Below are positions 1-64,000 of a DNA stretch of 64,000 nt, piece by piece. Source of the DNA: Desulfosoma sp. (GTDB lineage: Bacteria > Desulfobacterota > Syntrophobacteria > Syntrophobacterales > DSM-9756); contig JBBFKY010000006.1 of assembly GCA_037481875.1 (NCBI GenBank), positions 62,001 to 126,000 of the forward strand. Reading direction: 5' to 3'. The notes beneath the pieces were generated by a model, which saw only the letters and a list, made by a program, of their open reading frames with translations, was not told the origin of the DNA and did not search any database. Numbering within the stretch: the stretch's first letter is position 1; every line of letters starts with the position of its first letter. Both the position numbers and the translations under genes were made by a program.

Positions 1-3000
1 GGCGGCTGCCATCGCATTCCGGGCATGGACGTTCTCCGTCCAAACCGGTCCCTTCACACCGCATGCACATGCCGTGACGGCTGTTAAACGAAAAAAGTCG
101 CGGATCCAGCGGAGCATAACTCTTTTCGCATTTGGGACACATTAAGTGTTGGCTGAAGAAAAAATCCTCGGCACTCGAGACGATGATGGTGCCTCCCCCC
201 AGCCTGAGCGCCTCCCGAATAAGTCTCTGCCAAGACCCATCACTGGACCTGGGGCCGGCCTCCGTGTCCAGTACGACGACTTCAATGTCATGTTCTCGAT
301 GTCGAGCGATCGTGGGAACCAGAGGTGCCAGAGGCTGCACCACACCGTCGATGCGCACTTTTTTAAAACCCATCGTGCGTAATCGAAGAAAAAGATCCTT
401 GTAGATACCTTTTCGGCCTCGCACCAAAGGAGCAAGCAAAAGCCCTGGACGTTCCTTCAAGACCATTTCCACCCTATGCACAATGGTTTCCGGGTTCATG
501 GCTTGGAGAGGTAGACCGCACACAACACAGTGTTGATGGCCTAATCGGGCAAAGGCCAGACGGAGGAAATGGTAAATTTCTGTGATGGTTCCCACAGTGG
601 ATTTTCGACCCAGCTGCGATGTTCTCTGTTCAATGGCCACCGTGGGAGGAAGGCCCAGAATTTGATCCACATCCGGCTTTTCCATAATTTTGAAATACTG
701 ACGAACGAAGGTGGATAAGCATTCCAGGTACCGCCTTTGGCCTTCGGCAAAAAGGATGTCGAAAGCCAGAGACGATTTCCCGGAACCGCTGAGTCCCGTT
801 AAAACGGTCATTCGGTTGAGAGGGAGTTGCAGTTCCTGAACCTTGAGATTGTGCTCACGGGCTCCTCGAACAATGATATGGCTGGGCTTTTCCCCATGCT
901 GCGGTTTGGAAATGGGGCTATAATTATAATTTTCAGTTTTGGAGGTGATCGCGTCCCCTTTGACAAACCCGCGTTCTCGAAGATATCGCCCGGTATGGCT
1001 GCCTTCATGGGTCGCTACCTGTTCCGGGGTCCCGCAAACCACCAGACGCCCTCCGTCCTCGCCTCCTTCGGGCCCCAGATCGATGATCCAATCGCATGCC
1101 CTTAACAGTTCCAGATTGTGTTCCACAACCAGGACCGTATGTCCCTTTTCCACCAGCTGGTGGAGAATGGTGATGAGTTTCTGGAGATCGTGAGGGTGGA
1201 GACCTACCGTAGGTTCATCCAGGATAAAAAAAATGCCTTTGTTTTTCGAAACAGGTTCATGACCACTTAAATAGCGAAGAAGTTTGACACGTTGAGCTTC
1301 TCCTCCCGAGAGCATCGTCAAGGGTTGTCCCAGTCGAAGGTAGTCCAACCCGATAGCGGTGACCGGTTCCAGAGCCTTTCTAATGGAATCCACGTCGTCA
1401 AAGACTTCAAGAAGTTCCCGAGCTGTTTTCTCCAAAACATCGGCTATGGATAAGCCTCTGAGACGAACATCCAGCACCTCGCGACGAAAACGGCGGCCAT
1501 CGCAGACCGGACATCTCACGTAAACATCCGCAAGGAACTGCATCTCTACCTTGAGAAATCCTTCTCCCTTGCATTGATCACAACGGCCTCCGGGAACATT
1601 AAATGAAAAATGTCCCTCTCCGTAGCCTCGAAGCCGTGCCTCGGGAGTGGCTGCAAAAAGCTTTCTTAGAGGATCCAGGACCTTCGTGTAGGTGAGCAGA
1701 TTCGCTCGAGGAGACCGTCCCACGGGTTTTTGATCCACCAAAATCATGTCGGACACGGCATGAATCCCTTTCATGGACTCAAATCGGCCGGCGGGCTCAC
1801 CAGGAAGCCCTCGAAGACGTCGCCAACCATTGTACAAAACGGTTTCCACAAGCGTGCTTTTCCCGGAACCGGAAACCCCGCTCACGCCGATCAGACAGCC
1901 CAGAGGGAAGGAAACAGTAAGGTTCTTGAGATTGTTTTCCGTAGCGCCCTTGACGATGATCGATCTCCCGAATCTCGACACAGGACGGCGTTTTTGACCT
2001 GGATCGGAAAAGTTTTCCGCTGCTTGAAGATAGCGTCCCGTCAGGCTCTGAGGCACATGCGCAAGCCCTTGGGGTGAGCCCGTGTAGAGGATCTCACCGC
2101 CCTGGTCACCTCCTCCGGGCCCCATATCGATCACCACATCGGCCTTGCGGAGCATGTCCGGATCATGTTCCACAAAAATGACGGTATTTCCCAAGGACAC
2201 CAGCCGGCGCAACGGACCCATCAACCGCTCCTGATCCCTGGCATGCAGCCCAACGCTGGGCTCATCAAGGACATACAGGACGTTGGTAAGGGCTGAGCCC
2301 AAGGCTCGAGTCAAATGGACACGCTGAACTTCGCCGCCGGAAAGGGTTCGCGACTGGCGGTCCAGGGTCAGATAATCCAGGCCCACATCAGAAAGGAACT
2401 GAAGCCGATGGTGAATTTCGGAGACCAGCAAGGCTGGAGCCGATTCTTTTGGGTAGGTCTCGGCCAGGTCCACGAAAAAAGCTAAACAGCGCTTTACGGA
2501 CCAGGAACACAGCTCATCAATGGTCACACCATGAAGCCGATACACTCGCGCGGCGTCTCGATACCGCCTGCCTCCACACAAGGAACACGGCACATAAGCT
2601 CGATACCGAGATAGAAACACCCGCACATGCATCTTGTAAGTTTTGGATTCCAACCATTGAAAAAAACCGCGAATGCCATACCAATCTTTGTGGCCTTCTA
2701 TGATTTTCCGACGATCCTCTTCGGACAATTCCCGAAAGGGCACATGGATTGGAATGTTTTCCTTGCGGCAAAAATCCAGAAGCTCTTCATATTCCATGCG
2801 GTCCGGTGTCCAGGGACGAATCGCTCCCTGTTTCAGGGAAAGCTTCTGGTCCGGAATCACCAAATCCAAATCCACATCAATAATGCGCCCGAACCCTCGG
2901 CATTGGGGGCATGCCCCCAAGGGGCTGTTGAATGAAAAAAGATTCGGAGATGGTGGCTCCACACCTACACCGCACCTGGCACATCTCAAGTCTTGGGAAA

Positions 3001-3751
3001 ATCTGAAGGTTTCGCCTTCCATCACCACGACCGCCGCTTCCCCACGCCCCATCATGAAAGCGGTTCGGAGCGAGTCCAGCACTCGGGGTGGTTCCGCTTT
3101 GGCCCATGCCAGACGGTCTACCACAACGAAGATTTCTTTTTCGGACGTTTCGGCTATTTCTTTTCGGGAAAGGGTTTCCAGGTCGAGGACGGTGTTTGAG
3201 ACATAGACGCGCAAGAAACCTTGAGACACCAGGTCCTGCACCCATTTTTTTCCCGTGGAGCGATACGGAAAAGCCACAAGAACTCGGGCCGTTGCTGGAA
3301 GATCTTTAAGGCGTTCCAAAACCGATTCGGGGTCTTCTTGACGAATGGGATCACCGCACTTGGGACAATGGGGTACGGCTGCCAAGGCGTATAAGTACTT
3401 CAAATGATCGGTAATTTCGGTCATGGTTCCTACAGTGGAACGGGAACTGCGCACCGTGACGGCCGATTCGATGGCAATGGATGGAGGAATGCCTTCAATG
3501 GCATCCGCGTCGGGCCGATCCATTCTCTCCAGAAACTGACGGGCATAGGGTGAAAAGGTCTCTATATAGCGCCGTTGGCCTTCGGCGTACAAGGTGTGCA
3601 GAGCAAGGCTGGATTTTCCGGAGCCGCTGACACCGCTTATGGCAATGAGATGATACAAGGGAATGTCAAGATTCAGATTCTTAAGGTTATGCTGGCGCAC
3701 GCCGCGCAGGCGAATAGCCGCGGCTTCTTCGGCAAACTGTTTCAGATCCAT
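1..3751 (-). CDS. uvrA: UvrA excinuclease ATPase, tandem (double-length) form, 3' end outside window
   Basis: This is the damage-recognition ATPase of nucleotide excision repair, which loads UvrB on damaged DNA. The 1250 visible codons cover one complete UvrA plus the start of a second. In copy 1 a Walker A (GVSGSGKSS) lies near residues 40-48, a LSGGE signature near 470, a second Walker A near 620 and a second LSGGE near 815, with CxxC zinc modules between. After a short linker a new UvrA begins near residue 955 (about base 890), with its own Walker A GLSGSGKSS near 985 and a third zinc module at the window edge. A normal UvrA is about 940 residues. The ATG at 3749-3751 is chosen because UvrA homology begins there, although the ribosome site is weak. 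No stop codon occurs before base 1. Confidence 0.93.
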   Translation of the reverse strand, partial: MDLKQFAEEAAAIRLRGVRQHNLKNLNLDIPLYHLIAISGVSGSGKSSLALHTLYAEGQRRYIETFSPYARQFLERMDRPDADAIEGIPPSIAIESAVTVRSSRSTVGTMTEITDHLKYLYALAAVPHCPKCGDPIRQEDPESVLERLKDLPATARVLVAFPYRSTGKKWVQDLVSQGFLRVYVSNTVLDLETLSRKEIAETSEKEIFVVVDRLAWAKAEPPRVLDSLRTAFMMGRGEAAVVVMEGETFRFSQDLRCARCGVGVEPPSPNLFSFNSPLGACPQCRGFGRIIDVDLDLVIPDQKLSLKQGAIRPWTPDRMEYEELLDFCRKENIPIHVPFRELSEEDRRKIIEGHKDWYGIRGFFQWLESKTYKMHVRVFLSRYRAYVPCSLCGGRRYRDAARVYRLHGVTIDELCSWSVKRCLAFFVDLAETYPKESAPALLVSEIHHRLQFLSDVGLDYLTLDRQSRTLSGGEVQRVHLTRALGSALTNVLYVLDEPSVGLHARDQERLMGPLRRLVSLGNTVIFVEHDPDMLRKADVVIDMGPGGGDQGGEILYTGSPQGLAHVPQSLTGRYLQAAENFSDPGQKRRPVSRFGRSIIVKGATENNLKNLTVSFPLGCLIGVSGVSGSGKSTLVETVLYNGWRRLRGLPGEPAGRFESMKGIHAVSDMILVDQKPVGRSPRANLLTYTKVLDPLRKLFAATPEARLRGYGEGHFSFNVPGGRCDQCKGEGFLKVEMQFLADVYVRCPVCDGRRFRREVLDVRLRGLSIADVLEKTARELLEVFDDVDSIRKALEPVTAIGLDYLRLGQPLTMLSGGEAQRVKLLRYLSGHEPVSKNKGIFFILDEPTVGLHPHDLQKLITILHQLVEKGHTVLVVEHNLELLRACDWIIDLGPEGGEDGGRLVVCGTPEQVATHEGSHTGRYLRERGFVKGDAITSKTENYNYSPISKPQHGEKPSHIIVRGAREHNLKVQELQLPLNRMTVLTGLSGSGKSSLAFDILFAEGQRRYLECLSTFVRQYFKIMEKPDVDQILGLPPTVAIEQRTSQLGRKSTVGTITEIYHFLRLAFARLGHQHCVVCGLPLQAMNPETIVHRVEMVLKERPGLLLAPLVRGRKGIYKDLFLRLRTMGFKKVRIDGVVQPLAPLVPTIARHREHDIEVVVLDTEAGPRSSDGSWQRLIREALRLGGGTIIVSSAEDFFFSQHLMCPKCEKSYAPLDPRLFSFNSRHGMCMRCEGTGLDGERPCPECDGSR

Positions 3752-3779
3752 AGCTTTTTTCTATGCAGGAATCCGCCTT

Positions 3780-5204
3780 TCACGCAGAAGTGTGGCTTGA
3801 TGGTTCAAACGCTTTTTTGAGGGTAATGAAAACAATCTCTCCACGGGTGCGAAATCGCACAGGAGACCCGGAAACACCGACGCCCGCACTGGTATAACCG
3901 ATCATATTGTTATGTTTCCAGAGTCCCTGGACCAGGGAGCGCGGAGAACGACTGTGGGTGAAAAGAGGCCCGATCCGTGGAAGCTGAATCTGGCCGGCGT
4001 GGGTATGACCGCATAGATAAAGACGCACACCATAACGAGCAGCCTCATCGGCGACTTCAGGAGAATGAACCAAGAGAATCATGAAGGATTCGGGAGGAAC
4101 TTGGCTTAGGGCTTGCTCCATATCGTCGGCACGAAAGTAGTGCGGATCGTCTAAGCCGACAACGCATAACCGTTCTGAGTTCCGATGAACACAATGGGCT
4201 TCATTGACAAGGAAGCGAATCCTGTCCTCTTTCAAAGCGGCCACCATTTCGGGACAGTCGTGATTGCCCAGGACGGCTAGAATACCATCCTGAGCACGAA
4301 TATGCGGCACGAGGCGTCGCAGACGTTCGACGGCTTGATCACTGGGGCCGTAATTTTCCATGCGATAATCGCCTCCCAGGAGGCACAAATCCACAGGTTC
4401 TTCGGCCAGGAAGCCCTGCAGCCGCTCCACCAATCCGTCCAGTCCATCCAGATGCAAATCTGTCATGAGCAACAGCTTGTAGTTGTCAAAAGCTTCGGGA
4501 AGATCAGAGAAACTCAGGTTCAAGCGTTGGATTCTGATGTTCAGCGCATTGATTTTGCCCGGCTCCAAGAGCCCGAGCCACCGAAAGACGGAGTTCATGA
4601 CCAGGCGATACATGACCACGTCTTCAAAATGAAACATGTGTGCCCAAGGTGCTGAACGAATCTGGCAGCTTGTAAGTTCCCGAAAGCGAACACGCGACTT
4701 GACAGGTCGAGGATAACCTTCAAAAGGTTGCTGCAACAAAATCTTTTTGAAAAAATGGGAACCCGCATAGGCACCCACGCAAAAGATCACAACCAAGCTC
4801 AAAAGCGTCGCGGGATGGGTGCCTACCCAAGAAGAAAGGATGATGAGGGGAAACGCGCCTTCAAAGAGCTGGTCCAAAACAGGCACCGCACTGCCGCTAG
4901 GCAGATCGAGTCGCCGTTTGATAAAGCTGGAAAAAAGGTCTCCGGCCATGCTCAACACCGCCGCTCCGCCCCCCACAAACCAGGGTAAGCCCACAAGTGG
5001 CGCGACCACGAACCCCGTAACCACGGCACTGAAAATACCTCGAATCGTCTTGTGGGGTCCAAAAAGAGGCTTGCCATCCAAAAAGAGACGACCTCGGTCC
5101 AAGGGTATGGACCAGCGTGTGTCTAATAAAAAGGCTAGCAAAGGAGGTGCAAAGTTAATGAACCACAGAAGCACGAGAGTGCTCAAAAAATTCTGCAAGT
5201 GCAT
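3780..5204 (-). CDS. CDP-archaeol synthase-like membrane domain fused to metallophosphoesterase
   Basis: This 474-residue protein joins two domains. Residues 1-165 are hydrophobic and carry the CarS/DUF46 pattern: GKPLFGPHKTIRG at 44-56, then SFIKRR and a LDQ motif near 110. In archaea this family transfers CMP onto an unsaturated ether lipid. Residues 240-465 are a calcineurin-like phosphoesterase with metal ligands in DLH (249-251), GGD, GNHD (313-316), H380 and GHTH (399-402), similar to membrane-associated YkuE-type enzymes. A lipid head-group or CDP-lipid substrate is plausible but inferred. The gene starts 50 bases from the divergent radical SAM gene and lies just upstream of uvrA on the same strand. 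No frameshift is visible at the junction, so it appears to be a real fusion. Confidence 0.82.
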   Translation of the reverse strand: MHLQNFLSTLVLLWFINFAPPLLAFLLDTRWSIPLDRGRLFLDGKPLFGPHKTIRGIFSAVVTGFVVAPLVGLPWFVGGGAAVLSMAGDLFSSFIKRRLDLPSGSAVPVLDQLFEGAFPLIILSSWVGTHPATLLSLVVIFCVGAYAGSHFFKKILLQQPFEGYPRPVKSRVRFRELTSCQIRSAPWAHMFHFEDVVMYRLVMNSVFRWLGLLEPGKINALNIRIQRLNLSFSDLPEAFDNYKLLLMTDLHLDGLDGLVERLQGFLAEEPVDLCLLGGDYRMENYGPSDQAVERLRRLVPHIRAQDGILAVLGNHDCPEMVAALKEDRIRFLVNEAHCVHRNSERLCVVGLDDPHYFRADDMEQALSQVPPESFMILLVHSPEVADEAARYGVRLYLCGHTHAGQIQLPRIGPLFTHSRSPRSLVQGLWKHNNMIGYTSAGVGVSGSPVRFRTRGEIVFITLKKAFEPSSHTSA

Positions 5205-5254
5205 GGCGGTTATCCTAGATAAGGCTCTGAAGACACCCGGTCGCGCATGATATT

Positions 5255-6541
5255 ATGGGTTTAAGTTTTCCCAACGAACGTAAACCGTATGCTGTCGTCT
5301 TTCGGTATCATCCATGGAACCGATACAGTTTTCTGGCCCTTCTGGCGTCCATGGAAACCCGACAGGAGACGCATCATACACCGATTCTTTGGCTGGATGC
5401 CAGGGCAAAGGCCGAACCCGTTTCTGTAATGGCATCATGGCTGAAAACTTACGAGCAGCTTCTTTTGGTCTATTCTTTCATGACATGCCAATGGGTGGAA
5501 GTTCAACGGGAGGTGCAGTCTCTTCAGATCCTTAAACAAGGAGGCCGGGTGATGCTTGCCGCCGGAGGAGCTCATCCCTCGGCGGATCCGCGCTCTGTGC
5601 TGCGAGCCGGGTTTGATGTGGTCTGCCGTGGAGATGGCGAACCGGTCTTTGCCGAACTGGTTCAGCGGTGGGCTCAAGGGGCTTCCCTGAATGTGATCCC
5701 CGGGTTGTACATCAACTCCTCGACCGGTGTCGTGTTTACGGGACACCCTTTAAAAGCCTCTCTGGACGATGTTCCGGCCCTTCCTATAGCTTACGGAAAA
5801 TATGGACCCATCGAAATCACGCGCGGATGCCCTTATGGGTGCCGTTATTGTCAGACTCCGAGACTTAAAGGGCGCATCGTTCGGCATCGGAGCCCAAGTG
5901 CTATTTTTCGTGCTGTGGAAGCCATGGTGGAAGCGGGCCGCACCGATCTTCGCTTCATTTCCCCCAATGCCTTTGCTTACGGTTCCCAAGACGGAAGGTC
6001 CCTGAATGTGACCGCATTGAAAACACTTTTTGAAGGCTTACGCCGCCGTGTGTCGGATCGCGGACGCATCTTTTTCGGCACTTTTCCTTCAGAAGTTCGG
6101 CCCGACTGGGTCCAGCCGGCCGTTATGGAGCTGGTCGCGCGCTACGCCGATAACCAGGAGATCGTCATGGGAGCTCAAAGCGGGGATCCGTCTATGCTGC
6201 GGCGTATGGATCGAGGTCACAGCGTCGAGGATGTGCGAAAAGCTTGCACCTTGGCCAAAAGTTTCGGGATTCGGCCCGTGGTGGACTTTATTCTTGGCTT
6301 GCCGGATGAAACCCCTGAACAAATGACTCGATCTGTGGACTTTATGGAAGAACTGGCCGAGCAGGGTGCGAGAATCCATGCCCACACCTTTATGCCTCTT
6401 CCTGGATCGCCCTGGGCGGCGAGGAGACCTCAACCCATCCCAGGTGACATTCGATTACGCCTGGAAAGGCTTATCTCACAGGGAAAACTCTTCGGACAGT
6501 GGAAAACCCAAGCGCGATTGGCACAAAACCTTTCTCTTTAA
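5255..6541 (+). CDS. B12-binding domain/radical SAM protein
   Basis: The 428-residue protein has an N-terminal cobalamin-binding-like Rossmann region (about 1-175, with a GGAHPSADP stretch) followed by a radical SAM core. The iron-sulfur motif CxxxCxxC is at C192, C196 and C199, preceded by the ITRGCPYGC context typical of this superfamily. It resembles the stand-alone B12-binding radical SAM families first named from methanogens. Its reaction is unknown, and methylation or another radical rearrangement can only be inferred. No substrate-linked gene sits beside it: the divergent neighbour is the CarS-like fusion and the downstream region is a decayed gene. The start ATG at 5255 lacks a convincing ribosome site, but it is the first in-frame start before the conserved region. 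Confidence 0.85.
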   Translation: MGLSFPNERKPYAVVFRYHPWNRYSFLALLASMETRQETHHTPILWLDARAKAEPVSVMASWLKTYEQLLLVYSFMTCQWVEVQREVQSLQILKQGGRVMLAAGGAHPSADPRSVLRAGFDVVCRGDGEPVFAELVQRWAQGASLNVIPGLYINSSTGVVFTGHPLKASLDDVPALPIAYGKYGPIEITRGCPYGCRYCQTPRLKGRIVRHRSPSAIFRAVEAMVEAGRTDLRFISPNAFAYGSQDGRSLNVTALKTLFEGLRRRVSDRGRIFFGTFPSEVRPDWVQPAVMELVARYADNQEIVMGAQSGDPSMLRRMDRGHSVEDVRKACTLAKSFGIRPVVDFILGLPDETPEQMTRSVDFMEELAEQGARIHAHTFMPLPGSPWAARRPQPIPGDIRLRLERLISQGKLFGQWKTQARLAQNLSL

Positions 6542-6654
6542 GCCATTTCTTTTCCCTAGCCTCAGCCTTTACATTCTGCTAGGTTTATGGGAAACGACTG
6601 AACGACCGGCCTCTTTCGCTTTCATCCCCTTCTTCGATCCGTGGAGGAATCTGT

Positions 6655-7554
6655 ATGGCGTGGCCCTTGTCTCCTCCTCATTGGGAGCCCAGGATCTCTC
6701 TGCGCATCTTCCTTTCCATATCCATCCTTCTTTGGATCCCATGCCGTCCATGGGCAATGGACCAGCAAGAGACGATCGTACTGACCCTAGGATCTTGGAA
6801 AACTGAAGATATTCTTCCGGTGAATAATCTTCCAAACCCATTCCAGAACAGTCAGCTCCCGCATATCCGCGTCCTTTTTGACCTTCCAATACCACTACAT
6901 CAAGACCCCGTTAACGAAACGATCTTTATTGAATTATCGAGTTCATCAGTAAAGGAGCAGCAGAGCTTACCGGACGCAGAGCCAAAGAGTCTTATTGTCA
7001 ACAAAGTCTGTGAACTACCTAAAGTGGATTTACTCTGAAGATCGCGATCTCGTCAGGCAAACTGCTAGGGAGGCTCTTCCTACGATTTTTTGCTTGAACA
7101 AATTCGGACAAAGGCCAATGAAGAAAAAGGGAAGTAGAAGAAAGACCATGGTCTCTAGTCATGGCAAGGAAGCCTAACGGCTGTTGAGGGTTTCATCACG
7201 GACATCACCTTCCTGAAACGCTTGCAACAAGAGAGGGAACAACTGATCAAGGAACTTCAAAAAGCGCTTTCCGAGGTAAAAACGCTGAGCGGGCTTCTTC
7301 CCATCTGTAGCTCCTGCAAAAAAATACGGGACGACCAAGGTTATTGGGAGCAGTTGGAAAGCTATTTTCAAAAGCATAGCGAGATTCTCTTTACTCATGG
7401 TATCTGTCCCGAATGCATGAAAAAACTTTACCCGGATGTCTACGAAAAATTGCAGCGGGAAAAGGCATCCCAAAAATCCCAAGAAGGCGAACTAAGGGCT
7501 GATGACACTGTCCGGATGCAGCCCCCAAAAGGACTGAGAAGCAACAAGACATGA
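6655..7554 (+). pseudogene. Decayed solute-binding/PAS sensor gene remnant
   Basis: Three fragments look like one broken gene. The first (6655-7038) has a good ribosome site (GGAGG), a signal-peptide-like N-terminus and a stretch beginning TIVLTLGSWKTED that resembles the mature start of family-1 solute-binding proteins, then loses similarity and stops. The second (from about 6995, another frame) reads YLKWIYSEDRDLVRQ, like a PAS-fold segment. The third, back in the first frame after a stop at 7156-7158, reads EGFITDIT and then continues to 7554 with SGLLPICSSCKKIRDDQGYW and a CPEC motif. That tail is common at the C-termini of deltaproteobacterial PAS and response-regulator proteins. A deletion plus frameshifts is the simplest reading. 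A short tail protein could still be made from an internal TTG at 7222. Confidence 0.62.
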
Positions 7555-7674
7555 GGAAAGGAGGTGATTGCAAGTCTCACAAGGGGTTCAAATTTAAAAA
7601 CATTCAAAGGTTTATGCTGAAAAGTAAAACCGTGGCCATGTCAAGTCTATGAATTAAAAAGAAGGAGATGGAGC

Positions 7675-8706
7675 ATGCGTAGGGAACCTTGGGCGATCAT
7701 GCTTGTTTTCATCGTTGGAAGTGCCTTTCTTGCTGCATGTGGCAGCATGCCCGTCCAGGTGGGGGACTCCTCGGCCAAGACCGTAGCCACGGGGAGCGCC
7801 GGCGGAGCCACCAGTGACAATGTGAATGCTTCCTTGGAACGTTGTGACCGGCCTCTGGGCACCATCGCTGTGGAGGAAGACCAAAATTCGGATTGGTATC
7901 ACTACATTACAGGTCAATACAAACTGACCTCCACAGTCCCTGTGCTCAGGCTTTTGATTCAACAGTCCAATTGCTTCGTCGTAGTGGACCGAGGCCGAGC
8001 CATGAAAACCATGATGGGCGAAAGAGCCTTACAGCAGACAGGAGAACTTCGAGCTGGAAGCAATTTTGGCAAGGGCCAAATGGTGAGTGCGGACTACACA
8101 CTCACGCCGGAAGTCATGATCAGTCAGAAAGGAACTGGAGGTCTCGGAGGAGCCCTGGGAGCCTTTGGTGTTGGAGGTGCTGTAGCGGGAGCGGTTTTAG
8201 GAGGCGTTAAAACCAATGAAGCGGCCGTTATGCTCATGCTTGTAGACAATCGATCCGGTGTTCAAGTAGGGGTTGCCGAAGGAAGCTCCAAGAATTTTGA
8301 TTGGGGTCTAGGTGGCGCCATCTTTGGAGGCAGCGCCGGCGGTGGTCTTGGCGGCTATACCAACACACCGCAAGGAAAAGTCATCGCCGGAGCTTTCTTA
8401 GACGCCTATAACCAGCTTGTGCGCGTGGTCAGAAACTACACCCCTCAAACCATGGGCGACCGTCAACTGGGAACGGGAGGTCGCCTGGGTGTGGAGGGAA
8501 GCAGTCAAAGTGGTGGTTATCAAGGAGCAACGCTTTCCTTGAAAGAGGCCCAAAGAAAGCTCAATGCTTTGGGCTATGAAGCCGGAACGCCGGACGGCAA
8601 GATGGGTCAAGCAACCAAAGAAGCCTTGATGCAATTTCAACAGGATAGGGGGCTTCCCGTGACTGGACGACTGGATGCGGCCACGGCCGCTGAATTGGCT
8701 AAATAG
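7675..8706 (+). CDS. CsgG-like outer-membrane lipoprotein with peptidoglycan-binding domain
   Basis: The 343-residue protein begins with a lipoprotein signal peptide (lipobox LAAC, Cys22). The middle section resembles the CsgG/HfaB family of curli and holdfast secretion lipoproteins: a region reading VLRLLIQQSNCFVVVDRG is followed by glycine-rich hydrophobic segments and a VRVVRNY end. Residues about 285-341 form a PG_binding_1 repeat (AQRKLNALGYEAGTPDG, then FQQDRGLPVTG), which would tether the protein to the cell wall. No curli subunit genes are nearby, so a generic envelope role is as likely as secretion. An AAGGAG ribosome site lies 8 bases before the ATG. Confidence 0.78.
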   Translation: MRREPWAIMLVFIVGSAFLAACGSMPVQVGDSSAKTVATGSAGGATSDNVNASLERCDRPLGTIAVEEDQNSDWYHYITGQYKLTSTVPVLRLLIQQSNCFVVVDRGRAMKTMMGERALQQTGELRAGSNFGKGQMVSADYTLTPEVMISQKGTGGLGGALGAFGVGGAVAGAVLGGVKTNEAAVMLMLVDNRSGVQVGVAEGSSKNFDWGLGGAIFGGSAGGGLGGYTNTPQGKVIAGAFLDAYNQLVRVVRNYTPQTMGDRQLGTGGRLGVEGSSQSGGYQGATLSLKEAQRKLNALGYEAGTPDGKMGQATKEALMQFQQDRGLPVTGRLDAATAAELAK

Positions 8707-8780
8707 CCTCCATGCCTAGATTTTCTTGAAACTTTTCCGAAAACCGTCTGTCTTGCCTCTTGCTGCGGGATACATAGACC

Positions 8781-9566
8781 ATGGGACTTAAAGAACATGA
8801 ATATGTTCGACAGACCTTGGAGCGTTACACCAACTTTCCCTTGGATCGAATGTGCGAGCATATCCTGATCACGAATTTCAAAAAATATGCGGACTGGTTT
8901 CAGAAAAAGACAGGAGGTGAAACCAGTGAGGGCAACTTTAGGCTGGTCAACGCTCCAGATCTCAATTGTACCCTAATCGATTTCGGCATCGGCTCTCCTC
9001 AGGCAGCCTTGCTCATTCACTGCCTAGCCTACTTGGATCGGTTGAAATCGGTCATCATGCTTGGAATGTGCGGCGGAATTGACGACACTCTGGAAATCGG
9101 CCAATTTGTCGTTCCGTCCGCCGCCATTCGCGGTGAAGGTACCAGCCGACACTATCTTCCTCCCGAATTTCCGGCCATTCCCGCATCTTCGGTCAATCTT
9201 TTCTGTATCGGGGCCGTCAAAAAGGTGGGGCTTCAGCCCAAATGTGGCATTGTGTACACGACAGACCGGCGGTTATGGGAATTCGATGAGGATTTCGTGG
9301 AGTACCTGAGGAAACTAAGGATCCTGGCCATTGAAATGGAACTGGCCACCCTGTTTTCCGTTTCCTATCATTATGAAGTGCCTATCGGGGCCATCATGCT
9401 GGTCTCCGATATGCCTTTGCAACGTAAGGGTATCAAGAGCAAAGAATTGCAAGAAAAAATCTACGCCGACTACATGCCTTTGCATCTGGAACTGGGACTT
9501 GAAGCTGTAAAGTCCCTGGAGGCCAACTGGCCTGATGTTTCACGTCGTTTAAGCAGTGAATGGTAG
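8781..9566 (+). CDS. amn: AMP nucleosidase-like nucleoside phosphorylase family protein
   Basis: The 261-residue protein is related to the short form of AMP nucleosidase, which hydrolyses AMP to adenine and ribose 5-phosphate. Visible features are the family start (ERYTNFPLDRMCEHILITNF), the glycine-rich nucleoside-phosphorylase core (LGMCGGIDDTLEIGQFVVP) and the acidic ligand motif AIEMELATLF near the C-terminal third. The long E. coli Amn has an extra N-terminal regulatory domain that is absent here. The next gene follows within 25 bases and may be co-transcribed. Another phosphorylase specificity cannot be excluded from sequence alone. The ribosome site before ATG 8781 is weak. Confidence 0.8.
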   Translation: MGLKEHEYVRQTLERYTNFPLDRMCEHILITNFKKYADWFQKKTGGETSEGNFRLVNAPDLNCTLIDFGIGSPQAALLIHCLAYLDRLKSVIMLGMCGGIDDTLEIGQFVVPSAAIRGEGTSRHYLPPEFPAIPASSVNLFCIGAVKKVGLQPKCGIVYTTDRRLWEFDEDFVEYLRKLRILAIEMELATLFSVSYHYEVPIGAIMLVSDMPLQRKGIKSKELQEKIYADYMPLHLELGLEAVKSLEANWPDVSRRLSSEW

Positions 9567-9588
9567 TAGGCAAAAAGGAGAAGAACCT

Positions 9589-10077
9589 ATGGAAGTTCTT
9601 GTCTTGTACTATTCGCGCAGCGGCAATACCAAAAAGCTCGCCGAATACGTCACCGAAGGGGTTCAAGCGGTGAATGGTGTGTCGGCCGTGTTGCGCTCCA
9701 CAAAGGAAGTCACTCAGGACGATTTCGTGAGGGCGGCAGGGATCATCGCGGGATCTCCGGTTTATTTCGGCGTCATGGCCACCGACCTCAAACGGGTGTT
9801 TGATGACTTCGTCGGTGTTCGCAAGAAGATGGAAAATAAAGTGGGAGCGGCTTTTGCCACCTCCGGAGATCCCACGGGCGGTAAGGAAACCACCATATTG
9901 TCGATTCTGCAATGCTTCTTGATCTACGGCATGATCGTGGTGGGCGATCCCCTGTCGGCTACAGGGCATTATGGCGTTGCATGCGTCGGAGCGCCCGATG
10001 AAAAGACGGCGGAAAATGCACGCAAATTAGGTCGCCGAGTGGCAGAACTGTGTTTGAAACTTCACGGAGCTTCTTGA
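9589..10077 (+). CDS. Flavodoxin/WrbA-like flavoprotein
   Basis: The 162-residue protein starts with a flavodoxin FMN-phosphate loop (YYSRSGNTKKLAEYV). It continues with GSPVYFGVMATDLKRVFDDF and a TSGDPTGGKETT loop, the pattern of WrbA-type NAD(P)H:quinone oxidoreductases and related flavodoxins. Its electron partner is unknown. The start is set at ATG 9589 because AAAGGAG lies nine bases upstream. An earlier in-frame ATG at 9556 overlaps the preceding gene and lacks such a site. It probably shares a transcript with the AMP nucleosidase gene. Confidence 0.82.
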   Translation: MEVLVLYYSRSGNTKKLAEYVTEGVQAVNGVSAVLRSTKEVTQDDFVRAAGIIAGSPVYFGVMATDLKRVFDDFVGVRKKMENKVGAAFATSGDPTGGKETTILSILQCFLIYGMIVVGDPLSATGHYGVACVGAPDEKTAENARKLGRRVAELCLKLHGAS

Positions 10078-10151
10078 ACAGAGCGGGTGGGTCATTAAGG
10101 CCGTCACGATCGGGAAAAGCACTGGACCCCAAGTGATTCATCGTTTCTGAA

Positions 10152-10220
10152 AAATTTAGGGGCCGACTTATCAGTCGGCCCAACCATGTTTCCTCTTGGG
10201 TGGACCCGTCGGTCCGCCCA
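10152..10220 (-). terminator. Intrinsic terminator after the sigma factor gene
   Basis: A perfect 9-bp stem (GGGCCGACT, loop, AGTCGGCCC at 10160-10181), read on the minus strand, is followed by CTAAATTTTTC, a good intrinsic terminator for the gene ending at 10227. A second 10-bp hairpin with one G-T pair sits between it and the gene (10197-10220) and has no U-tract. Confidence 0.7.
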
Positions 10221-10226
10221 TCCTGG

Positions 10227-11555
10227 TTAATCCAGATAAGGTTTCAGCAGCTCCTGCCTGCTGGGATGACGCAGCTTGCGCAGAGCCTTCTTTTCGATCT
10301 GACGGATTCTTTCCTTGGATACCTTAAAGGTCTTGCCGATTTTTTCCAGAGTTTCCCCAGGCTGTCCGCCTAAGCCGAACCTTAGCCGCAGAATCTTTTC
10401 CTCCCTGGGTTGCAAGCTGGCCAAAAGCTCCCGAGTCACCTCACTCAGTTCGTTGCTCTCACATCCTTCAGCCGGAGAGGCACAGTCCACATCCTCAATG
10501 AAATCACTCAGACGTTGTTCATCATCCCCTACGGGCATTTCCAAGGACAAAGGCTGACTTACCAAACTGAGCACCATTTCCACTTTGTCCGGCGGAATAT
10601 TGGCCCTCTGACTGATTTCTTCCGCCGTGGGTTCACGACCCAACTCCTTCACCAGTTCATGAAAGACTTTAAAAAAAAGGTTCTTCAATTCGATGAAGTG
10701 GACCGGCAAACGAATGGTGCGCGTTTTGTCGTAAATCCCTCTAATGATGCTTTGCCGCACCCACCAGGTGGCATACGTGCTGAACCTGTTCCCTTTTGTA
10801 TGATCATAACGCCCGACGGCCTTGAGCAACCCCAGGTTCCCTTCCTGAATAAGGTCGTCAAAACTCATGCCGCGGCCTCGATACCGTTTGGCAATGCTCA
10901 GGACCAAACGCAAATTGGCCTTCACCATGGCGTGCTTGGCTTCGTCGATCTCAGCAATGGTTCGATCACACTCCTCCTTCATGGCCGAAAGGATCGAATC
11001 CTGAGGCTCATCCGCCACGGCCTGATGCAAGGTTCGGGAAATGACTTTGAGCACCTTGTCCCGAACCCCTGGAAATGTCTTGGCCTGACCGAGTAGGTTT
11101 CGAACTTTTCCATGAAGGTCCTTGACCACCGGATGGTCTTCCTTGTGGCTTTCCACCAATCGCACCAGCCGGTCTTGGCCATCCCGGATCCTTTTGGCCA
11201 GCTCGATTTCCATCTCAGGAGTCAATAATGGAAAAGATGATACCTCGCGAAGATAGCACGTGACATGATCTTCGTCGAATTCCACGTTCGCTTCCTCGTC
11301 CAGCTCTGATTCCTCGACCGCCGAAGAGGGGGCGAGCGAGAATTCATCATAACGAAGATCCTTGTTTTCACTTTGAAGCAACCCGCTCTGATTGTCCTCC
11401 ACGGATTCTTCCTCTTCTAGCTGGGCAGCGAAAAGATTCTCTTCGGATCCCAGGATTCCCACGTCCAGGAGGTGCTCGTACTCGTCGTCCTCTGCCTCGC
11501 TATTGAAGCGCAGGCGCTCAAGAGGATCCAATCTTTGCCCATGCAAACTCTTCAT
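10227..11555 (-). CDS. RNA polymerase sigma factor, sigma-70 (RpoD/group 2) family
   Basis: The 442-residue sigma factor has an acidic N-terminus (about 1-90), region 1.2 (TCYLREVSSFPLLTPE), and region 2 with the highly conserved core-binding and -10 recognition stretch (GMSFDDLIQEGNLGLLKAV, then YATWWVRQSI). Regions 3 and 4 follow, ending in the helix-turn-helix FKVSKERIRQIEKKALRKL. It lacks the long non-conserved insert and full region 1.1 of a housekeeping RpoD (about 600 residues), and dnaG is not adjacent. It may therefore be a group 2 alternative factor. The ATG at 11555 is selected because AAAGGAGGA precedes it, and 37 further upstream codons are unlikely to be translated. Confidence 0.86.
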   Translation of the reverse strand: MKSLHGQRLDPLERLRFNSEAEDDEYEHLLDVGILGSEENLFAAQLEEEESVEDNQSGLLQSENKDLRYDEFSLAPSSAVEESELDEEANVEFDEDHVTCYLREVSSFPLLTPEMEIELAKRIRDGQDRLVRLVESHKEDHPVVKDLHGKVRNLLGQAKTFPGVRDKVLKVISRTLHQAVADEPQDSILSAMKEECDRTIAEIDEAKHAMVKANLRLVLSIAKRYRGRGMSFDDLIQEGNLGLLKAVGRYDHTKGNRFSTYATWWVRQSIIRGIYDKTRTIRLPVHFIELKNLFFKVFHELVKELGREPTAEEISQRANIPPDKVEMVLSLVSQPLSLEMPVGDDEQRLSDFIEDVDCASPAEGCESNELSEVTRELLASLQPREEKILRLRFGLGGQPGETLEKIGKTFKVSKERIRQIEKKALRKLRHPSRQELLKPYLD

Positions 11556-11835
11556 GGCGATCCTCCTTTCTCGGGACACCCTAGGTCTTCCTCCATGATC
11601 TTTCTTAATCTTCTCTCCGCGACCCTCCTCTTTTTTTGAGTTCACGGCACACCAAAAACGGCACACTTAGGAGACAAACCAAATATACGGTAAGTTCGAG
11701 AGAACGCCCCGTCAATGGAATTCATCAAAATGGCATGAAGAAACGGGAATTTCCAAAGCCCTTTGAAAGGAGAAGAAACTTTATGACATGGAGTACAAGT
11801 CGTCTTTTCGATCCCGCTGGAATTCTTCTTCGGTT

Positions 11836-12822
11836 TTAGATGCGAAATTCGACCACATCGCCGTCTTGAAGTTCATAGTCCTTTTGAACCATCTGGCCGT
11901 CGAAGACCGCATTCCCCCATATTCTAGCGAATTTGAGCTTCTCCACAAAGTCCTTGTGAATTTTTTCTGCAAGATCCTGAAGTGTGCTCTTTTTAGGAAG
12001 AACAAAAGGAGCGGATTTGTCGGGTTCTTTACCCGGGGCTTTGGTGTAGACGCGAATGACATCGGAAAGCGCAAAAACAGTGTCCAGTAACGTGTGCAAG
12101 CCGCGACCGGTCGCTGAAGAAACCGCCACACACGGCAGGCGGCATTGGCTCAGTTCCTGAAAGGCAAGAAAATCCTCCAGATCCGCATCCGTATCCACCT
12201 TATTGACAACCACAATCATTTTTTTCAAGAAAGGTTTCTTTTGCAAATCAGGGGGCAAGGGGTTTCCTTCCGGAAAGACTCTCAAGCCCTGAAGCACCTC
12301 CAGAGTATCCTCCAACTGTTGCAAAGGATCCGCCTTAAGGTCCACCATGATCATGACCAAATCAGCTTTACGAATCAGATCCGCCATCCATGGGTCAATA
12401 AAGTTCTTGCTGATCGGCGGTGTGTCAATAAGCTGGAATTGAATGTTTTCGTAAGGCACCATGCCCGGCGTAGGTTTCCATGTGGTATGAGGAAATTCGG
12501 CCACTTCAGGTGATGCGTTGCTTAAAACCCCTACCAGAGAGGATTTCCCCACGTTGGGTGCGCCAACCACCACGACCTGGGCGGCTCCTTCCTTGTCAAT
12601 GACGTAAGCAACCCCCTTTCGCCCCGCTCCCTTTCTCTGCTGAGCTTCTGATTTGAATTTGGCGATTTTACGGCGCAGGTCGGCGCGCAGCTTGTCCGTG
12701 CCCTTGTGCTTGGGCATGATGGTGAGCATTTCTTCCAGCGCTTCGATTTTAGCTTCAGGCGTCTTGGCTTCGCGGTAACGTTTTTCAGCTTCGAAATAGG
12801 GCGGGGGGAGATTCGCCGGCAT
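11836..12822 (-). CDS. TGS-domain GTPase of the DRG/Obg superfamily
   Basis: The 328-residue protein has an N-terminal basic, helical region (1-75) and a G domain with G1 GAPNVGKSS (87-95), G3 DTPP, G4 NKVD and G5-like SSATG. A C-terminal TGS domain (about 250-328) ends in DGDVVEFRI. This architecture is like archaeal and eukaryotic DRG proteins, which act around ribosomes and translation. The G3 motif reads DTPP rather than the usual DTPG. About 280 bases separate it from the sigma factor gene downstream. The selenoprotein-like gene is divergent upstream. Confidence 0.87.
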   Translation of the reverse strand: MPANLPPPYFEAEKRYREAKTPEAKIEALEEMLTIMPKHKGTDKLRADLRRKIAKFKSEAQQRKGAGRKGVAYVIDKEGAAQVVVVGAPNVGKSSLVGVLSNASPEVAEFPHTTWKPTPGMVPYENIQFQLIDTPPISKNFIDPWMADLIRKADLVMIMVDLKADPLQQLEDTLEVLQGLRVFPEGNPLPPDLQKKPFLKKMIVVVNKVDTDADLEDFLAFQELSQCRLPCVAVSSATGRGLHTLLDTVFALSDVIRVYTKAPGKEPDKSAPFVLPKKSTLQDLAEKIHKDFVEKLKFARIWGNAVFDGQMVQKDYELQDGDVVEFRI

Positions 12823-12849
12823 GCTTCACACCTCCTCGCCAAATCACCA

Positions 12850-12876
12850 TTGTTTCAGCAATTCTGGACTTATAAA
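12850..12876 (+). promoter_or_regulatory. Candidate sigma-70 promoter for the small selenoprotein gene
   Basis: TTGTTT at 12850-12855 and TATAAA at 12871-12876 are separated by 15 bases, a short spacer, about 85 bases upstream of the small gene. It is the best match in the interval but is not a strong one. Confidence 0.35.
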
Positions 12877-12959
12877 ATGGCATTGCCCACCTCTTCTTGT
12901 CAATGGGCTCGCAAAAGGGTATGAACGATTCCTCGTCTATCAACAAGGAAGGACACGCC

Positions 12960-13130
12960 ATGATCTCATGCCCTCAGTGCGGCCAACCTCTTCAGTGGAT
13001 TCGACAATGAAGGCGTCAGCTTTGGCGTTGCACGGTGTGCCGCCGGGACTACACCTTGGAGTCTCTTGCCGCTTTGATGGATGACGAACTTGAGGAGCTT
13101 TTGGGAGCCGTTCGAGTGGACAGATTGTGA
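12960..13130 (+). CDS. Small dual-CXXC protein with in-frame TGA, candidate selenoprotein
   Basis: Read through one TGA at codon 17 (13008-13010), this frame gives a 56-residue protein: MISCPQCGQPLQWIRQ, then Sec, then RRQLWRCTVCRRDYTLESLA and an acidic tail ending VRVDRL. Two CxxC pairs (CPQC, CTVC) suggest a zinc ribbon or redox site. I recall a family called dual CXXC motif small (seleno)protein in related bacteria, where a Cys or Sec follows the first pair; this assignment is from memory. A strong ribosome site (AAGGAAGGA) precedes the ATG, a SECIS-like hairpin follows the TGA, and a terminator follows the final TGA. If Sec is not inserted, only a 16-residue peptide is made. The function is unknown. 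Confidence 0.72.
13008..13044 (+). promoter_or_regulatory. UGA codon plus SECIS-like hairpin
   Basis: After the TGA at 13008-13010, bases 13024-13044 fold as GGCG, bulged TT, GCAC, loop GGT, GTGC, CGCC. The loop starts 23 bases after the UGA, inside the range known for bacterial SECIS elements. The bulged U and GGU apical loop match the features SelB recognises in the E. coli fdhF element. It is part of the coding frame. Confidence 0.66.
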
Positions 13131-13167
13131 CCGCACACCCTGAAACAGGGTCTGCGGTCTTGTTTCA
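13131..13167 (+). terminator. Intrinsic terminator after the small selenoprotein gene
   Basis: Immediately after the stop codon, CCGCA-C-ACCCTG pairs with CAGGGT-C-TGCGG around an AAA loop. TCTTGTTTC, a moderate U-tract, follows on the plus strand. It lies between convergent genes (alaS ends at 13205). Confidence 0.68.
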
Positions 13168-13204
13168 AGGAAAGGTCGGAAAATCGGGCTGAGCCTTCGA
13201 TGCT

Positions 13205-15868
13205 TCAGGAGGCCAGCTTGGCCTCGATCAGGTTTTCTGCGAGTTTCAACGCCTCTTCGAGTTTTTGAGGCAGATGTCCTCCTGCCTGAGCCATGTCCGG
13301 GCGCCCTCCGCCGCTTCCCCCCACCACTTGAGCCACTTCTCGAATAAGATGGCCCGCATGAATACGCTCCGTAAGGTCCTTGGTCACGCCGACCAAAAGG
13401 AAGACCTTTTCGTCGTGAACGGCTCCCAGAACCATCACCCCCGAGCTGACGCGTTCCTTGAATCGGTCGTTCATCTCCCGCAAAGCTTTGGGATCCGTCA
13501 CTTCCACACGCCGAACCAGGACTTTCACCCCGGCCGTCTCCTTGGCTTCTTCAAACAGGTCCAAAGATTTCCGGGCCGTCATGGAACTTTTCACAGATTC
13601 CAGGTTCTTTTCCAATTCCCTGATCTGGATAAGGAGCTTTTCAACGCGTTCCGGCACCTCTTGCGGTGAAGCTTTCAAACGGCGGGCCGCCGTTTCCAGC
13701 AACCGGCGCTGTTCCTGCCAAAAGTGCAGAGCGTGACGGCCCGTAAGGGCCTCAATACGGCGAACTCCCGCCGCCACACTGGATTCCTGCACGATAACAA
13801 AGGATCCGATATCGCCGCTGCGTTCCGCATGGGTGCCGCCACAGAGTTCTTTGCTAAAGTCGGCGATTTCCACAAGTCGAACTGTTTCCCCGTATTTTTC
13901 TTCAAAGAGGGCGACGGCTCCAGCTCGTATGGCTTCGTCAAAGGCCATGACATGCACATGAAGCGGTCGATTTTCCAGGATCGCCTCGTTTACGCGCCGC
14001 TCGATTTCCTGCAATTCTTCCGGGGTCACAGCCGCGAAGTGTGTGAAGTCAAATCGAAGTCTTTCGGGAGCCACCAAAGAGCCGGATTGTTTGACGTGAT
14101 CCCCCAAAACGTCACGAAGGACGCGATGCAAGATGTGCGTGGCCGTGTGATTGCGTGCTGTGTCTTTACGTTTTTGTTCATCCACTTTGAGGGTCACACG
14201 ATCCCCGGCGCGCAATTCGCCGTTTTCGACTCTTACCACATGAACCCAAAGATCCCCGGGCAGCCGCACGGTATCCTCCACAACGGCCGTTACTCCAGGA
14301 CCCCAAAGACGACCCTGATCCCCCACCTGGCCGCCGGCTTCACCGTAAAAAGGTGTCTGATCCACTACCACTTCGACCCGGCTCTCCGGCCCTGCCGCCT
14401 CGATCAAGGCGCCTTCCTGAATCAAAGCCACGACCAGGCTTTCCGTCTCCAGCCTTTCGTATCCAACAAATGCCGTGCGCACTCCTTGAGCGGCCAGTCT
14501 GCGGTACGCTTCCGAGATTTCTCTTTCTCCGCTCCCTTTCCAGTGACGGCGGGATTGCTCCCTTTGTCTCTCCATGAGGGTGTCAAAACCCGCCTGATCC
14601 ACTTGCATACCCATCTTTTTGGCCATGTCCGTGACAATGTCGATGGGAAATCCGTAAGTGTCGTAGAGTTTGAACACAAGAGACCCTGGAACAAGGGTAG
14701 CCCCTTCATCCTGAAGGCGGGCCATTTCATTGTGAAGCAGCTTCAATCCATGGTCCAAGGTTTCACTGAATCGTTCTTCTTCATGCAGAATCACTCGAGA
14801 AATATAGCTTCGATTTTCCAGCAGTTCTGGATAGACGTCCGCCATGGCATGCATCACCGCTTCCACGACGCTGTGAAGAAAGGGGCGGTTCAAACCGAGG
14901 AAACGGCCGTGGCGCAAAGCACGACGAATCACTCGCCGAAGGACGTAACCTCGACCTTCATTGCTAGGGAGCACACCATCCCCGATGAGAAAAGCCGCCG
15001 CACGCCCATGGTCGGCAATGACCTTAAAGGAGACGTCTTTTTCCGCATCCTCCCCGTAACGCAGTCCCGCTTGCGCTCCGATAGCCTCCATCATGGGAGC
15101 AAAAAGGTCTGTATCATAATTGGACGGTACTTTTTGGATAACCGCCGTGATACGTTCCAAACCCATTCCCGTGTCAATGCTCGGCTTGGGCAAAGGCTCC
15201 AGGGTTCCGTCTTCCTTGCGGTTAAATTGCATAAAGACCAGGTTCCACAATTCCAAAAAGCGATCGCAGTCGCATCCCGGTCGACAGTCCGGGCGGCCGC
15301 ACCCCATGGCTTCTCCCTGATCGATGAGGATTTCAGAACAGGGCCCGCACGGTCCGGTATCTCCCATGGCCCAAAAATTATCTTTGGTGGAAAAGGCAAG
15401 AATCCTCTCTTCGGGAAGATAGTTCTTCCAGTAGCTTCGAGCCTCTTCATCGCGTCCCAGAGACATGCCGGGATCGCCTTCGTGAATGGTGGCGTAGAGT
15501 TTATCTTGAGGCAAGCCCATGTGATCCGTAAGAAATTCCCAGGCGAATTCAATCGCTTCCTTCTTGAAATAATCGCCGAAAGAAAAGTTGCCGAGCATTT
15601 CAAAGAAGGTGTGATGACGCGCGGTATAGCCTACGTTTTCCAAATCGTTATGCTTGCCTCCAGCCCTCATACATTTTTGGCTGGAAGCGGCTCGACTGTA
15701 ATCCCGCTTTTCCTCCCCAAGAAAACACCGCTTGAACTGGTTCATACCCGCATTGGTAAAGAGCAAAGAGGGATCGTCATGGGGAATGAGGGAAGAACTC
15801 TTGACAATGGTATGGCCTTTATCGCGGAAGTAATCCAAAAATTTCTGACGAATTTCACTGGCCCTCAT
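13205..15868 (-). CDS. alaS: Alanyl-tRNA synthetase
   Basis: The 887-residue class II synthetase charges tRNA-Ala. The catalytic domain opens with RQKFLDYFRDKGHTIVKSSS and contains LLFTNAGMNQFK. The editing domain carries the zinc-binding HTATHILH motif and the ELCGGTH cysteine/histidine pair. A DHHA1-type C-terminal domain rich in glycine (VVGGSGGGRPDMAQAGG) completes the usual architecture, and the length is normal. The start is ATG 15868, preceded by AGGAG. The upstream in-frame extension of 33 codons is not conserved in character. recA lies about 300 bases upstream on the same strand. Confidence 0.97.
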   Translation of the reverse strand: MRASEIRQKFLDYFRDKGHTIVKSSSLIPHDDPSLLFTNAGMNQFKRCFLGEEKRDYSRAASSQKCMRAGGKHNDLENVGYTARHHTFFEMLGNFSFGDYFKKEAIEFAWEFLTDHMGLPQDKLYATIHEGDPGMSLGRDEEARSYWKNYLPEERILAFSTKDNFWAMGDTGPCGPCSEILIDQGEAMGCGRPDCRPGCDCDRFLELWNLVFMQFNRKEDGTLEPLPKPSIDTGMGLERITAVIQKVPSNYDTDLFAPMMEAIGAQAGLRYGEDAEKDVSFKVIADHGRAAAFLIGDGVLPSNEGRGYVLRRVIRRALRHGRFLGLNRPFLHSVVEAVMHAMADVYPELLENRSYISRVILHEEERFSETLDHGLKLLHNEMARLQDEGATLVPGSLVFKLYDTYGFPIDIVTDMAKKMGMQVDQAGFDTLMERQREQSRRHWKGSGEREISEAYRRLAAQGVRTAFVGYERLETESLVVALIQEGALIEAAGPESRVEVVVDQTPFYGEAGGQVGDQGRLWGPGVTAVVEDTVRLPGDLWVHVVRVENGELRAGDRVTLKVDEQKRKDTARNHTATHILHRVLRDVLGDHVKQSGSLVAPERLRFDFTHFAAVTPEELQEIERRVNEAILENRPLHVHVMAFDEAIRAGAVALFEEKYGETVRLVEIADFSKELCGGTHAERSGDIGSFVIVQESSVAAGVRRIEALTGRHALHFWQEQRRLLETAARRLKASPQEVPERVEKLLIQIRELEKNLESVKSSMTARKSLDLFEEAKETAGVKVLVRRVEVTDPKALREMNDRFKERVSSGVMVLGAVHDEKVFLLVGVTKDLTERIHAGHLIREVAQVVGGSGGGRPDMAQAGGHLPQKLEEALKLAENLIEAKLAS

Positions 15869-16059
15869 GAAAGGTCTCCTGTCTTTCAAACTCAGGGCGG
15901 TACCGATCCCCACGGTAACGGACAACGGCTCTTGGGGACTCCAACCCCGTTTATACGGGGACTCCAAAGACGCTCATGTCAGGAAGTTGGCCGAGAACGG
16001 ATTTTTCTCTGGAAGCGCCTTCCGCACGGACGCGTTGCCGGCTAGAAGCCCGGGCTGCC

Positions 16060-16114
16060 AGGAAAAACCACGGTTTCGGTCTTGTGGAGGGGCGAGGCGG
16101 CGCCTCGCCCCTCC
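16060..16114. repeat. Intergenic hairpin repeat, copy A
   Basis: A perfect 13-bp inverted repeat (GGAGGGGCGAGGC, 3-base loop, GCCTCGCCCCTCC at 16086-16114) lies between alaS and recA, with no U-tract. The preceding bases (CCACGGTTTCGGTCTTGTGGAG) resemble those before a second GC-rich hairpin at 37934-37990. This suggests a dispersed intergenic repeat rather than a terminator. The remaining bases between 15869 and 16163 show no gene. Confidence 0.55.
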
Positions 16115-16163
16115 AAGGAGATAACCTTCGATGTCTTGGTATTGCGAGTTTTCCAACAAGTTT

Positions 16164-17198
16164 TTAGACCTCGGCGGCTTCATCCGAGCTGACCATAGGC
16201 AACACATGGCGTTCTCGAACCTTGTTTTCGATTTCCAAAAGCAGATCAGGATGTTCTCGCAAAAAGTTCTTGACGTTTTCCCTTCCTTGCCCCAGGCGTT
16301 CCCCATTGTAGGAGTACCAGGTTCCCGACCGCTCCACGATATTGGCAGCCACAGCCAAATCCAAGACGTCACCTTCTCGGGAAATACCTCGTCCGTAAAT
16401 GACATCAAATTCCACTTGTCGAAAAGGCGGCGCAATCTTGTTCTTGACCACCTTGACACGTGTGCGATTGCCCACTTCTTCCTGTCCTTCTTTGATGGGA
16501 CCCACGCGGCGTATTTCCAAACGCATGGTGGCATAAAACTTGAGCGCGTTGCCGCCCGTGGTGGTTTCTGGAGATCCGTACATGACCCCGATTTTCATGC
16601 GAATCTGGTTGATGAAAATCACCGAGGTTTGTGATTTGCTGATAGCGGCCGTCAGTTTGCGTAAGGCTTGACTCATGAGCCGCGCTTGAAGCCCGACGTG
16701 AGGGTCGCCCATCTCACCGTCGATTTCCGCCTTGGGCACCAAAGCCGCCACCGAATCGATGACGATTACGTCAATGGCATTGCTGCGTACCAATATCTCA
16801 GCAATTTCAAGGGCCTGTTCGCCATAATCCGGTTGGCTGATCAGAAGATCATCCACCTTAACCCCAAGCTTGCGGGCATAGTGCACATCCAGCGCATGCT
16901 CGGCATCAATAAACGCGGCTAACCCTCCCTTTTTCTGCGCTTCGGCAATCACATGCAAAGCCAAGGTGGTCTTTCCCGACGATTCCGGACCGTAAATTTC
17001 CACAATACGACCTCGAGGAATCCCACCGATACCCAAGGCCAAGTCCAAAGAAAGACAGCCTGTGGAGATGACGGGAACCTGCACGGTCTGAGCCCCCTCG
17101 CCCAGGCGCATAATGGATCCCTTGCCGCACTGGCGCTCGATCTGCGCCACGGCCATGTCGATTGCTTTTTGACGATCATTGACTGCCGGTGCCGTCAT
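16164..17198 (-). CDS. recA: RecA recombinase
   Basis: The 344-residue protein polymerises on single-stranded DNA, drives homologous pairing and stimulates SOS repressor cleavage. Visible motifs are Walker [10 protein letters not shown], the [14 protein letters not shown] stretch, [14 protein letters not shown] (Walker B region) and the loop [20 protein letters not shown]. The start is ATG 17198 with AGGAGGA upstream; an eight-codon upstream extension overlaps that ribosome site. It follows thpR by 32 bases, so expression is probably linked to cinA-thpR. I see no clear SOS operator in the short gap. Confidence 0.97.
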
Positions 17199-17230
17199 GG
17201 CACGGTCCTCCTCATGATTCAAAAAAAACC

Positions 17231-17812
17231 TTAGCGCAAACGTTCGAGCCCGCCTTGAAAGGCCAATCTTTTCAAAGGGGTGTATTGTGCTCCGTCGGGT
17301 TTGAGATCGCTTTTATACAATACGAGTTCCGAGACGTCAAAAACAACCCCTTGATACCCTTGTCGAGCCACCAACATATCCTGAAGGGATTTGAGATGAC
17401 GCCGCCCTTTGACCCTTCCTATCGTCAAGTGCGCTCGAAAAGGACGATTTTCCCTGGCAAATCCCAAAGGTTCCAGCACCCCTTCCACCCTCTGTTGAAG
17501 GCTTCTCAGCGGGCTCACATCTCCTTGAACACCGACCCACACCACTCGCATCTCACGCAAAGAAGGAAACGCGCCGCACCCCGCCGGACGTAAAGCAAAT
17601 GGAAACGTCTGGGCCGTCACAGACCGCAAGGCCTCTTCTATGGCTTCGATACGTGTGGGATCCACATTGCCGAGGAATTTCAAGGTCAAATGCACACGAT
17701 GAGGAGGAATCCAACTGACCGGCACATCCAGCTTTTGCAATGGAGCGCAAAATTCAGCTAGATCGTGCTGAACATTGGTCGGAAGATCCAGAGCCACGAA
17801 GGTCCTGATCAT
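17231..17812 (-). CDS. thpR: RNA 2',3'-cyclic phosphodiesterase
   Basis: The 193-residue 2H phosphoesterase has both catalytic HxTx motifs, HLTLKFLG near residue 40 and HLTIGRVKG near 128, as in ThpR/LigT proteins that open cyclic phosphates at RNA ends. The start is ATG 17812, whose ATGA overlaps the cinA stop codon; this fixes the start and implies translational coupling. recA follows directly. Confidence 0.9.
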
Positions 17813-19071
17813 GAACGTAACATCCTCCACAAAAGGGCCAGGGCATGTTGTACTGATTGTTCTTGGACAATGCGACGACTGCCATGAAAATGGTGGCGTT
17901 CCACCAAAGTGCGATTTTCAAAGACACATCCGATGAATACGGTCCCCACCGGTTTTAGGGCCGACCCTCCCGTAGGTCCGGCAATCCCGGTAACCGCCAA
18001 GGCCGCCTGGGCCTTTGACCGGTTTAAGGCTCCTTGAGCCATGGCTTCACACACAGGACGACTTACAGCCCCATGGGTGACCAAAAGGTCTTCCGGCACA
18101 CCAAGCAGCTCCTTTTTCGCTTGGTTGCTGTACGTCACAAAGCCTCTATCGAAATAGTCTGAAGCACCGGGGACGGACGCGATCCGCGCCGCCAGAAGGC
18201 CTCCCGTGCAGGATTCGGCCACCGCCAGTTTCCAGGACCTTCGGCGCAGCAACTCACCCACCACCTTTTCCAAGGTTTCATCATCGCGGCCGATAACATG
18301 TTCTTCACCCAAAAGAATCCTCAGTTCCTTTTCGGCCGCCTCCAGGCGCTCCCTGGCCTGCACTTGATCTTCAGCGGTAACCAAAAAAGTCACCCAGTTT
18401 TCACCCATCTGCGGCAGGTACCCCACTTTGACCCCATAGGAGACGGCGTCAAAGGCGCTCAATCGCTCGTTGATTTCCGTTTCCATCAGGCCGTAGATAC
18501 GAAGAAAACGCTGCCCACACACAGGTCTTTCGGGGAATCGGCGCATGAGGTCGGGCAGGACAACTTCTTGAAGAAGGATTTCCATCTCATGAGGCACCCC
18601 GGGAAGAAAATATAAGGGAACTCCTTGATGCTCCAGGGAAAAACCAGCCATGGGGCGTCCCGGAGCCAACCGAATCGCCCCTTGAGGCAGTTGGGCCAGA
18701 CGGCTTAATCTTTCAGTCCAGACACCACCTCGAGCTTCCACACGGTCCATCAAACTTTTCAAATCCGTTTCATCCACCGCCATAGGAAGGGCAAAGGCTT
18801 GGGTTACGGCCGATTTGGTCCGATCGTCATCCGTCGGCCCTAAACCTCCTGTGACGATCACAAACCGGCTCTGGGCCGTCAGCTGTTCCAGCTGCATGGC
18901 AATGGCCTCTTCGACGTCTTCAACCACCACCACTTTTTGCAAACGAAACCCATGCGCTTTCAACACGCCAGCGATGTGATGCGCGTTAGTGTTGAGGATC
19001 TCGCCCAGGAGAATCTCATCCCCGATGGTGAGAAGCGAGCCTCGAATATCCGGGCATATTTTTTGACCCAT
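17809..19071 (-). CDS. cinA: CinA-family competence/damage-inducible protein (NMN deamidase domain)
   Basis: The 420-residue protein has two domains. The N-terminal half is a MoaB/MogA-like fold (LTIGDEILLGEILNTNAH, VTGGLGPTDDDRTK) with ADP-ribose pyrophosphatase activity in related proteins. The C-terminal half is a CinA_C domain (VAESCTGGLLAARIASVPGAS, ALAVTGIAGPTGG), the NMN amidohydrolase that recycles NMN to nicotinate mononucleotide. The ATG at 19071 shares its A with the larC stop (TGATG), so the genes are coupled. cinA next to recA is a recurrent arrangement in bacteria. pncA-like and pncB genes elsewhere in the window also feed NAD salvage. Confidence 0.93.
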   Translation of the reverse strand: MGQKICPDIRGSLLTIGDEILLGEILNTNAHHIAGVLKAHGFRLQKVVVVEDVEEAIAMQLEQLTAQSRFVIVTGGLGPTDDDRTKSAVTQAFALPMAVDETDLKSLMDRVEARGGVWTERLSRLAQLPQGAIRLAPGRPMAGFSLEHQGVPLYFLPGVPHEMEILLQEVVLPDLMRRFPERPVCGQRFLRIYGLMETEINERLSAFDAVSYGVKVGYLPQMGENWVTFLVTAEDQVQARERLEAAEKELRILLGEEHVIGRDDETLEKVVGELLRRRSWKLAVAESCTGGLLAARIASVPGASDYFDRGFVTYSNQAKKELLGVPEDLLVTHGAVSRPVCEAMAQGALNRSKAQAALAVTGIAGPTGGSALKPVGTVFIGCVFENRTLVERHHFHGSRRIVQEQSVQHALALLWRMLRS

Positions 19072-20267
19072 CACCCCTTCGACTCACAAGCTTTCTTGGT
19101 CAGTTTTTCCCAACCCAGGCGCCGCACTTCTTCGTAGATGTGAGGTAAAGGCAGACCACTACGCCGGGCGGCTTCCTTGCAATCTTCGTATTCCGGCTGA
19201 CATCGTAGCGTCCCGTCCGGAAGCGTGGCCGTTTTGACCTTTAGCTCTCCCCAAGGAGTATCCACGTGCATGAAAGCCCGCGGCAATTCCACTCGATCCA
19301 CCTCATGAAAACGCACCCCTAACGTGCTGCTCTCCGAAAAAACGCGTGCCGCGATACGATCCTTGAGCGGCGGTTCCATGAGAATACGGACCAAGGTAGC
19401 CGGCCTGTTCTTTTTCATGAACACGGGAACAAACACCACATCCAGGGCTCCTTCGGCAAAACAGGCTGCCATGAGATGTTCATAAAATTCCGGATTCATG
19501 TCATCGATCTGCGTTTCCATGATCATCAGCCGTCGGCTCACGAGTGCGGAATGGGATTCGCCCACCATGAGCCGTAACACATTGGGCGGGTTTTCTGCTT
19601 CATGAGCCCCCACCCCATAGCCTACCGTCTTCAGGACCATTTCGGGAAGAGGTCCAAAATCTTGGCATAAACTACTGAGAATAGCAGCTCCCGTAGGTGT
19701 CACCAATTCCCGCTCCACGCCTCCGTCTCGAACAGGAACCCCTTCCAACAAAGCCACCGTCGCCGGTGCCGGCACAGGAAGCACCCCATGGCTTGACAGA
19801 ACACGTCCTCGCCCAAGAGGCAACGGGGAAGCATATAGCCTTTCAATACCCAACAGATCCAGCCCTACCACGGCGCCCACCACGTCCACCACGGTGTCCA
19901 CCGCACCGATTTCATGAAAATGCACGTCTTCCAGCGCTACACCGTGCACTCTGGCTTCCGCACGCGCCAGCCGTTCAAAAACATACAGGGCTTTGTCTTT
20001 AACCGTGCCGGGCAGGGAAGACGCTGAAACAAGTTGACGAATATCCCGAAAGTGTCGCAGAGGCGGCGAGTCTTCCTCATGGATGAGAACCCGCGTGCCT
20101 GTGATGGCTCCTCGAGATTCCTTACGGGTCTCCAGATGCCATCCTGGTAGATTCAAAGCGGCCAAAGCCTCAGTCAGGGCTTTTTCGGCAAGCCCGGCAT
20201 CGATCAAGGCACCGAGGATCATGTCCCCGCTCGCTCCGGAAAAGGCATCAAAATAGGCTAGGCGCAT
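19071..20267 (-). CDS. larC: LarC, nickel-insertion protein for the nickel-pincer cofactor
   Basis: The 398-residue protein belongs to the LarC family, which inserts nickel into pyridinium-3,5-bisthiocarboxylic acid mononucleotide to give the cofactor of lactate racemase LarA. Signature parts are the start YFDAFSGASGDMILGALIDAG, the histidine pair in EDVHFHEIGAVDTVVD and the ELVTPTGAAIL motif. It is a single continuous frame, unlike the frameshifted lactobacillus gene. larA, larB and larE are not in the window. It overlaps the lon stop region by 10 bases and cinA by one base, so it is embedded in a housekeeping operon. Confidence 0.9.
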   Translation of the reverse strand: MRLAYFDAFSGASGDMILGALIDAGLAEKALTEALAALNLPGWHLETRKESRGAITGTRVLIHEEDSPPLRHFRDIRQLVSASSLPGTVKDKALYVFERLARAEARVHGVALEDVHFHEIGAVDTVVDVVGAVVGLDLLGIERLYASPLPLGRGRVLSSHGVLPVPAPATVALLEGVPVRDGGVERELVTPTGAAILSSLCQDFGPLPEMVLKTVGYGVGAHEAENPPNVLRLMVGESHSALVSRRLMIMETQIDDMNPEFYEHLMAACFAEGALDVVFVPVFMKKNRPATLVRILMEPPLKDRIAARVFSESSTLGVRFHEVDRVELPRAFMHVDTPWGELKVKTATLPDGTLRCQPEYEDCKEAARRSGLPLPHIYEEVRRLGWEKLTKKACESKG

Positions 20268-22612
20268 GCCGTTCCTTTATTCATGCCGAACAGTCTTTCC
20301 AAGAGCTCGTCCATATGGGTCAAGGAGATGAACTGGACGGCGCGTGTCACATACGCCGGTAACTGTTGAACATCATCCATGTTGCCTCGAGGGATGAAAA
20401 CCAGATCGATGCCTGAACGCGCCGCAGCCAGAGCTTTTTCTCGAAATCCTCCCACTGGAAGCACGTCCCCCAACAGTGAAATCTCTCCTGTCATGGCGCA
20501 CCGTTGTCCCAAAGGCTTTTGGAGCAACGCGGAGGCCAAAGCGGCACCCAGAGCCATGCCTGCCGAAGGTCCATCCTTGGGCACGGCCCCGGCCGGCACA
20601 TGAATATGCACATCCATCTTTTCATGAAAATCCGCAGGCAACCCCCATCGATGGGCTCGAGTGCGAAGAAAGCTCAAAGCCGCCTGCGCCGATTCCTTCA
20701 TGACGGTTCCCAAATGTCCCGTGAGAACCACGGCACCTTTGCCCGGCATGACGGCTGCTTCGATACGTAGCACCTCACCGCCGTGCGGTGTCCAAGCTAA
20801 AGCCAAGGCAATTCCGGGCACACTGGGAAGCTGGTGCGAGGAAAAATCCTTGAGAGGAGGTCCCAGAAAGCGTTCCAAGCCTTTTTTGGAAACTCGAAAT
20901 GGAGCACGCCCACCAGCGGCACGATTTCTCGCAGCCTTACGGCATAGGGTGCCCAAGACCCGTTCCAGTTGCCGCACACCCGATTCCCGTGTGTAACAGC
21001 GTATGAGTTCCACAAGCACCGAGTCGCTGATGGAGACATCTCCAGGGGTTAAGCCATGTTCCTTCATCTGTCGAGGCAACAGATAGGATCGGGCAATCAC
21101 CAGCTTGTCCCTGTCCGTATAGCCGGAAAGGGTCAGCACCTCCATTCGGTCCGCCAAGGCCGCCGGTACATGCTCCAAACTGTTGGCCGTGGCGATGAAC
21201 AACACTTGGGACAGATCAAAAGCCACATTCAGGTAATGATCGGAAAAGGCTTTGTTTTGTTCTGGATCCAGCACTTCGAGAAGCGCCGCGGCCGGATCCC
21301 CTCGAGCATCGGATCCGATCTTGTCGATCTCATCCAGCATGAAAACGGGGTTCTTCGTTCCGGCCTGTCGCAGTCCCTGAATGATGCGCCCAGGCAACGC
21401 GCCAAGGTAGGTGCGTCGATGTCCTCGAATTTCCGCCTCGTCTCGTAGACCCCCCAAAGAAACACGCACAAATCGGCGTCCCATGGCTCGGGCGATGGAT
21501 CGCCCCAATGATGTCTTGCCAACACCCGGTGGACCCACGAGGCAGAGAATGGAGCCTTTGAGACTGCCTTTCAGGCTGCAGGCGGCGAGAAAATCCAGGA
21601 TGTGTTCTTTGATGGCTTCCATGTCGTGATGATCGGCATCCAAGACACGAGCCGCCTCCGCAAGATCCAAACGGTCGTCGGTCCTACGCTGCCAAGGCAT
21701 CTCGATGAGCCAGTCGAGATACGTGCGGACCAAGGAAGCTTCCGCAGCATCGCTTTGCATCATCCCAAGCCGATCCAATTCACGCATGGCCACCTGGTAA
21801 GCTTCAGAACTCATGCCCGCCGCTTGGATTTTTTCCCTGTAAATCCTCTCTTCCTTGTCTTCATCCCATTCACCCAGTTCTCGACGAATGGTTTTGAGTT
21901 GCTCTCGAAGATAGCGTTCCCTTTGACGTCGAAGAAGGGCCCTTTCGGCTTCGGACTCGATTTCTTGCTGCACTTCGGCTTTCTGCAGTTCTTCGGCCAA
22001 AGCCTCGGCCACTGTGCTCAGACGCTCCAAGGGATCCGCAATCCCCATCAGGCGGCAACACACATGAGGCTCCAAGTGCAGGTTCATGGCCAGCAAATCG
22101 GCCAATCGACCGGGAGAAGAAGCGCTCTGCAGCACGGCTTCCGCATCCGCTGCGTGCATGCCTCGCAGCGTGAAAAGCTTCAATCCCATTTGACGGACTT
22201 TGGAGAGCAAAGGGAAAAGGGTTTCATCGAAAAGCACGTCCAAGTCCATCAGAGGTTCCACGTGAACCATAAGTCCAAAGGATCGCGAAATCACATGATG
22301 CACGCGAGCCTTGGCAATTCCTTGAACGAGAATTTTCACTCGACCGTCTTCCAAGGGTGTGTTTTTCAAAATCAAGGCCACACAACCCAAGACCCCGTCC
22401 CAGGAAGATGCGCCGGAAGTCTCGAGATCGCACACGCCGTTGTCACCGCAGCACGCCGCCAAAAAAATGTATCGACCGGTCTTTTCCGCTTCAGATAAAG
22501 CAGCCTTCTCCGCAGGTTCCGAAAGGAACAAGGGAAGGATCATGGCGGGAAAAAGCATTGTGTGACGTAGAGGTAGTACCGGTAAATCCGTAGGCCATGA
22601 GGGTGTGGTCAT
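20258..22612 (-). CDS. lon: ATP-dependent Lon protease
   Basis: The 784-residue LonA-type protease degrades misfolded and regulatory proteins. The N-terminal substrate domain starts PVLPLRHTMLFPAMILPL. The AAA+ module has Walker A GPPGVGKTSLGRS and Walker B VFMLDEIDKIG. The protease domain has the catalytic serine in KDGPSAGMALG and lysine in PVGGFREKALAA. The length is normal for LonA. The sequence is somewhat divergent and lacks a long C-terminal tail, so it may be one of several Lon paralogues. Its 3' end overlaps larC. Confidence 0.94.
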   Translation of the reverse strand: MTTPSWPTDLPVLPLRHTMLFPAMILPLFLSEPAEKAALSEAEKTGRYIFLAACCGDNGVCDLETSGASSWDGVLGCVALILKNTPLEDGRVKILVQGIAKARVHHVISRSFGLMVHVEPLMDLDVLFDETLFPLLSKVRQMGLKLFTLRGMHAADAEAVLQSASSPGRLADLLAMNLHLEPHVCCRLMGIADPLERLSTVAEALAEELQKAEVQQEIESEAERALLRRQRERYLREQLKTIRRELGEWDEDKEERIYREKIQAAGMSSEAYQVAMRELDRLGMMQSDAAEASLVRTYLDWLIEMPWQRRTDDRLDLAEAARVLDADHHDMEAIKEHILDFLAACSLKGSLKGSILCLVGPPGVGKTSLGRSIARAMGRRFVRVSLGGLRDEAEIRGHRRTYLGALPGRIIQGLRQAGTKNPVFMLDEIDKIGSDARGDPAAALLEVLDPEQNKAFSDHYLNVAFDLSQVLFIATANSLEHVPAALADRMEVLTLSGYTDRDKLVIARSYLLPRQMKEHGLTPGDVSISDSVLVELIRCYTRESGVRQLERVLGTLCRKAARNRAAGGRAPFRVSKKGLERFLGPPLKDFSSHQLPSVPGIALALAWTPHGGEVLRIEAAVMPGKGAVVLTGHLGTVMKESAQAALSFLRTRAHRWGLPADFHEKMDVHIHVPAGAVPKDGPSAGMALGAALASALLQKPLGQRCAMTGEISLLGDVLPVGGFREKALAAARSGIDLVFIPRGNMDDVQQLPAYVTRAVQFISLTHMDELLERLFGMNKGTACA

Positions 22613-22816
22613 GGTGCGGTGTCGTCCTCCCGCATCCCCTTAACAGCGCCTTCCCATCCTTGTCAACACACGAGCGTCTTGAAACAAAATTTTCGAAGAC
22701 TCTCAAGGTTTACCTTTGTTTTTAGGCGGATTTCGCTTCCCTCCATCCGTCCTACTGGTTTACGGCCTTCTGGGTTTCTGGGTCCCCTAAGGACGCATGA
22801 AAGGCGCCGCCGTCTC

Positions 22817-22845
22817 TTGACACTGAAAGGGGTGAATGGTAGTTA
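22817..22845 (+). promoter_or_regulatory. Sigma-70 promoter for the tRNA-Ser pair
   Basis: TTGACA (22817-22822), a 17-base spacer and TAGTTA (22840-22845) lie 24 bases before the first tRNA gene on the plus strand. The -35 box is perfect, the spacing optimal and the -10 box imperfect. Confidence 0.6.
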
Positions 22846-22868
22846 GACGCAACCCAGATTCACCCCGT

Positions 22869-22961
22869 GGAGGGATGGCCGAGTGGTTTAAGGCGGCGGT
22901 CTTGAAAACCGTTGGTCGGTTAGCAGCCGGCCCGTGGGTTCGAATCCTACTCCCTCCGCCA
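22869..22961 (+). tRNA. tRNA-Ser (anticodon TGA)
   Basis: The acceptor arms GGAGGGA and TCCCTCC pair and CCA is encoded. A long serine-type variable arm (GTTGGTCGG...CCGGCCCG region) and a T-arm GGTTCGAATCC are present. The anticodon loop CTTGAAA gives TGA, reading UCN codons. Confidence 0.95.
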
Positions 22962-22976
22962 AAAAGTGCGTTGTCT

Positions 22977-23069
22977 GGAGAGATGGCCGAGTCGGCTGAA
23001 GGCGCTCGCCTGCTAAGCGAGTGTACTCCGAAAGGGGTACCGAGGGTTCGAATCCCTCTCTCTCCGCCA
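22977..23069 (+). tRNA. tRNA-Ser (anticodon GCT)
   Basis: The acceptor arms GGAGAGA and TCTCTCC pair, and discriminator G and CCA are encoded. A long variable arm (TACTCCGAAAGGGGTA) and GGTTCGAATCC T-arm are present. The anticodon loop CTGCTAA gives GCT, reading AGC/AGU. It lies 15 bases after the other tRNA-Ser, probably one transcript. Confidence 0.95.
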
Positions 23070-23081
23070 TTCCAAAAACAT

Positions 23082-23109
23082 AGCCCATCCCCGTGGGGAT
23101 GGGCTTTTG
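23082..23109 (+). terminator. Intrinsic terminator after the tRNA-Ser pair
   Basis: AGCCCATCCCC pairs with GGGGATGGGCT around a short loop, followed by TTTGCTGTTGT. It sits 12 bases after the second tRNA. Confidence 0.8.
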
Positions 23110-23184
23110 CTGTTGTATGGCGCTACAAGCCCCCTATGCCGCCCTGTTTCTAGGAAAGCGTGGCATCACTCGGAGGAGAGGATC

Positions 23185-23694
23185 ATGCAAGAAGAATCGA
23201 AACAATGGACGCACCTGGACAGTCAAGGCCATGCCAAAATGGTGGATGTCAGCGATAAGGCCCCCACTTGGCGTGAAGCTCGAGCCCAAGGTCAGGTGCG
23301 CATGGCCGCATCCACGCTCCAGCGTATTCTGGAAGGCACCGTGGTCAAGGGCAATGTGCTGGACACGGCTCGTCTGGCCGGAATTATGGCGGCAAAAAAA
23401 ACCTGGGATCTCATCCCACTGTGCCATCCTCTGCCTTTAACCTCCATAGACGTTTTCGTGGAACCGGATCCTGATCTGCCCGGCGTGCGTTTGGAAGCTC
23501 GAACCAAAACCTTTGATCGTACGGGTGTGGAAATGGAAGCCCTGGTGGCTGTCACCCATGCCGCCTTGACCATTTACGATATGTGCAAGGCGCTGGATCG
23601 ATCCATGGTCCTGGAAAATATTCGGCTGACTTACAAGGCCGGAGGACGAAGCGGGACTTTTGAGCTGCAAGGTTCCACCGTGTCCACGCTTTGA
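23185..23694 (+). CDS. moaC: Cyclic pyranopterin monophosphate synthase (MoaC)
   Basis: The 169-residue protein converts the MoaA product to cyclic pyranopterin monophosphate in molybdenum cofactor synthesis. Motifs seen are [34 protein letters not shown] and [23 protein letters not shown], all central to the active site. The start is ATG 23185 with GGAGGAG upstream; earlier in-frame codons run into the tRNA terminator. No other moa genes are adjacent. The dksA-like gene follows about 120 bases downstream. Confidence 0.96.
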
Positions 23695-23815
23695 CAAATG
23701 AACCGAGCATCTGAGTTCGCTTCCGCTCGAGAGACCGTGATGATTTTAGACTTTACAAACCGGCATGCCTCATGCTAGCGAACATCCCTTCATGACAGCG
23801 CGCGGAGGATTCGCC

Positions 23816-24178
23816 ATGGACCAAGAGACTCTGGCTTATTTCAAAGAAATTCTTGAACAGCGACTGCGCGAGCTTATCGAAGAAGCGGAAAAGACGGTAA
23901 CCGGCATGACCGATGAAGGGGAGACTTTTCCAGACCCCACCGACAGGGCCTCTCTGGAATCGGACCGCAACTTCATGCTGCGCATTCGCGATCGAGAACG
24001 CAAGCTCATCACCAAAATTCGTGAGGCTCTTCAGCGCATTGAAGATGGCTCTTACGGCATCTGCGAGGCCTGCGGGGATGATATCGGTGTCGAGCGGCTT
24101 AAGGCTCGCCCGGTGACCACCTTGTGTATTGACTGCAAACGCCGGCAAGAAGCTTTGGAAAAGATTCGAGAAGCTTAA
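23816..24178 (+). CDS. dksA: DksA/TraR-family RNA polymerase-binding zinc protein
   Basis: The 120-residue protein has the coiled-coil plus zinc-finger architecture of DksA, which enters the RNA polymerase secondary channel and works with ppGpp at rRNA and amino-acid promoters. The coiled-coil tip carries DPTDRAS, matching the acidic DxxDxA motif, and the zinc finger is CEACGDD with a CIDCK pair. It is shorter than E. coli DksA (151 residues), as is common in this lineage. GGAGG precedes ATG 23816. Its stop overlaps the convergent birA stop. Confidence 0.9.
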   Translation: MDQETLAYFKEILEQRLRELIEEAEKTVTGMTDEGETFPDPTDRASLESDRNFMLRIRDRERKLITKIREALQRIEDGSYGICEACGDDIGVERLKARPVTTLCIDCKRRQEALEKIREA

Positions 24179-25233
24179 GATGCGGACGGTTCGGCCTCAT
24201 CCTGCTCAACCTCACGAAGATGCAGGATGTCGCCGACCCAAACCGTTTCTTGACGCCCTTCCAAGGTTTCCAGCACCAAGGCACCGCGGTCCGTCAGGTC
24301 TCGTGCCACGCCTTCCAGGATGCCTTCCGCTCCCTGAAGTCGAACCTTTTTTCCCAAGACGGCCGAAAACTCCAACAGGTTCGGTCGAAGCCCTTTTAGG
24401 CCCTCCGTCATATAAAAATCATAAATTTTTTCGAAGGTGTTCAGAAAACCTGCCAAGACCTGGGCTCGGCTCCACGGCAGGGATGCCTTGCCAGCCCCCT
24501 CCACCAAGATCTTTTCACACTCCATGGCTACGGACGTTGCGGGATAGAGAATGTCCTCAGGAAAATCCTCTTGACGGTGTAGAACATTGACACCGACGCC
24601 CACCACCAAAAACTGAATGCAGTCGGGATCCGAGTGCATTTCCGTGAGAATCCCTGCAACTTTTTTCCCTGAGATCAACACATCGTTAGGCCACTTGACG
24701 CGGGCATTCAGAGCGTAATGATCTTGGAAAAATTTGGCTAGGCTCAAAGCGGCCACGAGGGTTATTTCAGGGCCGTGACGTGGCGGCAACTCAGGCCTCA
24801 AGATCATGGACACATAAAGGCCTAGACCTTTCGGCGAAACCCACGACCTTCGAAGTCGCCCTCGACCCGCCGTCTGCTCTTCAGCCACCACCGTGGTTCC
24901 ATGCACAGCCTGGGAACGAGCCAACTCCATGGCACGATCATTGGTCGATGCCAGCTTTTCATGGTATTCGTAAGCACGGCCGAGCCATCGAGTTTGCAAA
25001 AGAGGTATCACTTCTTCGGGCATCAAAGAATGACTGACGGATTTTAGGCGGTAACCTTTTTTGGTCTGGCTTTCGATCTGGTAACCTCGAGATCGAAGCG
25101 TGCGTATGTGTTTCCAAACCGCCGTGCGTGATATTCCCAAGGACGCGGCCAGTTCATTTCCGGAAACGGTTTCATGGCAGCGCCTCTTCAGTTCAGCCAA
25201 CACGGCAAGATACGTGTCCGAACGATCCTTCAT
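24175..25233 (-). CDS. birA: Bifunctional biotin ligase/biotin operon repressor
   Basis: The 352-residue protein has an N-terminal winged helix (VSGNELAASLGISRTAVWKHI) that can bind DNA. The biotin-protein ligase core contains STNDRAMELA, the GRGRLRRSW loop that binds biotinyl-5'-AMP and the KWPNDVL motif. A C-terminal SH3-like domain follows. It biotinylates carriers of carboxylases and may repress biotin genes, although no bio gene is in the window. The ATG overlaps the cobS stop by four bases, making it the last gene of the parAB-cobUS operon. Confidence 0.93.
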   Translation of the reverse strand: MKDRSDTYLAVLAELKRRCHETVSGNELAASLGISRTAVWKHIRTLRSRGYQIESQTKKGYRLKSVSHSLMPEEVIPLLQTRWLGRAYEYHEKLASTNDRAMELARSQAVHGTTVVAEEQTAGRGRLRRSWVSPKGLGLYVSMILRPELPPRHGPEITLVAALSLAKFFQDHYALNARVKWPNDVLISGKKVAGILTEMHSDPDCIQFLVVGVGVNVLHRQEDFPEDILYPATSVAMECEKILVEGAGKASLPWSRAQVLAGFLNTFEKIYDFYMTEGLKGLRPNLLEFSAVLGKKVRLQGAEGILEGVARDLTDRGALVLETLEGRQETVWVGDILHLREVEQDEAEPSAS

Positions 25234-25991
25234 GGGCCGACTCCTTGAACCGTTATCAGAGCCGCGTGGTAGAGAAGGATTTCCGTCACTTCATTCACCG
25301 TCCCCAACATATCCCCTGTCATGCCTCCGAGCCATCGTTTCGCAATCTTTTGAAAAACAAGGGCCGACGCCACGGTTGTGGTCACCATGACGATGGCCCA
25401 CAGACCTTCAAGCACAGCGGCACTCAGGAAAGCCCACACAGAAGCCCAAAGCCATTCGGAACGCCCCATGCCTTCCACAAAGACTCTGCCCAAGCCGCCT
25501 TCGGATCGAGCATACGCCACCTTGTGCATGGACAGCACCATGGCATAGCGGCTGAGAGCAGGCACAAGCACCAGCGCCGACCATCGGTGCGCCTCAAGAA
25601 GGCCGGAAACAGAAAAGACCTTGAGACCGATCCCAAAAACCAAGGCAAGAACTCCAAAAGATCCGACACGGCTGTCTTTCATGATCTCGAGGCGCCGCTC
25701 GATCTTGTGGGATCCTCCCATACCGTCGGCCACATCCGCCAATCCGTCCAAGTGCAGGCCTCGCGTTAGCCAGGCTCCTAAAGCCACCACCCAGCAGGCG
25801 CTCAACTGAGGAGAAAAGCAAACCTCCAAGCCCCAGCCCGTCACCGCCTGAAAAGCGCCGACAATGAGCCCCACCAAGGGGAAGGCCGCAAGGGATTTCA
25901 CCACCTCTTCATCGCTATAGACCCTGGAGCCTTGACCCGGAAGACGCAGCCGCGTCAGAAACCCCAAGGCCATGCCAAAATGATTCCACAT
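25230..25991 (-). CDS. cobS: Adenosylcobinamide-GDP ribazoletransferase
   Basis: The 253-residue integral membrane enzyme joins adenosylcobinamide-GDP and alpha-ribazole in the last steps of B12 assembly. The family motif RGLHLDGLADVADGMGG is near residue 75, with KDSRVGSFGVLAL after it and GGMTGDMLGTVNEVTEI near the C-terminus. Several hydrophobic segments fit its membrane location. It follows cobU by 12 bases and overlaps birA by four. The B12-binding radical SAM protein at 5.3 kb is one possible consumer. Confidence 0.94.
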   Translation of the reverse strand: MWNHFGMALGFLTRLRLPGQGSRVYSDEEVVKSLAAFPLVGLIVGAFQAVTGWGLEVCFSPQLSACWVVALGAWLTRGLHLDGLADVADGMGGSHKIERRLEIMKDSRVGSFGVLALVFGIGLKVFSVSGLLEAHRWSALVLVPALSRYAMVLSMHKVAYARSEGGLGRVFVEGMGRSEWLWASVWAFLSAAVLEGLWAIVMVTTTVASALVFQKIAKRWLGGMTGDMLGTVNEVTEILLYHAALITVQGVGP

Positions 25992-26003
25992 GGCGTCGGC
26001 TCC

Positions 26004-26534
26004 CTACCGGGGTTTCAGGAGGATAGGAATGCCGGCAATGACATAGGTGACCGATCGACAAACTTCGGCAATTCTCTGATTGGCCCAGCCGGCCAAATCC
26101 CGATAGGATCGAGCCAGGGCATTGGCCGGCACGATACCGCAACCCACTTCGTTGGCAACCAGAAACACGGGGGAACGGGCCGAATGAAGCACCTCACACA
26201 AAAAAATCACGTGGGCTTTGGCCTCTTGATCTCTCAAGGAAAGGAGAAGGTTCGAATACCATAAAGTAAGACAATCCACCAGAATTGGAGCGGGCTCAGT
26301 ATCCAGTTTCTGGAGAATTTCCGAAAGATGAACAGGACATTCAATGGTCCGCCACGAAGGCCCGCGTCGGCTTTGGTGTTCCTGCACCCGCTTGGCCATT
26401 TCATCATCCAGGATTTGCGCTGTGGCCACGTAGCGATAAGGTGGGGTCAAGGCCTGCACCAGTGATTCAGCATACGTGCTCTTGCCGCTTCTCGCTCCAC
26501 CCAGGATGAGATGAGGGGTGTCAGGCCGTTTCAT
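26004..26534 (-). CDS. cobU: Adenosylcobinamide kinase/guanylyltransferase
   Basis: The 176-residue bifunctional enzyme phosphorylates adenosylcobinamide and adds GMP. The P-loop GGARSGKSTYAESL is at residues 12-25. RYVATAQILDDEMAKRVQEH and LVDCLTLWYSNLL are typical, as is the VANEVGCGIVP motif. The ATGA start overlaps the parB stop, so it is translationally coupled to a chromosome-partition gene, an unusual partnership. Confidence 0.94.
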   Translation of the reverse strand: MKRPDTPHLILGGARSGKSTYAESLVQALTPPYRYVATAQILDDEMAKRVQEHQSRRGPSWRTIECPVHLSEILQKLDTEPAPILVDCLTLWYSNLLLSLRDQEAKAHVIFLCEVLHSARSPVFLVANEVGCGIVPANALARSYRDLAGWANQRIAEVCRSVTYVIAGIPILLKPR

Positions 26535-27418
26535 GAGCCCGCATCATCCTCGACGCCCAGCTCGGACAAACCCAACTGCTGCAAAAGTTTTTGAAGTTGC
26601 TGGGAATCTCGGTAGGCAATGGTCACCGTCCCTCCATCACCTCGCCTTCTTACCGTAACGGGCAAATCCAGATGCCTACGCAGGCGTTGTTCCATTTCCT
26701 GCCAGCGAGATTTTGAGGGCACGGTCTCGGCAGGTTTTTTAGCATTGAGAAGAAGGTTGATCCGTTTTTCCGTCTGGCGCACGGAAAGGTCTCCACGCAA
26801 GATGATCTCTCGCATGGATAAGCGAGCCTCCTCGTCGGGCAAAGCTAAAAGGGCTCGAGCATGCCCCATGGTTAAGCGACCGTCCAAAAGATCTTGTTGG
26901 ACTTCAAGGGGCAGTTGGGTCAAACGCATGATGTTGGCAACGGTGGATCGATCCTTGCCCACACGCTGGGCGATTTCAGCTTGGGTTAAACCGAACTCGT
27001 CGTGAAGTCGTCGATAGGCCGCCGCCTGCTCGATACAATTGAGATCCTGTCGTTGAAGGTTTTCCACGAGAGCCAGTTCAAGGGCTTGTCGAGGTGTCGC
27101 TTCTCGAACGACCACAGGCACTTCGGTGAGGCCGGCCGCACGGGCCGCCTGCCAACGCCTTTCCCCGGCAAGAATGGTGTAGGTTCCTTGTTCCGGACCG
27201 CGGGTCACCAAAATAGGCTGAAGGATACCGTTTTCTCGAACAGAGTCGACCAATTCTCGAAAACTCTCATCCTCCACCTTTTGTCGAGGCTGAAATGGAT
27301 TGGGGCTCAGACGGTCCACAGAACAGTAAAAGACCTGCACCTCCTCACTCTTCAACCAATCGGTGGAAGGCAGTAAATCTTGAAGTCCTCGACCCAGCCC
27401 TTTTTTCTTTTCAGCCAC
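26531..27418 (-). CDS. parB: Chromosome-partitioning protein ParB
   Basis: The 295-residue ParB binds parS and CTP to form a partition complex near the origin. The ParB/Srx N-domain contains NPFQPRQ and the GERRWQAA motif that binds CTP. The helix-turn-helix is LTQAEIAQRVGKDRSTVANIMRL, and the C-terminal dimer region ends in leucine-rich sequence. The start is assigned to GTG 27418, which lies inside the last codons of parA; the N-terminal VAEKKKGLGRGLQDLLP is the classic ParB start. A perfect parS lies at 37.1 kb. Confidence 0.94.
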   Translation of the reverse strand: MAEKKKGLGRGLQDLLPSTDWLKSEEVQVFYCSVDRLSPNPFQPRQKVEDESFRELVDSVRENGILQPILVTRGPEQGTYTILAGERRWQAARAAGLTEVPVVVREATPRQALELALVENLQRQDLNCIEQAAAYRRLHDEFGLTQAEIAQRVGKDRSTVANIMRLTQLPLEVQQDLLDGRLTMGHARALLALPDEEARLSMREIILRGDLSVRQTEKRINLLLNAKKPAETVPSKSRWQEMEQRLRRHLDLPVTVRRRGDGGTVTIAYRDSQQLQKLLQQLGLSELGVEDDAGS

Positions 27419-28181
27419 CGTTTCGTTCCGTTTCCAGCAATTCGTCAGCCAGGGCCATGTAGGCTCGAGCCCCAGCGGAGTTCTTGTCATAGATCGTCAC
27501 GGGCAGCCCATGACTTGGGCACTCACTTAAACGGACATTGCGTGGAATCAATGTCTTGAGCACTCGTCTTCCCAGGTGACGTCGAACTTCCATGGCCACT
27601 TGATGGCACAAGTTGTTACGCCGATCAAACATGGTCAACAGAATGCCTCGAAGCCGCAGGTCCGGATTCCATCGCATCTTGATTTTGCGAATGGTTTCCA
27701 GCAACAAGGTAAGCCCTTCCATGGCAAAATATTCACACTGAAGGGGAATCAGAACACTCTGGGCGGCACAGAGACTGTTAACGGTCAGAAGCCCCAAGGA
27801 TGGAGGACAATCCAACAGGATCATGTCATAGTCCCGCCGAAACCCATCCATTTTGGATGCCAGAAGCGTCTCACCGCCTCCCTGCGTGGCCAATTCCCAT
27901 TCCGCAGCCGCCAGCGTGGGATTGGCAGGAAGTAGCCAAAGGGAGAGACCTTCCACGGGTTGACGCAGGGCAGGTGCCATATCGCGGCGCAAGAACCCGT
28001 AGAGGGTGTCGTCGGCGTTGGAGACACGAACCCCCAATCCGCTGGAAGCGTTGCCCTGAGCATCGCAATCCACAAGGAGCACACGACGTCCCTTGGCCGC
28101 CAAGGCCGCACCCAGATTGATGGCCGTGGTGGTCTTTCCCACACCTCCTTTCTGATTGGCAATGGCCATGATCAGCGTCAT
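27411..28181 (-). CDS. parA: Chromosome-partitioning ATPase ParA (Soj)
   Basis: The 256-residue Walker-type ATPase works with ParB to segregate origins. The deviant Walker A QKGGVGKTTTAINLG starts near residue 9. Switch motifs DCDAQGNASSGLG and LLDCPPSLGLLT are present, and there is no N-terminal helix-turn-helix, as in chromosomal ParA. ATG 28181 overlaps the preceding small gene stop (ATGA); a second in-frame ATG four codons later is possible. Confidence 0.95.
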   Translation of the reverse strand: MTLIMAIANQKGGVGKTTTAINLGAALAAKGRRVLLVDCDAQGNASSGLGVRVSNADDTLYGFLRRDMAPALRQPVEGLSLWLLPANPTLAAAEWELATQGGGETLLASKMDGFRRDYDMILLDCPPSLGLLTVNSLCAAQSVLIPLQCEYFAMEGLTLLLETIRKIKMRWNPDLRLRGILLTMFDRRNNLCHQVAMEVRRHLGRRVLKTLIPRNVRLSECPSHGLPVTIYDKNSAGARAYMALADELLETERNGG

Positions 28182-28441
28182 GGCGCGGCTCCCTCACCTT
28201 GCGGAACCACCAGGCTCCAAGCGTCAAAAAGTTCGTGGTAGCGCACCAGAAACCTTTCCCCCGTATCCACCAAAACACGATAATAGCGCATGGGCACTCG
28301 ATGAGAAGCCATATATCCTTCGTACCAACGATCTTCTACGGCAACCACGCGGTAACGCCGTCCGCGCCACTTCAGTTCCATGGGCTCCTGAGCGCCGCTA
28401 TAATGATTCCGCGTGGTCACTTCGATCCGCTCCAACCTCAT
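28178..28441 (-). CDS. Small conserved-looking protein, first gene of the par operon
   Basis: The 87-residue protein has no recognised name. It is rich in Arg, Tyr and Trp (LKWRGRRYRVVAVEDRWYEG, then YYRVLVDTGERFLVRYHE), a beta-strand pattern that suggests a small barrel, with no signal peptide or membrane segment. It resembles small proteins I remember as DUF6504-like, but that is a weak memory. A ribosome site (AAGGA) precedes the ATG. Its stop overlaps the parA start, so it is co-translated with partition genes. A nucleic-acid-associated role is a guess only. Confidence 0.62.
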   Translation of the reverse strand: MRLERIEVTTRNHYSGAQEPMELKWRGRRYRVVAVEDRWYEGYMASHRVPMRYYRVLVDTGERFLVRYHELFDAWSLVVPQGEGAAP

Positions 28442-28539
28442 GCCAGATCCTTACCGTTGATGGCAAAGAATGCTTAATATACTCAGGAAAGTTTATGATA
28501 CAATGTTTTTCCCAGTCTTTTCTCCAGGGAGGTGCTGTC

Positions 28540-29061
28540 ATGGCACGCAAAGCTCTTTTGGTCATCGATATGCTCAACGATTTTGTGGATCCTCAGGGGG
28601 TCCTTTATTGCGGAGAAGCAGCCAGGGCCATCATCCCCGCCGTCAGGCAGCTCATGGAAGAATTTGTCAGGGACGGTCACCTGGTTGTTATGGTCAAGGA
28701 CGCCCACACCGAAGATGATCCCGAATTCCAGATGTTCCCACCTCATGCCGTGCGCGGGACTTGGGGCGGCGCCGTGATTCCGGAACTACCAATCCCTCGA
28801 GAAGCTATAACGCTGGAAAAGACGCGTTACAGCGCCTTTTTCGGCACCGATCTGGAACGAGTTCTTAAAGAATATGATCCAGAAGAGGTTTGGGTGGTGG
28901 GTGTGTGCACCTCCATTTGTGTCATGGACACGGTGGGAGACCTGCGTAACCGCAATTACAAGGTCGTCGTCCCCTCCCATGCCGTCGCTGATTTTGACCC
29001 GGAATTTCATGCATTTGCCCTCAAACGGATGGAGCGCGTCTACGGCGCGGCCGTTCGCTGA
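28540..29061 (+). CDS. pncA: Nicotinamidase/isochorismatase-family cysteine hydrolase
   Basis: The 173-residue protein contains the catalytic Asp (LLVIDMLNDFVDP), a Lys context KTRYSAFFGTDLERVL and the nucleophile in GVCTSICVMDT. FPPHAVRGTWG is the nicotinamidase-type loop. It would deamidate nicotinamide to nicotinate, and the next gene is nicotinate phosphoribosyltransferase, which supports that substrate. GGGAGGT precedes ATG 28540. The metal-binding DxH segment (KDAHTEDDPEF) is present but differs from the E. coli form, so a related amidase is possible. Confidence 0.85.
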   Translation: MARKALLVIDMLNDFVDPQGVLYCGEAARAIIPAVRQLMEEFVRDGHLVVMVKDAHTEDDPEFQMFPPHAVRGTWGGAVIPELPIPREAITLEKTRYSAFFGTDLERVLKEYDPEEVWVVGVCTSICVMDTVGDLRNRNYKVVVPSHAVADFDPEFHAFALKRMERVYGAAVR

Positions 29062-29097
29062 ACATTCGCCTACAGCTAGCCAAGGAGGGCTCGGGCC

Positions 29098-30465
29098 ATG
29101 GCGCTATGGCACGGTTATCGACCGGAACTGCTCACCGACCTCTACCAGTTCACCATGGCGGCAAGTTATTGGAAGGAAGGCATGAATGGACAGGCCGCTT
29201 TCAGTCTTTTCATTCGCGACCTTCCGCCTCATCGCGCCTATTTTGTTTCTGCGGGTTTGCAAAGTATTCTGGAGGTCATCGAAGACTTTCACTTCGATGC
29301 AAGCTCCATAGATTACCTGCGTTCCCTAGGCCGCTTTCCCGAAGGCTTTCTGGACTATCTGAAAACCGTACGTTTCACGGGAACTGTGCGCGCCATTCCG
29401 GAAGGACGGATCTTTTTTCCCAATGAACCGATTCTGGAGGTCACAGCACCCATTATCGAAGGACAGCTTCTGGAAACCGTCATTATCAACACCATGCATC
29501 TGGAAATCTTGGTGGCCACCAAGGCTTCCCGCTGCGTGCATGCCGCTCGCGGAAGACCTCTCATTGATTTTTCTCCACGCCGCACGCACGGTGTGGACGC
29601 AGCTCTAAAGACGGCTCGATCCAGCTACATCACAGGCTTTATTGGGACCAGCAACGTCCTTGCGGGCCAAATGTATGGAATACCTGTGTTTGGTACCATG
29701 GCTCATTCCTACATCACCAGTTTTTTGCATGAAATGGACGCCTTTCGAGCCTACGCCGCCGCTTTTCCTGACAACACGGTTCTCCTTTTGGACACGTACG
29801 ATACGTTGAGGGCTGCTGAAAAGGCTATTGTCATCGCCCAGGAATTAAAGGCTCAAGGTAAGAAATTGCGCGGCGTACGGCTCGATAGTGGCGACCTTCA
29901 AAGGTTGAGCTCCCAGGTCCATGAGCTATTTTGCCGGCACGGCTTTCCGGACGTGGCGGTGATGGCCAGCGGCAATTTGGATGAATACCGTGTGGAAGAG
30001 CTGCTCCAATCTGGAGCCCACATTGACCTTTTTGGAATCGGCACACGGCTGGGAGTCTCCGCAGATGCTCCTTATCTGGACATGGCTTACAAACTGGTGG
30101 AATACGACGGCCGTCCGGTGCTGAAGCTGAGCCCGGCTAAGAGAACCTGGGTGGGCGAAAAACAAGTGTTTCGTTCCTATACCCCTTCAGGATTCATGGA
30201 ACACGATGTGCTTGGGCTCAAGCAGGAAAATCACCCCGGTGCCGAGGCTCTTCTTTTACCGGTGGTGGTCCAAGGTCGACGTACCGCTTCGGAGGAATCC
30301 CTTAGGGAAATACGGACTCGGTTTCAGGCTGATTGGGAAAGACTCCCGGAAGAGTACAAGGCTTTGAAGCCGGAAAAACATTACCCTGTGCGTCCCAGCG
30401 AACCGCTTCAAGCCTTACAGGAGCGGGTCAGTCGAACGCGCGTGGTTCAAGAAATTCAATCATGA
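29098..30465 (+). CDS. pncB: Nicotinate phosphoribosyltransferase
   Basis: The 455-residue enzyme makes nicotinate mononucleotide from nicotinate and PRPP in the Preiss-Handler NAD pathway. Visible motifs include LLTDLYQFTMAASYW at the N-terminus, DFSPRRTHGVDAA, GTMAHSYITSF and GVRLDSGDLQRLS. AAGGAGG lies before ATG 29098. It follows the nicotinamidase gene by 36 bases, making a two-gene salvage operon. Its last bases overlap the convergent rsmG end. Confidence 0.95.
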   Translation: MALWHGYRPELLTDLYQFTMAASYWKEGMNGQAAFSLFIRDLPPHRAYFVSAGLQSILEVIEDFHFDASSIDYLRSLGRFPEGFLDYLKTVRFTGTVRAIPEGRIFFPNEPILEVTAPIIEGQLLETVIINTMHLEILVATKASRCVHAARGRPLIDFSPRRTHGVDAALKTARSSYITGFIGTSNVLAGQMYGIPVFGTMAHSYITSFLHEMDAFRAYAAAFPDNTVLLLDTYDTLRAAEKAIVIAQELKAQGKKLRGVRLDSGDLQRLSSQVHELFCRHGFPDVAVMASGNLDEYRVEELLQSGAHIDLFGIGTRLGVSADAPYLDMAYKLVEYDGRPVLKLSPAKRTWVGEKQVFRSYTPSGFMEHDVLGLKQENHPGAEALLLPVVVQGRRTASEESLREIRTRFQADWERLPEEYKALKPEKHYPVRPSEPLQALQERVSRTRVVQEIQS

Positions 30466-31215
30466 TTCTTGAAGCCTCCAGCGCAGGAGACGTCTGGGCT
30501 CTTCCAGACCTGGAAGCAGGTATTTCATATCCGGAAGGCGTTTCAAAACCAGGCGTGCCTTTCTGTCCGCCGTGTTTTCTTTGAATCCAGCTTTGAGCCC
30601 TAGGTTTTGAGACACCTCGGCGGAGGGTGTCTTTCCGGCCCAATAAGCCACCATGCCTTCCATCTTGAGGAATCCGCCCAGACAGTGCAAGAGGGCTTCA
30701 TCCATGCGAACAGCGCGAACGGTTATCAGGTCAAATCTCCTGAGCTCTTCGTCCGCGGGTATCGATAAGTCATGAGCGCTTGGCCCATGAAAACCGCCCG
30801 GAATCCACGGCGCATGTTCAACGCGGCCTTGAATGACGGTTACATTTTTCAGGCCCAATTCGGCGACGCAAACCTTTAGAAAACTGGTTTTTTTTCTGTC
30901 CGAATCCAGCAGATACACATGAAGGCGGGGGTTGGTGACAGCAAGCGGAATCCCCGGAAAACCTGCGCCGCTTCCCACATCGAGCACCAACCCGCTGAGC
31001 GTCAGCCAAGGTCGTGGAATCAGGCTGTCCAGAACGTGCTTCACCACGGCCTCTAACCCTGTGAGGCGTGTCAGGTTCACACGTCGGTTCCAGAATTCCA
31101 GAAGTTCCAAATGACGGCAGCACAGGGCCGCCTGGCTATCCGTCACATCCAGTCCGTAGGCTAGAGCAAGGCTTTTTAATGTTTCTCGACACCTTGTGTC
31201 TTTGGCTTCCTTCAC
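30460..31215 (-). CDS. rsmG: 16S rRNA G527 7-methyltransferase
   Basis: The 251-residue SAM methyltransferase (GidB) modifies the 530 loop of 16S rRNA. It has the family N-terminus (LELLEFWNRRVNLTRLTG), SAM motif I VLDVGSGAGFPGIPLAV and the DSDRKKTSFLKVC stretch. It is slightly long because of a C-terminal extension. It follows mnmE by about 20 bases and is the last gene of the rpmH-yidC-mnmE series, a common origin-proximal order. Confidence 0.94.
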   Translation of the reverse strand: MKEAKDTRCRETLKSLALAYGLDVTDSQAALCCRHLELLEFWNRRVNLTRLTGLEAVVKHVLDSLIPRPWLTLSGLVLDVGSGAGFPGIPLAVTNPRLHVYLLDSDRKKTSFLKVCVAELGLKNVTVIQGRVEHAPWIPGGFHGPSAHDLSIPADEELRRFDLITVRAVRMDEALLHCLGGFLKMEGMVAYWAGKTPSAEVSQNLGLKAGFKENTADRKARLVLKRLPDMKYLLPGLEEPRRLLRWRLQES

Positions 31216-31235
31216 TTTTCTTCAAATCAAGAAGT

Positions 31236-32639
31236 TTACTTGCCGATGCAAAATCGTGAAAAGATACGCTCCAAAACGGCGTCGTCTACTTGAATGCCCA
31301 AAATCTCTTCCAAGGCGTTTCGAGCCGTTCGCAGATCCTCCGAGACCAGTTCGGGGAGTCCCTGGCGGCGCGCCGCTTCAATAGCCCGACCCAAAGCCAG
31401 GGCGGCACGTTCCAGGCATTCTTTTTGTCTCACATTGACGGCGAACGTGGATTCGGCTCCCAAAAGTACGTCTCGAAGCACGTCCGTTTCCACAAAATTT
31501 TTGAACCGCTGCAGATCCTCAGGATAGTGCGCGCACAGGTGAAAGATCGAATCTTCAAGGCCGTAGCGGACCCTTAAGTCCTCCTCGGAGGTGACTCTTG
31601 GGCAGTCCCTTTTGTTCAGCACCACCAGTCTTCTCTTATGGCGAGTCTTTATTTCGATACGATCATCGTCGGCATCCAAGGGTCGGCTTTGGTCCACGAT
31701 CCAAACCACCAGATCCGCCTCTTCCACAGAACGCAAGGTTCGTTCAATGCCAAGAGATTCGATCATATCCGGTTTTTCCCGAATGCCCGCTGTATCCAGA
31801 ACCCGCACCCAAAGCCCTCCGACCAGGAAACCATCCTCGATAACATCGCGCGTCGTTCCGGCAATGGGGGTGACAATGGCTCGATCCTGGCCCACCAAGG
31901 CATTTAACAAGGAGGATTTACCCACGTTGGGCTTGCCTACCAAAACGATGGACAGCCCTTCTCGCAACACCCTGGATTCTTCATAATGATCCAAAATGCT
32001 TCGCAATGCAGGAAGACAACTGTGTTCCAGTCGGTCAGCCAGAGGTTCCAGCTCCGAGCCGTCTTCGGTTTCCAGCTCTTCAGGAAAATCCATCAGGGCT
32101 TCCAACCGTGCTTCCAGTTCCAGCAATTCTTCCCGCCAGCGAGCCACCTGTTCCCCAAATCCCTTGCGCAACTGTTTTTGAGCAGCCTCCAGAGCCTTTT
32201 CGGATCGTGCATGGATCACATCGACGACGGCTTCGGCCTGGGAAAGATCCAAGCGCCCGTGATAGAAGGCTCGAAGCGTAAATTCCCCAGGACGGGCCAG
32301 TCGGGCCCCATGCGCCATGACCAGCTCAAGGATACGGTTCAGGACCGCGTAGCCGCTGTGGCAGTTGATCTCCACCACATCTTCCCCTGTGTAGGATCGA
32401 GGGCCCGCCATATAACTGGCCAGGACTTCATCCACTGGGGTATCGGTCTCTGGATCAATGATCCAGCCGTAGATCAGTTTATGGGATGCAGGAGGCTTTG
32501 AAGAGGTACGGGCGGGCCGGAAAATTCTTTGAAGTAAGGGGAGGGCATCGGGTCCACTGATCTTGATGATCCCGATGCCCCCGATGCCGATGGGAGTCGC
32601 GATAGCGCAGATTGTCTCGGATCGGCAGGCAATGTCCAT
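31236..32639 (-). CDS. mnmE: tRNA modification GTPase MnmE
   Basis: The 467-residue protein acts with MnmG to modify wobble U34 of tRNAs. The N-terminal folate-binding domain starts ICAIATPIGIGGIGIIKISG. The inserted G domain has G1 GKPNVGKSSLLNAL, G2 region AGTTRD, DTAGIR and NKRD. The C-terminus ends CIGK, matching the conserved C[I/L/V]GK motif. The length is normal. Confidence 0.97.
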   Translation of the reverse strand: MDIACRSETICAIATPIGIGGIGIIKISGPDALPLLQRIFRPARTSSKPPASHKLIYGWIIDPETDTPVDEVLASYMAGPRSYTGEDVVEINCHSGYAVLNRILELVMAHGARLARPGEFTLRAFYHGRLDLSQAEAVVDVIHARSEKALEAAQKQLRKGFGEQVARWREELLELEARLEALMDFPEELETEDGSELEPLADRLEHSCLPALRSILDHYEESRVLREGLSIVLVGKPNVGKSSLLNALVGQDRAIVTPIAGTTRDVIEDGFLVGGLWVRVLDTAGIREKPDMIESLGIERTLRSVEEADLVVWIVDQSRPLDADDDRIEIKTRHKRRLVVLNKRDCPRVTSEEDLRVRYGLEDSIFHLCAHYPEDLQRFKNFVETDVLRDVLLGAESTFAVNVRQKECLERAALALGRAIEAARRQGLPELVSEDLRTARNALEEILGIQVDDAVLERIFSRFCIGK

Positions 32640-32661
32640 CGTGCGCGGATGCAGCCTCCGC

Positions 32662-33345
32662 TCACTGTGCGTTGGATTTCGCTTCGGTCATGGAGTCTGG
32701 AATGTTTTTCGTTTTCTTGGCCGGATAGATGACCACCCGGCGCAGGTTGCCTTCGCCTTTGCTCTTGGTACGAACGCCCTGGTCTTCCTTCAGGGCCATG
32801 TGGATGATGCGCCGGTCTTGGGCGTTCATGGGACCCGTCGTCACCGGACGTCTGGATTTCTTGACCCGCTCGCTGAGCTGCAGAGCCATTTCCGTGAGGT
32901 TGCTTTCCCGTTTGGAGCGGTAGTTTTCCGTATCCACGATGACGGGCACATTGTCGCCCACCTCTCGGCTGACGATCTTGCTCACCACATACTGCAAAGC
33001 GTTCAAGGTTTTGCCCCGCTTGCCGATGAGCAATCCGGACCCGTTGCTCACGATGTTCAGATAGACGCTCTCTTCCCGCACTTCGCTTTCCACGACCGTG
33101 GGGACGTCCACATATTTGAGAATTTCCGTGAGCACTTCCTTGGCCCGGTCACACGCCTTGCCGAGAGGCGTCTCCTTGGGGGTGGCGCGAATGCGCGCCT
33201 TGCGGGCCCCGACAATGCCGAAAATGCCTGAAGAGCCTTTGGACAAGACTTCGATGTCCAACTTTTCTTGAGGCAGCTGGAACGCCTCGCAGGCCGATCG
33301 AATGGCGTCGTCGAGGGTTTTCCCTTCAAATTCCTGCGTTGGCAT
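32662..33345 (-). CDS. khpB: Jag/KhpB RNA-binding protein
   Basis: The 227-residue protein has a Jag N-domain (QEFEGKTLDDAIRSACEAF), a KH domain with LLIGKRGKTLNALQYVVSKI and an R3H-like end (NAQDRRIIHMALKEDQGVRT). In other bacteria it binds RNA together with KhpA and affects cell division. ATG 33345 follows GGAGGAG; 42 further upstream codons are not Jag-like. It sits in its usual place after yidC. Confidence 0.93.
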   Translation of the reverse strand: MPTQEFEGKTLDDAIRSACEAFQLPQEKLDIEVLSKGSSGIFGIVGARKARIRATPKETPLGKACDRAKEVLTEILKYVDVPTVVESEVREESVYLNIVSNGSGLLIGKRGKTLNALQYVVSKIVSREVGDNVPVIVDTENYRSKRESNLTEMALQLSERVKKSRRPVTTGPMNAQDRRIIHMALKEDQGVRTKSKGEGNLRRVVIYPAKKTKNIPDSMTEAKSNAQ

Positions 33346-33410
33346 ACTCTCCTCCGTTTGTCGTCCGAAGCGCACGCGCGATCGCCAATTTGAAGCGGAG
33401 AGGCGCCTGG

Positions 33411-35087
33411 TTAAGCCTGACGGTTGATCCAGTACTGCTGCACGATGGACAGAACATTGTTCACAAACCAATATAGCACGAGTCCCGACGGAAAGTTGAC
33501 AAAGAATACAGTAAAAATCACGGGCATCATGAGCATGAGTTTTTCCTGTCGGGGATCCCCCGCGGAAGGCGTCATCTTCTGCTGAATGAACATGCTCGCT
33601 CCCATGAGCAGGGTCAGCACAGGAAGCCCTCCTAGGTAAGGCAGATCAAAGCCGATGAAAAGCCTGTCCGGGGCGGTCAGATCGTTGATCCAAAGCCAGA
33701 AAGGCTGATGGCGTAACTCGATGGCCCCGTAGAGCATTCGGTAAAGAGCGAAAAACACCGGAATCTGCAACACCATGGGAAGGCAGCCGCCCAGTGGATT
33801 AACCTTGTAGGTGCGGTACAGCATCATGAGTTCTTGATTAAGCTTTTCTCGATCGTCTTTGTACTTTTCTCGAATTTGAGCCATCTTGGGCTGAATCTTC
33901 TTCATGACCTGCATGGATTTGAAGCTTTTGTGCGTGAGAGGCCAGAAGAGGATCTTGATGATCACGGTCAGAATGATGATGGCCACGCCGTAATTGTGAG
34001 TGTATTGGTACAACCACCTTAAAAAGACGAGCAATGGCTTGGCCAAAAAGCTGAACCAGCCGAAATCCAAAGCCCGTTCCAAACGAATGTCAGCCCGCTT
34101 CAGGGCTTCCTGTTCCTTTGGGCCCCAATAGTATCGATTGGAAACAGTCAAAGCCGCTCCTGGCGCCAACGTGAACGGATCGGTCAAATAGACGAGCTGC
34201 ACCAAGCCGGAATTGGGATCCAAAAGCCTTGCGGCCACTTGAAAGTTCTGTTCGGCACCGGGAAGCAGCGCCTGAATGAAGTAATTGTTTTCAAAACCGA
34301 CCCAATGCATGGGCGGTTTGAGAATGGGGATGTCCTTTTTTAGGGCCTTTTGGTCGAAATGGTCCAGGGAACCATTCTTGAACACGGTGATATGGGACTG
34401 ATTGTAGGATGATTCCAGCCCTTCAAAAGGCATGGCGTAGGAACTGAGGCCCAGCTGGTCCGTGATGGGCTTTTCCGAAATGTTTTCAATGGTCGCATCC
34501 ACACCCACGATGTAGGTGTCCGGCGAAAAGCGCATGACTTTTTGGACACGAAGAGAGCCCGGAATTTCAGCGGAAAAAACCACCGTTTTTTCAGCATCCC
34601 CGGAGCTGAGCCGAATTTCCGTCGGAGTGTCGCTTTCATAAGTCATGGTGGCCAAAGGCCATCGGCTGTTTTGGAGCAAATCCAGCGCCAAGGGATAATA
34701 GCCCGAGCCCTTGGACGGAATGAGATCCATGAGGGGAGATGAAGGGTTCACGTGCTGCCGGTGCCTCTTTAACGTGAAGCTCTCGATGCGTCCCCCTGCC
34801 GCCGAAAGGCGAGCCGTGTAAAGGGGAGTGTCCACCACCCAGGTTTTGGCCGAAGTCACAGCGGATGGCGTGTGCTGTTGAGGAAGATTTTTCAAATCCA
34901 CATCCGCGGATGTTTTGGAACCGGAAAAAGGACCTGAAGCCGCCGAAGGGGTTTGTGTCTGGGTTTGGGTCGCGGTTTGGGAAACAGGCGGCTCGGATTT
35001 GCGATCCGGCTTTGGAGATAGAAACATCTCCCACAGGAACAAAACGGCCATAGAGAGGGCAAACGCCAAAAGGGCTCTTTTTTCCAT
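33411..35087 (-). CDS. yidC: Membrane protein insertase YidC
   Basis: The 558-residue insertase helps membrane proteins fold into the inner membrane. It has an N-terminal transmembrane helix (ALLAFALSMAVLFLWEMFL), a Ser/Thr/Gln-rich linker, a large periplasmic beta domain (about 90-330) and the conserved C-terminal core: WLYQYTHNYGVAIIILTVII, NPLGGCLPMVLQIPVFFALY and VLYWFVNNVLSIVQQ. The periplasmic domain marks it as the Gram-negative form. ATG 35087 follows CGGAG and lies five bases after yidD. Confidence 0.97.
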   Translation of the reverse strand: MEKRALLAFALSMAVLFLWEMFLSPKPDRKSEPPVSQTATQTQTQTPSAASGPFSGSKTSADVDLKNLPQQHTPSAVTSAKTWVVDTPLYTARLSAAGGRIESFTLKRHRQHVNPSSPLMDLIPSKGSGYYPLALDLLQNSRWPLATMTYESDTPTEIRLSSGDAEKTVVFSAEIPGSLRVQKVMRFSPDTYIVGVDATIENISEKPITDQLGLSSYAMPFEGLESSYNQSHITVFKNGSLDHFDQKALKKDIPILKPPMHWVGFENNYFIQALLPGAEQNFQVAARLLDPNSGLVQLVYLTDPFTLAPGAALTVSNRYYWGPKEQEALKRADIRLERALDFGWFSFLAKPLLVFLRWLYQYTHNYGVAIIILTVIIKILFWPLTHKSFKSMQVMKKIQPKMAQIREKYKDDREKLNQELMMLYRTYKVNPLGGCLPMVLQIPVFFALYRMLYGAIELRHQPFWLWINDLTAPDRLFIGFDLPYLGGLPVLTLLMGASMFIQQKMTPSAGDPRQEKLMLMMPVIFTVFFVNFPSGLVLYWFVNNVLSIVQQYWINRQA

Positions 35088-35092
35088 GCAGT

Positions 35093-35329
35093 TTACTCCG
35101 TAGACTTCCATAAAGTGTGCGGCACGGGATCAAAGCCGCCGGGATGCCAGGGGTGACACTTGAAAAGTCTTCGAACCCCAAGCAACAATCCGGCCGCAAT
35201 GCCATGCCGATCAACAGCCTGATACATGTAAGCGGAACAGGACGGATAAAATCGACAGTGGGCTCCAAGGAAGGGTGAGATGCACACTTGGTAAAACCTT
35301 AGAGCATACAAGACCAGGCGTTTCATCAT
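35093..35329 (-). CDS. yidD: Membrane protein insertion efficiency factor YidD
   Basis: The 78-residue protein contains the family core [15 protein letters not shown] and [12 protein letters not shown], with an N-terminal amphipathic stretch ([19 protein letters not shown]). It overlaps the rnpA stop (ATGA) and precedes yidC by five bases, the standard order. A longer in-frame upstream reading would run inside rnpA and is rejected. Confidence 0.93.
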
Positions 35330-35724
35330 GCCATTCGTCGACCGCCTTTTTGCAAGCATTCCCGAAAAAGGTCGGCCATGCGCGCTGAAGTTACATTTTC
35401 GGCTCCGGGACGGGCCACAATCACAATATCCAAAGAGGGTGACGGCAAGGTGTGCTTGGCATACCGAAACCATTCACGAAGCCGCCTTTTGATGCGATTC
35501 CTCATGGCGGCTTTCCAATACCTCTTCTGCACCACAAGCCCCAGGCGATGGTGAGGCAAGCCGTTTGGGGCTAGGTTGAGGATAAAAGAACCGCACGAAA
35601 GGCGCCGACCTTCCTTGCGTACCCTTTGAAATTCCCAGGACTTTTTCAGGCGTTCCTCGGGACGAAAGGAATATGGGCGACATCGTCTGGTGGTCGGCAC
35701 GGCCGCCCCGTGTTCTCCACGCAT
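35326..35724 (-). CDS. rnpA: Ribonuclease P protein component
   Basis: The 132-residue basic protein assists the RNase P RNA in tRNA 5' maturation. The family pattern runs from [20 protein letters not shown] to [29 protein letters not shown] 35724 overlaps the rpmH stop (TAATG), giving about a 20-residue N-terminal extension. The continuing upstream frame overlaps rpmH completely and is not used here. A later start cannot be ruled out. Confidence 0.92.
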
Positions 35725-35858
35725 TACACGGACAGGCGCTTCCGTCCCTTGGCCCGTCTTCGATTGATCACGGCTCGACCCGACTTGGTGGCCATGCGAA
35801 CGAGAAATCCATGGGTGCGTTTTCGGCGCAGATTGTGCGGTTGAAATGTCCGTTTCAT
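35724..35858 (-). CDS. rpmH: Ribosomal protein L34
   Basis: The 44-residue, highly basic protein ([18 protein letters not shown] start, GRKRLSV end) is unmistakable L34 of the large subunit. An AGGGAAAGG ribosome site precedes ATG 35858 and a strong promoter lies about 110 bases upstream. dnaA, often divergent from rpmH, is not found here. Confidence 0.97.
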
Positions 35859-35967
35859 GAGCCTTTCCTTCCCTTTTCACTCTTATGGGTTGACCCGAAG
35901 ACGGTCCTCATGGAACCGTCACGTTTCGGGAATTTTGCCGAGACGCGCTCTGGACGCGAATTGTTGC

Positions 35968-35996
35968 TTATAGTCAATAGGCTGATTTCTTGTCAA
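35968..35996 (-). promoter_or_regulatory. Promoter of the rpmH-rnpA-yidDC operon
   Basis: On the minus strand TTGACA (35991-35996) is followed, 17-18 bases later, by TATAAG (with CTTATA at 35968-35973 on plus). It lies between the SDR gene end and rpmH. Confidence 0.68.
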
Positions 35997-36004
35997 GCAC
36001 CCCG

Positions 36005-36865
36005 TCAAGATCGAGCCTTGAACATGGGAAGGCCTAGATCCAAGGCGAGACGCTGACGAATCATGGGATCATCCAGGGACGCAACGCGACCATGATAATC
36101 CTTGGCAAACGGAGTGGCCAACCACCAAATCAGCGCCGCCGGTTCTTCGGGGGGTCGAAGAAGACCCTCTCGTTTGTAGGTCTGAAAACGTTCCACCTCT
36201 GGAAAGCGGTTGGATGGAATTTGACGGATCCTCTCCTGCATGGCGGTGTCCACAATGCCCGGGTACAATAGGTGGATTCGAAGGTCCGGGTTGATTCTGC
36301 GCGTTTCTTCCGCAAGGGTCTTGGCGAAGAGGTCCAATCCGGCTTTGGCGGCGCAATAGGCGCTCCAGCCCCCGACCGCATGGGTGGCGGCCCCACTGGA
36401 AGTGAAAATGAACACGCCTCGACCCGCATCCATCATGGCCGGCAGAAAGGCTCGAACCAAGTGAAAGGCTCCTGTAAGGTTGACAGCGAGGTTTTGAGCC
36501 CATTCCTCGGGGTCCAGGGTCCAGGTGTCCCCCACGGGATCAATGACGCCCGCATTGGCGGCGACAATATGAGGCGGACCCACGAGGGCCATAACTTTTT
36601 CAGCTAGTTCGTGCACGTCTGGCCAGCGCGACACATCACAGGCAAAAGCGTCCGCCTTCCATCCCTGAGCGCGCAGTGCCTCGCAGGCCTCCTGAATCTG
36701 ACTTGGCGTGCGGGCAAGAAGAACGGTTCGTGCACCGACTTGGGCCAATCGAAGCGCTGCAGCCCGTCCAATGCCCCGGCCCGCTCCTGAAAGAACCGCC
36801 ACCTGGCCATCCAGCCGAGCTTCTTGGGGAATTATCATCTCATGCATGGCCGAACTCTTCGTCAT
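36005..36865 (-). CDS. Short-chain dehydrogenase/reductase
   Basis: The 286-residue SDR has the cofactor motif SGAGRGIGRA near residues 25-34, NAG (ANAGVID), the catalytic Ser in TSSGAA and YCAAK (YxxxK). The substrate is not evident. The start is uncertain because ATGs at 36865, 36847 and 36838 are close together and none has a strong ribosome site. It is followed by the rpmH operon promoter and is not tightly linked to it. Confidence 0.85.
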   Translation of the reverse strand: MTKSSAMHEMIIPQEARLDGQVAVLSGAGRGIGRAAALRLAQVGARTVLLARTPSQIQEACEALRAQGWKADAFACDVSRWPDVHELAEKVMALVGPPHIVAANAGVIDPVGDTWTLDPEEWAQNLAVNLTGAFHLVRAFLPAMMDAGRGVFIFTSSGAATHAVGGWSAYCAAKAGLDLFAKTLAEETRRINPDLRIHLLYPGIVDTAMQERIRQIPSNRFPEVERFQTYKREGLLRPPEEPAALIWWLATPFAKDYHGRVASLDDPMIRQRLALDLGLPMFKARS

Positions 36866-37229
36866 GGCACTGAGATCCTTGCATCAGGGTTTTGAATGAC
36901 GCTTGAACTTTCTTCATCGACCATTTCTTGCCGGCTGCTGTGTTGGGGACCTGCCTGGCGGTCGTATCCCCGGCGGAACCAAATGCGGCGGGAGCCTCTT
37001 TGCTGGACTTCGGATGGTTTTTTCGCAGGGGAGGGCCAGGATGGTGGGCCATGACCTGCGGCTGCGAAGGGTTCCTCTCATCGCAGAGGACATTGGCATG
37101 TTCCACGTGGAACATGGGAGGTCCCCATGCGCCTATCCCTTTCCCCGCCTGAAACCTCGTGGTATTTTCCTCTGGAAGAGCCAGGCTGGTCCAATTCCGG
37201 AAACTGTTTTCAAGGAGAAGAACTTGGTC
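36866..37229. other. Gene-poor interval containing parS
   Basis: About 360 bases between the SDR gene and yjbQ. Open frames on both strands here show no recognisable protein pattern. The notable content is the parS palindrome at 37099-37114. Confidence 0.5.
37099..37114. promoter_or_regulatory. parS site (ParB-binding palindrome)
   Basis: TGTTCCACGTGGAACA is a perfect 16-base palindrome matching the bacterial parS consensus TGTTYCACGTGRAACA. It lies about 9 kb from parAB in an apparently non-coding interval. No other perfect match was found by eye in the window. Confidence 0.88.
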
Positions 37230-37649
37230 ATGAAAAGCCATCGTCAAGAGCTCTGGATGCATCTGCCCACCCGAAGAGGGTTTGTGAACATCACATCCGA
37301 CGTGCAAGCCGCCGTTCGTGCAAGCGGTGTTCGCGAAGGCTTGGTCCTTGTCAACGCCATGCATATTACCGCCTCCGTTTTTATCAACGATGACGAACCA
37401 GGCCTGCATCAGGATTACGAGGAGTGGCTGGAGAAACTCGCCCCCCATGAACCCATCAGCCGCTACCGGCATAATCGCACCGGTGAAGACAACGGGGATG
37501 CCCATCTGAAACGCCAGATCATGGGTCGAGAAGTGGTGGTGGCCATCACCGACGGGCGTCTCGATCTCGGACCTTGGGAACAGATCTTTTACGGCGAATT
37601 TGATGGAAGGCGTCGAAAACGCGTGCTTATCAAAATCATCGGGGATTAG
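37230..37649 (+). CDS. yjbQ: YjbQ/UPF0047 family protein
   Basis: The 139-residue protein matches the YjbQ family, sometimes described as having weak thiamine-phosphate synthase activity. The features are [21 protein letters not shown], the [13 protein letters not shown] motif, HRTGED-like [12 protein letters not shown] and the C-terminal [20 protein letters not shown] 37230 has AAGGAG upstream; a longer reading from 36903 would cross the parS interval and is not used. Its true physiological role is uncertain. Confidence 0.9.
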
Positions 37650-37656
37650 CTTCCTA

Positions 37657-37683
37657 TCAAAAAAGGCTTCACCCAAAAGCCTT
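37657..37683 (-). terminator. Intrinsic terminator between convergent transcripts
   Basis: Read on the minus strand, AAGGCTT, a 7-base loop and AAGCCTT are followed by TTTT and TGATAGG. It can stop leftward transcription from the JAMM operon. It lies eight bases after the convergent yjbQ stop. Confidence 0.55.
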
Positions 37684-37933
37684 CCTCCAGCCGGAGCGAG
37701 AACCCGACTTCCCGTGGTTTCCTTTGGCTCTCTCCCCTGTTCGAAAATCATTGCTTCTCTGAGAGTGAGAGCGTCACACCTGTATCATGATCGGGCTAGA
37801 GGCCCATAGTCCCAGAAAAAAAGCTTTCGGGCTTCCTAGGGGAAGGCACGTCTCATCCTTGCGGACCTGAATGCCGCTCATTCCCTGGAAGTCAGGGCCG
37901 CTGACCCACAATTTCACCGGGCGGGTCCACGCC

Positions 37934-37990
37934 GTCGGGAAACAGCCACGTTTCTGGGTTGTAGAGCCGAGGTGTCGCCTCGCCCGTGCA
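37934..37990. repeat. Intergenic hairpin repeat, copy B
   Basis: The bases GGGAAACAGCCACGTTTCTGG, then TTGTAGAG and a CCGAGGTGTCGCCTCG hairpin, parallel copy A near 16060-16114 with a few substitutions and small gaps. Both copies lie in intergenic DNA. Confidence 0.5.
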
Positions 37991-38035
37991 AAACAGCATT
38001 CGATGCAACGGTCTCTCCGCTTTTCGCTCCACCTT

Positions 38036-38836
38036 CTAGAGCCGCTCGATCAGCTCGGGAGGATCCGATCCCGGCGGGCGAATTTTTCTCTGAATCTCCT
38101 CCTTTAAGCTTTCCCTTTGCGCCTCGGTGAGCCCTTCACGGGGCTCTTCCACAACAAAAGGCACGTCTCTATCTTCATAAACTGCAATTCCGGTCAAAAT
38201 CCCGCGCCTTTTGGTTAAAAGGCGCGATTGCATCCATCCGGCATCTCCAATGACCAAAGCAAAACAAAAGGACCCGTAAACCGTCTCCAGAAGACGCACC
38301 CTCCCTAGAGGCCCGTCGGTCAGCACCGTCACGCTGCCTTCCTTCATCTGTTCGGGACTCCAGCTGTTTTCTTGAAGGACCGTCAAGCCTTCGATACGGA
38401 TCTCCTTTTTTGCCACCGGACACCGCAACCTTGAAGCCACATATTCCAGGACCGTTCGATGATTCACTTCGTCCACGGGAGAAAAATCATGCACCTGCAG
38501 GTCCCCGTGGGAATGAATCCAACCGTTGATCACCCTCCCCGCCGGAACTTCTTCTTGAAACGCCAACAGATCCGCCGTCTCCAATTGGGTGTACTGGCGA
38601 AGATTGCGGGCGTTTCGAGGAAGCCCGATATCCGTGATGATCTCCGGTCTCCTTTCGTCACCTAAAGTCAACCCGTACCACTCGTAACTTTCCCCGTACA
38701 GTTCTCGAACCATCGAGGAAATAGCGAAGGCTTTGGCATGAGCGAACCCGGTCATGCGCACGCTTGCCGGAAGCTCCCCCAGGGCAACTTCCAGCACACT
38801 GGGCCTCTTGAGATCTGAAAGCTTCTTTAGACGCAT
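38036..38836 (-). CDS. JAMM/MPN-type metalloprotease-like protein
   Basis: The 266-residue protein has a JAB/MPN pattern. An upstream helix (GFAHAKAFAISSMVRELYGES) carries candidate Glu 49 or 52, and the metal motif is H108-S-H110 with S119 and D122 (WIHSHG then FSPVD). The usual spacing is HxH, seven residues, S, two residues, D; here there are eight. Such enzymes remove ubiquitin or ubiquitin-like proteins, or process their C-termini. It lies 16 bases after a ClpX-like gene in a five-gene operon that includes candidate ubiquitin-like and E2-like proteins. GAGGAAGG precedes the ATG. The C-terminal half is unassigned. The substrate is inferred from context only. Confidence 0.7.
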   Translation of the reverse strand: MRLKKLSDLKRPSVLEVALGELPASVRMTGFAHAKAFAISSMVRELYGESYEWYGLTLGDERRPEIITDIGLPRNARNLRQYTQLETADLLAFQEEVPAGRVINGWIHSHGDLQVHDFSPVDEVNHRTVLEYVASRLRCPVAKKEIRIEGLTVLQENSWSPEQMKEGSVTVLTDGPLGRVRLLETVYGSFCFALVIGDAGWMQSRLLTKRRGILTGIAVYEDRDVPFVVEEPREGLTEAQRESLKEEIQRKIRPPGSDPPELIERL

Positions 38837-38852
38837 TCGACAATCACCTTCC

Positions 38853-39956
38853 TCAACCCAAAGCCGCCTTCACCTGCATGGCATTGACTTCGTAGTCGCC
38901 CGTATGGGTCCCCGGCAAGGAAAACATCGGGTCCAAAAGCACGCGATGCAGGATACTTGTCAGTCCACGCGCTCCGACCCCTTCTTGCTCGGCACGCCGC
39001 GCCACTTCCAGAACCGCCTCCTCCGTGAGACGCAGCCGAATTCCCCAAGCTTCAAAGTCCTTCACAAAAGCCTGCAGAGGGCTATCCTCGCTTTTGATCA
39101 GGATATCTTTCAAATTCGACGTGGTCAGCGAATTGTAAACCACCCGGACCGGCAATCGGGCCATGAGCTGCCTTTCCATTCCGTAGCGGACCAAATCATC
39201 CGGCAGAAGAAATTCCCGCCATAGTCCCTTGAGTCCTTGACGTTCCATACGCTGGCGCACGGTGTCTTCCAAACCTTCAAAAGCGCCTCCGGCAATGAAA
39301 AGCACATGTCGTGTGGACAACGTCAGCCTATCCCGTCCCCATTCAATGGTGTTTTCCATCCCTTCGAGAATCTTCAAAAGCCCCTTCTGAACCCCTTTGC
39401 CGGATACGTCTTTGGTCAAGGTTTTTTCGGAAGCGATTTTGTCGATTTCATCCAAATACACCATGCCCGTCTGAGCCGTTAAAGTGTGCCCACCGGCCGA
39501 AACCAAAAGGTCGACTAAAATGTCGGAAGCACTTTGGCCCACATACCCGGTTTCGCTGAACTTCGTTAGATCTTCCACCACAAAAGGGACACCCACCAAC
39601 CGGGAAGCCACTTCACAGGTATAGGTCTTGCCACAGCCGGTCGGACCGACAATCAGAATATTGGCCTTCGGCGTCTTGACCCGCTGCAGGGCCTTTTCCA
39701 CATCTCCTCCAACCTGACCGGCCGCTTCCCGCAATGCCGCTCCAAGCCTTCGGTAATGGTAAGCAATGGCTGTCGCCAGGATCTTTTTTCCTCGTTCCTG
39801 CCCGATGACATAGCGGTCCATTTCCGCTTTCAGCTGCGACGGCGTCTTATCAAAGCCCGTAATGTGCTCCACCGTCTGATAGGTTTTGCGGTCCCGCACA
39901 CCATCCAATTTTTCCTGTATTTTCCACCGGCTTTCAGGGGCTAAAGGTTCCGCCAC
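38853..39956 (-). CDS. ClpX-like AAA+ ATPase without zinc domain
   Basis: The 367-residue AAA+ protein aligns by eye with the ClpX ATPase core: YVIGQERGKKILATAIAYHY, Walker A GPTGCGKT (104-111), SETGYVGQSASDIL, Walker B VYLDEIDKI, VSGKGVQKGLLKILEG and GVGARGLTSILHRVLLD. It lacks the N-terminal zinc-binding domain. The segment that in ClpX carries the IGF loop for ClpP docking reads RMERQGLKGLWREF instead, so ClpP partnership seems unlikely. GTG 39956 is chosen because AAGGAGG sits just upstream; it overlaps the preceding gene by 23 bases. It may unfold substrates for the adjacent JAMM protein (inference). Confidence 0.8.
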   Translation of the reverse strand: MAEPLAPESRWKIQEKLDGVRDRKTYQTVEHITGFDKTPSQLKAEMDRYVIGQERGKKILATAIAYHYRRLGAALREAAGQVGGDVEKALQRVKTPKANILIVGPTGCGKTYTCEVASRLVGVPFVVEDLTKFSETGYVGQSASDILVDLLVSAGGHTLTAQTGMVYLDEIDKIASEKTLTKDVSGKGVQKGLLKILEGMENTIEWGRDRLTLSTRHVLFIAGGAFEGLEDTVRQRMERQGLKGLWREFLLPDDLVRYGMERQLMARLPVRVVYNSLTTSNLKDILIKSEDSPLQAFVKDFEAWGIRLRLTEEAVLEVARRAEQEGVGARGLTSILHRVLLDPMFSLPGTHTGDYEVNAMQVKAALG

Positions 39957-40521
39957 GGAGGTCCTCCTTCCCACGACGCTTTTCGGCATAAAACCGATAA
40001 AGGAATGCAAAACTGTATCGAGAAAGAAGATGCGCCGGCAACTGGGAGTGAAGGGCGAAAAGGGGTCGACTGAGCAAGAGGTCTTCGGGCGATCCCGCCC
40101 ATCGAAGATAAGGACTTTCCAGACGATCCAAAAGATCCTTTACGGCGCTAAAACTCTTCGCATGGGCAAACCCGAAAAGGATAGGGGGCAATTTCTTCTT
40201 TCGAATCTCTCCTCGCGTCAAAACCCGGCACACGATGCCGTCTATAGGTTCTCGATGGAACGCCAAATCCTCGGCGCGCATTCCATAGTGATCCAGAATG
40301 GCCACAACCCGGGTGAAAATGTCCGGCTCAAACTCAGCCTCGCTCTGGTTGCGCGCTCTTCTTTGTCTGAGACGATCCCTGAGTTCCATGCACAACGGCT
40401 CGCACGCGGTTCTTGGCCCGATACCTCGAGCACTTTCGCTTTTTGGCGCATGGGCCGGCGAACTTTGCAGCCCACCTTCTCCCTGTCGCCGGGTACCAAA
40501 AACTTTTCCAATAACGCTCAA
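39934..40521 (-). CDS. Unrecognised protein of the JAMM operon
   Basis: I do not recognise this 195-residue protein. Residues 1-60 look disordered and may not all be translated: the TTG at 40521 has a poor ribosome-site spacing, and an ATG at 40389 is an alternative. The C-terminal part has a helix-strand pattern and the stretch GFAHAKSFSAVKDLLDRL, which parallels GFAHAKAFAISSMVRELYGE in the JAMM protein. It ends LRGGTFSP. It has no signal peptide or membrane helix and is densely packed between its neighbours, so it probably works with them as an adaptor or inactive relative of the protease (inference). Confidence 0.6.
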   Translation of the reverse strand: MSVIGKVFGTRRQGEGGLQSSPAHAPKSESARGIGPRTACEPLCMELRDRLRQRRARNQSEAEFEPDIFTRVVAILDHYGMRAEDLAFHREPIDGIVCRVLTRGEIRKKKLPPILFGFAHAKSFSAVKDLLDRLESPYLRWAGSPEDLLLSRPLFALHSQLPAHLLSRYSFAFLYRFYAEKRRGKEDLRGGTFSP

Positions 40522-40526
40522 CCTTT

Positions 40527-41732
40527 CTACGTCCAGGCGTTGGTCACGGGAATGTTTTTCAGGAGACGGCTTGTATCGTCTGCAGAAATCCTCAGGTCCT
40601 CAAAGTGGACTTCCCGATCGCTTCCAGAAAGCTGGTCCAGGCTGTGATAACCGTTCCTTTTTCTGGCGTCGTAGCCGTAATAGAGAGCGTTGAGGCCATC
40701 TTCGATCGATCGAAAAATGTTTGCGGCGGTCCATGATCGTTCCTGGGGTGCATGTCCGAGACATATTCTCTGCCACGGCTGATGCCGTGCCAAAAGGGGA
40801 TGTTTGTACTTTTCCACCACAACCGGCCAAAGGTCCAGCGGGGAGACCGCCACACGGCAATCGGGAAAAAGGTAGAGCCGATGATAATAGTCCATGAGCG
40901 CGTAACGGCCCGTTCTTTTGTAGACGATCAAGGCTCCATCAAAAGCTCTGTGAAAAAACCCGAATCCATCCACTTCCAACGCACCTCGGGTGAAAACATA
41001 AAGCATGAAAGCCCGCGCCTCTGTCGGCCAATGGCCAAAGTGCTGCATTCTCTCTCGAAGCCGACTTTCCTCCTTCAAGACGGAGTCCCGATACCTTCCG
41101 GTCAAGGCAGCTTCCACGGCTTCTCTGAGTTCTTGCACTGAAACCCTTCGAGGTCCATCCCCATCCCGAGCCTCTTGAAGCCCATCGAAGCCTTTCGCCG
41201 ACACTCCTTTCTTTTCGTGTTCCATCTCCTCGGCCCATCGTCGATACCGAATCGGAAGCGAAACTCTTTTCGCCAACCAAGCCGCCAAAGCCGCGGGCCG
41301 ATCTTTCGCACCCTTGACGCTTCGAGGCACCCGCACAAACCGAGGCAGCACCTGTAAAACAACCATCTCCACGTGTTCCAAGCACGGGTGACGACCCAGC
41401 CACTTCGGCCTTATTCGAAAATCTCGCACACTTTGTTTGCGAATCTTCTGAGCCGTGTGTGGAAAGAGAATTTCGGCATGTTGGATCAGACTGTTCCACG
41501 AGACCGTCTCCACATAGGCCACGCCTTCGTGAAAGACGATTTTTGGTTTCGGTTCCCTCTTTTCGAAAGCCTGGGCCTCTGTATTCCACGGCTCGTGGAC
41601 CCTCAGCTCCGCATGGATCTGGGGATCCAAAGGACACGCAAGGTACAGATGTTCTTGAGAGACAAAAAAATCCTCACCGCCGATTCTTTCGAAAAAACGC
41701 TCACCTTTCCCTTTCACGGAACAGGCTTTCAT
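40527..41732 (-). CDS. Candidate E2-like protein of the JAMM operon
   Basis: The 401-residue protein has no firm family match. The N-terminal 230 residues are unassigned. The C-terminal part has strand-rich sequence ending in VVVEKYKHPLLARHQPWQRICLGH, shown here in pieces: HP at 311-312 and ICLGH with Cys324. An HP followed about ten residues later by IC-L is the layout of the E2 (UBC) active site, and the PRTRC_B/Prok-E2_D proteins have a similar HP and CLG region. This is motif reading, not an alignment. Its ATG overlaps the stop of the ubiquitin-like candidate (ATGA), so the two are coupled. Confidence 0.5.
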   Translation of the reverse strand: MKACSVKGKGERFFERIGGEDFFVSQEHLYLACPLDPQIHAELRVHEPWNTEAQAFEKREPKPKIVFHEGVAYVETVSWNSLIQHAEILFPHTAQKIRKQSVRDFRIRPKWLGRHPCLEHVEMVVLQVLPRFVRVPRSVKGAKDRPAALAAWLAKRVSLPIRYRRWAEEMEHEKKGVSAKGFDGLQEARDGDGPRRVSVQELREAVEAALTGRYRDSVLKEESRLRERMQHFGHWPTEARAFMLYVFTRGALEVDGFGFFHRAFDGALIVYKRTGRYALMDYYHRLYLFPDCRVAVSPLDLWPVVVEKYKHPLLARHQPWQRICLGHAPQERSWTAANIFRSIEDGLNALYYGYDARKRNGYHSLDQLSGSDREVHFEDLRISADDTSRLLKNIPVTNAWT

Positions 41733-42112
41733 GGGATCCTATCCCCCGGGTGCCCTCCTTCTTGAGGTCGAAGCGCCCTTACGGCCACGTAGTAGTATTT
41801 TTCCCCTTCTTCTGTTTCTTCGACTCGCGCCCGTTCCAGAGGATCACCTTCCGCAGGTCGTCCGCCGCACAAAAGCACGCCGTTTTCCATGTGAAACAGA
41901 ATCTCTTCCAGAATTTCCCGTTCTTCCACCGAAAGATCTTCGCGGGAAAGAACCACGTTGATCAGTTCCTGAAGAGTTCGGCCTTCATAGGTTCCGGGTT
42001 CAAAGACTTCCAGGATTCCTTCCGCCGCCTGACCCGGAAGCACCTCGACCACCAAAGGGACCGGCAGTTTTCGAATTTTCTTGTCTTCGTCTTCCATCAC
42101 ATGAAGTTTCAT
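41729..42112 (-). CDS. Candidate ubiquitin-like protein with near-terminal Gly-Gly
   Basis: The 127-residue acidic protein opens the operon. Its order of segments resembles a beta-grasp fold: LVVEVLP, GILEVFEPGTYEGRTLQEL, a helix, then VLLCGGRPAEGDPLE and a strand KYYYVAVRALRPQ. Compare ubiquitin ITLEVEPSDT, LIFAGKQLEDGRTL and LHLVLRLRGG. It ends EGG at 118-120 plus HPGDRIP. A tail after GG would need protease removal before conjugation, and a JAMM gene lies in the same operon. Start ATG 42112 has GGGGTG upstream; a TTG four codons earlier is possible. The similarity is by eye, and the large helical insert (about 55-78) is unlike ubiquitin. Confidence 0.5.
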   Translation of the reverse strand: MKLHVMEDEDKKIRKLPVPLVVEVLPGQAAEGILEVFEPGTYEGRTLQELINVVLSREDLSVEEREILEEILFHMENGVLLCGGRPAEGDPLERARVEETEEGEKYYYVAVRALRPQEGGHPGDRIP

Positions 42113-42144
42113 GACGCACCCCAAAAGTTTCGGGATTTTTCTGG

Positions 42145-42173
42145 TATTTTGACATGGATTTTTGAGAAGTCAA
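42145..42173 (-). promoter_or_regulatory. Candidate promoter of the JAMM/ClpX-like operon
   Basis: On the minus strand TTGACT (42168-42173) and CAAAAT or AAAATA (42145-42151) are 16-17 bases apart, about 35 bases before the first gene. The -10 is weak. Confidence 0.45.
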
Positions 42174-42280
42174 AACACCCAACATCAACGAAACTCCGAT
42201 GCCGGGTTATGGTGCCATCATCAAAGGAAAAAAGGGGAGGAAGCAGACCGAAGTCTCTATGAGAGTGACATGAATTATTG

Positions 42281-42736
42281 TCAATTCCTTTGCTTGGCGA
42301 TGAGCCAGTACGTGATGCCCAGAGCGATAATGACGACGCCCGTGGCCATAAGGTGTTCCGGACCGACTTTACCGAAATCCAGTACGATCACCTTTCGAGC
42401 GATGGCCATCAGGGCGGTGGCGACCACAAGCTTGACGTGAATGACGTCTTCTTTCAAGTAGAGGACGATATTAAGAAAAATTTCAACGGCAATGAGGACC
42501 GCCAAAAAGGCGCCAAAGGTTTCCAAAATGTCTTCGATTTTCAGGATTAAAAACGGAGGTCTCATCACGTGCTGATAAATCACCCATACGACGTCCGCAA
42601 TTCCCCAGAAAATGACCAAGGTCATCAAGACCGACAGGACGCGTATGCCGAAACGAATGGCAATGTTCAGAACACTGACCAGACGGTCTTCACCCGGCTT
42701 AACAAATAAGCCCTCGTACTCTTTGTCCTTGATCAT
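42281..42736 (-). CDS. PsiE-like membrane protein
   Basis: The 151-residue protein has about four hydrophobic helices and the PsiE pattern: ILETFGAFLAVLIAVEIFLNI, a YLKEDVIHVKLVVATALMAIARKVIV stretch and a final helix. PsiE is phosphate-starvation inducible in E. coli, but its function is unknown. AAGGATAGAG precedes ATG 42736. It is separated from the JAMM operon by 168 bases with a promoter candidate, so it is probably a separate unit. Confidence 0.83.
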   Translation of the reverse strand: MIKDKEYEGLFVKPGEDRLVSVLNIAIRFGIRVLSVLMTLVIFWGIADVVWVIYQHVMRPPFLILKIEDILETFGAFLAVLIAVEIFLNIVLYLKEDVIHVKLVVATALMAIARKVIVLDFGKVGPEHLMATGVVIIALGITYWLIAKQRN

Positions 42737-42904
42737 AGGACTCTATCCTTACGAAATATTCTTTGACGTTCAGCCATGGTCCTCGACTTGTGCAAGCTTT
42801 TCGCCAAGCCAAAAGAATCGCTTGGACCATGATCGGCCGCAGAAGGAGACCCCACAACCCACGGCCTTTCTTTTGTCCTCCAGCCATGTTTCGTTGTTAG
42901 ACTT

Positions 42905-45133
42905 TCAGGGTCTCTCTTCAACAATGGCTGAGATGATGGCACGAACCCTGGGGTGCTCTTTGAGGCTGTTCAGGTCCCAGGGGAGTTTGCGGCGCCAGTT
43001 GGGATGTTCATGAACTGTTCCCGGAACATTCACTTGCTCCACCATGCCGCACAGGTCTTCCAAGGAAACCGCCAAAAGCTTGGATTCGCTCGCAGCCAGA
43101 TAACGGTAGAACGCGGCCGCTCGAGCCTGGGATCGACCTTCTTTTTCCTCGGGATTTTTTGTCTTTAGCTTTGATGACTCCTCTCGGTAGCCCCAGGAGC
43201 TTAGGTGCGAAAGCAAAGCTTTTTTATCCGAGACGCGGCCTCGAACCATGGCCTTTCGCACCTGAGGATTAGGAAAGAGGTTGAGTTGCCTTCGAACCCG
43301 AAGGTCCGTCCCATTCCAAAAGCCTTCCAGGGTCGGAAGATCATGTGTGGCAAAGGAGGCTAAGGAGTGACGGGGATAATGGTGCGGTGGAGGAAAGGAT
43401 CCGTCTTTCATCCTTTCAAAAAGGCCGAGACGACACCCAAACACCTCGGCCATTTCCATGGCCTCTCGAATGCGTCGTGGAACCGTTCCCAAGTCTTCCC
43501 CCACGACGGCGCACTGGTTCCGTTGACTTTCAAGAAGAACAACACCCAGCAAATCTTCCAAAGGATAACGCACATAGGCCCCGAAACGAGCCTCCTGTCC
43601 TCCCGGAACCCAAAACTGACGCATAAGCCCCATCACATGATCGATGCGCAGTGCACCGAATTCGCGCATATTGGCGCGAAGCAGGGCCACAAAGGGTTCA
43701 TAGGCCTTTTCTCTGAGCACGTGAGGCAGAAAGGGACACACTCCCCATTCCTGTCCTTTGGGATTGAAGTCATCCGGAGGGGCTCCAAGACGTACCTTCA
43801 AGGCGTAAATCTCAGGATCCAGCCATGTGTCCAGGCCGGCAGGGTCCACCCCTACAGGCAAATCTCCATAGATCCCCACCGCAAGGTTTCGTTCCCAGGA
43901 TCGATGGCCGCACCGGGCCAATTGTTCTCGAGCAATCCATGCCACATACTGGGCAAAGGTGATCGATTCCTTGTGTTCGTCGGCAAAGTCACGGACCGCC
44001 GGATCGTTCTTATCCTGATAGGGTTTCGGCCAAAGATGCCATCCCCAAAGGGATGCATCTTGACGGCGAAAATGGGCGTCCAGAGCGTGAAACACTCCGT
44101 AGTTCTGAAGATCTTCACCCCCTTGGGTGACAAAGCTCTGAAAAGCTTGGGCTCGATCGGATCCCCTTCTCAGGTGATGTTCGAGGAAAAAAGCAAAGAG
44201 TTTCTGGAGCGCCTCCCGTTTCAAGGCCCAGACACCATCGTAATCCACAAAGGAACATTCTTGACACTTTCGCCGTTTCTCCTCAATGTTCTTTTCCGCA
44301 TACCAACGCCGAACCTCTTCGCATTCCCAAAATTCCGTAACAGCCTCGACATCCACGTACCATGGCTGCAGAAATCGGCGGCTGGACGGTCCATACGGGC
44401 TTACCTTGGAGGCATCTTCCGGGAATAAAAGGCATAAAGGATTGATCCCCACAAACGAGGCTCCGACCTCGGCGGCCCAATCGATAAGCGCCTCCAGGTC
44501 GGAAAAGGAACCGATACCCCAGTTGGTATGCGACCGAACACTATAGAGCTGGCCCGTCAGACCCCATAGCTTTCTTCCGGAACGCAGGGACGGCGGAACA
44601 TACGCACGGGACGGTGTTAGAATCAATCGCTGCCTGCCCATTCTCTCCCCGAAACTCCCCTGCACGTGCAGTTCGAGGTCGTGGTACCCACAGGCTAAAG
44701 GAACGCAAAGATCAAGACGCTTGCGCACGTATCGGCTTTCTTGAAAACCGTACTCATCCAGATGCTGCAAGGCCGCCAGGGTTCCTTCTCCCTGGGCTTC
44801 CGAGCCGTCTTCGAAGCGAAGAAGCCATCGGTATCGACCATACACAAAGGATTCCGGCACATTCACAATGACGGATACAGGACTAATCGCTCCAGGGACC
44901 ACTTGGACAGGCTCTAACAGGCGTCGACAGGATCGTTTTTGAAGATCATGAAAAATGTCTAGAAAATCCTCTGATGTTTCCACCTCATACCCGAACGCCG
45001 CCAGCAGGGCCTTGAGCGTGTCGTCCTCCACTTCATGGCGCTTTCCCCAGGCGTCTTCGTAGCAGGTTTCAATGCCGCACAAGACCGCCAGTAACTTCAA
45101 AAGCGCTCGTTTCCCTTTGGACGTTTGTTCCAA
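42905..45133 (-). CDS. malQ: 4-alpha-glucanotransferase (amylomaltase)
   Basis: The 742-residue GH77 enzyme rearranges alpha-1,4-glucans. An N-terminal beta-sandwich region (about 1-170, with LLRFEDGSEAQGEG) precedes the catalytic barrel. Motifs seen are GLTGQLYSVRSHTNWGIGSFSDL, SPYGPSSRRFLQP, GDLPVGVDPAGLDTW, ALRIDHVMGLMRQFW, VGEDLGTVPRRIREAM and TFATHDLPTLEGFW-type sequence. The start is placed at TTG 45133 because GGAGG lies five bases upstream; a TTG at 45157 has poor spacing. gpmI lies about 60 bases upstream and is also involved in sugar metabolism. Confidence 0.93.
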   Translation of the reverse strand: MEQTSKGKRALLKLLAVLCGIETCYEDAWGKRHEVEDDTLKALLAAFGYEVETSEDFLDIFHDLQKRSCRRLLEPVQVVPGAISPVSVIVNVPESFVYGRYRWLLRFEDGSEAQGEGTLAALQHLDEYGFQESRYVRKRLDLCVPLACGYHDLELHVQGSFGERMGRQRLILTPSRAYVPPSLRSGRKLWGLTGQLYSVRSHTNWGIGSFSDLEALIDWAAEVGASFVGINPLCLLFPEDASKVSPYGPSSRRFLQPWYVDVEAVTEFWECEEVRRWYAEKNIEEKRRKCQECSFVDYDGVWALKREALQKLFAFFLEHHLRRGSDRAQAFQSFVTQGGEDLQNYGVFHALDAHFRRQDASLWGWHLWPKPYQDKNDPAVRDFADEHKESITFAQYVAWIAREQLARCGHRSWERNLAVGIYGDLPVGVDPAGLDTWLDPEIYALKVRLGAPPDDFNPKGQEWGVCPFLPHVLREKAYEPFVALLRANMREFGALRIDHVMGLMRQFWVPGGQEARFGAYVRYPLEDLLGVVLLESQRNQCAVVGEDLGTVPRRIREAMEMAEVFGCRLGLFERMKDGSFPPPHHYPRHSLASFATHDLPTLEGFWNGTDLRVRRQLNLFPNPQVRKAMVRGRVSDKKALLSHLSSWGYREESSKLKTKNPEEKEGRSQARAAAFYRYLAASESKLLAVSLEDLCGMVEQVNVPGTVHEHPNWRRKLPWDLNSLKEHPRVRAIISAIVEERP

Positions 45134-45196
45134 GACCGCCTCCGTCCTTATTCTCAAAGCCCCCTCTCGGGAGCTGCCAATGTTCAGCTTCTATGT

Positions 45197-46855
45197 TCAC
45201 TCTTCAAAAACAAGGAGCGCCGGGTCGTAAAACTCGGGTGGTTTCACACCAAGCAGTTGCATGAGGGTCGCAGCAACGTTTGTGAGGCCGGGGTTTTTCA
45301 CGGAAGGATCCAACTGGATTTTCAGCCCTTCCAAGGGGCTGTAGACGATGAACCATACGGGGTTAAGCGTATGGGCCGTCTTGGCTTTGGGAACACCTTG
45401 GGCGTCCCGTTTGGCTCGCCCTGTTTTTTTGTCCATTTCATACATCTCGTCGGCATTGCCGTGATCCGCCGTAACCAGAAGAAGGCCATTCGCCTCTTTC
45501 ACGGCTTTCATGATCCTTCCGAGACACAGATCCACCGTTTCCACCGCAACAATCGCCGCCTGATAATTTCCTGTGTGCCCCACCATGTCACCATTGGCAA
45601 AGTTAAGGCGAATGAAATCAAAATTTCCGGACACGATCTCCCTTACAACCTTATCAGTGATTTCCGCGGCTTTCATCCAGGGTCTTTGCTCAAAAGGCAC
45701 ACGGTCCGATGGAATCTCCACATAGGTTTCCAGCGTCTCGTTGAATTTTCCAGAGCGGTTTCCGTTCCAAAAATAGGTGACATGGCCGAATTTTTGGGTT
45801 TCGCTGATGGCGAGCTGCTTCAGTCCTTCTGCACAAAGAAATTCGCTGACCGTTTTTTCAATATGAGGCGGTTCCACCAAATAGCTTTTGGGAATATGCA
45901 AATCGCCGTCGTATTCCATCATTCCCGCATAAGCCACTTTGGGATAGGGAACTCTCGGAAACTTGTCAAAATCTTCCTCTTCAAAAGCCCGGCTGATTTC
46001 AATGGCCCGGTCTCCTCGAAAATTAAAAAAGATCACCGAATCACCATCCCTGATGGGCCCTATGGGGCCCGTGGAATCGGCAATGACGAAAGGCGGTAGG
46101 TCTTGGTCAATCACTCCAGGAATTTCCTTGCGGTAGGTTTCGATGGCTTCCACCGCCGAAGCAAAGAACCGGCCTTCCCCTGCCACATGGGTTTTCCAGC
46201 CTCGAGCCACCATATCCCAGTTGGCCTCATAGCGGTCCATGGTGATGACCATGCGCCCGCCACCACTGGCAATACGATAGTCCACGCCGGCCGAGCGGTT
46301 CAGGTTTTCCAGAAACTTTTCAAAAGGCACCACATATTCCAGGGCCGATGTTTCCCCCACATCGCGTCCGTCCAAAAGAATGTGCAATCGACATCGCGGA
46401 ATCTTTTCCGCGTGAGCGGCGTGTTCCAGCATCTTTTTAAGATGGTCCAGATGGCTATGCACATTGCCGTCGGAAAAGAGCCCGATGAAATGGAGCGTTC
46501 CTTGGTTTTCTCGGCAGAAATCCATGAGCCTTCGCCATGTCTTGCCCTCAAACAGGCGGCCTGTCGCAAGGGCTTCATTGACAAGCCGAGCCCCCTGAGC
46601 ATAGACTCGGCCCGCTCCCAAAGCGTTGTGTCCGACTTCGGAATTTCCCATATCTCCGTCGCTGGGAAGTCCCACAGCGGTCCCATGGGCCTTGAGCAGG
46701 GTGTAAGGACAGTGACTCAAAAGCCAGTCCAGGTGTGGTGTATAGGCATTGGCCACAGCGTTTCCTTCCGTATTGGACGCGTAGGCGATGCCGTCCATGA
46801 TCACCAACACCAGGGGGCGAGGCCCGTTTTTCGGCAAAAGACGACTCGGTTTCAT
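45197..46855 (-). CDS. gpmI: 2,3-bisphosphoglycerate-independent phosphoglycerate mutase
   Basis: The 552-residue alkaline-phosphatase-superfamily enzyme interconverts 3- and 2-phosphoglycerate. The metal-binding start PLVLVIMDGIAYASNTEGNA is followed by the catalytic serine in SDGDMGNSEVGHNALGAGR, LHILLDGRDVGETSALEY and the metal motif VTADHGNADEM. ATG 46855 is preceded by AAGGAAGGAG; nearly 100 upstream in-frame codons overlap the enoyl-CoA hydratase gene and are rejected. It is slightly longer than typical (about 515 residues). Confidence 0.95.
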   Translation of the reverse strand: MKPSRLLPKNGPRPLVLVIMDGIAYASNTEGNAVANAYTPHLDWLLSHCPYTLLKAHGTAVGLPSDGDMGNSEVGHNALGAGRVYAQGARLVNEALATGRLFEGKTWRRLMDFCRENQGTLHFIGLFSDGNVHSHLDHLKKMLEHAAHAEKIPRCRLHILLDGRDVGETSALEYVVPFEKFLENLNRSAGVDYRIASGGGRMVITMDRYEANWDMVARGWKTHVAGEGRFFASAVEAIETYRKEIPGVIDQDLPPFVIADSTGPIGPIRDGDSVIFFNFRGDRAIEISRAFEEEDFDKFPRVPYPKVAYAGMMEYDGDLHIPKSYLVEPPHIEKTVSEFLCAEGLKQLAISETQKFGHVTYFWNGNRSGKFNETLETYVEIPSDRVPFEQRPWMKAAEITDKVVREIVSGNFDFIRLNFANGDMVGHTGNYQAAIVAVETVDLCLGRIMKAVKEANGLLLVTADHGNADEMYEMDKKTGRAKRDAQGVPKAKTAHTLNPVWFIVYSPLEGLKIQLDPSVKNPGLTNVAATLMQLLGVKPPEFYDPALLVFEE

Positions 46856-46947
46856 GGGCTCCTTCCTTGACGTTTGCAAACACCCGTTCCCACACCTAAA
46901 CGGGAAGTTCTTGGCAAATGATGACCCTGCCTGCTGCGACCAGGCTC

Positions 46948-47727
46948 TTAGCGTTCCTTCCATACAGGTGAGCGTTTTTCCATAAAAGCCGCCACCCCTT
47001 CTTTGGCATCTTCCGTCGTGCACAACCGAGCAAAGACCTCGTTCATGTACTGAAAGGCTTTGTGGTATTCCATGTCCGCAGCCACATAAAAGCCTCTCTT
47101 GGCGATCTGGACGGCTATCGGGCTTTTTTGTGCCAACACCGCCGCCCATTCATGGGCCGCCTTGTCCAACTCCTCCGCAGAAACAACCCGGTTGATGAGA
47201 CCTCGAGCCTGGGCTTCCTTCGCGCCCAAGAGCTCACCGTAGAGGAGCATTTCCAGTGCCGTTTTTCGTCCTACGGATTTGGAAACGGGGATGACAGGAC
47301 CCACACAATTCAAACCTACGTTGATGGCGGTCAACCCAATGCGAGCCGTCTCTGCGGCGATGGCCAAATCGCATGCCGCCACAAGGCCGGCTCCGTTGGC
47401 CGCAGCCACCCCGTGCACCTGAGCGATGACGGGCTTGTTCATTTCACCGATGGTCACCAAAGGTGTTTCCATGCGTTCGATCCAGGCCCGCAGTTCCATG
47501 GCCGATTTTCCACTCATTTCACTGACATCGATCCCCGCACAAAAGTGTTTTCCGGCACCCTTGATGATGACCACTCGCACCTTGGCATCGGCGTCAAGAG
47601 CTCTTAAGGCTTGGGTTAGTTCATCCGCCAATGGAGTGGTGAATGTGTTCAATTGATTGGGGCGATTCAACGTGATGGTCGCCACATGATCCGAACCAAT
47701 GTCCACAAGCAAGGTCTCATAACTCAT
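46948..47727 (-). CDS. Enoyl-CoA hydratase/isomerase family protein
   Basis: The 259-residue crotonase-fold protein has the oxyanion-hole segments KGAGKHFCAGIDVSEMS and HGVAAANGAGLVAACDLAIA. The usual catalytic Glu position in the second segment reads differently (AINVGLNCVGPVIPVSKSVG), so the exact reaction cannot be given. It belongs to the fatty-acid or aromatic/acyl-CoA beta-oxidation superfamily. AAGGAG precedes ATG 47727. No acyl-CoA partners are near. Confidence 0.87.
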   Translation of the reverse strand: MSYETLLVDIGSDHVATITLNRPNQLNTFTTPLADELTQALRALDADAKVRVVIIKGAGKHFCAGIDVSEMSGKSAMELRAWIERMETPLVTIGEMNKPVIAQVHGVAAANGAGLVAACDLAIAAETARIGLTAINVGLNCVGPVIPVSKSVGRKTALEMLLYGELLGAKEAQARGLINRVVSAEELDKAAHEWAAVLAQKSPIAVQIAKRGFYVAADMEYHKAFQYMNEVFARLCTTEDAKEGVAAFMEKRSPVWKER

Positions 47728-47853
47728 GGCCGTCTCCTTCCCTTAGTGTTTGATAACTCCCTCATGTGGCTAAGCCCGCCAAGAGCAGGCTTCACAGACC
47801 TGGGTTCCAGAACCTTTTGGAAGACACGCTCTACCGAACCCATGCAAATTTTC

Positions 47854-48942
47854 TTATCTCATGCGTAAACTTTGGGGTCTTTCGCCCAACACCACCTTGA
47901 CACGATCCCGATCTCCTTCCCAATGGACCACGTCGAGGACCACCTTGTCCCCAGGTCGATAGCGCCGCATGGACCTCATAAAATCTTCCGTATTTTCAAC
48001 AGGTTGTCCATCAATCGCTACGATAATGTCCCCACCGACGATGATGATCGTGTTGCCCACCTGAGCCCGCGTCTTCCCGCCGCGCAGTCCTGCTCTGTCC
48101 GCCGGGCCTCCCGGGACAAGCTCCACAATCATGGCTCCCGTGGAGACTTTCAGTTGAAGCGCTTCGGCAAAATTGGGGTGAAGCGTCATGAGGGTAGCCC
48201 CGATCCATGGATAGCTGTAATAGCCCTTTTCAATAAGCTCATGAACCACCTGTTTTACGGTGTCGATGGGAATGGCAAAACCTATGCCCACATTGGCTCC
48301 TGTGGGACTAAAGATGGCCGTATTGACACCGATCATGTAACCGGAAGAATCAATGAGAGGTCCTCCCGAATTGCCGGGATTGATGGAGGCATCGGTTTGA
48401 ATGACATCTTCGACAAGTGCGCCTCCTGGAGCTCTCAGAGTTCTTCCCACGGAACTGACCACGCCTGTGGTGAGGGTTTGGCCTAAGCCAAAGGGGTTTC
48501 CGATAGCCAGAACTTTCTGCCCCACTCTTAAATCTTTGGAGCTACCCATGGGAATGACCGTCAACTCTTTCTTGGGCGCATCGATTTTTAATACGGCAAT
48601 GTCACTGTTAGGATCCGAACCGATAAATTTTGCAGCATACTTTTTTCCACTGTACAAGGTCACCTCAAGTTTTCTCGCATCTTCAATGACATGATGATTT
48701 GTGAGAATATAGCCTCGGTCATCGATCACTGACCCGGATCCTGCCCCTTGGCGAGGAATGATGTTGAGAAAAAAGTCTCGTTCCAACACCGTACTCGTAA
48801 TGTTCACCACGCCTCGAGATAGCCTCTCGTAAAGTTCAATGTTGTTCCTTTCATCCTCCGTGAGGCTCCACGCCATGCCTGGAAGAAGCATCAACACCGC
48901 CCCGAGCCCCAAGACCCAGGTCCACCACTGTCGTTTCCGCAT
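47854..48942 (-). CDS. HtrA/DegP-family periplasmic serine protease
   Basis: The 362-residue protein has an N-terminal signal peptide (WWTWVLGLGAVLMLLPGMAWS) and a trypsin-like protease with His in TNHHVIED, Asp in NSDIAVL and Ser in NPGNSGGPLI. One PDZ domain follows (about 265-355, with VPGGPADRAGLRGG and GDIIVAIDGQPV). A single PDZ resembles DegS or HhoB. It may respond to envelope stress. ATG 48942 follows GGGAGGT; 21 codons upstream are rejected. A tandem repeat begins about 25 bases before the start, where its promoter should be. Confidence 0.92.
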   Translation of the reverse strand: MRKRQWWTWVLGLGAVLMLLPGMAWSLTEDERNNIELYERLSRGVVNITSTVLERDFFLNIIPRQGAGSGSVIDDRGYILTNHHVIEDARKLEVTLYSGKKYAAKFIGSDPNSDIAVLKIDAPKKELTVIPMGSSKDLRVGQKVLAIGNPFGLGQTLTTGVVSSVGRTLRAPGGALVEDVIQTDASINPGNSGGPLIDSSGYMIGVNTAIFSPTGANVGIGFAIPIDTVKQVVHELIEKGYYSYPWIGATLMTLHPNFAEALQLKVSTGAMIVELVPGGPADRAGLRGGKTRAQVGNTIIIVGGDIIVAIDGQPVENTEDFMRSMRRYRPGDKVVLDVVHWEGDRDRVKVVLGERPQSLRMR

Positions 48943-48965
48943 CCCTGAGCACCTCCCTTGCCAAC

Positions 48966-49241
48966 GATCCTCGGAACTTAACCGTTGCACTTTCTCATGA
49001 CTCACTAACTTAATGACTTAATGACGTCAGCGACCCTCGCAACTTAACCGTTGCACGTTCTCATGACTCAGTGACTCAATGACTTAACGACTCAATGACT
49101 TAATGACTTAACGATGTCAGTGATCCTCGGAACTTAATCGTTGCACTTTCTCATGACTCAGTGACTCAATGACTTAATGACTCAATGACTTAACGATGTC
49201 AGTGACACTCGCAACTTAACCGTTGCACTTTCACCTGACTC
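48966..49241. repeat. Tandem repeat upstream of htrA-like gene
   Basis: Four diverged copies of a unit beginning GA(T/C)CCTCGGAACTTAACCG and TTGCACTTTCTCATGACTCA start at 48966, 49032, 49122 and 49204 (periods 66, 90 and 82). Between them run 8-base blocks ATGACTTA and ATGACTCA repeated many times. From 49242 to the next gene at 49445 I see no gene or signal beyond a ribosome site. Confidence 0.85.
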
Positions 49242-49444
49242 TTCTTTTGTTTGTTTTGGCCTTCCCCTGAAGCAAGACTCTGGAAGCCGAGAAAATCCCC
49301 TCAACATTCTCGCGCAGACGGAACCCAAAAGCGGTGTTGACGCATCCAGACGATTCTTCGCGACGTTCCCTCACAAATGCTTTGATCCCACCTGCCAACA
49401 AGGGTATCTTTCATTTCTTACACGGCTCTTAATGGAGTTTTTCT

Positions 49445-50176
49445 ATGCCAACGATTCGCCTGCAAACTAACAGAAACACTTCCGTTAGGCAAACGCCGAA
49501 GTCTTCCGTTGGGCTGTCCGCCTTGTTCGTGATCAAAGGTTTTTTTCTTGCCTGCCTCCGGCGCTTACGTGACATCAAACCCTGGACCCTGCTGGCGGTC
49601 CTTTTTGCCATGCATTTTTTCGGCGCCTTTCTTCTCAAGGGCTATCTTACCTTTCGCCATTTGGAACGTTTGGTTCCTTTTTTTGTGCTTGCCTTGGGCT
49701 GTGTTTTTTGTCTTTGGGCTTCACGGCATGATTCAAAAGCCAAGGGTTCGACTTTCATGCGTGCGGTTCCCGTGGGGCTTTATGCCTTTTTCATTGTTGC
49801 CATGTCCCATCAACCTTTCAAAGGTGTGTCCTTACCGGTCTCGGGCAATGCTTTTCATCCTGTCCTCTACGCCTGCTTCGCTTTCCTTTGGGGATGGTTT
49901 CGACTTCCGAGTGTTCAAACCCGAAGCCTTTTGCGTTTTGTGTTGGGAATCCTTATTCCAGGAATCCTTTTTGCCTTAAGCGATGAGTGGCATCAGTCTT
50001 GGGTGCCCGGAAGGTCTTGCAGCTTATTGGATGTTTTTCTCGATGTGATCGGGCTTTGCATCGGTTCGGCGGGCTTGCTTGCCTTTCTTCAATGGGCCCC
50101 GTTATGGCACCCCTCTCGATTGGAAAAGCCCGTTCAAGAATGGACAAACGTTAAGGTCAGTGCGAGAAGTCCATGA
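49445..50176 (+). CDS. VanZ-like membrane protein
   Basis: The 243-residue protein has about five hydrophobic segments and the VanZ core: SHQPFKGVSLP in one loop and ALSDEWHQSWVPGRSCSLLDVFLDVIG near residue 180. VanZ-like proteins are of unknown biochemical function; one is linked to teicoplanin resistance. GGAG precedes ATG 49445. The last 43 bases overlap the convergent pgpA gene. It stands alone on the plus strand. Confidence 0.82.
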   Translation: MPTIRLQTNRNTSVRQTPKSSVGLSALFVIKGFFLACLRRLRDIKPWTLLAVLFAMHFFGAFLLKGYLTFRHLERLVPFFVLALGCVFCLWASRHDSKAKGSTFMRAVPVGLYAFFIVAMSHQPFKGVSLPVSGNAFHPVLYACFAFLWGWFRLPSVQTRSLLRFVLGILIPGILFALSDEWHQSWVPGRSCSLLDVFLDVIGLCIGSAGLLAFLQWAPLWHPSRLEKPVQEWTNVKVSARSP

Positions 50177-50616
50177 GCATAAAGCCCGGCAGCCACATCA
50201 TCGGCCACGATACCAAGCCCACCCCTCAGGTGCCGATCGATCTCAGAAACCGGCCAGGGTTTCAGGATGTCCATGGTTCGAAAATAAAGGACTGCAAGGA
50301 TCATGGAAAGAGGTGTCATCGGAATTCCAATGGTGGTGAACAGAAACCCTACAAGCTCATCAATGACCACCTCCTGAGGATCCCTGCGCCCCAGACCCTT
50401 TTCCGCCTCTTCGGCCACCCAACAGGCTCCAAGAAAGAAAATGCCAAGAAACGCGCAAGCCCATCCATAGGGCACCAAGGAAAGCACGTACGCCATAGGA
50501 ACGCCGGCACCGATGGTGGCCACGGTTCCTGGAGCTACGAAGGCTTTGCCAAGAACACCCAGCCGAGCCACTTTCAAGGCCAAGGACTGCGAAGGTTTTT
50601 TCTTTTGAGAGGTCAT
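50134..50616 (-). CDS. pgpA: Phosphatidylglycerophosphatase A
   Basis: The 160-residue membrane phosphatase converts phosphatidylglycerophosphate to phosphatidylglycerol. The family pattern is APGTVATIGAG near the N-terminus, then RRDPQEVVIDELVGFL, RTMDILKPWPVSEIDRHLRGGLGIVADDVAAG. ATG 50616 has AAGGAG upstream; 20 earlier codons are not conserved. It is divergent from the giant gene at 50712. Confidence 0.92.
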   Translation of the reverse strand: MTSQKKKPSQSLALKVARLGVLGKAFVAPGTVATIGAGVPMAYVLSLVPYGWACAFLGIFFLGACWVAEEAEKGLGRRDPQEVVIDELVGFLFTTIGIPMTPLSMILAVLYFRTMDILKPWPVSEIDRHLRGGLGIVADDVAAGLYAHGLLALTLTFVHS

Positions 50617-50711
50617 GAAGACTCCTTGCTCTTGCCGGGGCGATTCATCCGGAATAAAGCCCTCTAAGGTGGGCACGGGGTCAGAATGGCTTGTGCGGCT
50701 TGAGGTTTTCC

Positions 50712-53700
50712 ATGAACGACAACCGAAGTTCTGATGCGAAGAATCCGCCGTCTACGTTTCAAATCATTCATCCACACGAGTATGCCTCCTACGGCATCAA
50801 CCCGCAAGACATTCCCATGGGAACCTTTGCGGCTCAGGACCATCCGTCTTTTCTCATGAGCCGTTATGGCGGCAACGCGTACGGTTTCGGTCTGGTGGAA
50901 CAAGACAAACTGAGCAACGACGACTACGACTTTCTTGAACGCATCGACTTGAACGACCGTCAAAACATCATTCGCCACGCGGATCGGCTGAACGAGATTT
51001 ACAAGAAGCTCGGACTTCTTATGCGCTTTTCAAGGCAGGGGACACGCTATTACCTTATCCCCATCAACCTGGTGGCTCAGTCCGTTCAGGACGTGAGATT
51101 CAAGGCGGAAGCCGTGGAAAAGGTCATCCTCGACCACGTACAAGCCACGGGTTCCGAAAAACTGGATGTGGCGCTCTTTACCACAACTAAAGACCTTATC
51201 GCTCACGATTTGACCGCCCGGCTGTCTAATCACAGGCTTGTAATCCTGGACGACATTCGAAAACTTCGCGCCTGGCGCACTCTTTTCGACGTCGCCATCT
51301 TTCCGCGTGATCCTTATGAATACCTTATCGGACAACCGCTTCCAAAACCCAAACGACCCATGCGGAAAAGAAGACGTCTTTTTCGCTACGCCGGCTATAT
51401 GGCGGGAAAAATTTACGACCTTTTGGAACCTTCCGGAAAGATTCTTGTTCTGGTCGACTATTCAAAATGCGAAACCGAAGCCAAGGACTACCATGTGGAA
51501 TTCCTCTCGGAGAAGGAATTCAAAAAATTCCTGCTCTTTACGCACGCCTTCAAGACGCACAAGCGTTACACCTCACAGGATCATCCCTTTACGGTCCACC
51601 CTTTGGATTTTCAGTGCTATGTGCACCATGACCCTATGACGGACCATTTCATTCAGGAAACATTTAATGTCTCCAACATTCTTAAACTTTCTCTCCTAGA
51701 TATCGACCGAATGCCGTACCTGGATCACCCTCTGCCGTTTCCCTACAGAAAATCCCGGGCCATGCTCTGGGAAAAGGCCTTCGCTCCCTATTTTGATCTC
51801 CATCTGGTGGACACCGTGGGCACCTGGGTTGCGCGGGAAAATTGGCACAAGCGCCTGAGATTGCTGGACGCGTCGCCGAACCAGGTGGGAGTCTTTACCG
51901 GCACGCCTCGCCAAGTACCGGTATCTCGAAAAGATGTGGAAGAGAGCGCCAAGAAAAGCGGGATGATGGGATGCCACCCTACCCTGACGGCTTCCTACCG
52001 CAATTCTTTTCGTTATGTGCTCGAGGTGTTGCACGCTCTGGCCCATATACGTGACGGGCGATGGGTTCATGTGGGCGAAGTGGAAAGGGATCGGTTGATC
52101 AACCCGTTTCGGCGCACGGAACTGAGCGAACACGGGTTTTTGCCGGTTCGACAACTTTTAAGGCAAATGGATAAACTGCAGGCCATCGAGGAAACCCTGA
52201 ACCCGGATTTTCTGGAAGGGTCCTTGACACCCGTTCTTGAAAACTTGGAAAAACTATCCCTTCACGGCTTCACCCCTGCCCAGCTTCGGGAAATGGTCCT
52301 GATCGTCACAGGACACAGCGCCATGAGCCGCATTGTGCTCGGCAAGATGCCCGCCCGCAACCTGAAACCTCTTACCGATGCAGCCGCTGAAGCCAAACTC
52401 CATGAGGTTGTGGATCAACTGCGGATTTGCCGTCTCATGAGCGTGGCCGAAATAGCAGCCTCTTTCGGACATCCGCTCTCCTCCGTGCAGATCGATGAGG
52501 TGTTTCGCATCTATCACGACGCCGTTCGCGTAGCCACAAACCCTCAACTGGACTGGGACACCCTGGAAGATCAGCGTATCAGCGAAATGGGCGGCGTTCA
52601 GTACAAGGCTCTTCGCGAAATGCTCAAATTTTTCAATCTGTTTGATTTCCTCAATTCTTGGCACGAACTTCTGGACAAAGGTCCCTTGGAAAGGGAGGTC
52701 CTGTGCGACTACGACCCGGAAAGAATCAGGAAAGTTGAACAGATGGTTCAATTGGCCGGAATGGTGGACCGGTTTCGATCCCGGTTTCAGGACAGCTCCA
52801 TACCCAGACAAACCTTTTTTTTCCGGCAATTTTTGCAGACAGAATTTCACGGCACAGGCCATCTTTTCCCCTCCTTGGGTCCTGAATGCGGATTCAAGCT
52901 GCTGTGGGTGGCGGTACAGGTGAGCCCGCATCGTATTGTGAATTTCAATCCTTTACTGGGATCCCTTCCACGAGATAAACAGGAGGTCCGTCTGCAAAAG
53001 ATTCGGCAGGCTCTGGAAAACCTTCCCGTTGAAACCATGCATTGGCGGGAATTGGACGGAGTTCGAAAAACCCTGCTTCGAGGCAATCCCGCCTTTTTGC
53101 ACGATTCAGGTTTACGACTCACCTATGATTCGGTGACCAAAGCTCTCGAAGTTTCTTACGTGGATGTTCAAGAAAACATTGAACTTATGGAAAATCTATT
53201 GAGCCAGTTTGAATCCCGTAAACTCAAGGATGTGACTTTCACGGATGTGGCTCACCTGGAACGACTTTTTTCCGAAATTTCAAGCTACAAGCAGTACTTG
53301 TCGGAGGAAGGGGGGAAGGAAGCCGACGTGCATCAGGAAGGCCCCCCCAGCCCGCCTGTCATGGGTCTGCGGCTGGCGAGCATCGAAGATCGTCTTCGTC
53401 GGGTTTTTCTTTCTCAGATACTTGTTCCGGAAGAAGTCTTCGATACCGTTCGTCTTTTGGTCGAACACTGCCCCAATGTGCTGCGTTTTGTCATGCCTGA
53501 CCTGCATCATCTCGGTCAGCTTATGGAACACCGGCCGGCACGGAAACGCCAGTCCGTCGGTGCGTACATCATGCGTTGCCTTGAAAAATTTCAATCCCTT
53601 ATCCATAAAGACAGGGACAGCTTTCAAGACCTCAACACTTTCTACCAAAAGGCCAAACAGGAATTCGGTCCTTTGGCGACTGAAGATATCGGAGCCAAAC

Positions 53701-55418
53701 ACCATCAACTGGAAACGCTTGAACACTTTCTGGAACGTCTTCATCGAGAGCGGCCGGCTCTGATCCAGGCCTTGACCTTAGCCTTGCTGTTTCAAGATCT
53801 GGGCAAGCTTGAAATCTATACAGAACAGTACAAGATTCTCGGACGTGTCTGGACCCATGCCGAACGCAGTGCCCGTATTCTTCAACTGCGCGGCATTCTC
53901 AATCAATACAATCTCTCCCAAGAAGTACGAGACCTGACCTTTGAACTTATCCGCCATCACGGCCTCATGGGCCATGTCATTCAGGGTTCGGAACCCGTAA
54001 CAGCTTTGGAACTCCTGGTCCAAAACAAAGACAAGGATCTTCTGGACGCTTTCGTGCTTCACGCCGTTCTTGCAGCCGCTTCCGTGGAAGAAGGGCTTTT
54101 GACCGAGGATCTTCTGGATCTCTTTTTGGAATACCGCCACCAATGTCTTCATGTGATCAAAACGGGTGGTTCCTGGCACCAAGACCGCCTTGAAAAAATC
54201 CGCGAAAAAGGTCAGGCCTTTCTTCACGGATCGGAATCCGTTCCCAGACTCCTGGCTTTTTCCAGCTCAAGAAAGGATCTGCCCCCTGTCTATTCCCAAG
54301 AAATAGAAGACGACGATGAAGCTCTCTGGTGCGGGCGCCAAATCGAAGCCTTTGAGAGACTCCTGCGCCTTATGGGCATCGCCTGGGTAGACTTTCAAGA
54401 CCTGCAAATGGCTTCCATGAATGTCCCCATAGCCTTCATTCATCATCAAAAGGGACTTCGAAGCCTCGGATTGCAACACTTCAACAAGGACTTTGCCAAG
54501 GCCCTGGAAATCCTAGAAACACTCCAGCACATGGACTCATCCCTTCGAACCTACATTCTCTTCAGCCTGGACCCTTTAGGGGGCTCTTTTCGTATCTACG
54601 ACTTCCAGCATTTTCCTCCATTCCTTTCCGTCCCAGCCTGCCTGAAGCTGCTGGCCATCGGTTTCATGGCCTACCACCGACACCTCACGAGCATGCCCCG
54701 CGGCGGGCTTGTAAGTTTTCGCCCCTTAAGCCAGATGGTTCGCTATCGTCACGAAGTCCTGGAAGACTATCTTCGAGATCTTATTCTTGAAAACCCGTCC
54801 ACATGGATATCAGAAACAGCCTGCTGGGAAACCGTCACTTATTTCCTTCTGGTCGAAACCAGCCCATTCGGGCCGGGAGTCCGACTCAGTCTTCGCGGAA
54901 GCCTTCAGGTAGAATCCCTGCTCCACGCCATCTCCAGCGCCAAAACTCACGAAGATCTTCGCCAAATGTACCGAGAACAGATGAAAAAAATGCACTCCTC
55001 TCCTTTTATGACACCGGAACAGCTGGAGCATCTTAAGGTTGTCTATCATCAACGTATGGAGGAAATCAGCCGAGAGCTCCTTTTCGATATTCAAAAGGCT
55101 TTGGCAGGCCTTACTTCCTTTGAAGAACTGGATCACTTTCGCACGCGTTTATCCGAATCCTTATCCAGAGCGGTCCTTTCCGAAGAGGATCATTTTCTTA
55201 TCGAAGAAATGCTGGATCATCATCGAAGCCGACTTCGAGACGAATTCCTAACAAAGGTGGCGGAAAAGGTTTACGCGCTGAAAGACCCGAGATCTCTCAC
55301 GGCCTACTGGAATTCGGTGAAAACAGAACTTTTTCGATTCCGACATTATGTGGGCAAGGAATACGAAGCCATGATCGCTTCGTATATCGACACGCAGCTT
55401 CAAAGCCCATCATCCTAG
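50712..55418 (+). CDS. Giant 1568-residue protein with degenerate HD-type region
   Basis: I do not recognise this protein as a whole. Residues about 150-250 have a methyltransferase-like rhythm (FDVAIFPRDPYEYLIGQ, then YAGYMAGKIYDLLEPSGKILVL) but no clear SAM motif. Residues about 1020-1130 resemble the GlnD-type HD region: LALLFQDLGKLEIY, VWTHAERSARIL and ELIRHHGLMGHVI, where the first His of HD is Gln. The C-terminal 300 residues are helical. It has no signal peptide or membrane helix. ATG 50712 follows GAGG. A histidine kinase gene ends 27 bases away on the other strand. The role could be a large regulatory nucleotide or signal protein (inference). Confidence 0.78.
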   Translation: MNDNRSSDAKNPPSTFQIIHPHEYASYGINPQDIPMGTFAAQDHPSFLMSRYGGNAYGFGLVEQDKLSNDDYDFLERIDLNDRQNIIRHADRLNEIYKKLGLLMRFSRQGTRYYLIPINLVAQSVQDVRFKAEAVEKVILDHVQATGSEKLDVALFTTTKDLIAHDLTARLSNHRLVILDDIRKLRAWRTLFDVAIFPRDPYEYLIGQPLPKPKRPMRKRRRLFRYAGYMAGKIYDLLEPSGKILVLVDYSKCETEAKDYHVEFLSEKEFKKFLLFTHAFKTHKRYTSQDHPFTVHPLDFQCYVHHDPMTDHFIQETFNVSNILKLSLLDIDRMPYLDHPLPFPYRKSRAMLWEKAFAPYFDLHLVDTVGTWVARENWHKRLRLLDASPNQVGVFTGTPRQVPVSRKDVEESAKKSGMMGCHPTLTASYRNSFRYVLEVLHALAHIRDGRWVHVGEVERDRLINPFRRTELSEHGFLPVRQLLRQMDKLQAIEETLNPDFLEGSLTPVLENLEKLSLHGFTPAQLREMVLIVTGHSAMSRIVLGKMPARNLKPLTDAAAEAKLHEVVDQLRICRLMSVAEIAASFGHPLSSVQIDEVFRIYHDAVRVATNPQLDWDTLEDQRISEMGGVQYKALREMLKFFNLFDFLNSWHELLDKGPLEREVLCDYDPERIRKVEQMVQLAGMVDRFRSRFQDSSIPRQTFFFRQFLQTEFHGTGHLFPSLGPECGFKLLWVAVQVSPHRIVNFNPLLGSLPRDKQEVRLQKIRQALENLPVETMHWRELDGVRKTLLRGNPAFLHDSGLRLTYDSVTKALEVSYVDVQENIELMENLLSQFESRKLKDVTFTDVAHLERLFSEISSYKQYLSEEGGKEADVHQEGPPSPPVMGLRLASIEDRLRRVFLSQILVPEEVFDTVRLLVEHCPNVLRFVMPDLHHLGQLMEHRPARKRQSVGAYIMRCLEKFQSLIHKDRDSFQDLNTFYQKAKQEFGPLATEDIGAKHHQLETLEHFLERLHRERPALIQALTLALLFQDLGKLEIYTEQYKILGRVWTHAERSARILQLRGILNQYNLSQEVRDLTFELIRHHGLMGHVIQGSEPVTALELLVQNKDKDLLDAFVLHAVLAAASVEEGLLTEDLLDLFLEYRHQCLHVIKTGGSWHQDRLEKIREKGQAFLHGSESVPRLLAFSSSRKDLPPVYSQEIEDDDEALWCGRQIEAFERLLRLMGIAWVDFQDLQMASMNVPIAFIHHQKGLRSLGLQHFNKDFAKALEILETLQHMDSSLRTYILFSLDPLGGSFRIYDFQHFPPFLSVPACLKLLAIGFMAYHRHLTSMPRGGLVSFRPLSQMVRYRHEVLEDYLRDLILENPSTWISETACWETVTYFLLVETSPFGPGVRLSLRGSLQVESLLHAISSAKTHEDLRQMYREQMKKMHSSPFMTPEQLEHLKVVYHQRMEEISRELLFDIQKALAGLTSFEELDHFRTRLSESLSRAVLSEEDHFLIEEMLDHHRSRLRDEFLTKVAEKVYALKDPRSLTAYWNSVKTELFRFRHYVGKEYEAMIASYIDTQLQSPSS

Positions 55419-55444
55419 GCACTGCTCCCCGTCGAACAACCTCG

Positions 55445-56842
55445 TTACGGGCTTTCGGAAGAGGGAACTTCTTGAGGTTCCTTAAGCGGTAAAATGAAAT
55501 AGATGGTGTTGCCGTACTTTTTCGGTTCGCACCCCACTTCACCACCGTGAATCTCGACCACGTTTTTGACGAAATGAAGACCATGACCCGTGCCTCTTTC
55601 ACGACCCACATTGGAGGCTCGAAACCCTTCATCAAAGAGCCTCTTCGCCTCCTCGGCAGAAAGAGGCTGACCGGTGGTAAAGATGCTGAATTGAACCCCG
55701 TGCACCCCTTCACCGAAATGGTTCTTCAAAATTTTTCGGTGATAGGAAACAAACTTGATCTTTTGCCCTCGAGAGTCTTCCACTTCCCGAGTGTACTTGA
55801 GGGCGTTGGAAAAAAGATTTTCAAATACCTGAGAAATCAGCCCCTTATCCACAAGGAGCGTCACCTCTTCGTCGGGAATATCTTCCAGCTTGTTGTCCAC
55901 CATGATGCCTGCCTTGGCAAACAGCGGCTGGTAACGCTCCAAAATAGGCTGAATGATCTCCGTTCTAAAATTGCATGGCTGTCGACGCAAAACATAGGTG
56001 CCTTTCTCAAAATGATCCCGCCGCAGCAAGGTTTCCAGAAAAAGACTGGAATGTTCATAATGCTTCTTTAAGGCCTGATACTCTTCCTCCAAAACGTCGT
56101 TGTGGGTGGCCAAACTGTGATACAGCTCGCATAGTTCTCGACAAAGGCTGCTGTCATCCGTTTGAATGAACATAATAAGGTCTCGAAGCTCTTCCTGGAC
56201 CTTTCGATAATCTTCTAGGGATTTCTTCAGGCGGATCAGAAAAAGTTTGTAATAAAGATTCGGAGAAATGACATTGTGCTCAATATCCGCGACCAGTTGA
56301 TTGATGAATTTTATGTGCTGAATGTTTTGTTGAAACAGCAGTTTTTGATGCAGGTTATACCCTATGCGGTTGCTGAATTTTTCCAGAAAAAAAAGCTCTT
56401 TTTCATCAATGCGTTCTTTGGGGTAGATTTCAAAGAGCCCGAGAATGGGGCTTTGACCGGTTAAGGGAAGCCATTGGGTTAGAGCCACATTGCCGCGAAT
56501 GGGAAGAATATAGGAATGGTCCGTTTCCGCAATGTTTTCGGATAAAGTCGGGACACCTCGGGTTCGTTCCCTTCCCTCGATGAGGCCCTCTTCACTGGTG
56601 CAGACTTTTTCCAGTCGACCTGTCTTGTGATCCAACACATAGAGACGGCTTTCCAAGCCGAAAAATTCTTTGGGCACCGTGATGCAGATCAGGTAAAGGT
56701 TTTCCAAGCTGGTGAATTCTTGAGCCAAGTCAAAAAAAGTGGCGAAGGCTTCTTCCTGAAGTCTTTCAAAATTGTAGCGTTCGTAGGCTTCTTTTTTTTC
56801 ACGAACCCGCGCCGCCATGTGCTCAAGGACTTCGCTGCCCAT
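55445..56842 (-). CDS. Soluble sensor histidine kinase-like protein
   Basis: The 465-residue protein has an N-terminal GAF-like sensory region (about 30-165) and an alpha-helical dimer region with H189 in VADIEHNVISPN. The C-terminal HATPase domain has an N-box LFSNALKYT and G-box GTGHGLHFVKNVVEIHGG. There is no transmembrane helix, so it senses something in the cytoplasm. No response regulator is adjacent. It follows gpsA by about 37 bases on the minus strand. The H-box differs from the usual HExRTPL, so phosphotransfer activity is inferred rather than certain. Confidence 0.8.
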   Translation of the reverse strand: MGSEVLEHMAARVREKKEAYERYNFERLQEEAFATFFDLAQEFTSLENLYLICITVPKEFFGLESRLYVLDHKTGRLEKVCTSEEGLIEGRERTRGVPTLSENIAETDHSYILPIRGNVALTQWLPLTGQSPILGLFEIYPKERIDEKELFFLEKFSNRIGYNLHQKLLFQQNIQHIKFINQLVADIEHNVISPNLYYKLFLIRLKKSLEDYRKVQEELRDLIMFIQTDDSSLCRELCELYHSLATHNDVLEEEYQALKKHYEHSSLFLETLLRRDHFEKGTYVLRRQPCNFRTEIIQPILERYQPLFAKAGIMVDNKLEDIPDEEVTLLVDKGLISQVFENLFSNALKYTREVEDSRGQKIKFVSYHRKILKNHFGEGVHGVQFSIFTTGQPLSAEEAKRLFDEGFRASNVGRERGTGHGLHFVKNVVEIHGGEVGCEPKKYGNTIYFILPLKEPQEVPSSESP

Positions 56843-56878
56843 CGTTTTTACGGCTCCTTTGTGTGCCTTTTAAGCTTT

Positions 56879-57904
56879 TCAAGAGAGAGGAAATTCCAGC
56901 TCCGATTTGAGGTCCCTTTCCATAAGGTCCCAGACGGCCTGGCGAGGATCTTTCTTTTCCTGTAGGATCTTATACATTTGTTCGCAGATGGGCATTTCCA
57001 CGTTCATCTTTTTGGCCAGCGCATAGACGGAGGTGCAGGTTCGAATCCCTTCCGCCACCATTGTCATGTCCGCCAAAATTTCCTCAAGCGATTCCCCACG
57101 TCCCAAGCGAAATCCCACCGTGCGGTTACGGCTTAAGTCCCCGGTGCAGGTGAGAAGCAGATCCCCGATGCCTGAAAGGCCCGCAAAGGTCAGGGGATGT
57201 GCCCCCAAACGGACCCCCAGCCGAGTAATCTCCGCCAGACCTCGTGTGATAAGAGCCGCTCGAGTATTGAGGCCGTAACCTAAGCCATCGCAGACTCCTG
57301 CGGCAATGGCGATAACGTTTTTCAAAGCACCGGCCAGTTCTACACCCACTTTGTCCGGACTTGTGTACACTCGAAAATAAGGCGTGTGAAAAACGTGCTG
57401 AACCTCTTTAGCCGTTTCCAAATCTTCGGCGGCCACGGTGACAGCCGTCGGCGTCTTTTCCATCACTTCACGGGCAAAGGAAGGCCCTGCCAGAGTGACC
57501 ACACGGACTCCCAAGGATTCCGGCAGAAGTTCTTTCCAGATTCCGGACATGGTCAGAAGCGTTTCGTTTTCGATGCCTTTGGTGGCGGAAACAATTACCG
57601 CGTTCTTTTCCAGATAGGGGATCATTTGAACCGCCACCGATCGATAAACATGGGAAGGCACCACCATCACCAGCAAACGCCGCCCTCGCGTGACTTCCTC
57701 GATATCTCCCGACGCATCAATCCGTTCACTCAAAGTAAACCCGGAAAGATATAGTGTGTTTTCCCTGGTTTTTTGAATGGCTTTAACCAGGTCCTTTTCA
57801 AAGACCCACAAGGACACCGCGTAACCTTTTTCGGCTAAAAGATGAGCCAGAGTGGTCCCCCAGCTTCCAGCTCCAATAACCCCTATGCGATTTATGCGGC
57901 TCAC
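56879..57904 (-). CDS. gpsA: Glycerol-3-phosphate dehydrogenase [NAD(P)+]
   Basis: The 341-residue enzyme makes sn-glycerol 3-phosphate for phospholipids. The Rossmann motif [17 protein letters not shown] is at the N-terminus, followed by [19 protein letters not shown] and a C-terminal [14 protein letters not shown]. The start is GTG 57904, whose GTGA overlaps the gyrA stop, so it is coupled to gyrase. pgpA upstream uses the same lipid pathway. Confidence 0.96.
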
Positions 57905-60324
57905 AGAGATGTCTCCTCCTCATCCGCTTCCGCCACCACCGCTACGTCCACAATTTCTTCCGAAGCGTCCAAGTCCATGAGCTTGACACCTTGGGTGGAT
58001 CGACCCATCTCTCGAATGTCCTGGACTCTCAGGCGAATCAGTCGGCCCGTGTTGGTGATCAGGAGCACCTCATCCTCTTCTCGAACCTGACGAAACGCCA
58101 CCACTTCACCGTTCTTCTCGGTGATGCGCAGATTCAAGACCCCCTGACCCCCTCGACCCTGCACCCTGTACTCCGAAGAGGAGGTTCTTTTTCCAAAACC
58201 CTTGCGCGTCACAACCAGCATGGAGGAGCCTTCTTCGATGGTGTCCATGCCCACCAACGTGCTTCCTGCCAGTTCCATGGCCTTGACTCCTCGAGCCTCC
58301 CTGCCCATAGGCCGCACAGTCTCCTCAGAAATACGAATGCATTTTCCGGCGCGCGTCATGAAGAAGAGATCCTTCTTGCCGTCCGTCATGCAGGCTGCAA
58401 TCAGTTCATCCCCTTCATCGATACCTATGGCACGTATGCCAGTGCTGCGCGGATTGGCAAAAGCTCTCAGTTCCGTTTTCTTGACCACGCCGTTTCTCGT
58501 GGCCATAACCACGAAGCCGTCCTGGTCGAAATTCTTCACCGGCATGACCGTTGCCACCCTTTCGCCTTCCTGCAATGGCAACAGGTTCACAATGGCCTTT
58601 CCCATGGATGCCGGCCCCACTTCGGGTATGGCATACACTTTCAGCCAATAGACACGCCCTTGGGACGTAAAGACCAACAGGTAGTCGTGGGTTGAAGCGG
58701 TAAACAGAGCCCGCACAAAGTCTTGTTCGCGAATACTCATGCCGGTTCGGCCTTTGCCTCCGCGCCTCTGACTTCGGTAGGTGTCCACCGGCGTTCTTTT
58801 CACATAGCCTGCATGGGAAATGGTGACGACCACCTCTTTTTCGTGAATAAGATCTTCCAAGGAAACATCCCGGGCCTCGCCCAGGATTTCCGTTCGGCGG
58901 GCATCTCCGTACGTTTCCATGATCTCCTGAAGCTCCTGATGGATCAACTCGTCCACCAAGGCCGAAGACGCCAAAATGGCTCGAAACCGTTCAATATCCT
59001 TGAGCAATTGTTCGTATTCGTTCAAGATTTTTTCTCTTTCCAGAGCCGTCAATCTCTGCAAGCGCATATCCAGAATAGCCTGGGCCTGGACCTCGCTGAG
59101 CTCCAAAAAGGTCATCAATCTTTCCTTGGCCGCTGCAGGGTTGGGAGCCGATCGAATCCATTGAATGACCTGGTCCAAATGATCCAAAGCCTTCTTTAAG
59201 CCTTCCAAAACATGGGCCCTTTTTTCCGCCTGCTGCAGTTCGTAACGGGTCCTTCGCACCACCACGTCACGACGAAAATTTAAAAAGTGTTCCAGAAGGC
59301 TTTTTAGATCCAGAAGTTCCGGACGATTATTGACCACGGCCAACAAGGTGACTCCAAAGGTGGATTCCACGGCCGTGAACTTATAAAGCTGGTTCTCAAC
59401 CACCTGAGGGTTTTCTCCAGCCTTGAGCGAAAGGACAATACGCATGCCTTCGCGACTGGATTCGTCGCGAATGTCTTGAATCCCCTGAATCCTTTTTTCT
59501 TTCACCAGCTCGGCGATGCGTTCCAAGAGCCTGGCTTTGTTCACTTGAAAAGGCAATTCCGTGATAAGGATCTGGCGTCTTTTGCCTGTTTCCTCAATTT
59601 CCACTCGTCCACGGACGCGAATGAGACCGCGGCCCGTCTCATAGGCTTCCCGAATGCCCTCGGTTCCCACGATAAAGCCGCCTGTAGGGAAATCAGGCCC
59701 GGGAATGTAACGCATCAGGTCCCGAACGCCGGCTTCGGGGTTTTTGAGAAGCCACTGAAGAGCGCGGCACAGTTCCGTAATGTTATGGGGGGGAATGTTG
59801 GTGGCCATCCCCACGGCAATGCCGGAAGCTCCATTGAGGAGAAGATTGGGCACTCGAGTGGGAAGAACCGAGGGTTCCTTCAGGGAATTATCGTAGTTGG
59901 GCAGAAAGTCCACGGTTTCTTTTTCAATGTCCTGGAGAAACTCGTGGGCGAGACGAGCCATACGGATTTCGGTGTAACGCATGGCGGCTGGAGGATCCCC
60001 GTCAATGGATCCAAAGTTGCCTTGTCCGTCCACCAAAGGATAGCGCATGGAAAAGTCTTGAGCCATGCGCACGATGGTGTCGTAGACCGCCGCGTCACCA
60101 TGAGGATGGTATTTACCGATGACATCCCCGACGATGCGCGCGGATTTTTTGTAAGGCTTGTTGTAATCGTTTTTGAGTTCGTACATGGCGTAAAGGACGC
60201 GCCGATGGACAGGCTTCAGGCCGTCGCGCACATCAGGCAAAGCCCGGCCGATGATCACGCTCATGGCGTAATCAAGGTACGAGAGTTTGATTTCATCCTC
60301 GATATTGACAGTCGGTAAACTCAT
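57901..60324 (-). CDS. gyrA: DNA gyrase subunit A
   Basis: The 807-residue subunit breaks and rejoins DNA in negative supercoiling. The N-terminal domain shows [25 protein letters not shown], the quinolone-region [20 protein letters not shown] with the active-site Tyr in [13 protein letters not shown], and beta-pinwheel repeats at the C-terminus including the GyrA-box-like [14 protein letters not shown] 60324 follows AGAGGA; six earlier codons start with TTG and are not used. It lies 80 bases after gyrB. Confidence 0.97.
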
Positions 60325-60404
60325 ACGAATCCTCTTTGGCAATCAATGCCATATCTTTCGAAACGTCAAGAGTGGACCCATGGGCCCTATGCTAGGCTCC
60401 CCCA

Positions 60405-62970
<2,566 letters not shown>

Positions 62971-63099
62971 CGAAAGGTTGGCTGTAAAAAAAGAATTTTT
63001 GATGGAATTCCAAATTTTTATGATACATGCGATGGGGGGGACGGTCAGGATGTTGCCGACGGCGCGGCGCGCTCTTGACCGTGCAAATCGCGAAGGATT

Positions 63100-64000
63100 T
63101 TATATCATCAGGGGCATGATGAGGGCGAAGATGCCCGGCTCTTGCGGATCTCTAAAGACGCCCCCATGGTATTCGTCCACCCACTCAAACCAAACATGAG
63201 ACCCGGTCAATACTTGAAGCACGTCCATGACATAGCGAATATTAAAGGCGATGGAAAAGTTTTCCCCAGAGTATTCCAAGGGAATTTCCTCATAAGCTGA
63301 GCCGTAATCGACACTGCCGGCTTCCAAGCTCAATTGGTTCTGCGAAATAAGGAATCGAACATGCATCGCCGAAGTGTCACTCACCACGGCCATACGGCGC
63401 AAGGCGGCCTGCAGTTCAGCTCTGGGGACCTCCAGACGCCCTTGAACCGTCTGGGGAATGATCACCTCGTATTTGGGAAAAGCTTCCTCCAAAAGATGTA
63501 CGGACAAATATGTGTCCTGCGTCTGAAAAATGAGGCGGTTTTCCTGAAGGGCTCCCTCGACGGTCTCTGTTTTTTCCAAAAATCTCAAGATTTCCTGAAC
63601 CCCTTTCCGAGGCACCACGACCCCTTGGGCATCCGAAAAAAAGGATTCAGAGGGAAAGGCGATCTCATTCAAGGCCAAGCGATGTCCGTCCGAACTAACC
63701 AAACGTAACCGATCGGGTGCAACAGGATGCCAGAACATACCCAATACACTGATGGCATCTTCACTTTCAGGAACCGCATGCAGCGTACTTTCCAAACCAC
63801 GGCGAAGCCCGGCTGGATCCAGCGGATGGGTCTGAGCCGGTACCGTCGTTTCAAAATGGGGAAAATCCACGGCAGGAATGGTCGCTAACATGTAGTTGAC
63901 GGTTCCTGCCGTCACACTCAATCGATCGTTCTCAAGCAGCTCGCACCGTATCCTATCCTGACGAAGCTCCTTGAGACTTTCCAGAAACTTTCTGGCCGAA
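63100..64000 (-). CDS. dnaN: DNA polymerase III beta clamp, N-terminus outside window
   Basis: The visible 300 codons (to base 63999 in frame) cover most of the sliding clamp. The reading begins SARKFLESLKELRQD, equivalent to the first-domain region near residue 70-85 of E. coli DnaN. It continues with YMLATIPAVDFPHFE, SSDGHRLALNEI and the C-terminal LIMPLMI, matching the conserved MPxxL-type end. The gene enters from the right edge, so about 75-85 N-terminal residues and the promoter are missing. dnaA is expected beyond. Confidence 0.96.
   Translation of the reverse strand, partial: SARKFLESLKELRQDRIRCELLENDRLSVTAGTVNYMLATIPAVDFPHFETTVPAQTHPLDPAGLRRGLESTLHAVPESEDAISVLGMFWHPVAPDRLRLVSSDGHRLALNEIAFPSESFFSDAQGVVVPRKGVQEILRFLEKTETVEGALQENRLIFQTQDTYLSVHLLEEAFPKYEVIIPQTVQGRLEVPRAELQAALRRMAVVSDTSAMHVRFLISQNQLSLEAGSVDYGSAYEEIPLEYSGENFSIAFNIRYVMDVLQVLTGSHVWFEWVDEYHGGVFRDPQEPGIFALIMPLMI

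Follow-up and report, generated by a model that had tools for sequence, protein, structure and literature searches.

Genes and features at the locus

The window, by which we mean the whole stretch of 64,000 nucleotides analysed here, comes from a Desulfosoma genome (contig JBBFKY010000006.1, positions 62,001 to 126,000), and the feature under study is an open reading frame at positions 12960-13130 of its forward strand, with the translation MISCPQCGQPLQWIRQ-U-RRQLWRCTVCRRDYTLESLAALMDDELEELLGAVRVDRL. The encoded protein has 56 residues, with selenocysteine (Sec) at residue 17, and the order along the frame is C4xxC7, a TGA as codon 17 (13008-13010, forward strand), C24xxC27 and a final TGA at 13128-13130. 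A Shine-Dalgarno sequence, AAGGAAGGA, can be read at 12945-12953 of the same strand, 6 nt before the ATG at 12960. The first-pass annotation had claimed a ribosome site ahead of this ATG and an in-frame TGA between two CxxC pairs, and both were borne out at these coordinates. A SECIS-type hairpin lies within the coding region at 13024-13044 (forward strand).

The same annotation had also placed a terminator right after the second TGA. A strong stem-loop is indeed found at 13129-13159 of the forward strand (-22.7 kcal/mol, z -4.06), beginning inside the final stop codon, but its T tract is poor, with only TTGTTT following the stem, and it was not called in the terminator scan; it is a probable terminator. 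It separates the selenoprotein gene from the convergent alaS and possibly terminates one or both strands. The Rfam scan of positions 12800-13300 gave no match at gathering scores, and a P17 match of 22 bits on the minus strand was discarded as nothing other than a terminator-type hairpin.

The selenoprotein gene has no same-strand neighbours. It sits between a divergent GTPase gene at 11836-12822 (minus strand), which carries the G motifs (GAPNVGKSSL), and the convergent alanyl-tRNA synthetase gene alaS at 13205-15967 (minus strand), the open reading frame of which, as listed, begins at an upstream TTG; both assignments are based on the reading frames and on clustering, which recovered the GTPase neighbour in 21 loci and the alaS neighbour in 24. 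The neighbourhood was considered as a clue to function and set aside as uninformative, since the flanking genes are alaS and the GTPase gene or rpoD, lie on the opposite strand and form no operon with the gene. In the loci of another family (f5; L024, L027, L028 and L030), the gene is found upstream of a peptide deformylase-like gene on the same strand. In three of these four loci a methionyl-tRNA formyltransferase-like gene comes next; the cases are too few to use.

Family membership

When the TGA was read as U/C, the protein scored 60.6 bits against the NCBIfam profile NF041197, "dual CXXC motif small (seleno)protein" (CxxC_Se_CxxC), for which the curated cut-off is 40 bits, and the match is full length, with residues 4-56 aligned to positions 1-53 of the 53 in the profile. 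The window protein is a new member of this already catalogued selenoprotein family, which is listed as hypothetical protein OS_HP3, with the motif RxU, in a 2026 review (PMC13188914), and for which an earlier review (PMC9312934) credits a 2007 study of an Olavius algarvensis symbiont. The RxU motif is present as R15-Q16-U17. The likeness to NF041197/OS_HP3 extends to the small size, the free-standing form and the same position of Sec between the CxxC pairs, and no difference was found, the R-Q-U-R of the window protein being an ordinary RxU.

Among 147 related genomes the family is present in 65, and above the cut-off in 56, while a genome-wide scan showed the window gene to be the only copy in its own genome. 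A single-protein search of genome contigs returned one close match, in a Desulfosoma MAG, together with a second that is distant, and a Pfam search returned zinc-ribbon matches only, all of them below threshold. The family is widespread in sulphate reducers and their kin, and the locus contributes one more member to it. It also provides a sound case of a recoded UGA, in which a standard gene finder would truncate the gene to 16 codons.

The UGA codon in homologous genes

To compare the codons at the Sec position, 71 aligned copies were used, the window copy included. The results showed that this column is occupied by TGA in 66 copies, TGT in three and TGC in two, with TAA, TAG or any other residue in none of the 71, while the natural terminators of the same 71 genes are distributed as 37 TGA, 24 TAG and 10 TAA. 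A true stop codon would be expected to drift among the three stop codons in the same way. Among 50 aligned copies five columns are invariant, namely C4, C7, position 17, C24 and C27, and E45 and D54, both downstream of the TGA, are nearly so. In addition, the differences downstream of the TGA between the window gene and two same-genus copies (8/4/16 and 7/3/16 over the codon positions) fall mostly at third codon positions. Judged from these alignments, the frame on both sides of the TGA is conserved in the 66 Sec-type copies far beyond what chance would give, and the reading of this TGA as a stop is rejected.

The hairpin downstream of the UGA

The hairpin at 13024-13044 reads GGCG-UU-GCAC-GGU-GUGC-CGCC, and its GGU loop follows the UGA at about 24 nt, which is a plausible distance for a SECIS element. 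The hairpin centres on the codons for C24 and C27, and because it includes these codons much of its conservation is conservation of the protein. Its position agrees with that given in the first-pass annotation, but taken alone the window hairpin is no more stable than expected by chance, either against dinucleotide shuffles of positions 13005-13060 (z -0.61) or against synonymous-codon shuffles (z -0.65, p 0.26). Across the family, the 66 Sec copies, which are related to one another, gave a mean z of -1.0 against synonymous shuffles, with 58 values negative, where the codon usage of one genome was applied to all copies. The five Cys-type copies gave a mean z of -1.6, a value driven by one copy; since these are also negative, folding energy fails to separate Sec genes from Cys genes, and the family-wide stability signal is a weak one.

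Moderate support for the hairpin comes at the level of the family. The two inner pairs of the stem are kept, allowing for one-sided G-U changes, in all 64 distinct sequences, and the loop is rich in G and constant in its spacing from the UGA, nucleotide 27 downstream of that codon being G in 57 of the 64. In the Gly codon that follows the second CxxC pair, the wobble base tracks its partner, with 34 G-C against 6 T-A combinations in 47 cases (Fisher p 0.001, a value inflated by the relatedness of the sequences); this is the one compensatory change seen across the family, and it falls at a synonymous position. On these comparisons the hairpin probably functions as a SECIS.

Selenocysteine machinery and alternative readings of the UGA

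The source genome, which is 99.6% complete, encodes SelA (630 bits), two SelB proteins (416 and 308 bits), SelD (385 bits) and a tRNA-Sec with the anticodon TCA (UCA; 74.5 bits). The first-pass annotation had read the UGA as selenocysteine, proposing that selA, selB, selC and selD be sought in the genome and homologues be compared for Cys or UGA, and that absence of the genes, or replacement of the codon by a stop together with an unconserved downstream frame, would count against it; all four genes were found, and with the homologue column described above the selenocysteine reading is supported. The selA gene was found in 138 of the 147 genomes, and its co-occurrence with the family is uninformative for that reason. 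Two genomes (G059 and G095) carry a TGA-containing gene with no selA detected; these are not counter-examples, because both MAGs are incomplete (79% and 67%) and have a tRNA-Sec, G059 having SelB as well. It was also observed that the selD gene of the window's genome (L010:1501-2427; G000:C8:51971-52897) has one in-frame TGA, which suggests that SelD is probably a selenoprotein itself.

A tRNA with the shape of a tRNA-Sec and a GCA (Cys) anticodon was found at L015:1501-1590, about 1.2 kb upstream of the second selB (locus L002, G000:C2:315649-318791), and the two make up a selC*/selB* pair. Such pairs have been described in Syntrophobacterales, with a UCA anticodon in some of the selC* tRNAs (PMC7609411).

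Two alternative readings of the TGA at 13008 were weighed against its decoding as selenocysteine. In one, it is an ordinary stop that closes a peptide of 16 residues, and the frame beyond it is open by chance; the failure of the window hairpin, by itself, to exceed chance would fit such a stop, but a frame whose protein sequence is conserved across a phylum, and in which five copies have Cys in place of the TGA and none has TAA or TAG, leaves this reading with virtually no probability. In the other, the UGA is decoded as cysteine by the SelB*/selC* tRNA-Cys pair of the same genome. The placement of a Cys-anticodon tRNA just upstream of the second selB, and the published pairs from this order, some with UCA anticodons, speak for it; the selC* anticodon here is GCA, however, which reads UGC and UGU, and of the candidate tRNAs examined only one has UCA, which is a typical tRNA-Sec, so that we consider decoding as cysteine very improbable, though less so than a stop. 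For selenocysteine, SelB with Sec-tRNA-Sec(UCA) would decode the UGA at 13008, aided by the hairpin, of which the codons for C24 and C27 form a part.

Predicted fold and the place of Sec17

An AlphaFold2 model built from 50 sequences, with no metal included, shows a zinc ribbon followed by a C-terminal helical part, with strands at residues 10-16, 19-24 and 30-32. Confidence in the model is moderate (mean pLDDT 77, pTM 0.50), with pLDDT of 84-87 over residues 11-30. The two CxxC knuckles are linked in the model by a beta-hairpin, which is the arrangement expected of a zinc ribbon, and the turn joining strands 10-16 and 19-24 carries Sec17, with the knuckles lying at the other end of the hairpin. 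The residues around it are basic throughout much of the family, with R or K at -2 of Sec in 56 of 58 copies and at +1 in 51 of 58. Structure matches were weak (best Foldseek E 0.18, and no Z above 5), and a sequence search of solved structures returned generic zinc ribbons only. Residues 1-35 have a weak structural likeness to the N-terminal ribbons of Rpb9 and Pol III C11 and to ZifS; these differ in having no Sec, and with such E-values and Z-scores no claim of kinship can be made. The model gives the zinc-ribbon assignment a support that is weaker than that for the selenocysteine, and the four cysteines C4, C7, C24 and C27 would be expected to hold one metal ion.

Small dual-CxxC proteins often bind metal, and selenocysteine is known as a metal ligand in other proteins. 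These properties would favour a metal site in which Sec17 itself is a ligand, as part of a Cys/Sec centre, with the protein acting as a metal sensor or carrier. We regard that as improbable, however, given that Sec17 occupies, in the model, the hairpin turn remote from the metal site, at least seven residues from either CxxC pair, and that the four cysteines already complete a tetrahedral site. It is more likely, as far as the model can be trusted, that Sec17 is an exposed nucleophile or redox group. The first-pass annotation had suggested redox or metal chemistry for Sec17, and of the two the model favours redox or nucleophile chemistry.

The locus almost certainly holds a stand-alone NF041197 selenoprotein of 56 residues, with family membership, Sec or Cys conservation, the machinery and the conserved frame all directly observed, in which the hairpin would help the decoding of the UGA and the product would be a zinc ribbon with Sec17 at its tip. 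Placed between basic residues at the tip of the beta-hairpin, Sec17 could be presented to a partner by the metal-stabilised ribbon, and the basic residues would favour the selenolate form or bind an anionic substrate. Ribbons of the TFIIS type present catalytic residues. By analogy, Sec at the tip of the ribbon hairpin might enter the active site or channel of a partner protein and serve there as a reactive group, a proposal that we think has a small chance of being correct and that, if true, would give selenocysteine an unusual role.

A related GxU form

A GxU form that shares this layout was found in several relatives (L078-L090), mostly with TGA and in one locus (L079) with Cys, and at times it occurs beside the RxU form in one genome (for example in G006, G071 and G083). 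This form corresponds to "hypothetical protein DW" (PMC12013277), which the 2026 review also files under NF041197 (PMC13188914). DW resembles the window protein in its dual CxxC layout and in the position of Sec; it differs in having CGG after the first pair and GxU, where the window protein has RxU, and in having no DR(L/I/V) C-terminus. The DW members fall below the NF041197 cut-off in the genome search, and two of them scored just above it, at 41.8 and 42.0 bits, in a scan that began at position 1 and had U replaced by C.

Follow-up and report, generated by a model that had tools for sequence, protein, structure and literature searches.

Five genes, designated A to E, occupy positions 38036 to 42112 on the minus strand of the window, which is the whole 64-kb stretch of DNA that was analysed (Table 1). 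The earlier note had described five minus-strand genes carrying a Gly-Gly pair (A), an HP...C motif (B), a ClpX core (D) and a JAMM motif (E), and all of these were confirmed. Genes A and B share a 4-base ATGA overlap, and 16 bases separate D from E. The listed open reading frames of C and D begin at TTG codons (40521 and 40010, respectively); however, the family alignment prefers the ATG at 40389 for C, and the GTG at 39953, directly after GGAAGGAGG, fits the family length of 366-367 aa for D, which from this start overlaps C by 20 bases. As for the single promoter candidate reported upstream of A, the site does exist but is no better than chance (4 sites found vs. 2.1 ± 1.7 expected).

Table 1. 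Genes and sequence features of the locus (positions in the window)
Feature	Position	Strand	Description
Gene A	41729..42112	-	127 aa; predicted ubiquitin-like modifier
Gly119-Gly120 of A	41753..41758	-	predicted mature C-terminus, from alignment
Gene B	40527..41732	-	401 aa; predicted E2-like, UBC-like core in C-terminal part
B residues H311-P312 to C324 (YKHPLL...Q-x-I-C-L)	40761..40802	-	predicted E2 active site
Gene C	39934..40389	-	small protein; 151 aa from ATG 40389
Gene D	38853..39953	-	ClpX-like AAA+ unfoldase, 366 aa from GTG 39953
Walker A of D (GPTGCGKT)	39624..39647	-	
Short loop of D at the site of the IGF ClpP-docking loop of canonical ClpX	39195..39251	-	
Gene E	38036..38836	-	JAMM/MPN+ metalloprotease, 266 aa
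JAMM motif of E (HSHG-x7-S-x2-D)	38471..38515	-	
Promoter-like site upstream of A	42146..42173	-	9/12 consensus positions

Gene A is predicted to encode a ubiquitin-like tag with a beta-grasp fold. The C-terminus of the protein consists of a conserved RPQEGG followed by a seven-residue tail, HPGDRIP. In 27 further Desulfobacterota copies, PQEGG is invariant and is followed either by nothing or by a variable tail; in a wider set that includes the DPANN copies, G119 is kept in 23 of 23 sequences and G120 in 22 of 23. The AF2 model of A is weak (pLDDT 60) because it was predicted from a single sequence without an alignment; it shows the secondary structure order E-E-H-H-E-E, and Foldseek places Smt3, the FAF1 UBL and tomato SUMO at the head of its ranking (best E 0.02). 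The beta-grasp fold anticipated in the earlier note thus agrees with the SUMO and ubiquitin-like folds that rank highest, though in a low-confidence model. No Pfam or NCBIfam model matches A, and sequence-profile searches of A, B and E against the PDB returned no significant true match; one match at 1.6e-5 (A4) was discounted, its target being a designed repeat protein.

Gene B is predicted to encode an E2-like protein in which Cys324 would be the catalytic residue. When the AF2 model of B, built from 39 sequences (pLDDT 79.6), was compared with known structures by VIA-align, the best eight rows were all E2 enzymes, with Z values of 3.4-4.5 (modest even at the upper end) against 2.2 for the next unrelated row. 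The UBC fold that had been proposed for B is therefore favoured, as the model matches E2 enzymes above all else; Foldseek's own ranking of the same candidates contained nothing significant. H311, P312, L314, Q321, I323 and C324 are invariant across 39 sequences, one archaeal sequence among them. An hhalign comparison of B with four eukaryotic E2s did not score above controls (P 0.13), and this non-significant alignment places HPN...ICL in the expected register over 43 columns. Pfam and NCBIfam gave no match to B. Prok-E2_D (PF14460) was detected in none of 297 genomes, a search that is uninformative because 14 controls also gave none.

Gene E bears the JAMM/MPN+ signature, i.e., an upstream Glu and the full JAMM motif. 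E52, H108, S109, H110, S119 and D122 are invariant in alignments of 17 and 14 sequences, and the JAMM identity suggested earlier holds, with every JAMM residue kept. The Pfam Prok-JAB model matches 5 of 17 E members (best E 2.5e-4) but not the window protein itself, and CsRpn11 gives a weak profile match to E (E 0.57). Gene D has the signature of a ClpX-type AAA+ unfoldase: it shares with housekeeping ClpX the AAA+ core, Walker A/B, the GYVG pore loop and sensor 2 (GARGL), and is 38% identical to the housekeeping ClpX of the same genome. In contrast to that protein, D lacks the zinc-binding domain, the RKH loop and the IGF ClpP-docking loop, and it scores below both curated cut-offs for ClpX (265 bits against 359 for PRK05342; 231 bits against 371 for TIGR00382), so that it does not qualify as a housekeeping ClpX. 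At the docking site, the loop is 27 residues long in the 25 Desulfobacterota D members parsed and 29 residues long in L112, whereas that of the genome's own ClpX comprises about 40 residues and contains GLGF.

The earlier note saw no E1-like enzyme, which is true of the window; however, a dedicated E1 gene is encoded elsewhere in the same genome (G000 contig 5:19958-21199). Of the two options considered at that time, a distant E1 or none, the former stands and an E1-free tag is ruled out. Thus, the five-gene cluster is counted as a six-gene system with its E1, which had been thought missing, encoded in trans. This E1 is of the ThiF type with two adenylation-like halves (ThiF Pfam E 2.7e-36), and its best PDB sequence matches are ubiquitin E1s. 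RxxRQ, GxGxLG, NLNRQ, the DCVDN region and C391 are invariant in 30 sequences. The gene is present in 29 of 29 operon-bearing genomes searched, whereas 8 operon-free genomes yielded only partial generic ThiF matches. In most genomes it adjoins the operon, but in the window's own genus it is unlinked.

The A-B-C-D-E order and strand are shared by nearly every one of about 50 species. Among 297 Desulfobacterota genomes, the genes for E1, E2 and JAMM are each confined to one and the same group of 15, which represents 11 genera and 7 families; the co-occurrence that the earlier note had proposed as a check is therefore exact for the three components tested, although the 15/15/15 match does not amount to 15 independent events because species counts include relatives. 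A cultivable species, Desulfoferrobacter suflitae (L081), is among the carriers. The cassette is also found in Methylomirabilota and in two DPANN archaea. In some genomes the operon is split but the set is kept: in G013, A-D-E lie apart from B-C-E1, and in G215, A and E lie apart from B and E1. The flanks contain no convincing conserved neighbour beyond the six genes, and neither an E3-like gene nor a peptidase partner was found.

These genes probably constitute a ubiquitin-like conjugation/deconjugation system with a dedicated AAA+ unfoldase. E1 would adenylate the Gly-Gly end of A, which would then move to Cys324 of the E2-like protein B and be joined to substrates; the JAMM protein E would trim the tail of A where one is present and strip A from substrates. 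D would assemble into an ATP-driven ring and use it to unfold, extract or disassemble proteins tagged with A. C, which is located between B and D at nearly all loci and has no informative match in Pfam, NCBIfam or PADLOC, may serve as an adaptor or in recognition. Conjugation itself, its targets, the action of D on tagged proteins and the role of C are inferred. The earlier proposal that the set could attach a tag and then unfold and trim substrates is made more specific by the missing ClpP-docking loop of D, owing to which the motor would probably serve as a segregase (Cdc48/p97-like) or as half of a minimal unfoldase/deubiquitinase pair (Rpt + Rpn11-like) rather than as a ClpP feeder.

Alternatively, the operon might perform anti-phage conjugation of the Bil/CBASS/6a-e kind, modifying a phage or host factor, with D remodelling the target. 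Most bacterial Ubl operons whose function has been characterised serve in defence (PMC10097602, PMC11354881), and both the patchy spread (15/297 genomes) and the match of the active half of E1 to PADLOC E1-E2 models would fit such a role; however, A, B, C and E have no PADLOC match, plasmid and phage collections contain no match and viral contigs no close copy, and defence neighbours are not conserved, which makes a defensive role unlikely. ThiF/MoeB-type E1s and JAMM proteins are also known from sulfur-transfer operons (Iyer 2006, PMC1779556). On a sulfur-transfer reading, A would be a sulfur carrier (ThiS/MoaD-like), E1 and JAMM would serve cofactor or tRNA thiolation, and B and D would be accessories. 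The top NCBIfam score of E1 is indeed that of ThiF (95 bits), but the protein falls far below every curated ThiF and MoeB cut-off (275 for ThiF; 83 bits against 266 and 65 bits against 377 for the MoeB models), the flanks carry no conserved rhodanese, cysteine synthase or thiazole gene, and the genes conserved in their place encode a ClpX-like motor and an E2-like protein whose Cys is invariant; sulfur transfer is thus very improbable. Similarly, there is little likelihood that D is an alternative ClpX partnering ClpP, with A as a Clp degradation tag: its identity to housekeeping ClpX and its retained ATPase and pore-1 residues would suit this role, but the absence of the IGF docking loop from the window D and the relatives parsed argues against ClpP-coupled degradation, and the conserved set has no clpP gene. 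Finally, chance neighbours or unrelated functions, which the unknown function of C and the unlinked E1 of the window's genus might suggest, can practically be dismissed because E1, E2 and JAMM co-occur exactly and the same gene set recurs in Desulfobacterota, Methylomirabilota and DPANN archaea.

Bacterial operons combining E1, E2, Ubl and JAB genes have been described (Iyer et al. 2006, rows 6a-6e; PMC1779556). Those of row 6d especially resemble the present set, as they encode separate Ubl, JAB, E1-like and E2-like proteins and one uncharacterised protein; however, an AAA+ or ClpX-type unfoldase such as D is unmentioned in that work, and the E2-like protein described here differs in having His before Cys (HP...C). 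PRTRC models do not match A, B, C or E, and neither does Prok-E2_D; E1 reaches 70.5 bits against its PRTRC model (cut-off 144.75), which places it outside that family. With BilABCD, a bacterial ISG15-like system, the operon has a four-enzyme logic in common, but A contains about one Ubl domain where BilA has two, B has no invariant E/H/H after C324 to match the CEHH motif of BilB, and Bil as described lacks an unfoldase (PMC11354881). The Caldiarchaeum ubiquitin operon likewise comprises a Ubl precursor, E1, E2 and an Rpn11-like JAMM protein; it encodes a RING E3, whereas here there is no RING but a ClpX-like unfoldase and C (PMC6043591, PMC5654768). The proposed pairing of an AAA+ unfoldase with a JAMM deubiquitinase or the ubiquitin pathway is found in the 26S proteasome lid/base (Rpn11 + Rpt) and in Cdc48/p97; however, D belongs to the ClpX/HslU branch and not to the classical AAA proteins, and the gene set has no 20S core. 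Divergent archaeal Ubl-E2-JAMM-E1 operons adjoin other AAA+ unfoldases, namely another ClpX type and, at locus L198, an Mpa/ARC-type proteasomal ATPase (377 bits). The latter recalls Pup/Mpa, in which a small tag is sent to an AAA+ unfoldase as in the proposed scheme. Pup is attached by PafA-type ligation rather than by E1/E2/JAMM. The earlier note knew of no system with exactly this set, and the searchable literature describes none.

Bacterial ubiquitin-like operons are already known, and where their role has been established it lies in defence or cofactor chemistry; no description of a Ubl tag tied to a dedicated unfolding motor was found in the searchable literature. The chances appear evenly balanced that the conjugation system proposed here represents a prokaryotic 'ubiquitin-unfoldase' pathway, in which tagged proteins would be delivered to a ClpP-independent AAA+ ring and JAMM would recycle the tag, as in Cdc48 or the 26S regulatory particle, and in which a Ubl module, found beside at least two and perhaps three AAA+ unfoldase types, would have moved between DPANN archaea and Desulfobacterota. 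Such a pathway would give bacteria and archaea their own equivalent of ubiquitin-guided unfolding and would bear on the link between ubiquitin and AAA+ proteins before eukaryotes. The sharing of the cassette between Desulfobacterota and DPANN adds a gene-transfer story; in the two DPANN archaea, the counterpart of C is approx. 400 aa long.

The five minus-strand genes of the earlier note are present as claimed and encode a predicted ubiquitin-like protein (Ubl; A), a predicted E2-like protein (B), protein C, a ClpX-like ATPase (D) and a JAMM protein (E). A and B share a four-base overlap (ATGA), and family alignments indicate that D probably starts at a GTG directly behind GGAAGGAGG and C at an ATG (see table). 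The promoter candidate does not rise above chance level. Of the two possibilities left open for adenylation, a distant E1 or none, the former proved right and the latter did not hold: a ThiF-type E1 is encoded on contig 5 of the same genome, flanked by unrelated genes. With the ThiF protein that directly follows the operon in locus L112 as the query, an E1 ortholog matching over most or all of its length (E-value ≤1e-64) was found in 29 of 29 operon-bearing genomes, and eight operon-free genomes gave partial generic ThiF matches only. In most genomes other than that of the window, E1 adjoins the operon. Moreover, E1, B and E occur in an identical set of 15 of 297 sampled genomes of the phylum (the B count leaves out one further partial hit of 25% identity), spanning 11 genera and 7 families; the chance of such identical sets is approx. 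1e-25 per pair if genomes are independent, a value that overstates the strength because they are related.

Coordinates of the operon and of related features (window or locus positions)
Feature	Location	Strand	Remark
Operon A-E	window 42112-38036	minus	
Start of C	window 40389	minus	ATG, probable
Start of D	window 39953	minus	GTG, probable
E1, window's genome	contig 5:19958-21199		lone gene
Second ClpX-like ATPase, window's genome (G000)	contig 5:185272-186378 (L165)		616 aa frame
Extended A	L049 10802-11626		
Extended A	L095 4335-5204		
Extended A	L096 4341-5204		
E1 remnant (G013)	L058 8060-8296		C-terminal
E2-JAMM-E1 cassette, viral contig	L172 (IMGVR_UViG_3300031987_000009) 4822-8092		E2-like has HPN...C
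Archaeal C	L112 5597-6829		
Archaeal C	L194 9250-10449		
Mpa/ARC-type proteasomal ATPase	L198 10159-11652	minus	TIGR03689, 377 bits, below cut-off 505

The N-terminal half of E1 opens with RxxRQ and looks like a degenerate adenylation domain; behind it comes an active ThiF domain. Conserved positions across 30 sequences include GxGxLG, NLNRQ, the DCVDN region and C391; from motif reading, we take the C391 position to be that of the catalytic Cys of MoeB/ThiF. The protein scores below the curated thresholds for ThiF, MoeB and PRTRC_ThiF; among PDB sequences, it is best matched by ubiquitin E1s. For B, an AlphaFold2 model (pLDDT 79.6; alignment of 39 sequences) compared with VIA-align gave E2s as all eight best matches (Ubc13 and Cdc34 in two entries each, and UBE2L6, a Leishmania E2, Ubc9 and Ube2g in one each; Z 3.4-4.5), the next scoring 2.2; plain Foldseek and sequence-only tests gave no significant match. 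H311, P312, L314, Q321, I323 and C324 are invariant in B, as is every JAMM residue in E, whose profile matches, to Prok-JAB and archaeal Rpn11, are weak. The B copy of genome G009 (L034/L051) has a reported TAG within the aligned stretch and that of L063 includes a series of unknown bases, both read as assembly or end effects.

In Desulfobacterota copies of A, PQEGG is invariant and is followed by nothing or a variable tail. Three copies carry a longer in-frame extension, which, judged by eye in L049, looks like a GNAT-like acetyltransferase domain; freeing the tag would thus need a cut after GG. Divergent archaeal Ubls likewise end near GG, except for that of L198 (GA). The weak, single-sequence model of A (pLDDT 60) has the order E-E-H-H-E-E; Foldseek ranked Smt3, the FAF1 UBL and SUMO at the top (best E-value 0.02), and VIA-align returned mainly beta-grasp folds (best Z 3.9).

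D shares 38% identity with the separately encoded housekeeping ClpX of the same genome. It has neither a zinc-binding domain nor an RKH loop, and the IGF loop, by which ClpX docks ClpP, is also missing, the region at the IGF site being a constant 27 residues in 25 parsed Desulfobacterota sequences. The Walker motifs, the GYVG pore loop and GARGL are retained; given established ClpX biology, D should therefore be active as a translocase without docking ClpP. In the proposed mechanism, E1 would activate A, B would conjugate it, and E would mature and remove it, and D would unfold or extract the conjugates. The main arguments for this role of D are the recurrent pairing of the Ubl module with AAA+ unfoldases and the persistence of A, D and E together in the split operon of genome G013.

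The conserved co-occurrence sought in the earlier note was borne out, as A-E homologs stand together in most fetched Desulfobacterota loci with order and strand kept. A scan of approx. 85,000 species gave 49 loci with the operon, nearly all from Desulfobacterota or unnamed Deltaproteobacteria; outside Desulfobacterota are L089 (Candidatus Methylomirabilota, one genome) and the Woesearchaeota MAGs L112 and L119. At least two genomes have a split operon: in G013, A-D-E stand at one place and B-C-E1 at another; in G215, one contig carries A and E, and two others carry B and E1. In G013, an E1 remnant just upstream of A, besides the full E1 near B and C, is a trace of the split. The plasmid and phage collections searched gave no operon copy, and viral contigs yielded solely a distant E2-JAMM-E1 cassette, a phage-borne Ubl-type cassette different from the operon of the window.

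Ubl/E1/E2/JAB operons have been tabulated, with no AAA+ gene among them (Iyer 2006, PMC1779556), and ClpX, AAA and unfoldase are absent from the text of a 2024 review (PMC11354881). No description of the six-gene set was found in the open-access literature searched; an earlier mention is possible in subscription papers or preprints, which lay outside the search.

A JAMM homolog is present in 20 of 371 genomes of the phylum of L112, and most of ten further archaeal loci examined contain E2-JAMM-E1 with an upstream Ubl. L112 and L194 share the same A-B-C-D-E-E1 cassette. In L195 and L196, a ClpX-type ATPase follows E1; these ATPases and the second ClpX-like ATPase of the window's genome are nearer to each other than to D. 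In L198, from a Woesearchaeota-phylum archaeon, an Mpa/ARC-type ATPase lies directly upstream of a Ubl-E2-JAMM-E1 operon. The E1 tree, from a short search and with one very long branch, has L112 and L194 nested among the bacteria (clade SH-aLRT 87) and the divergent archaeal E1s branching outside that clade, a pattern suggestive of gene transfer between domains. Archaeal C proteins (L112, L194) are approx. 400 aa long, about double the bacterial length, with an extra C-terminal part.
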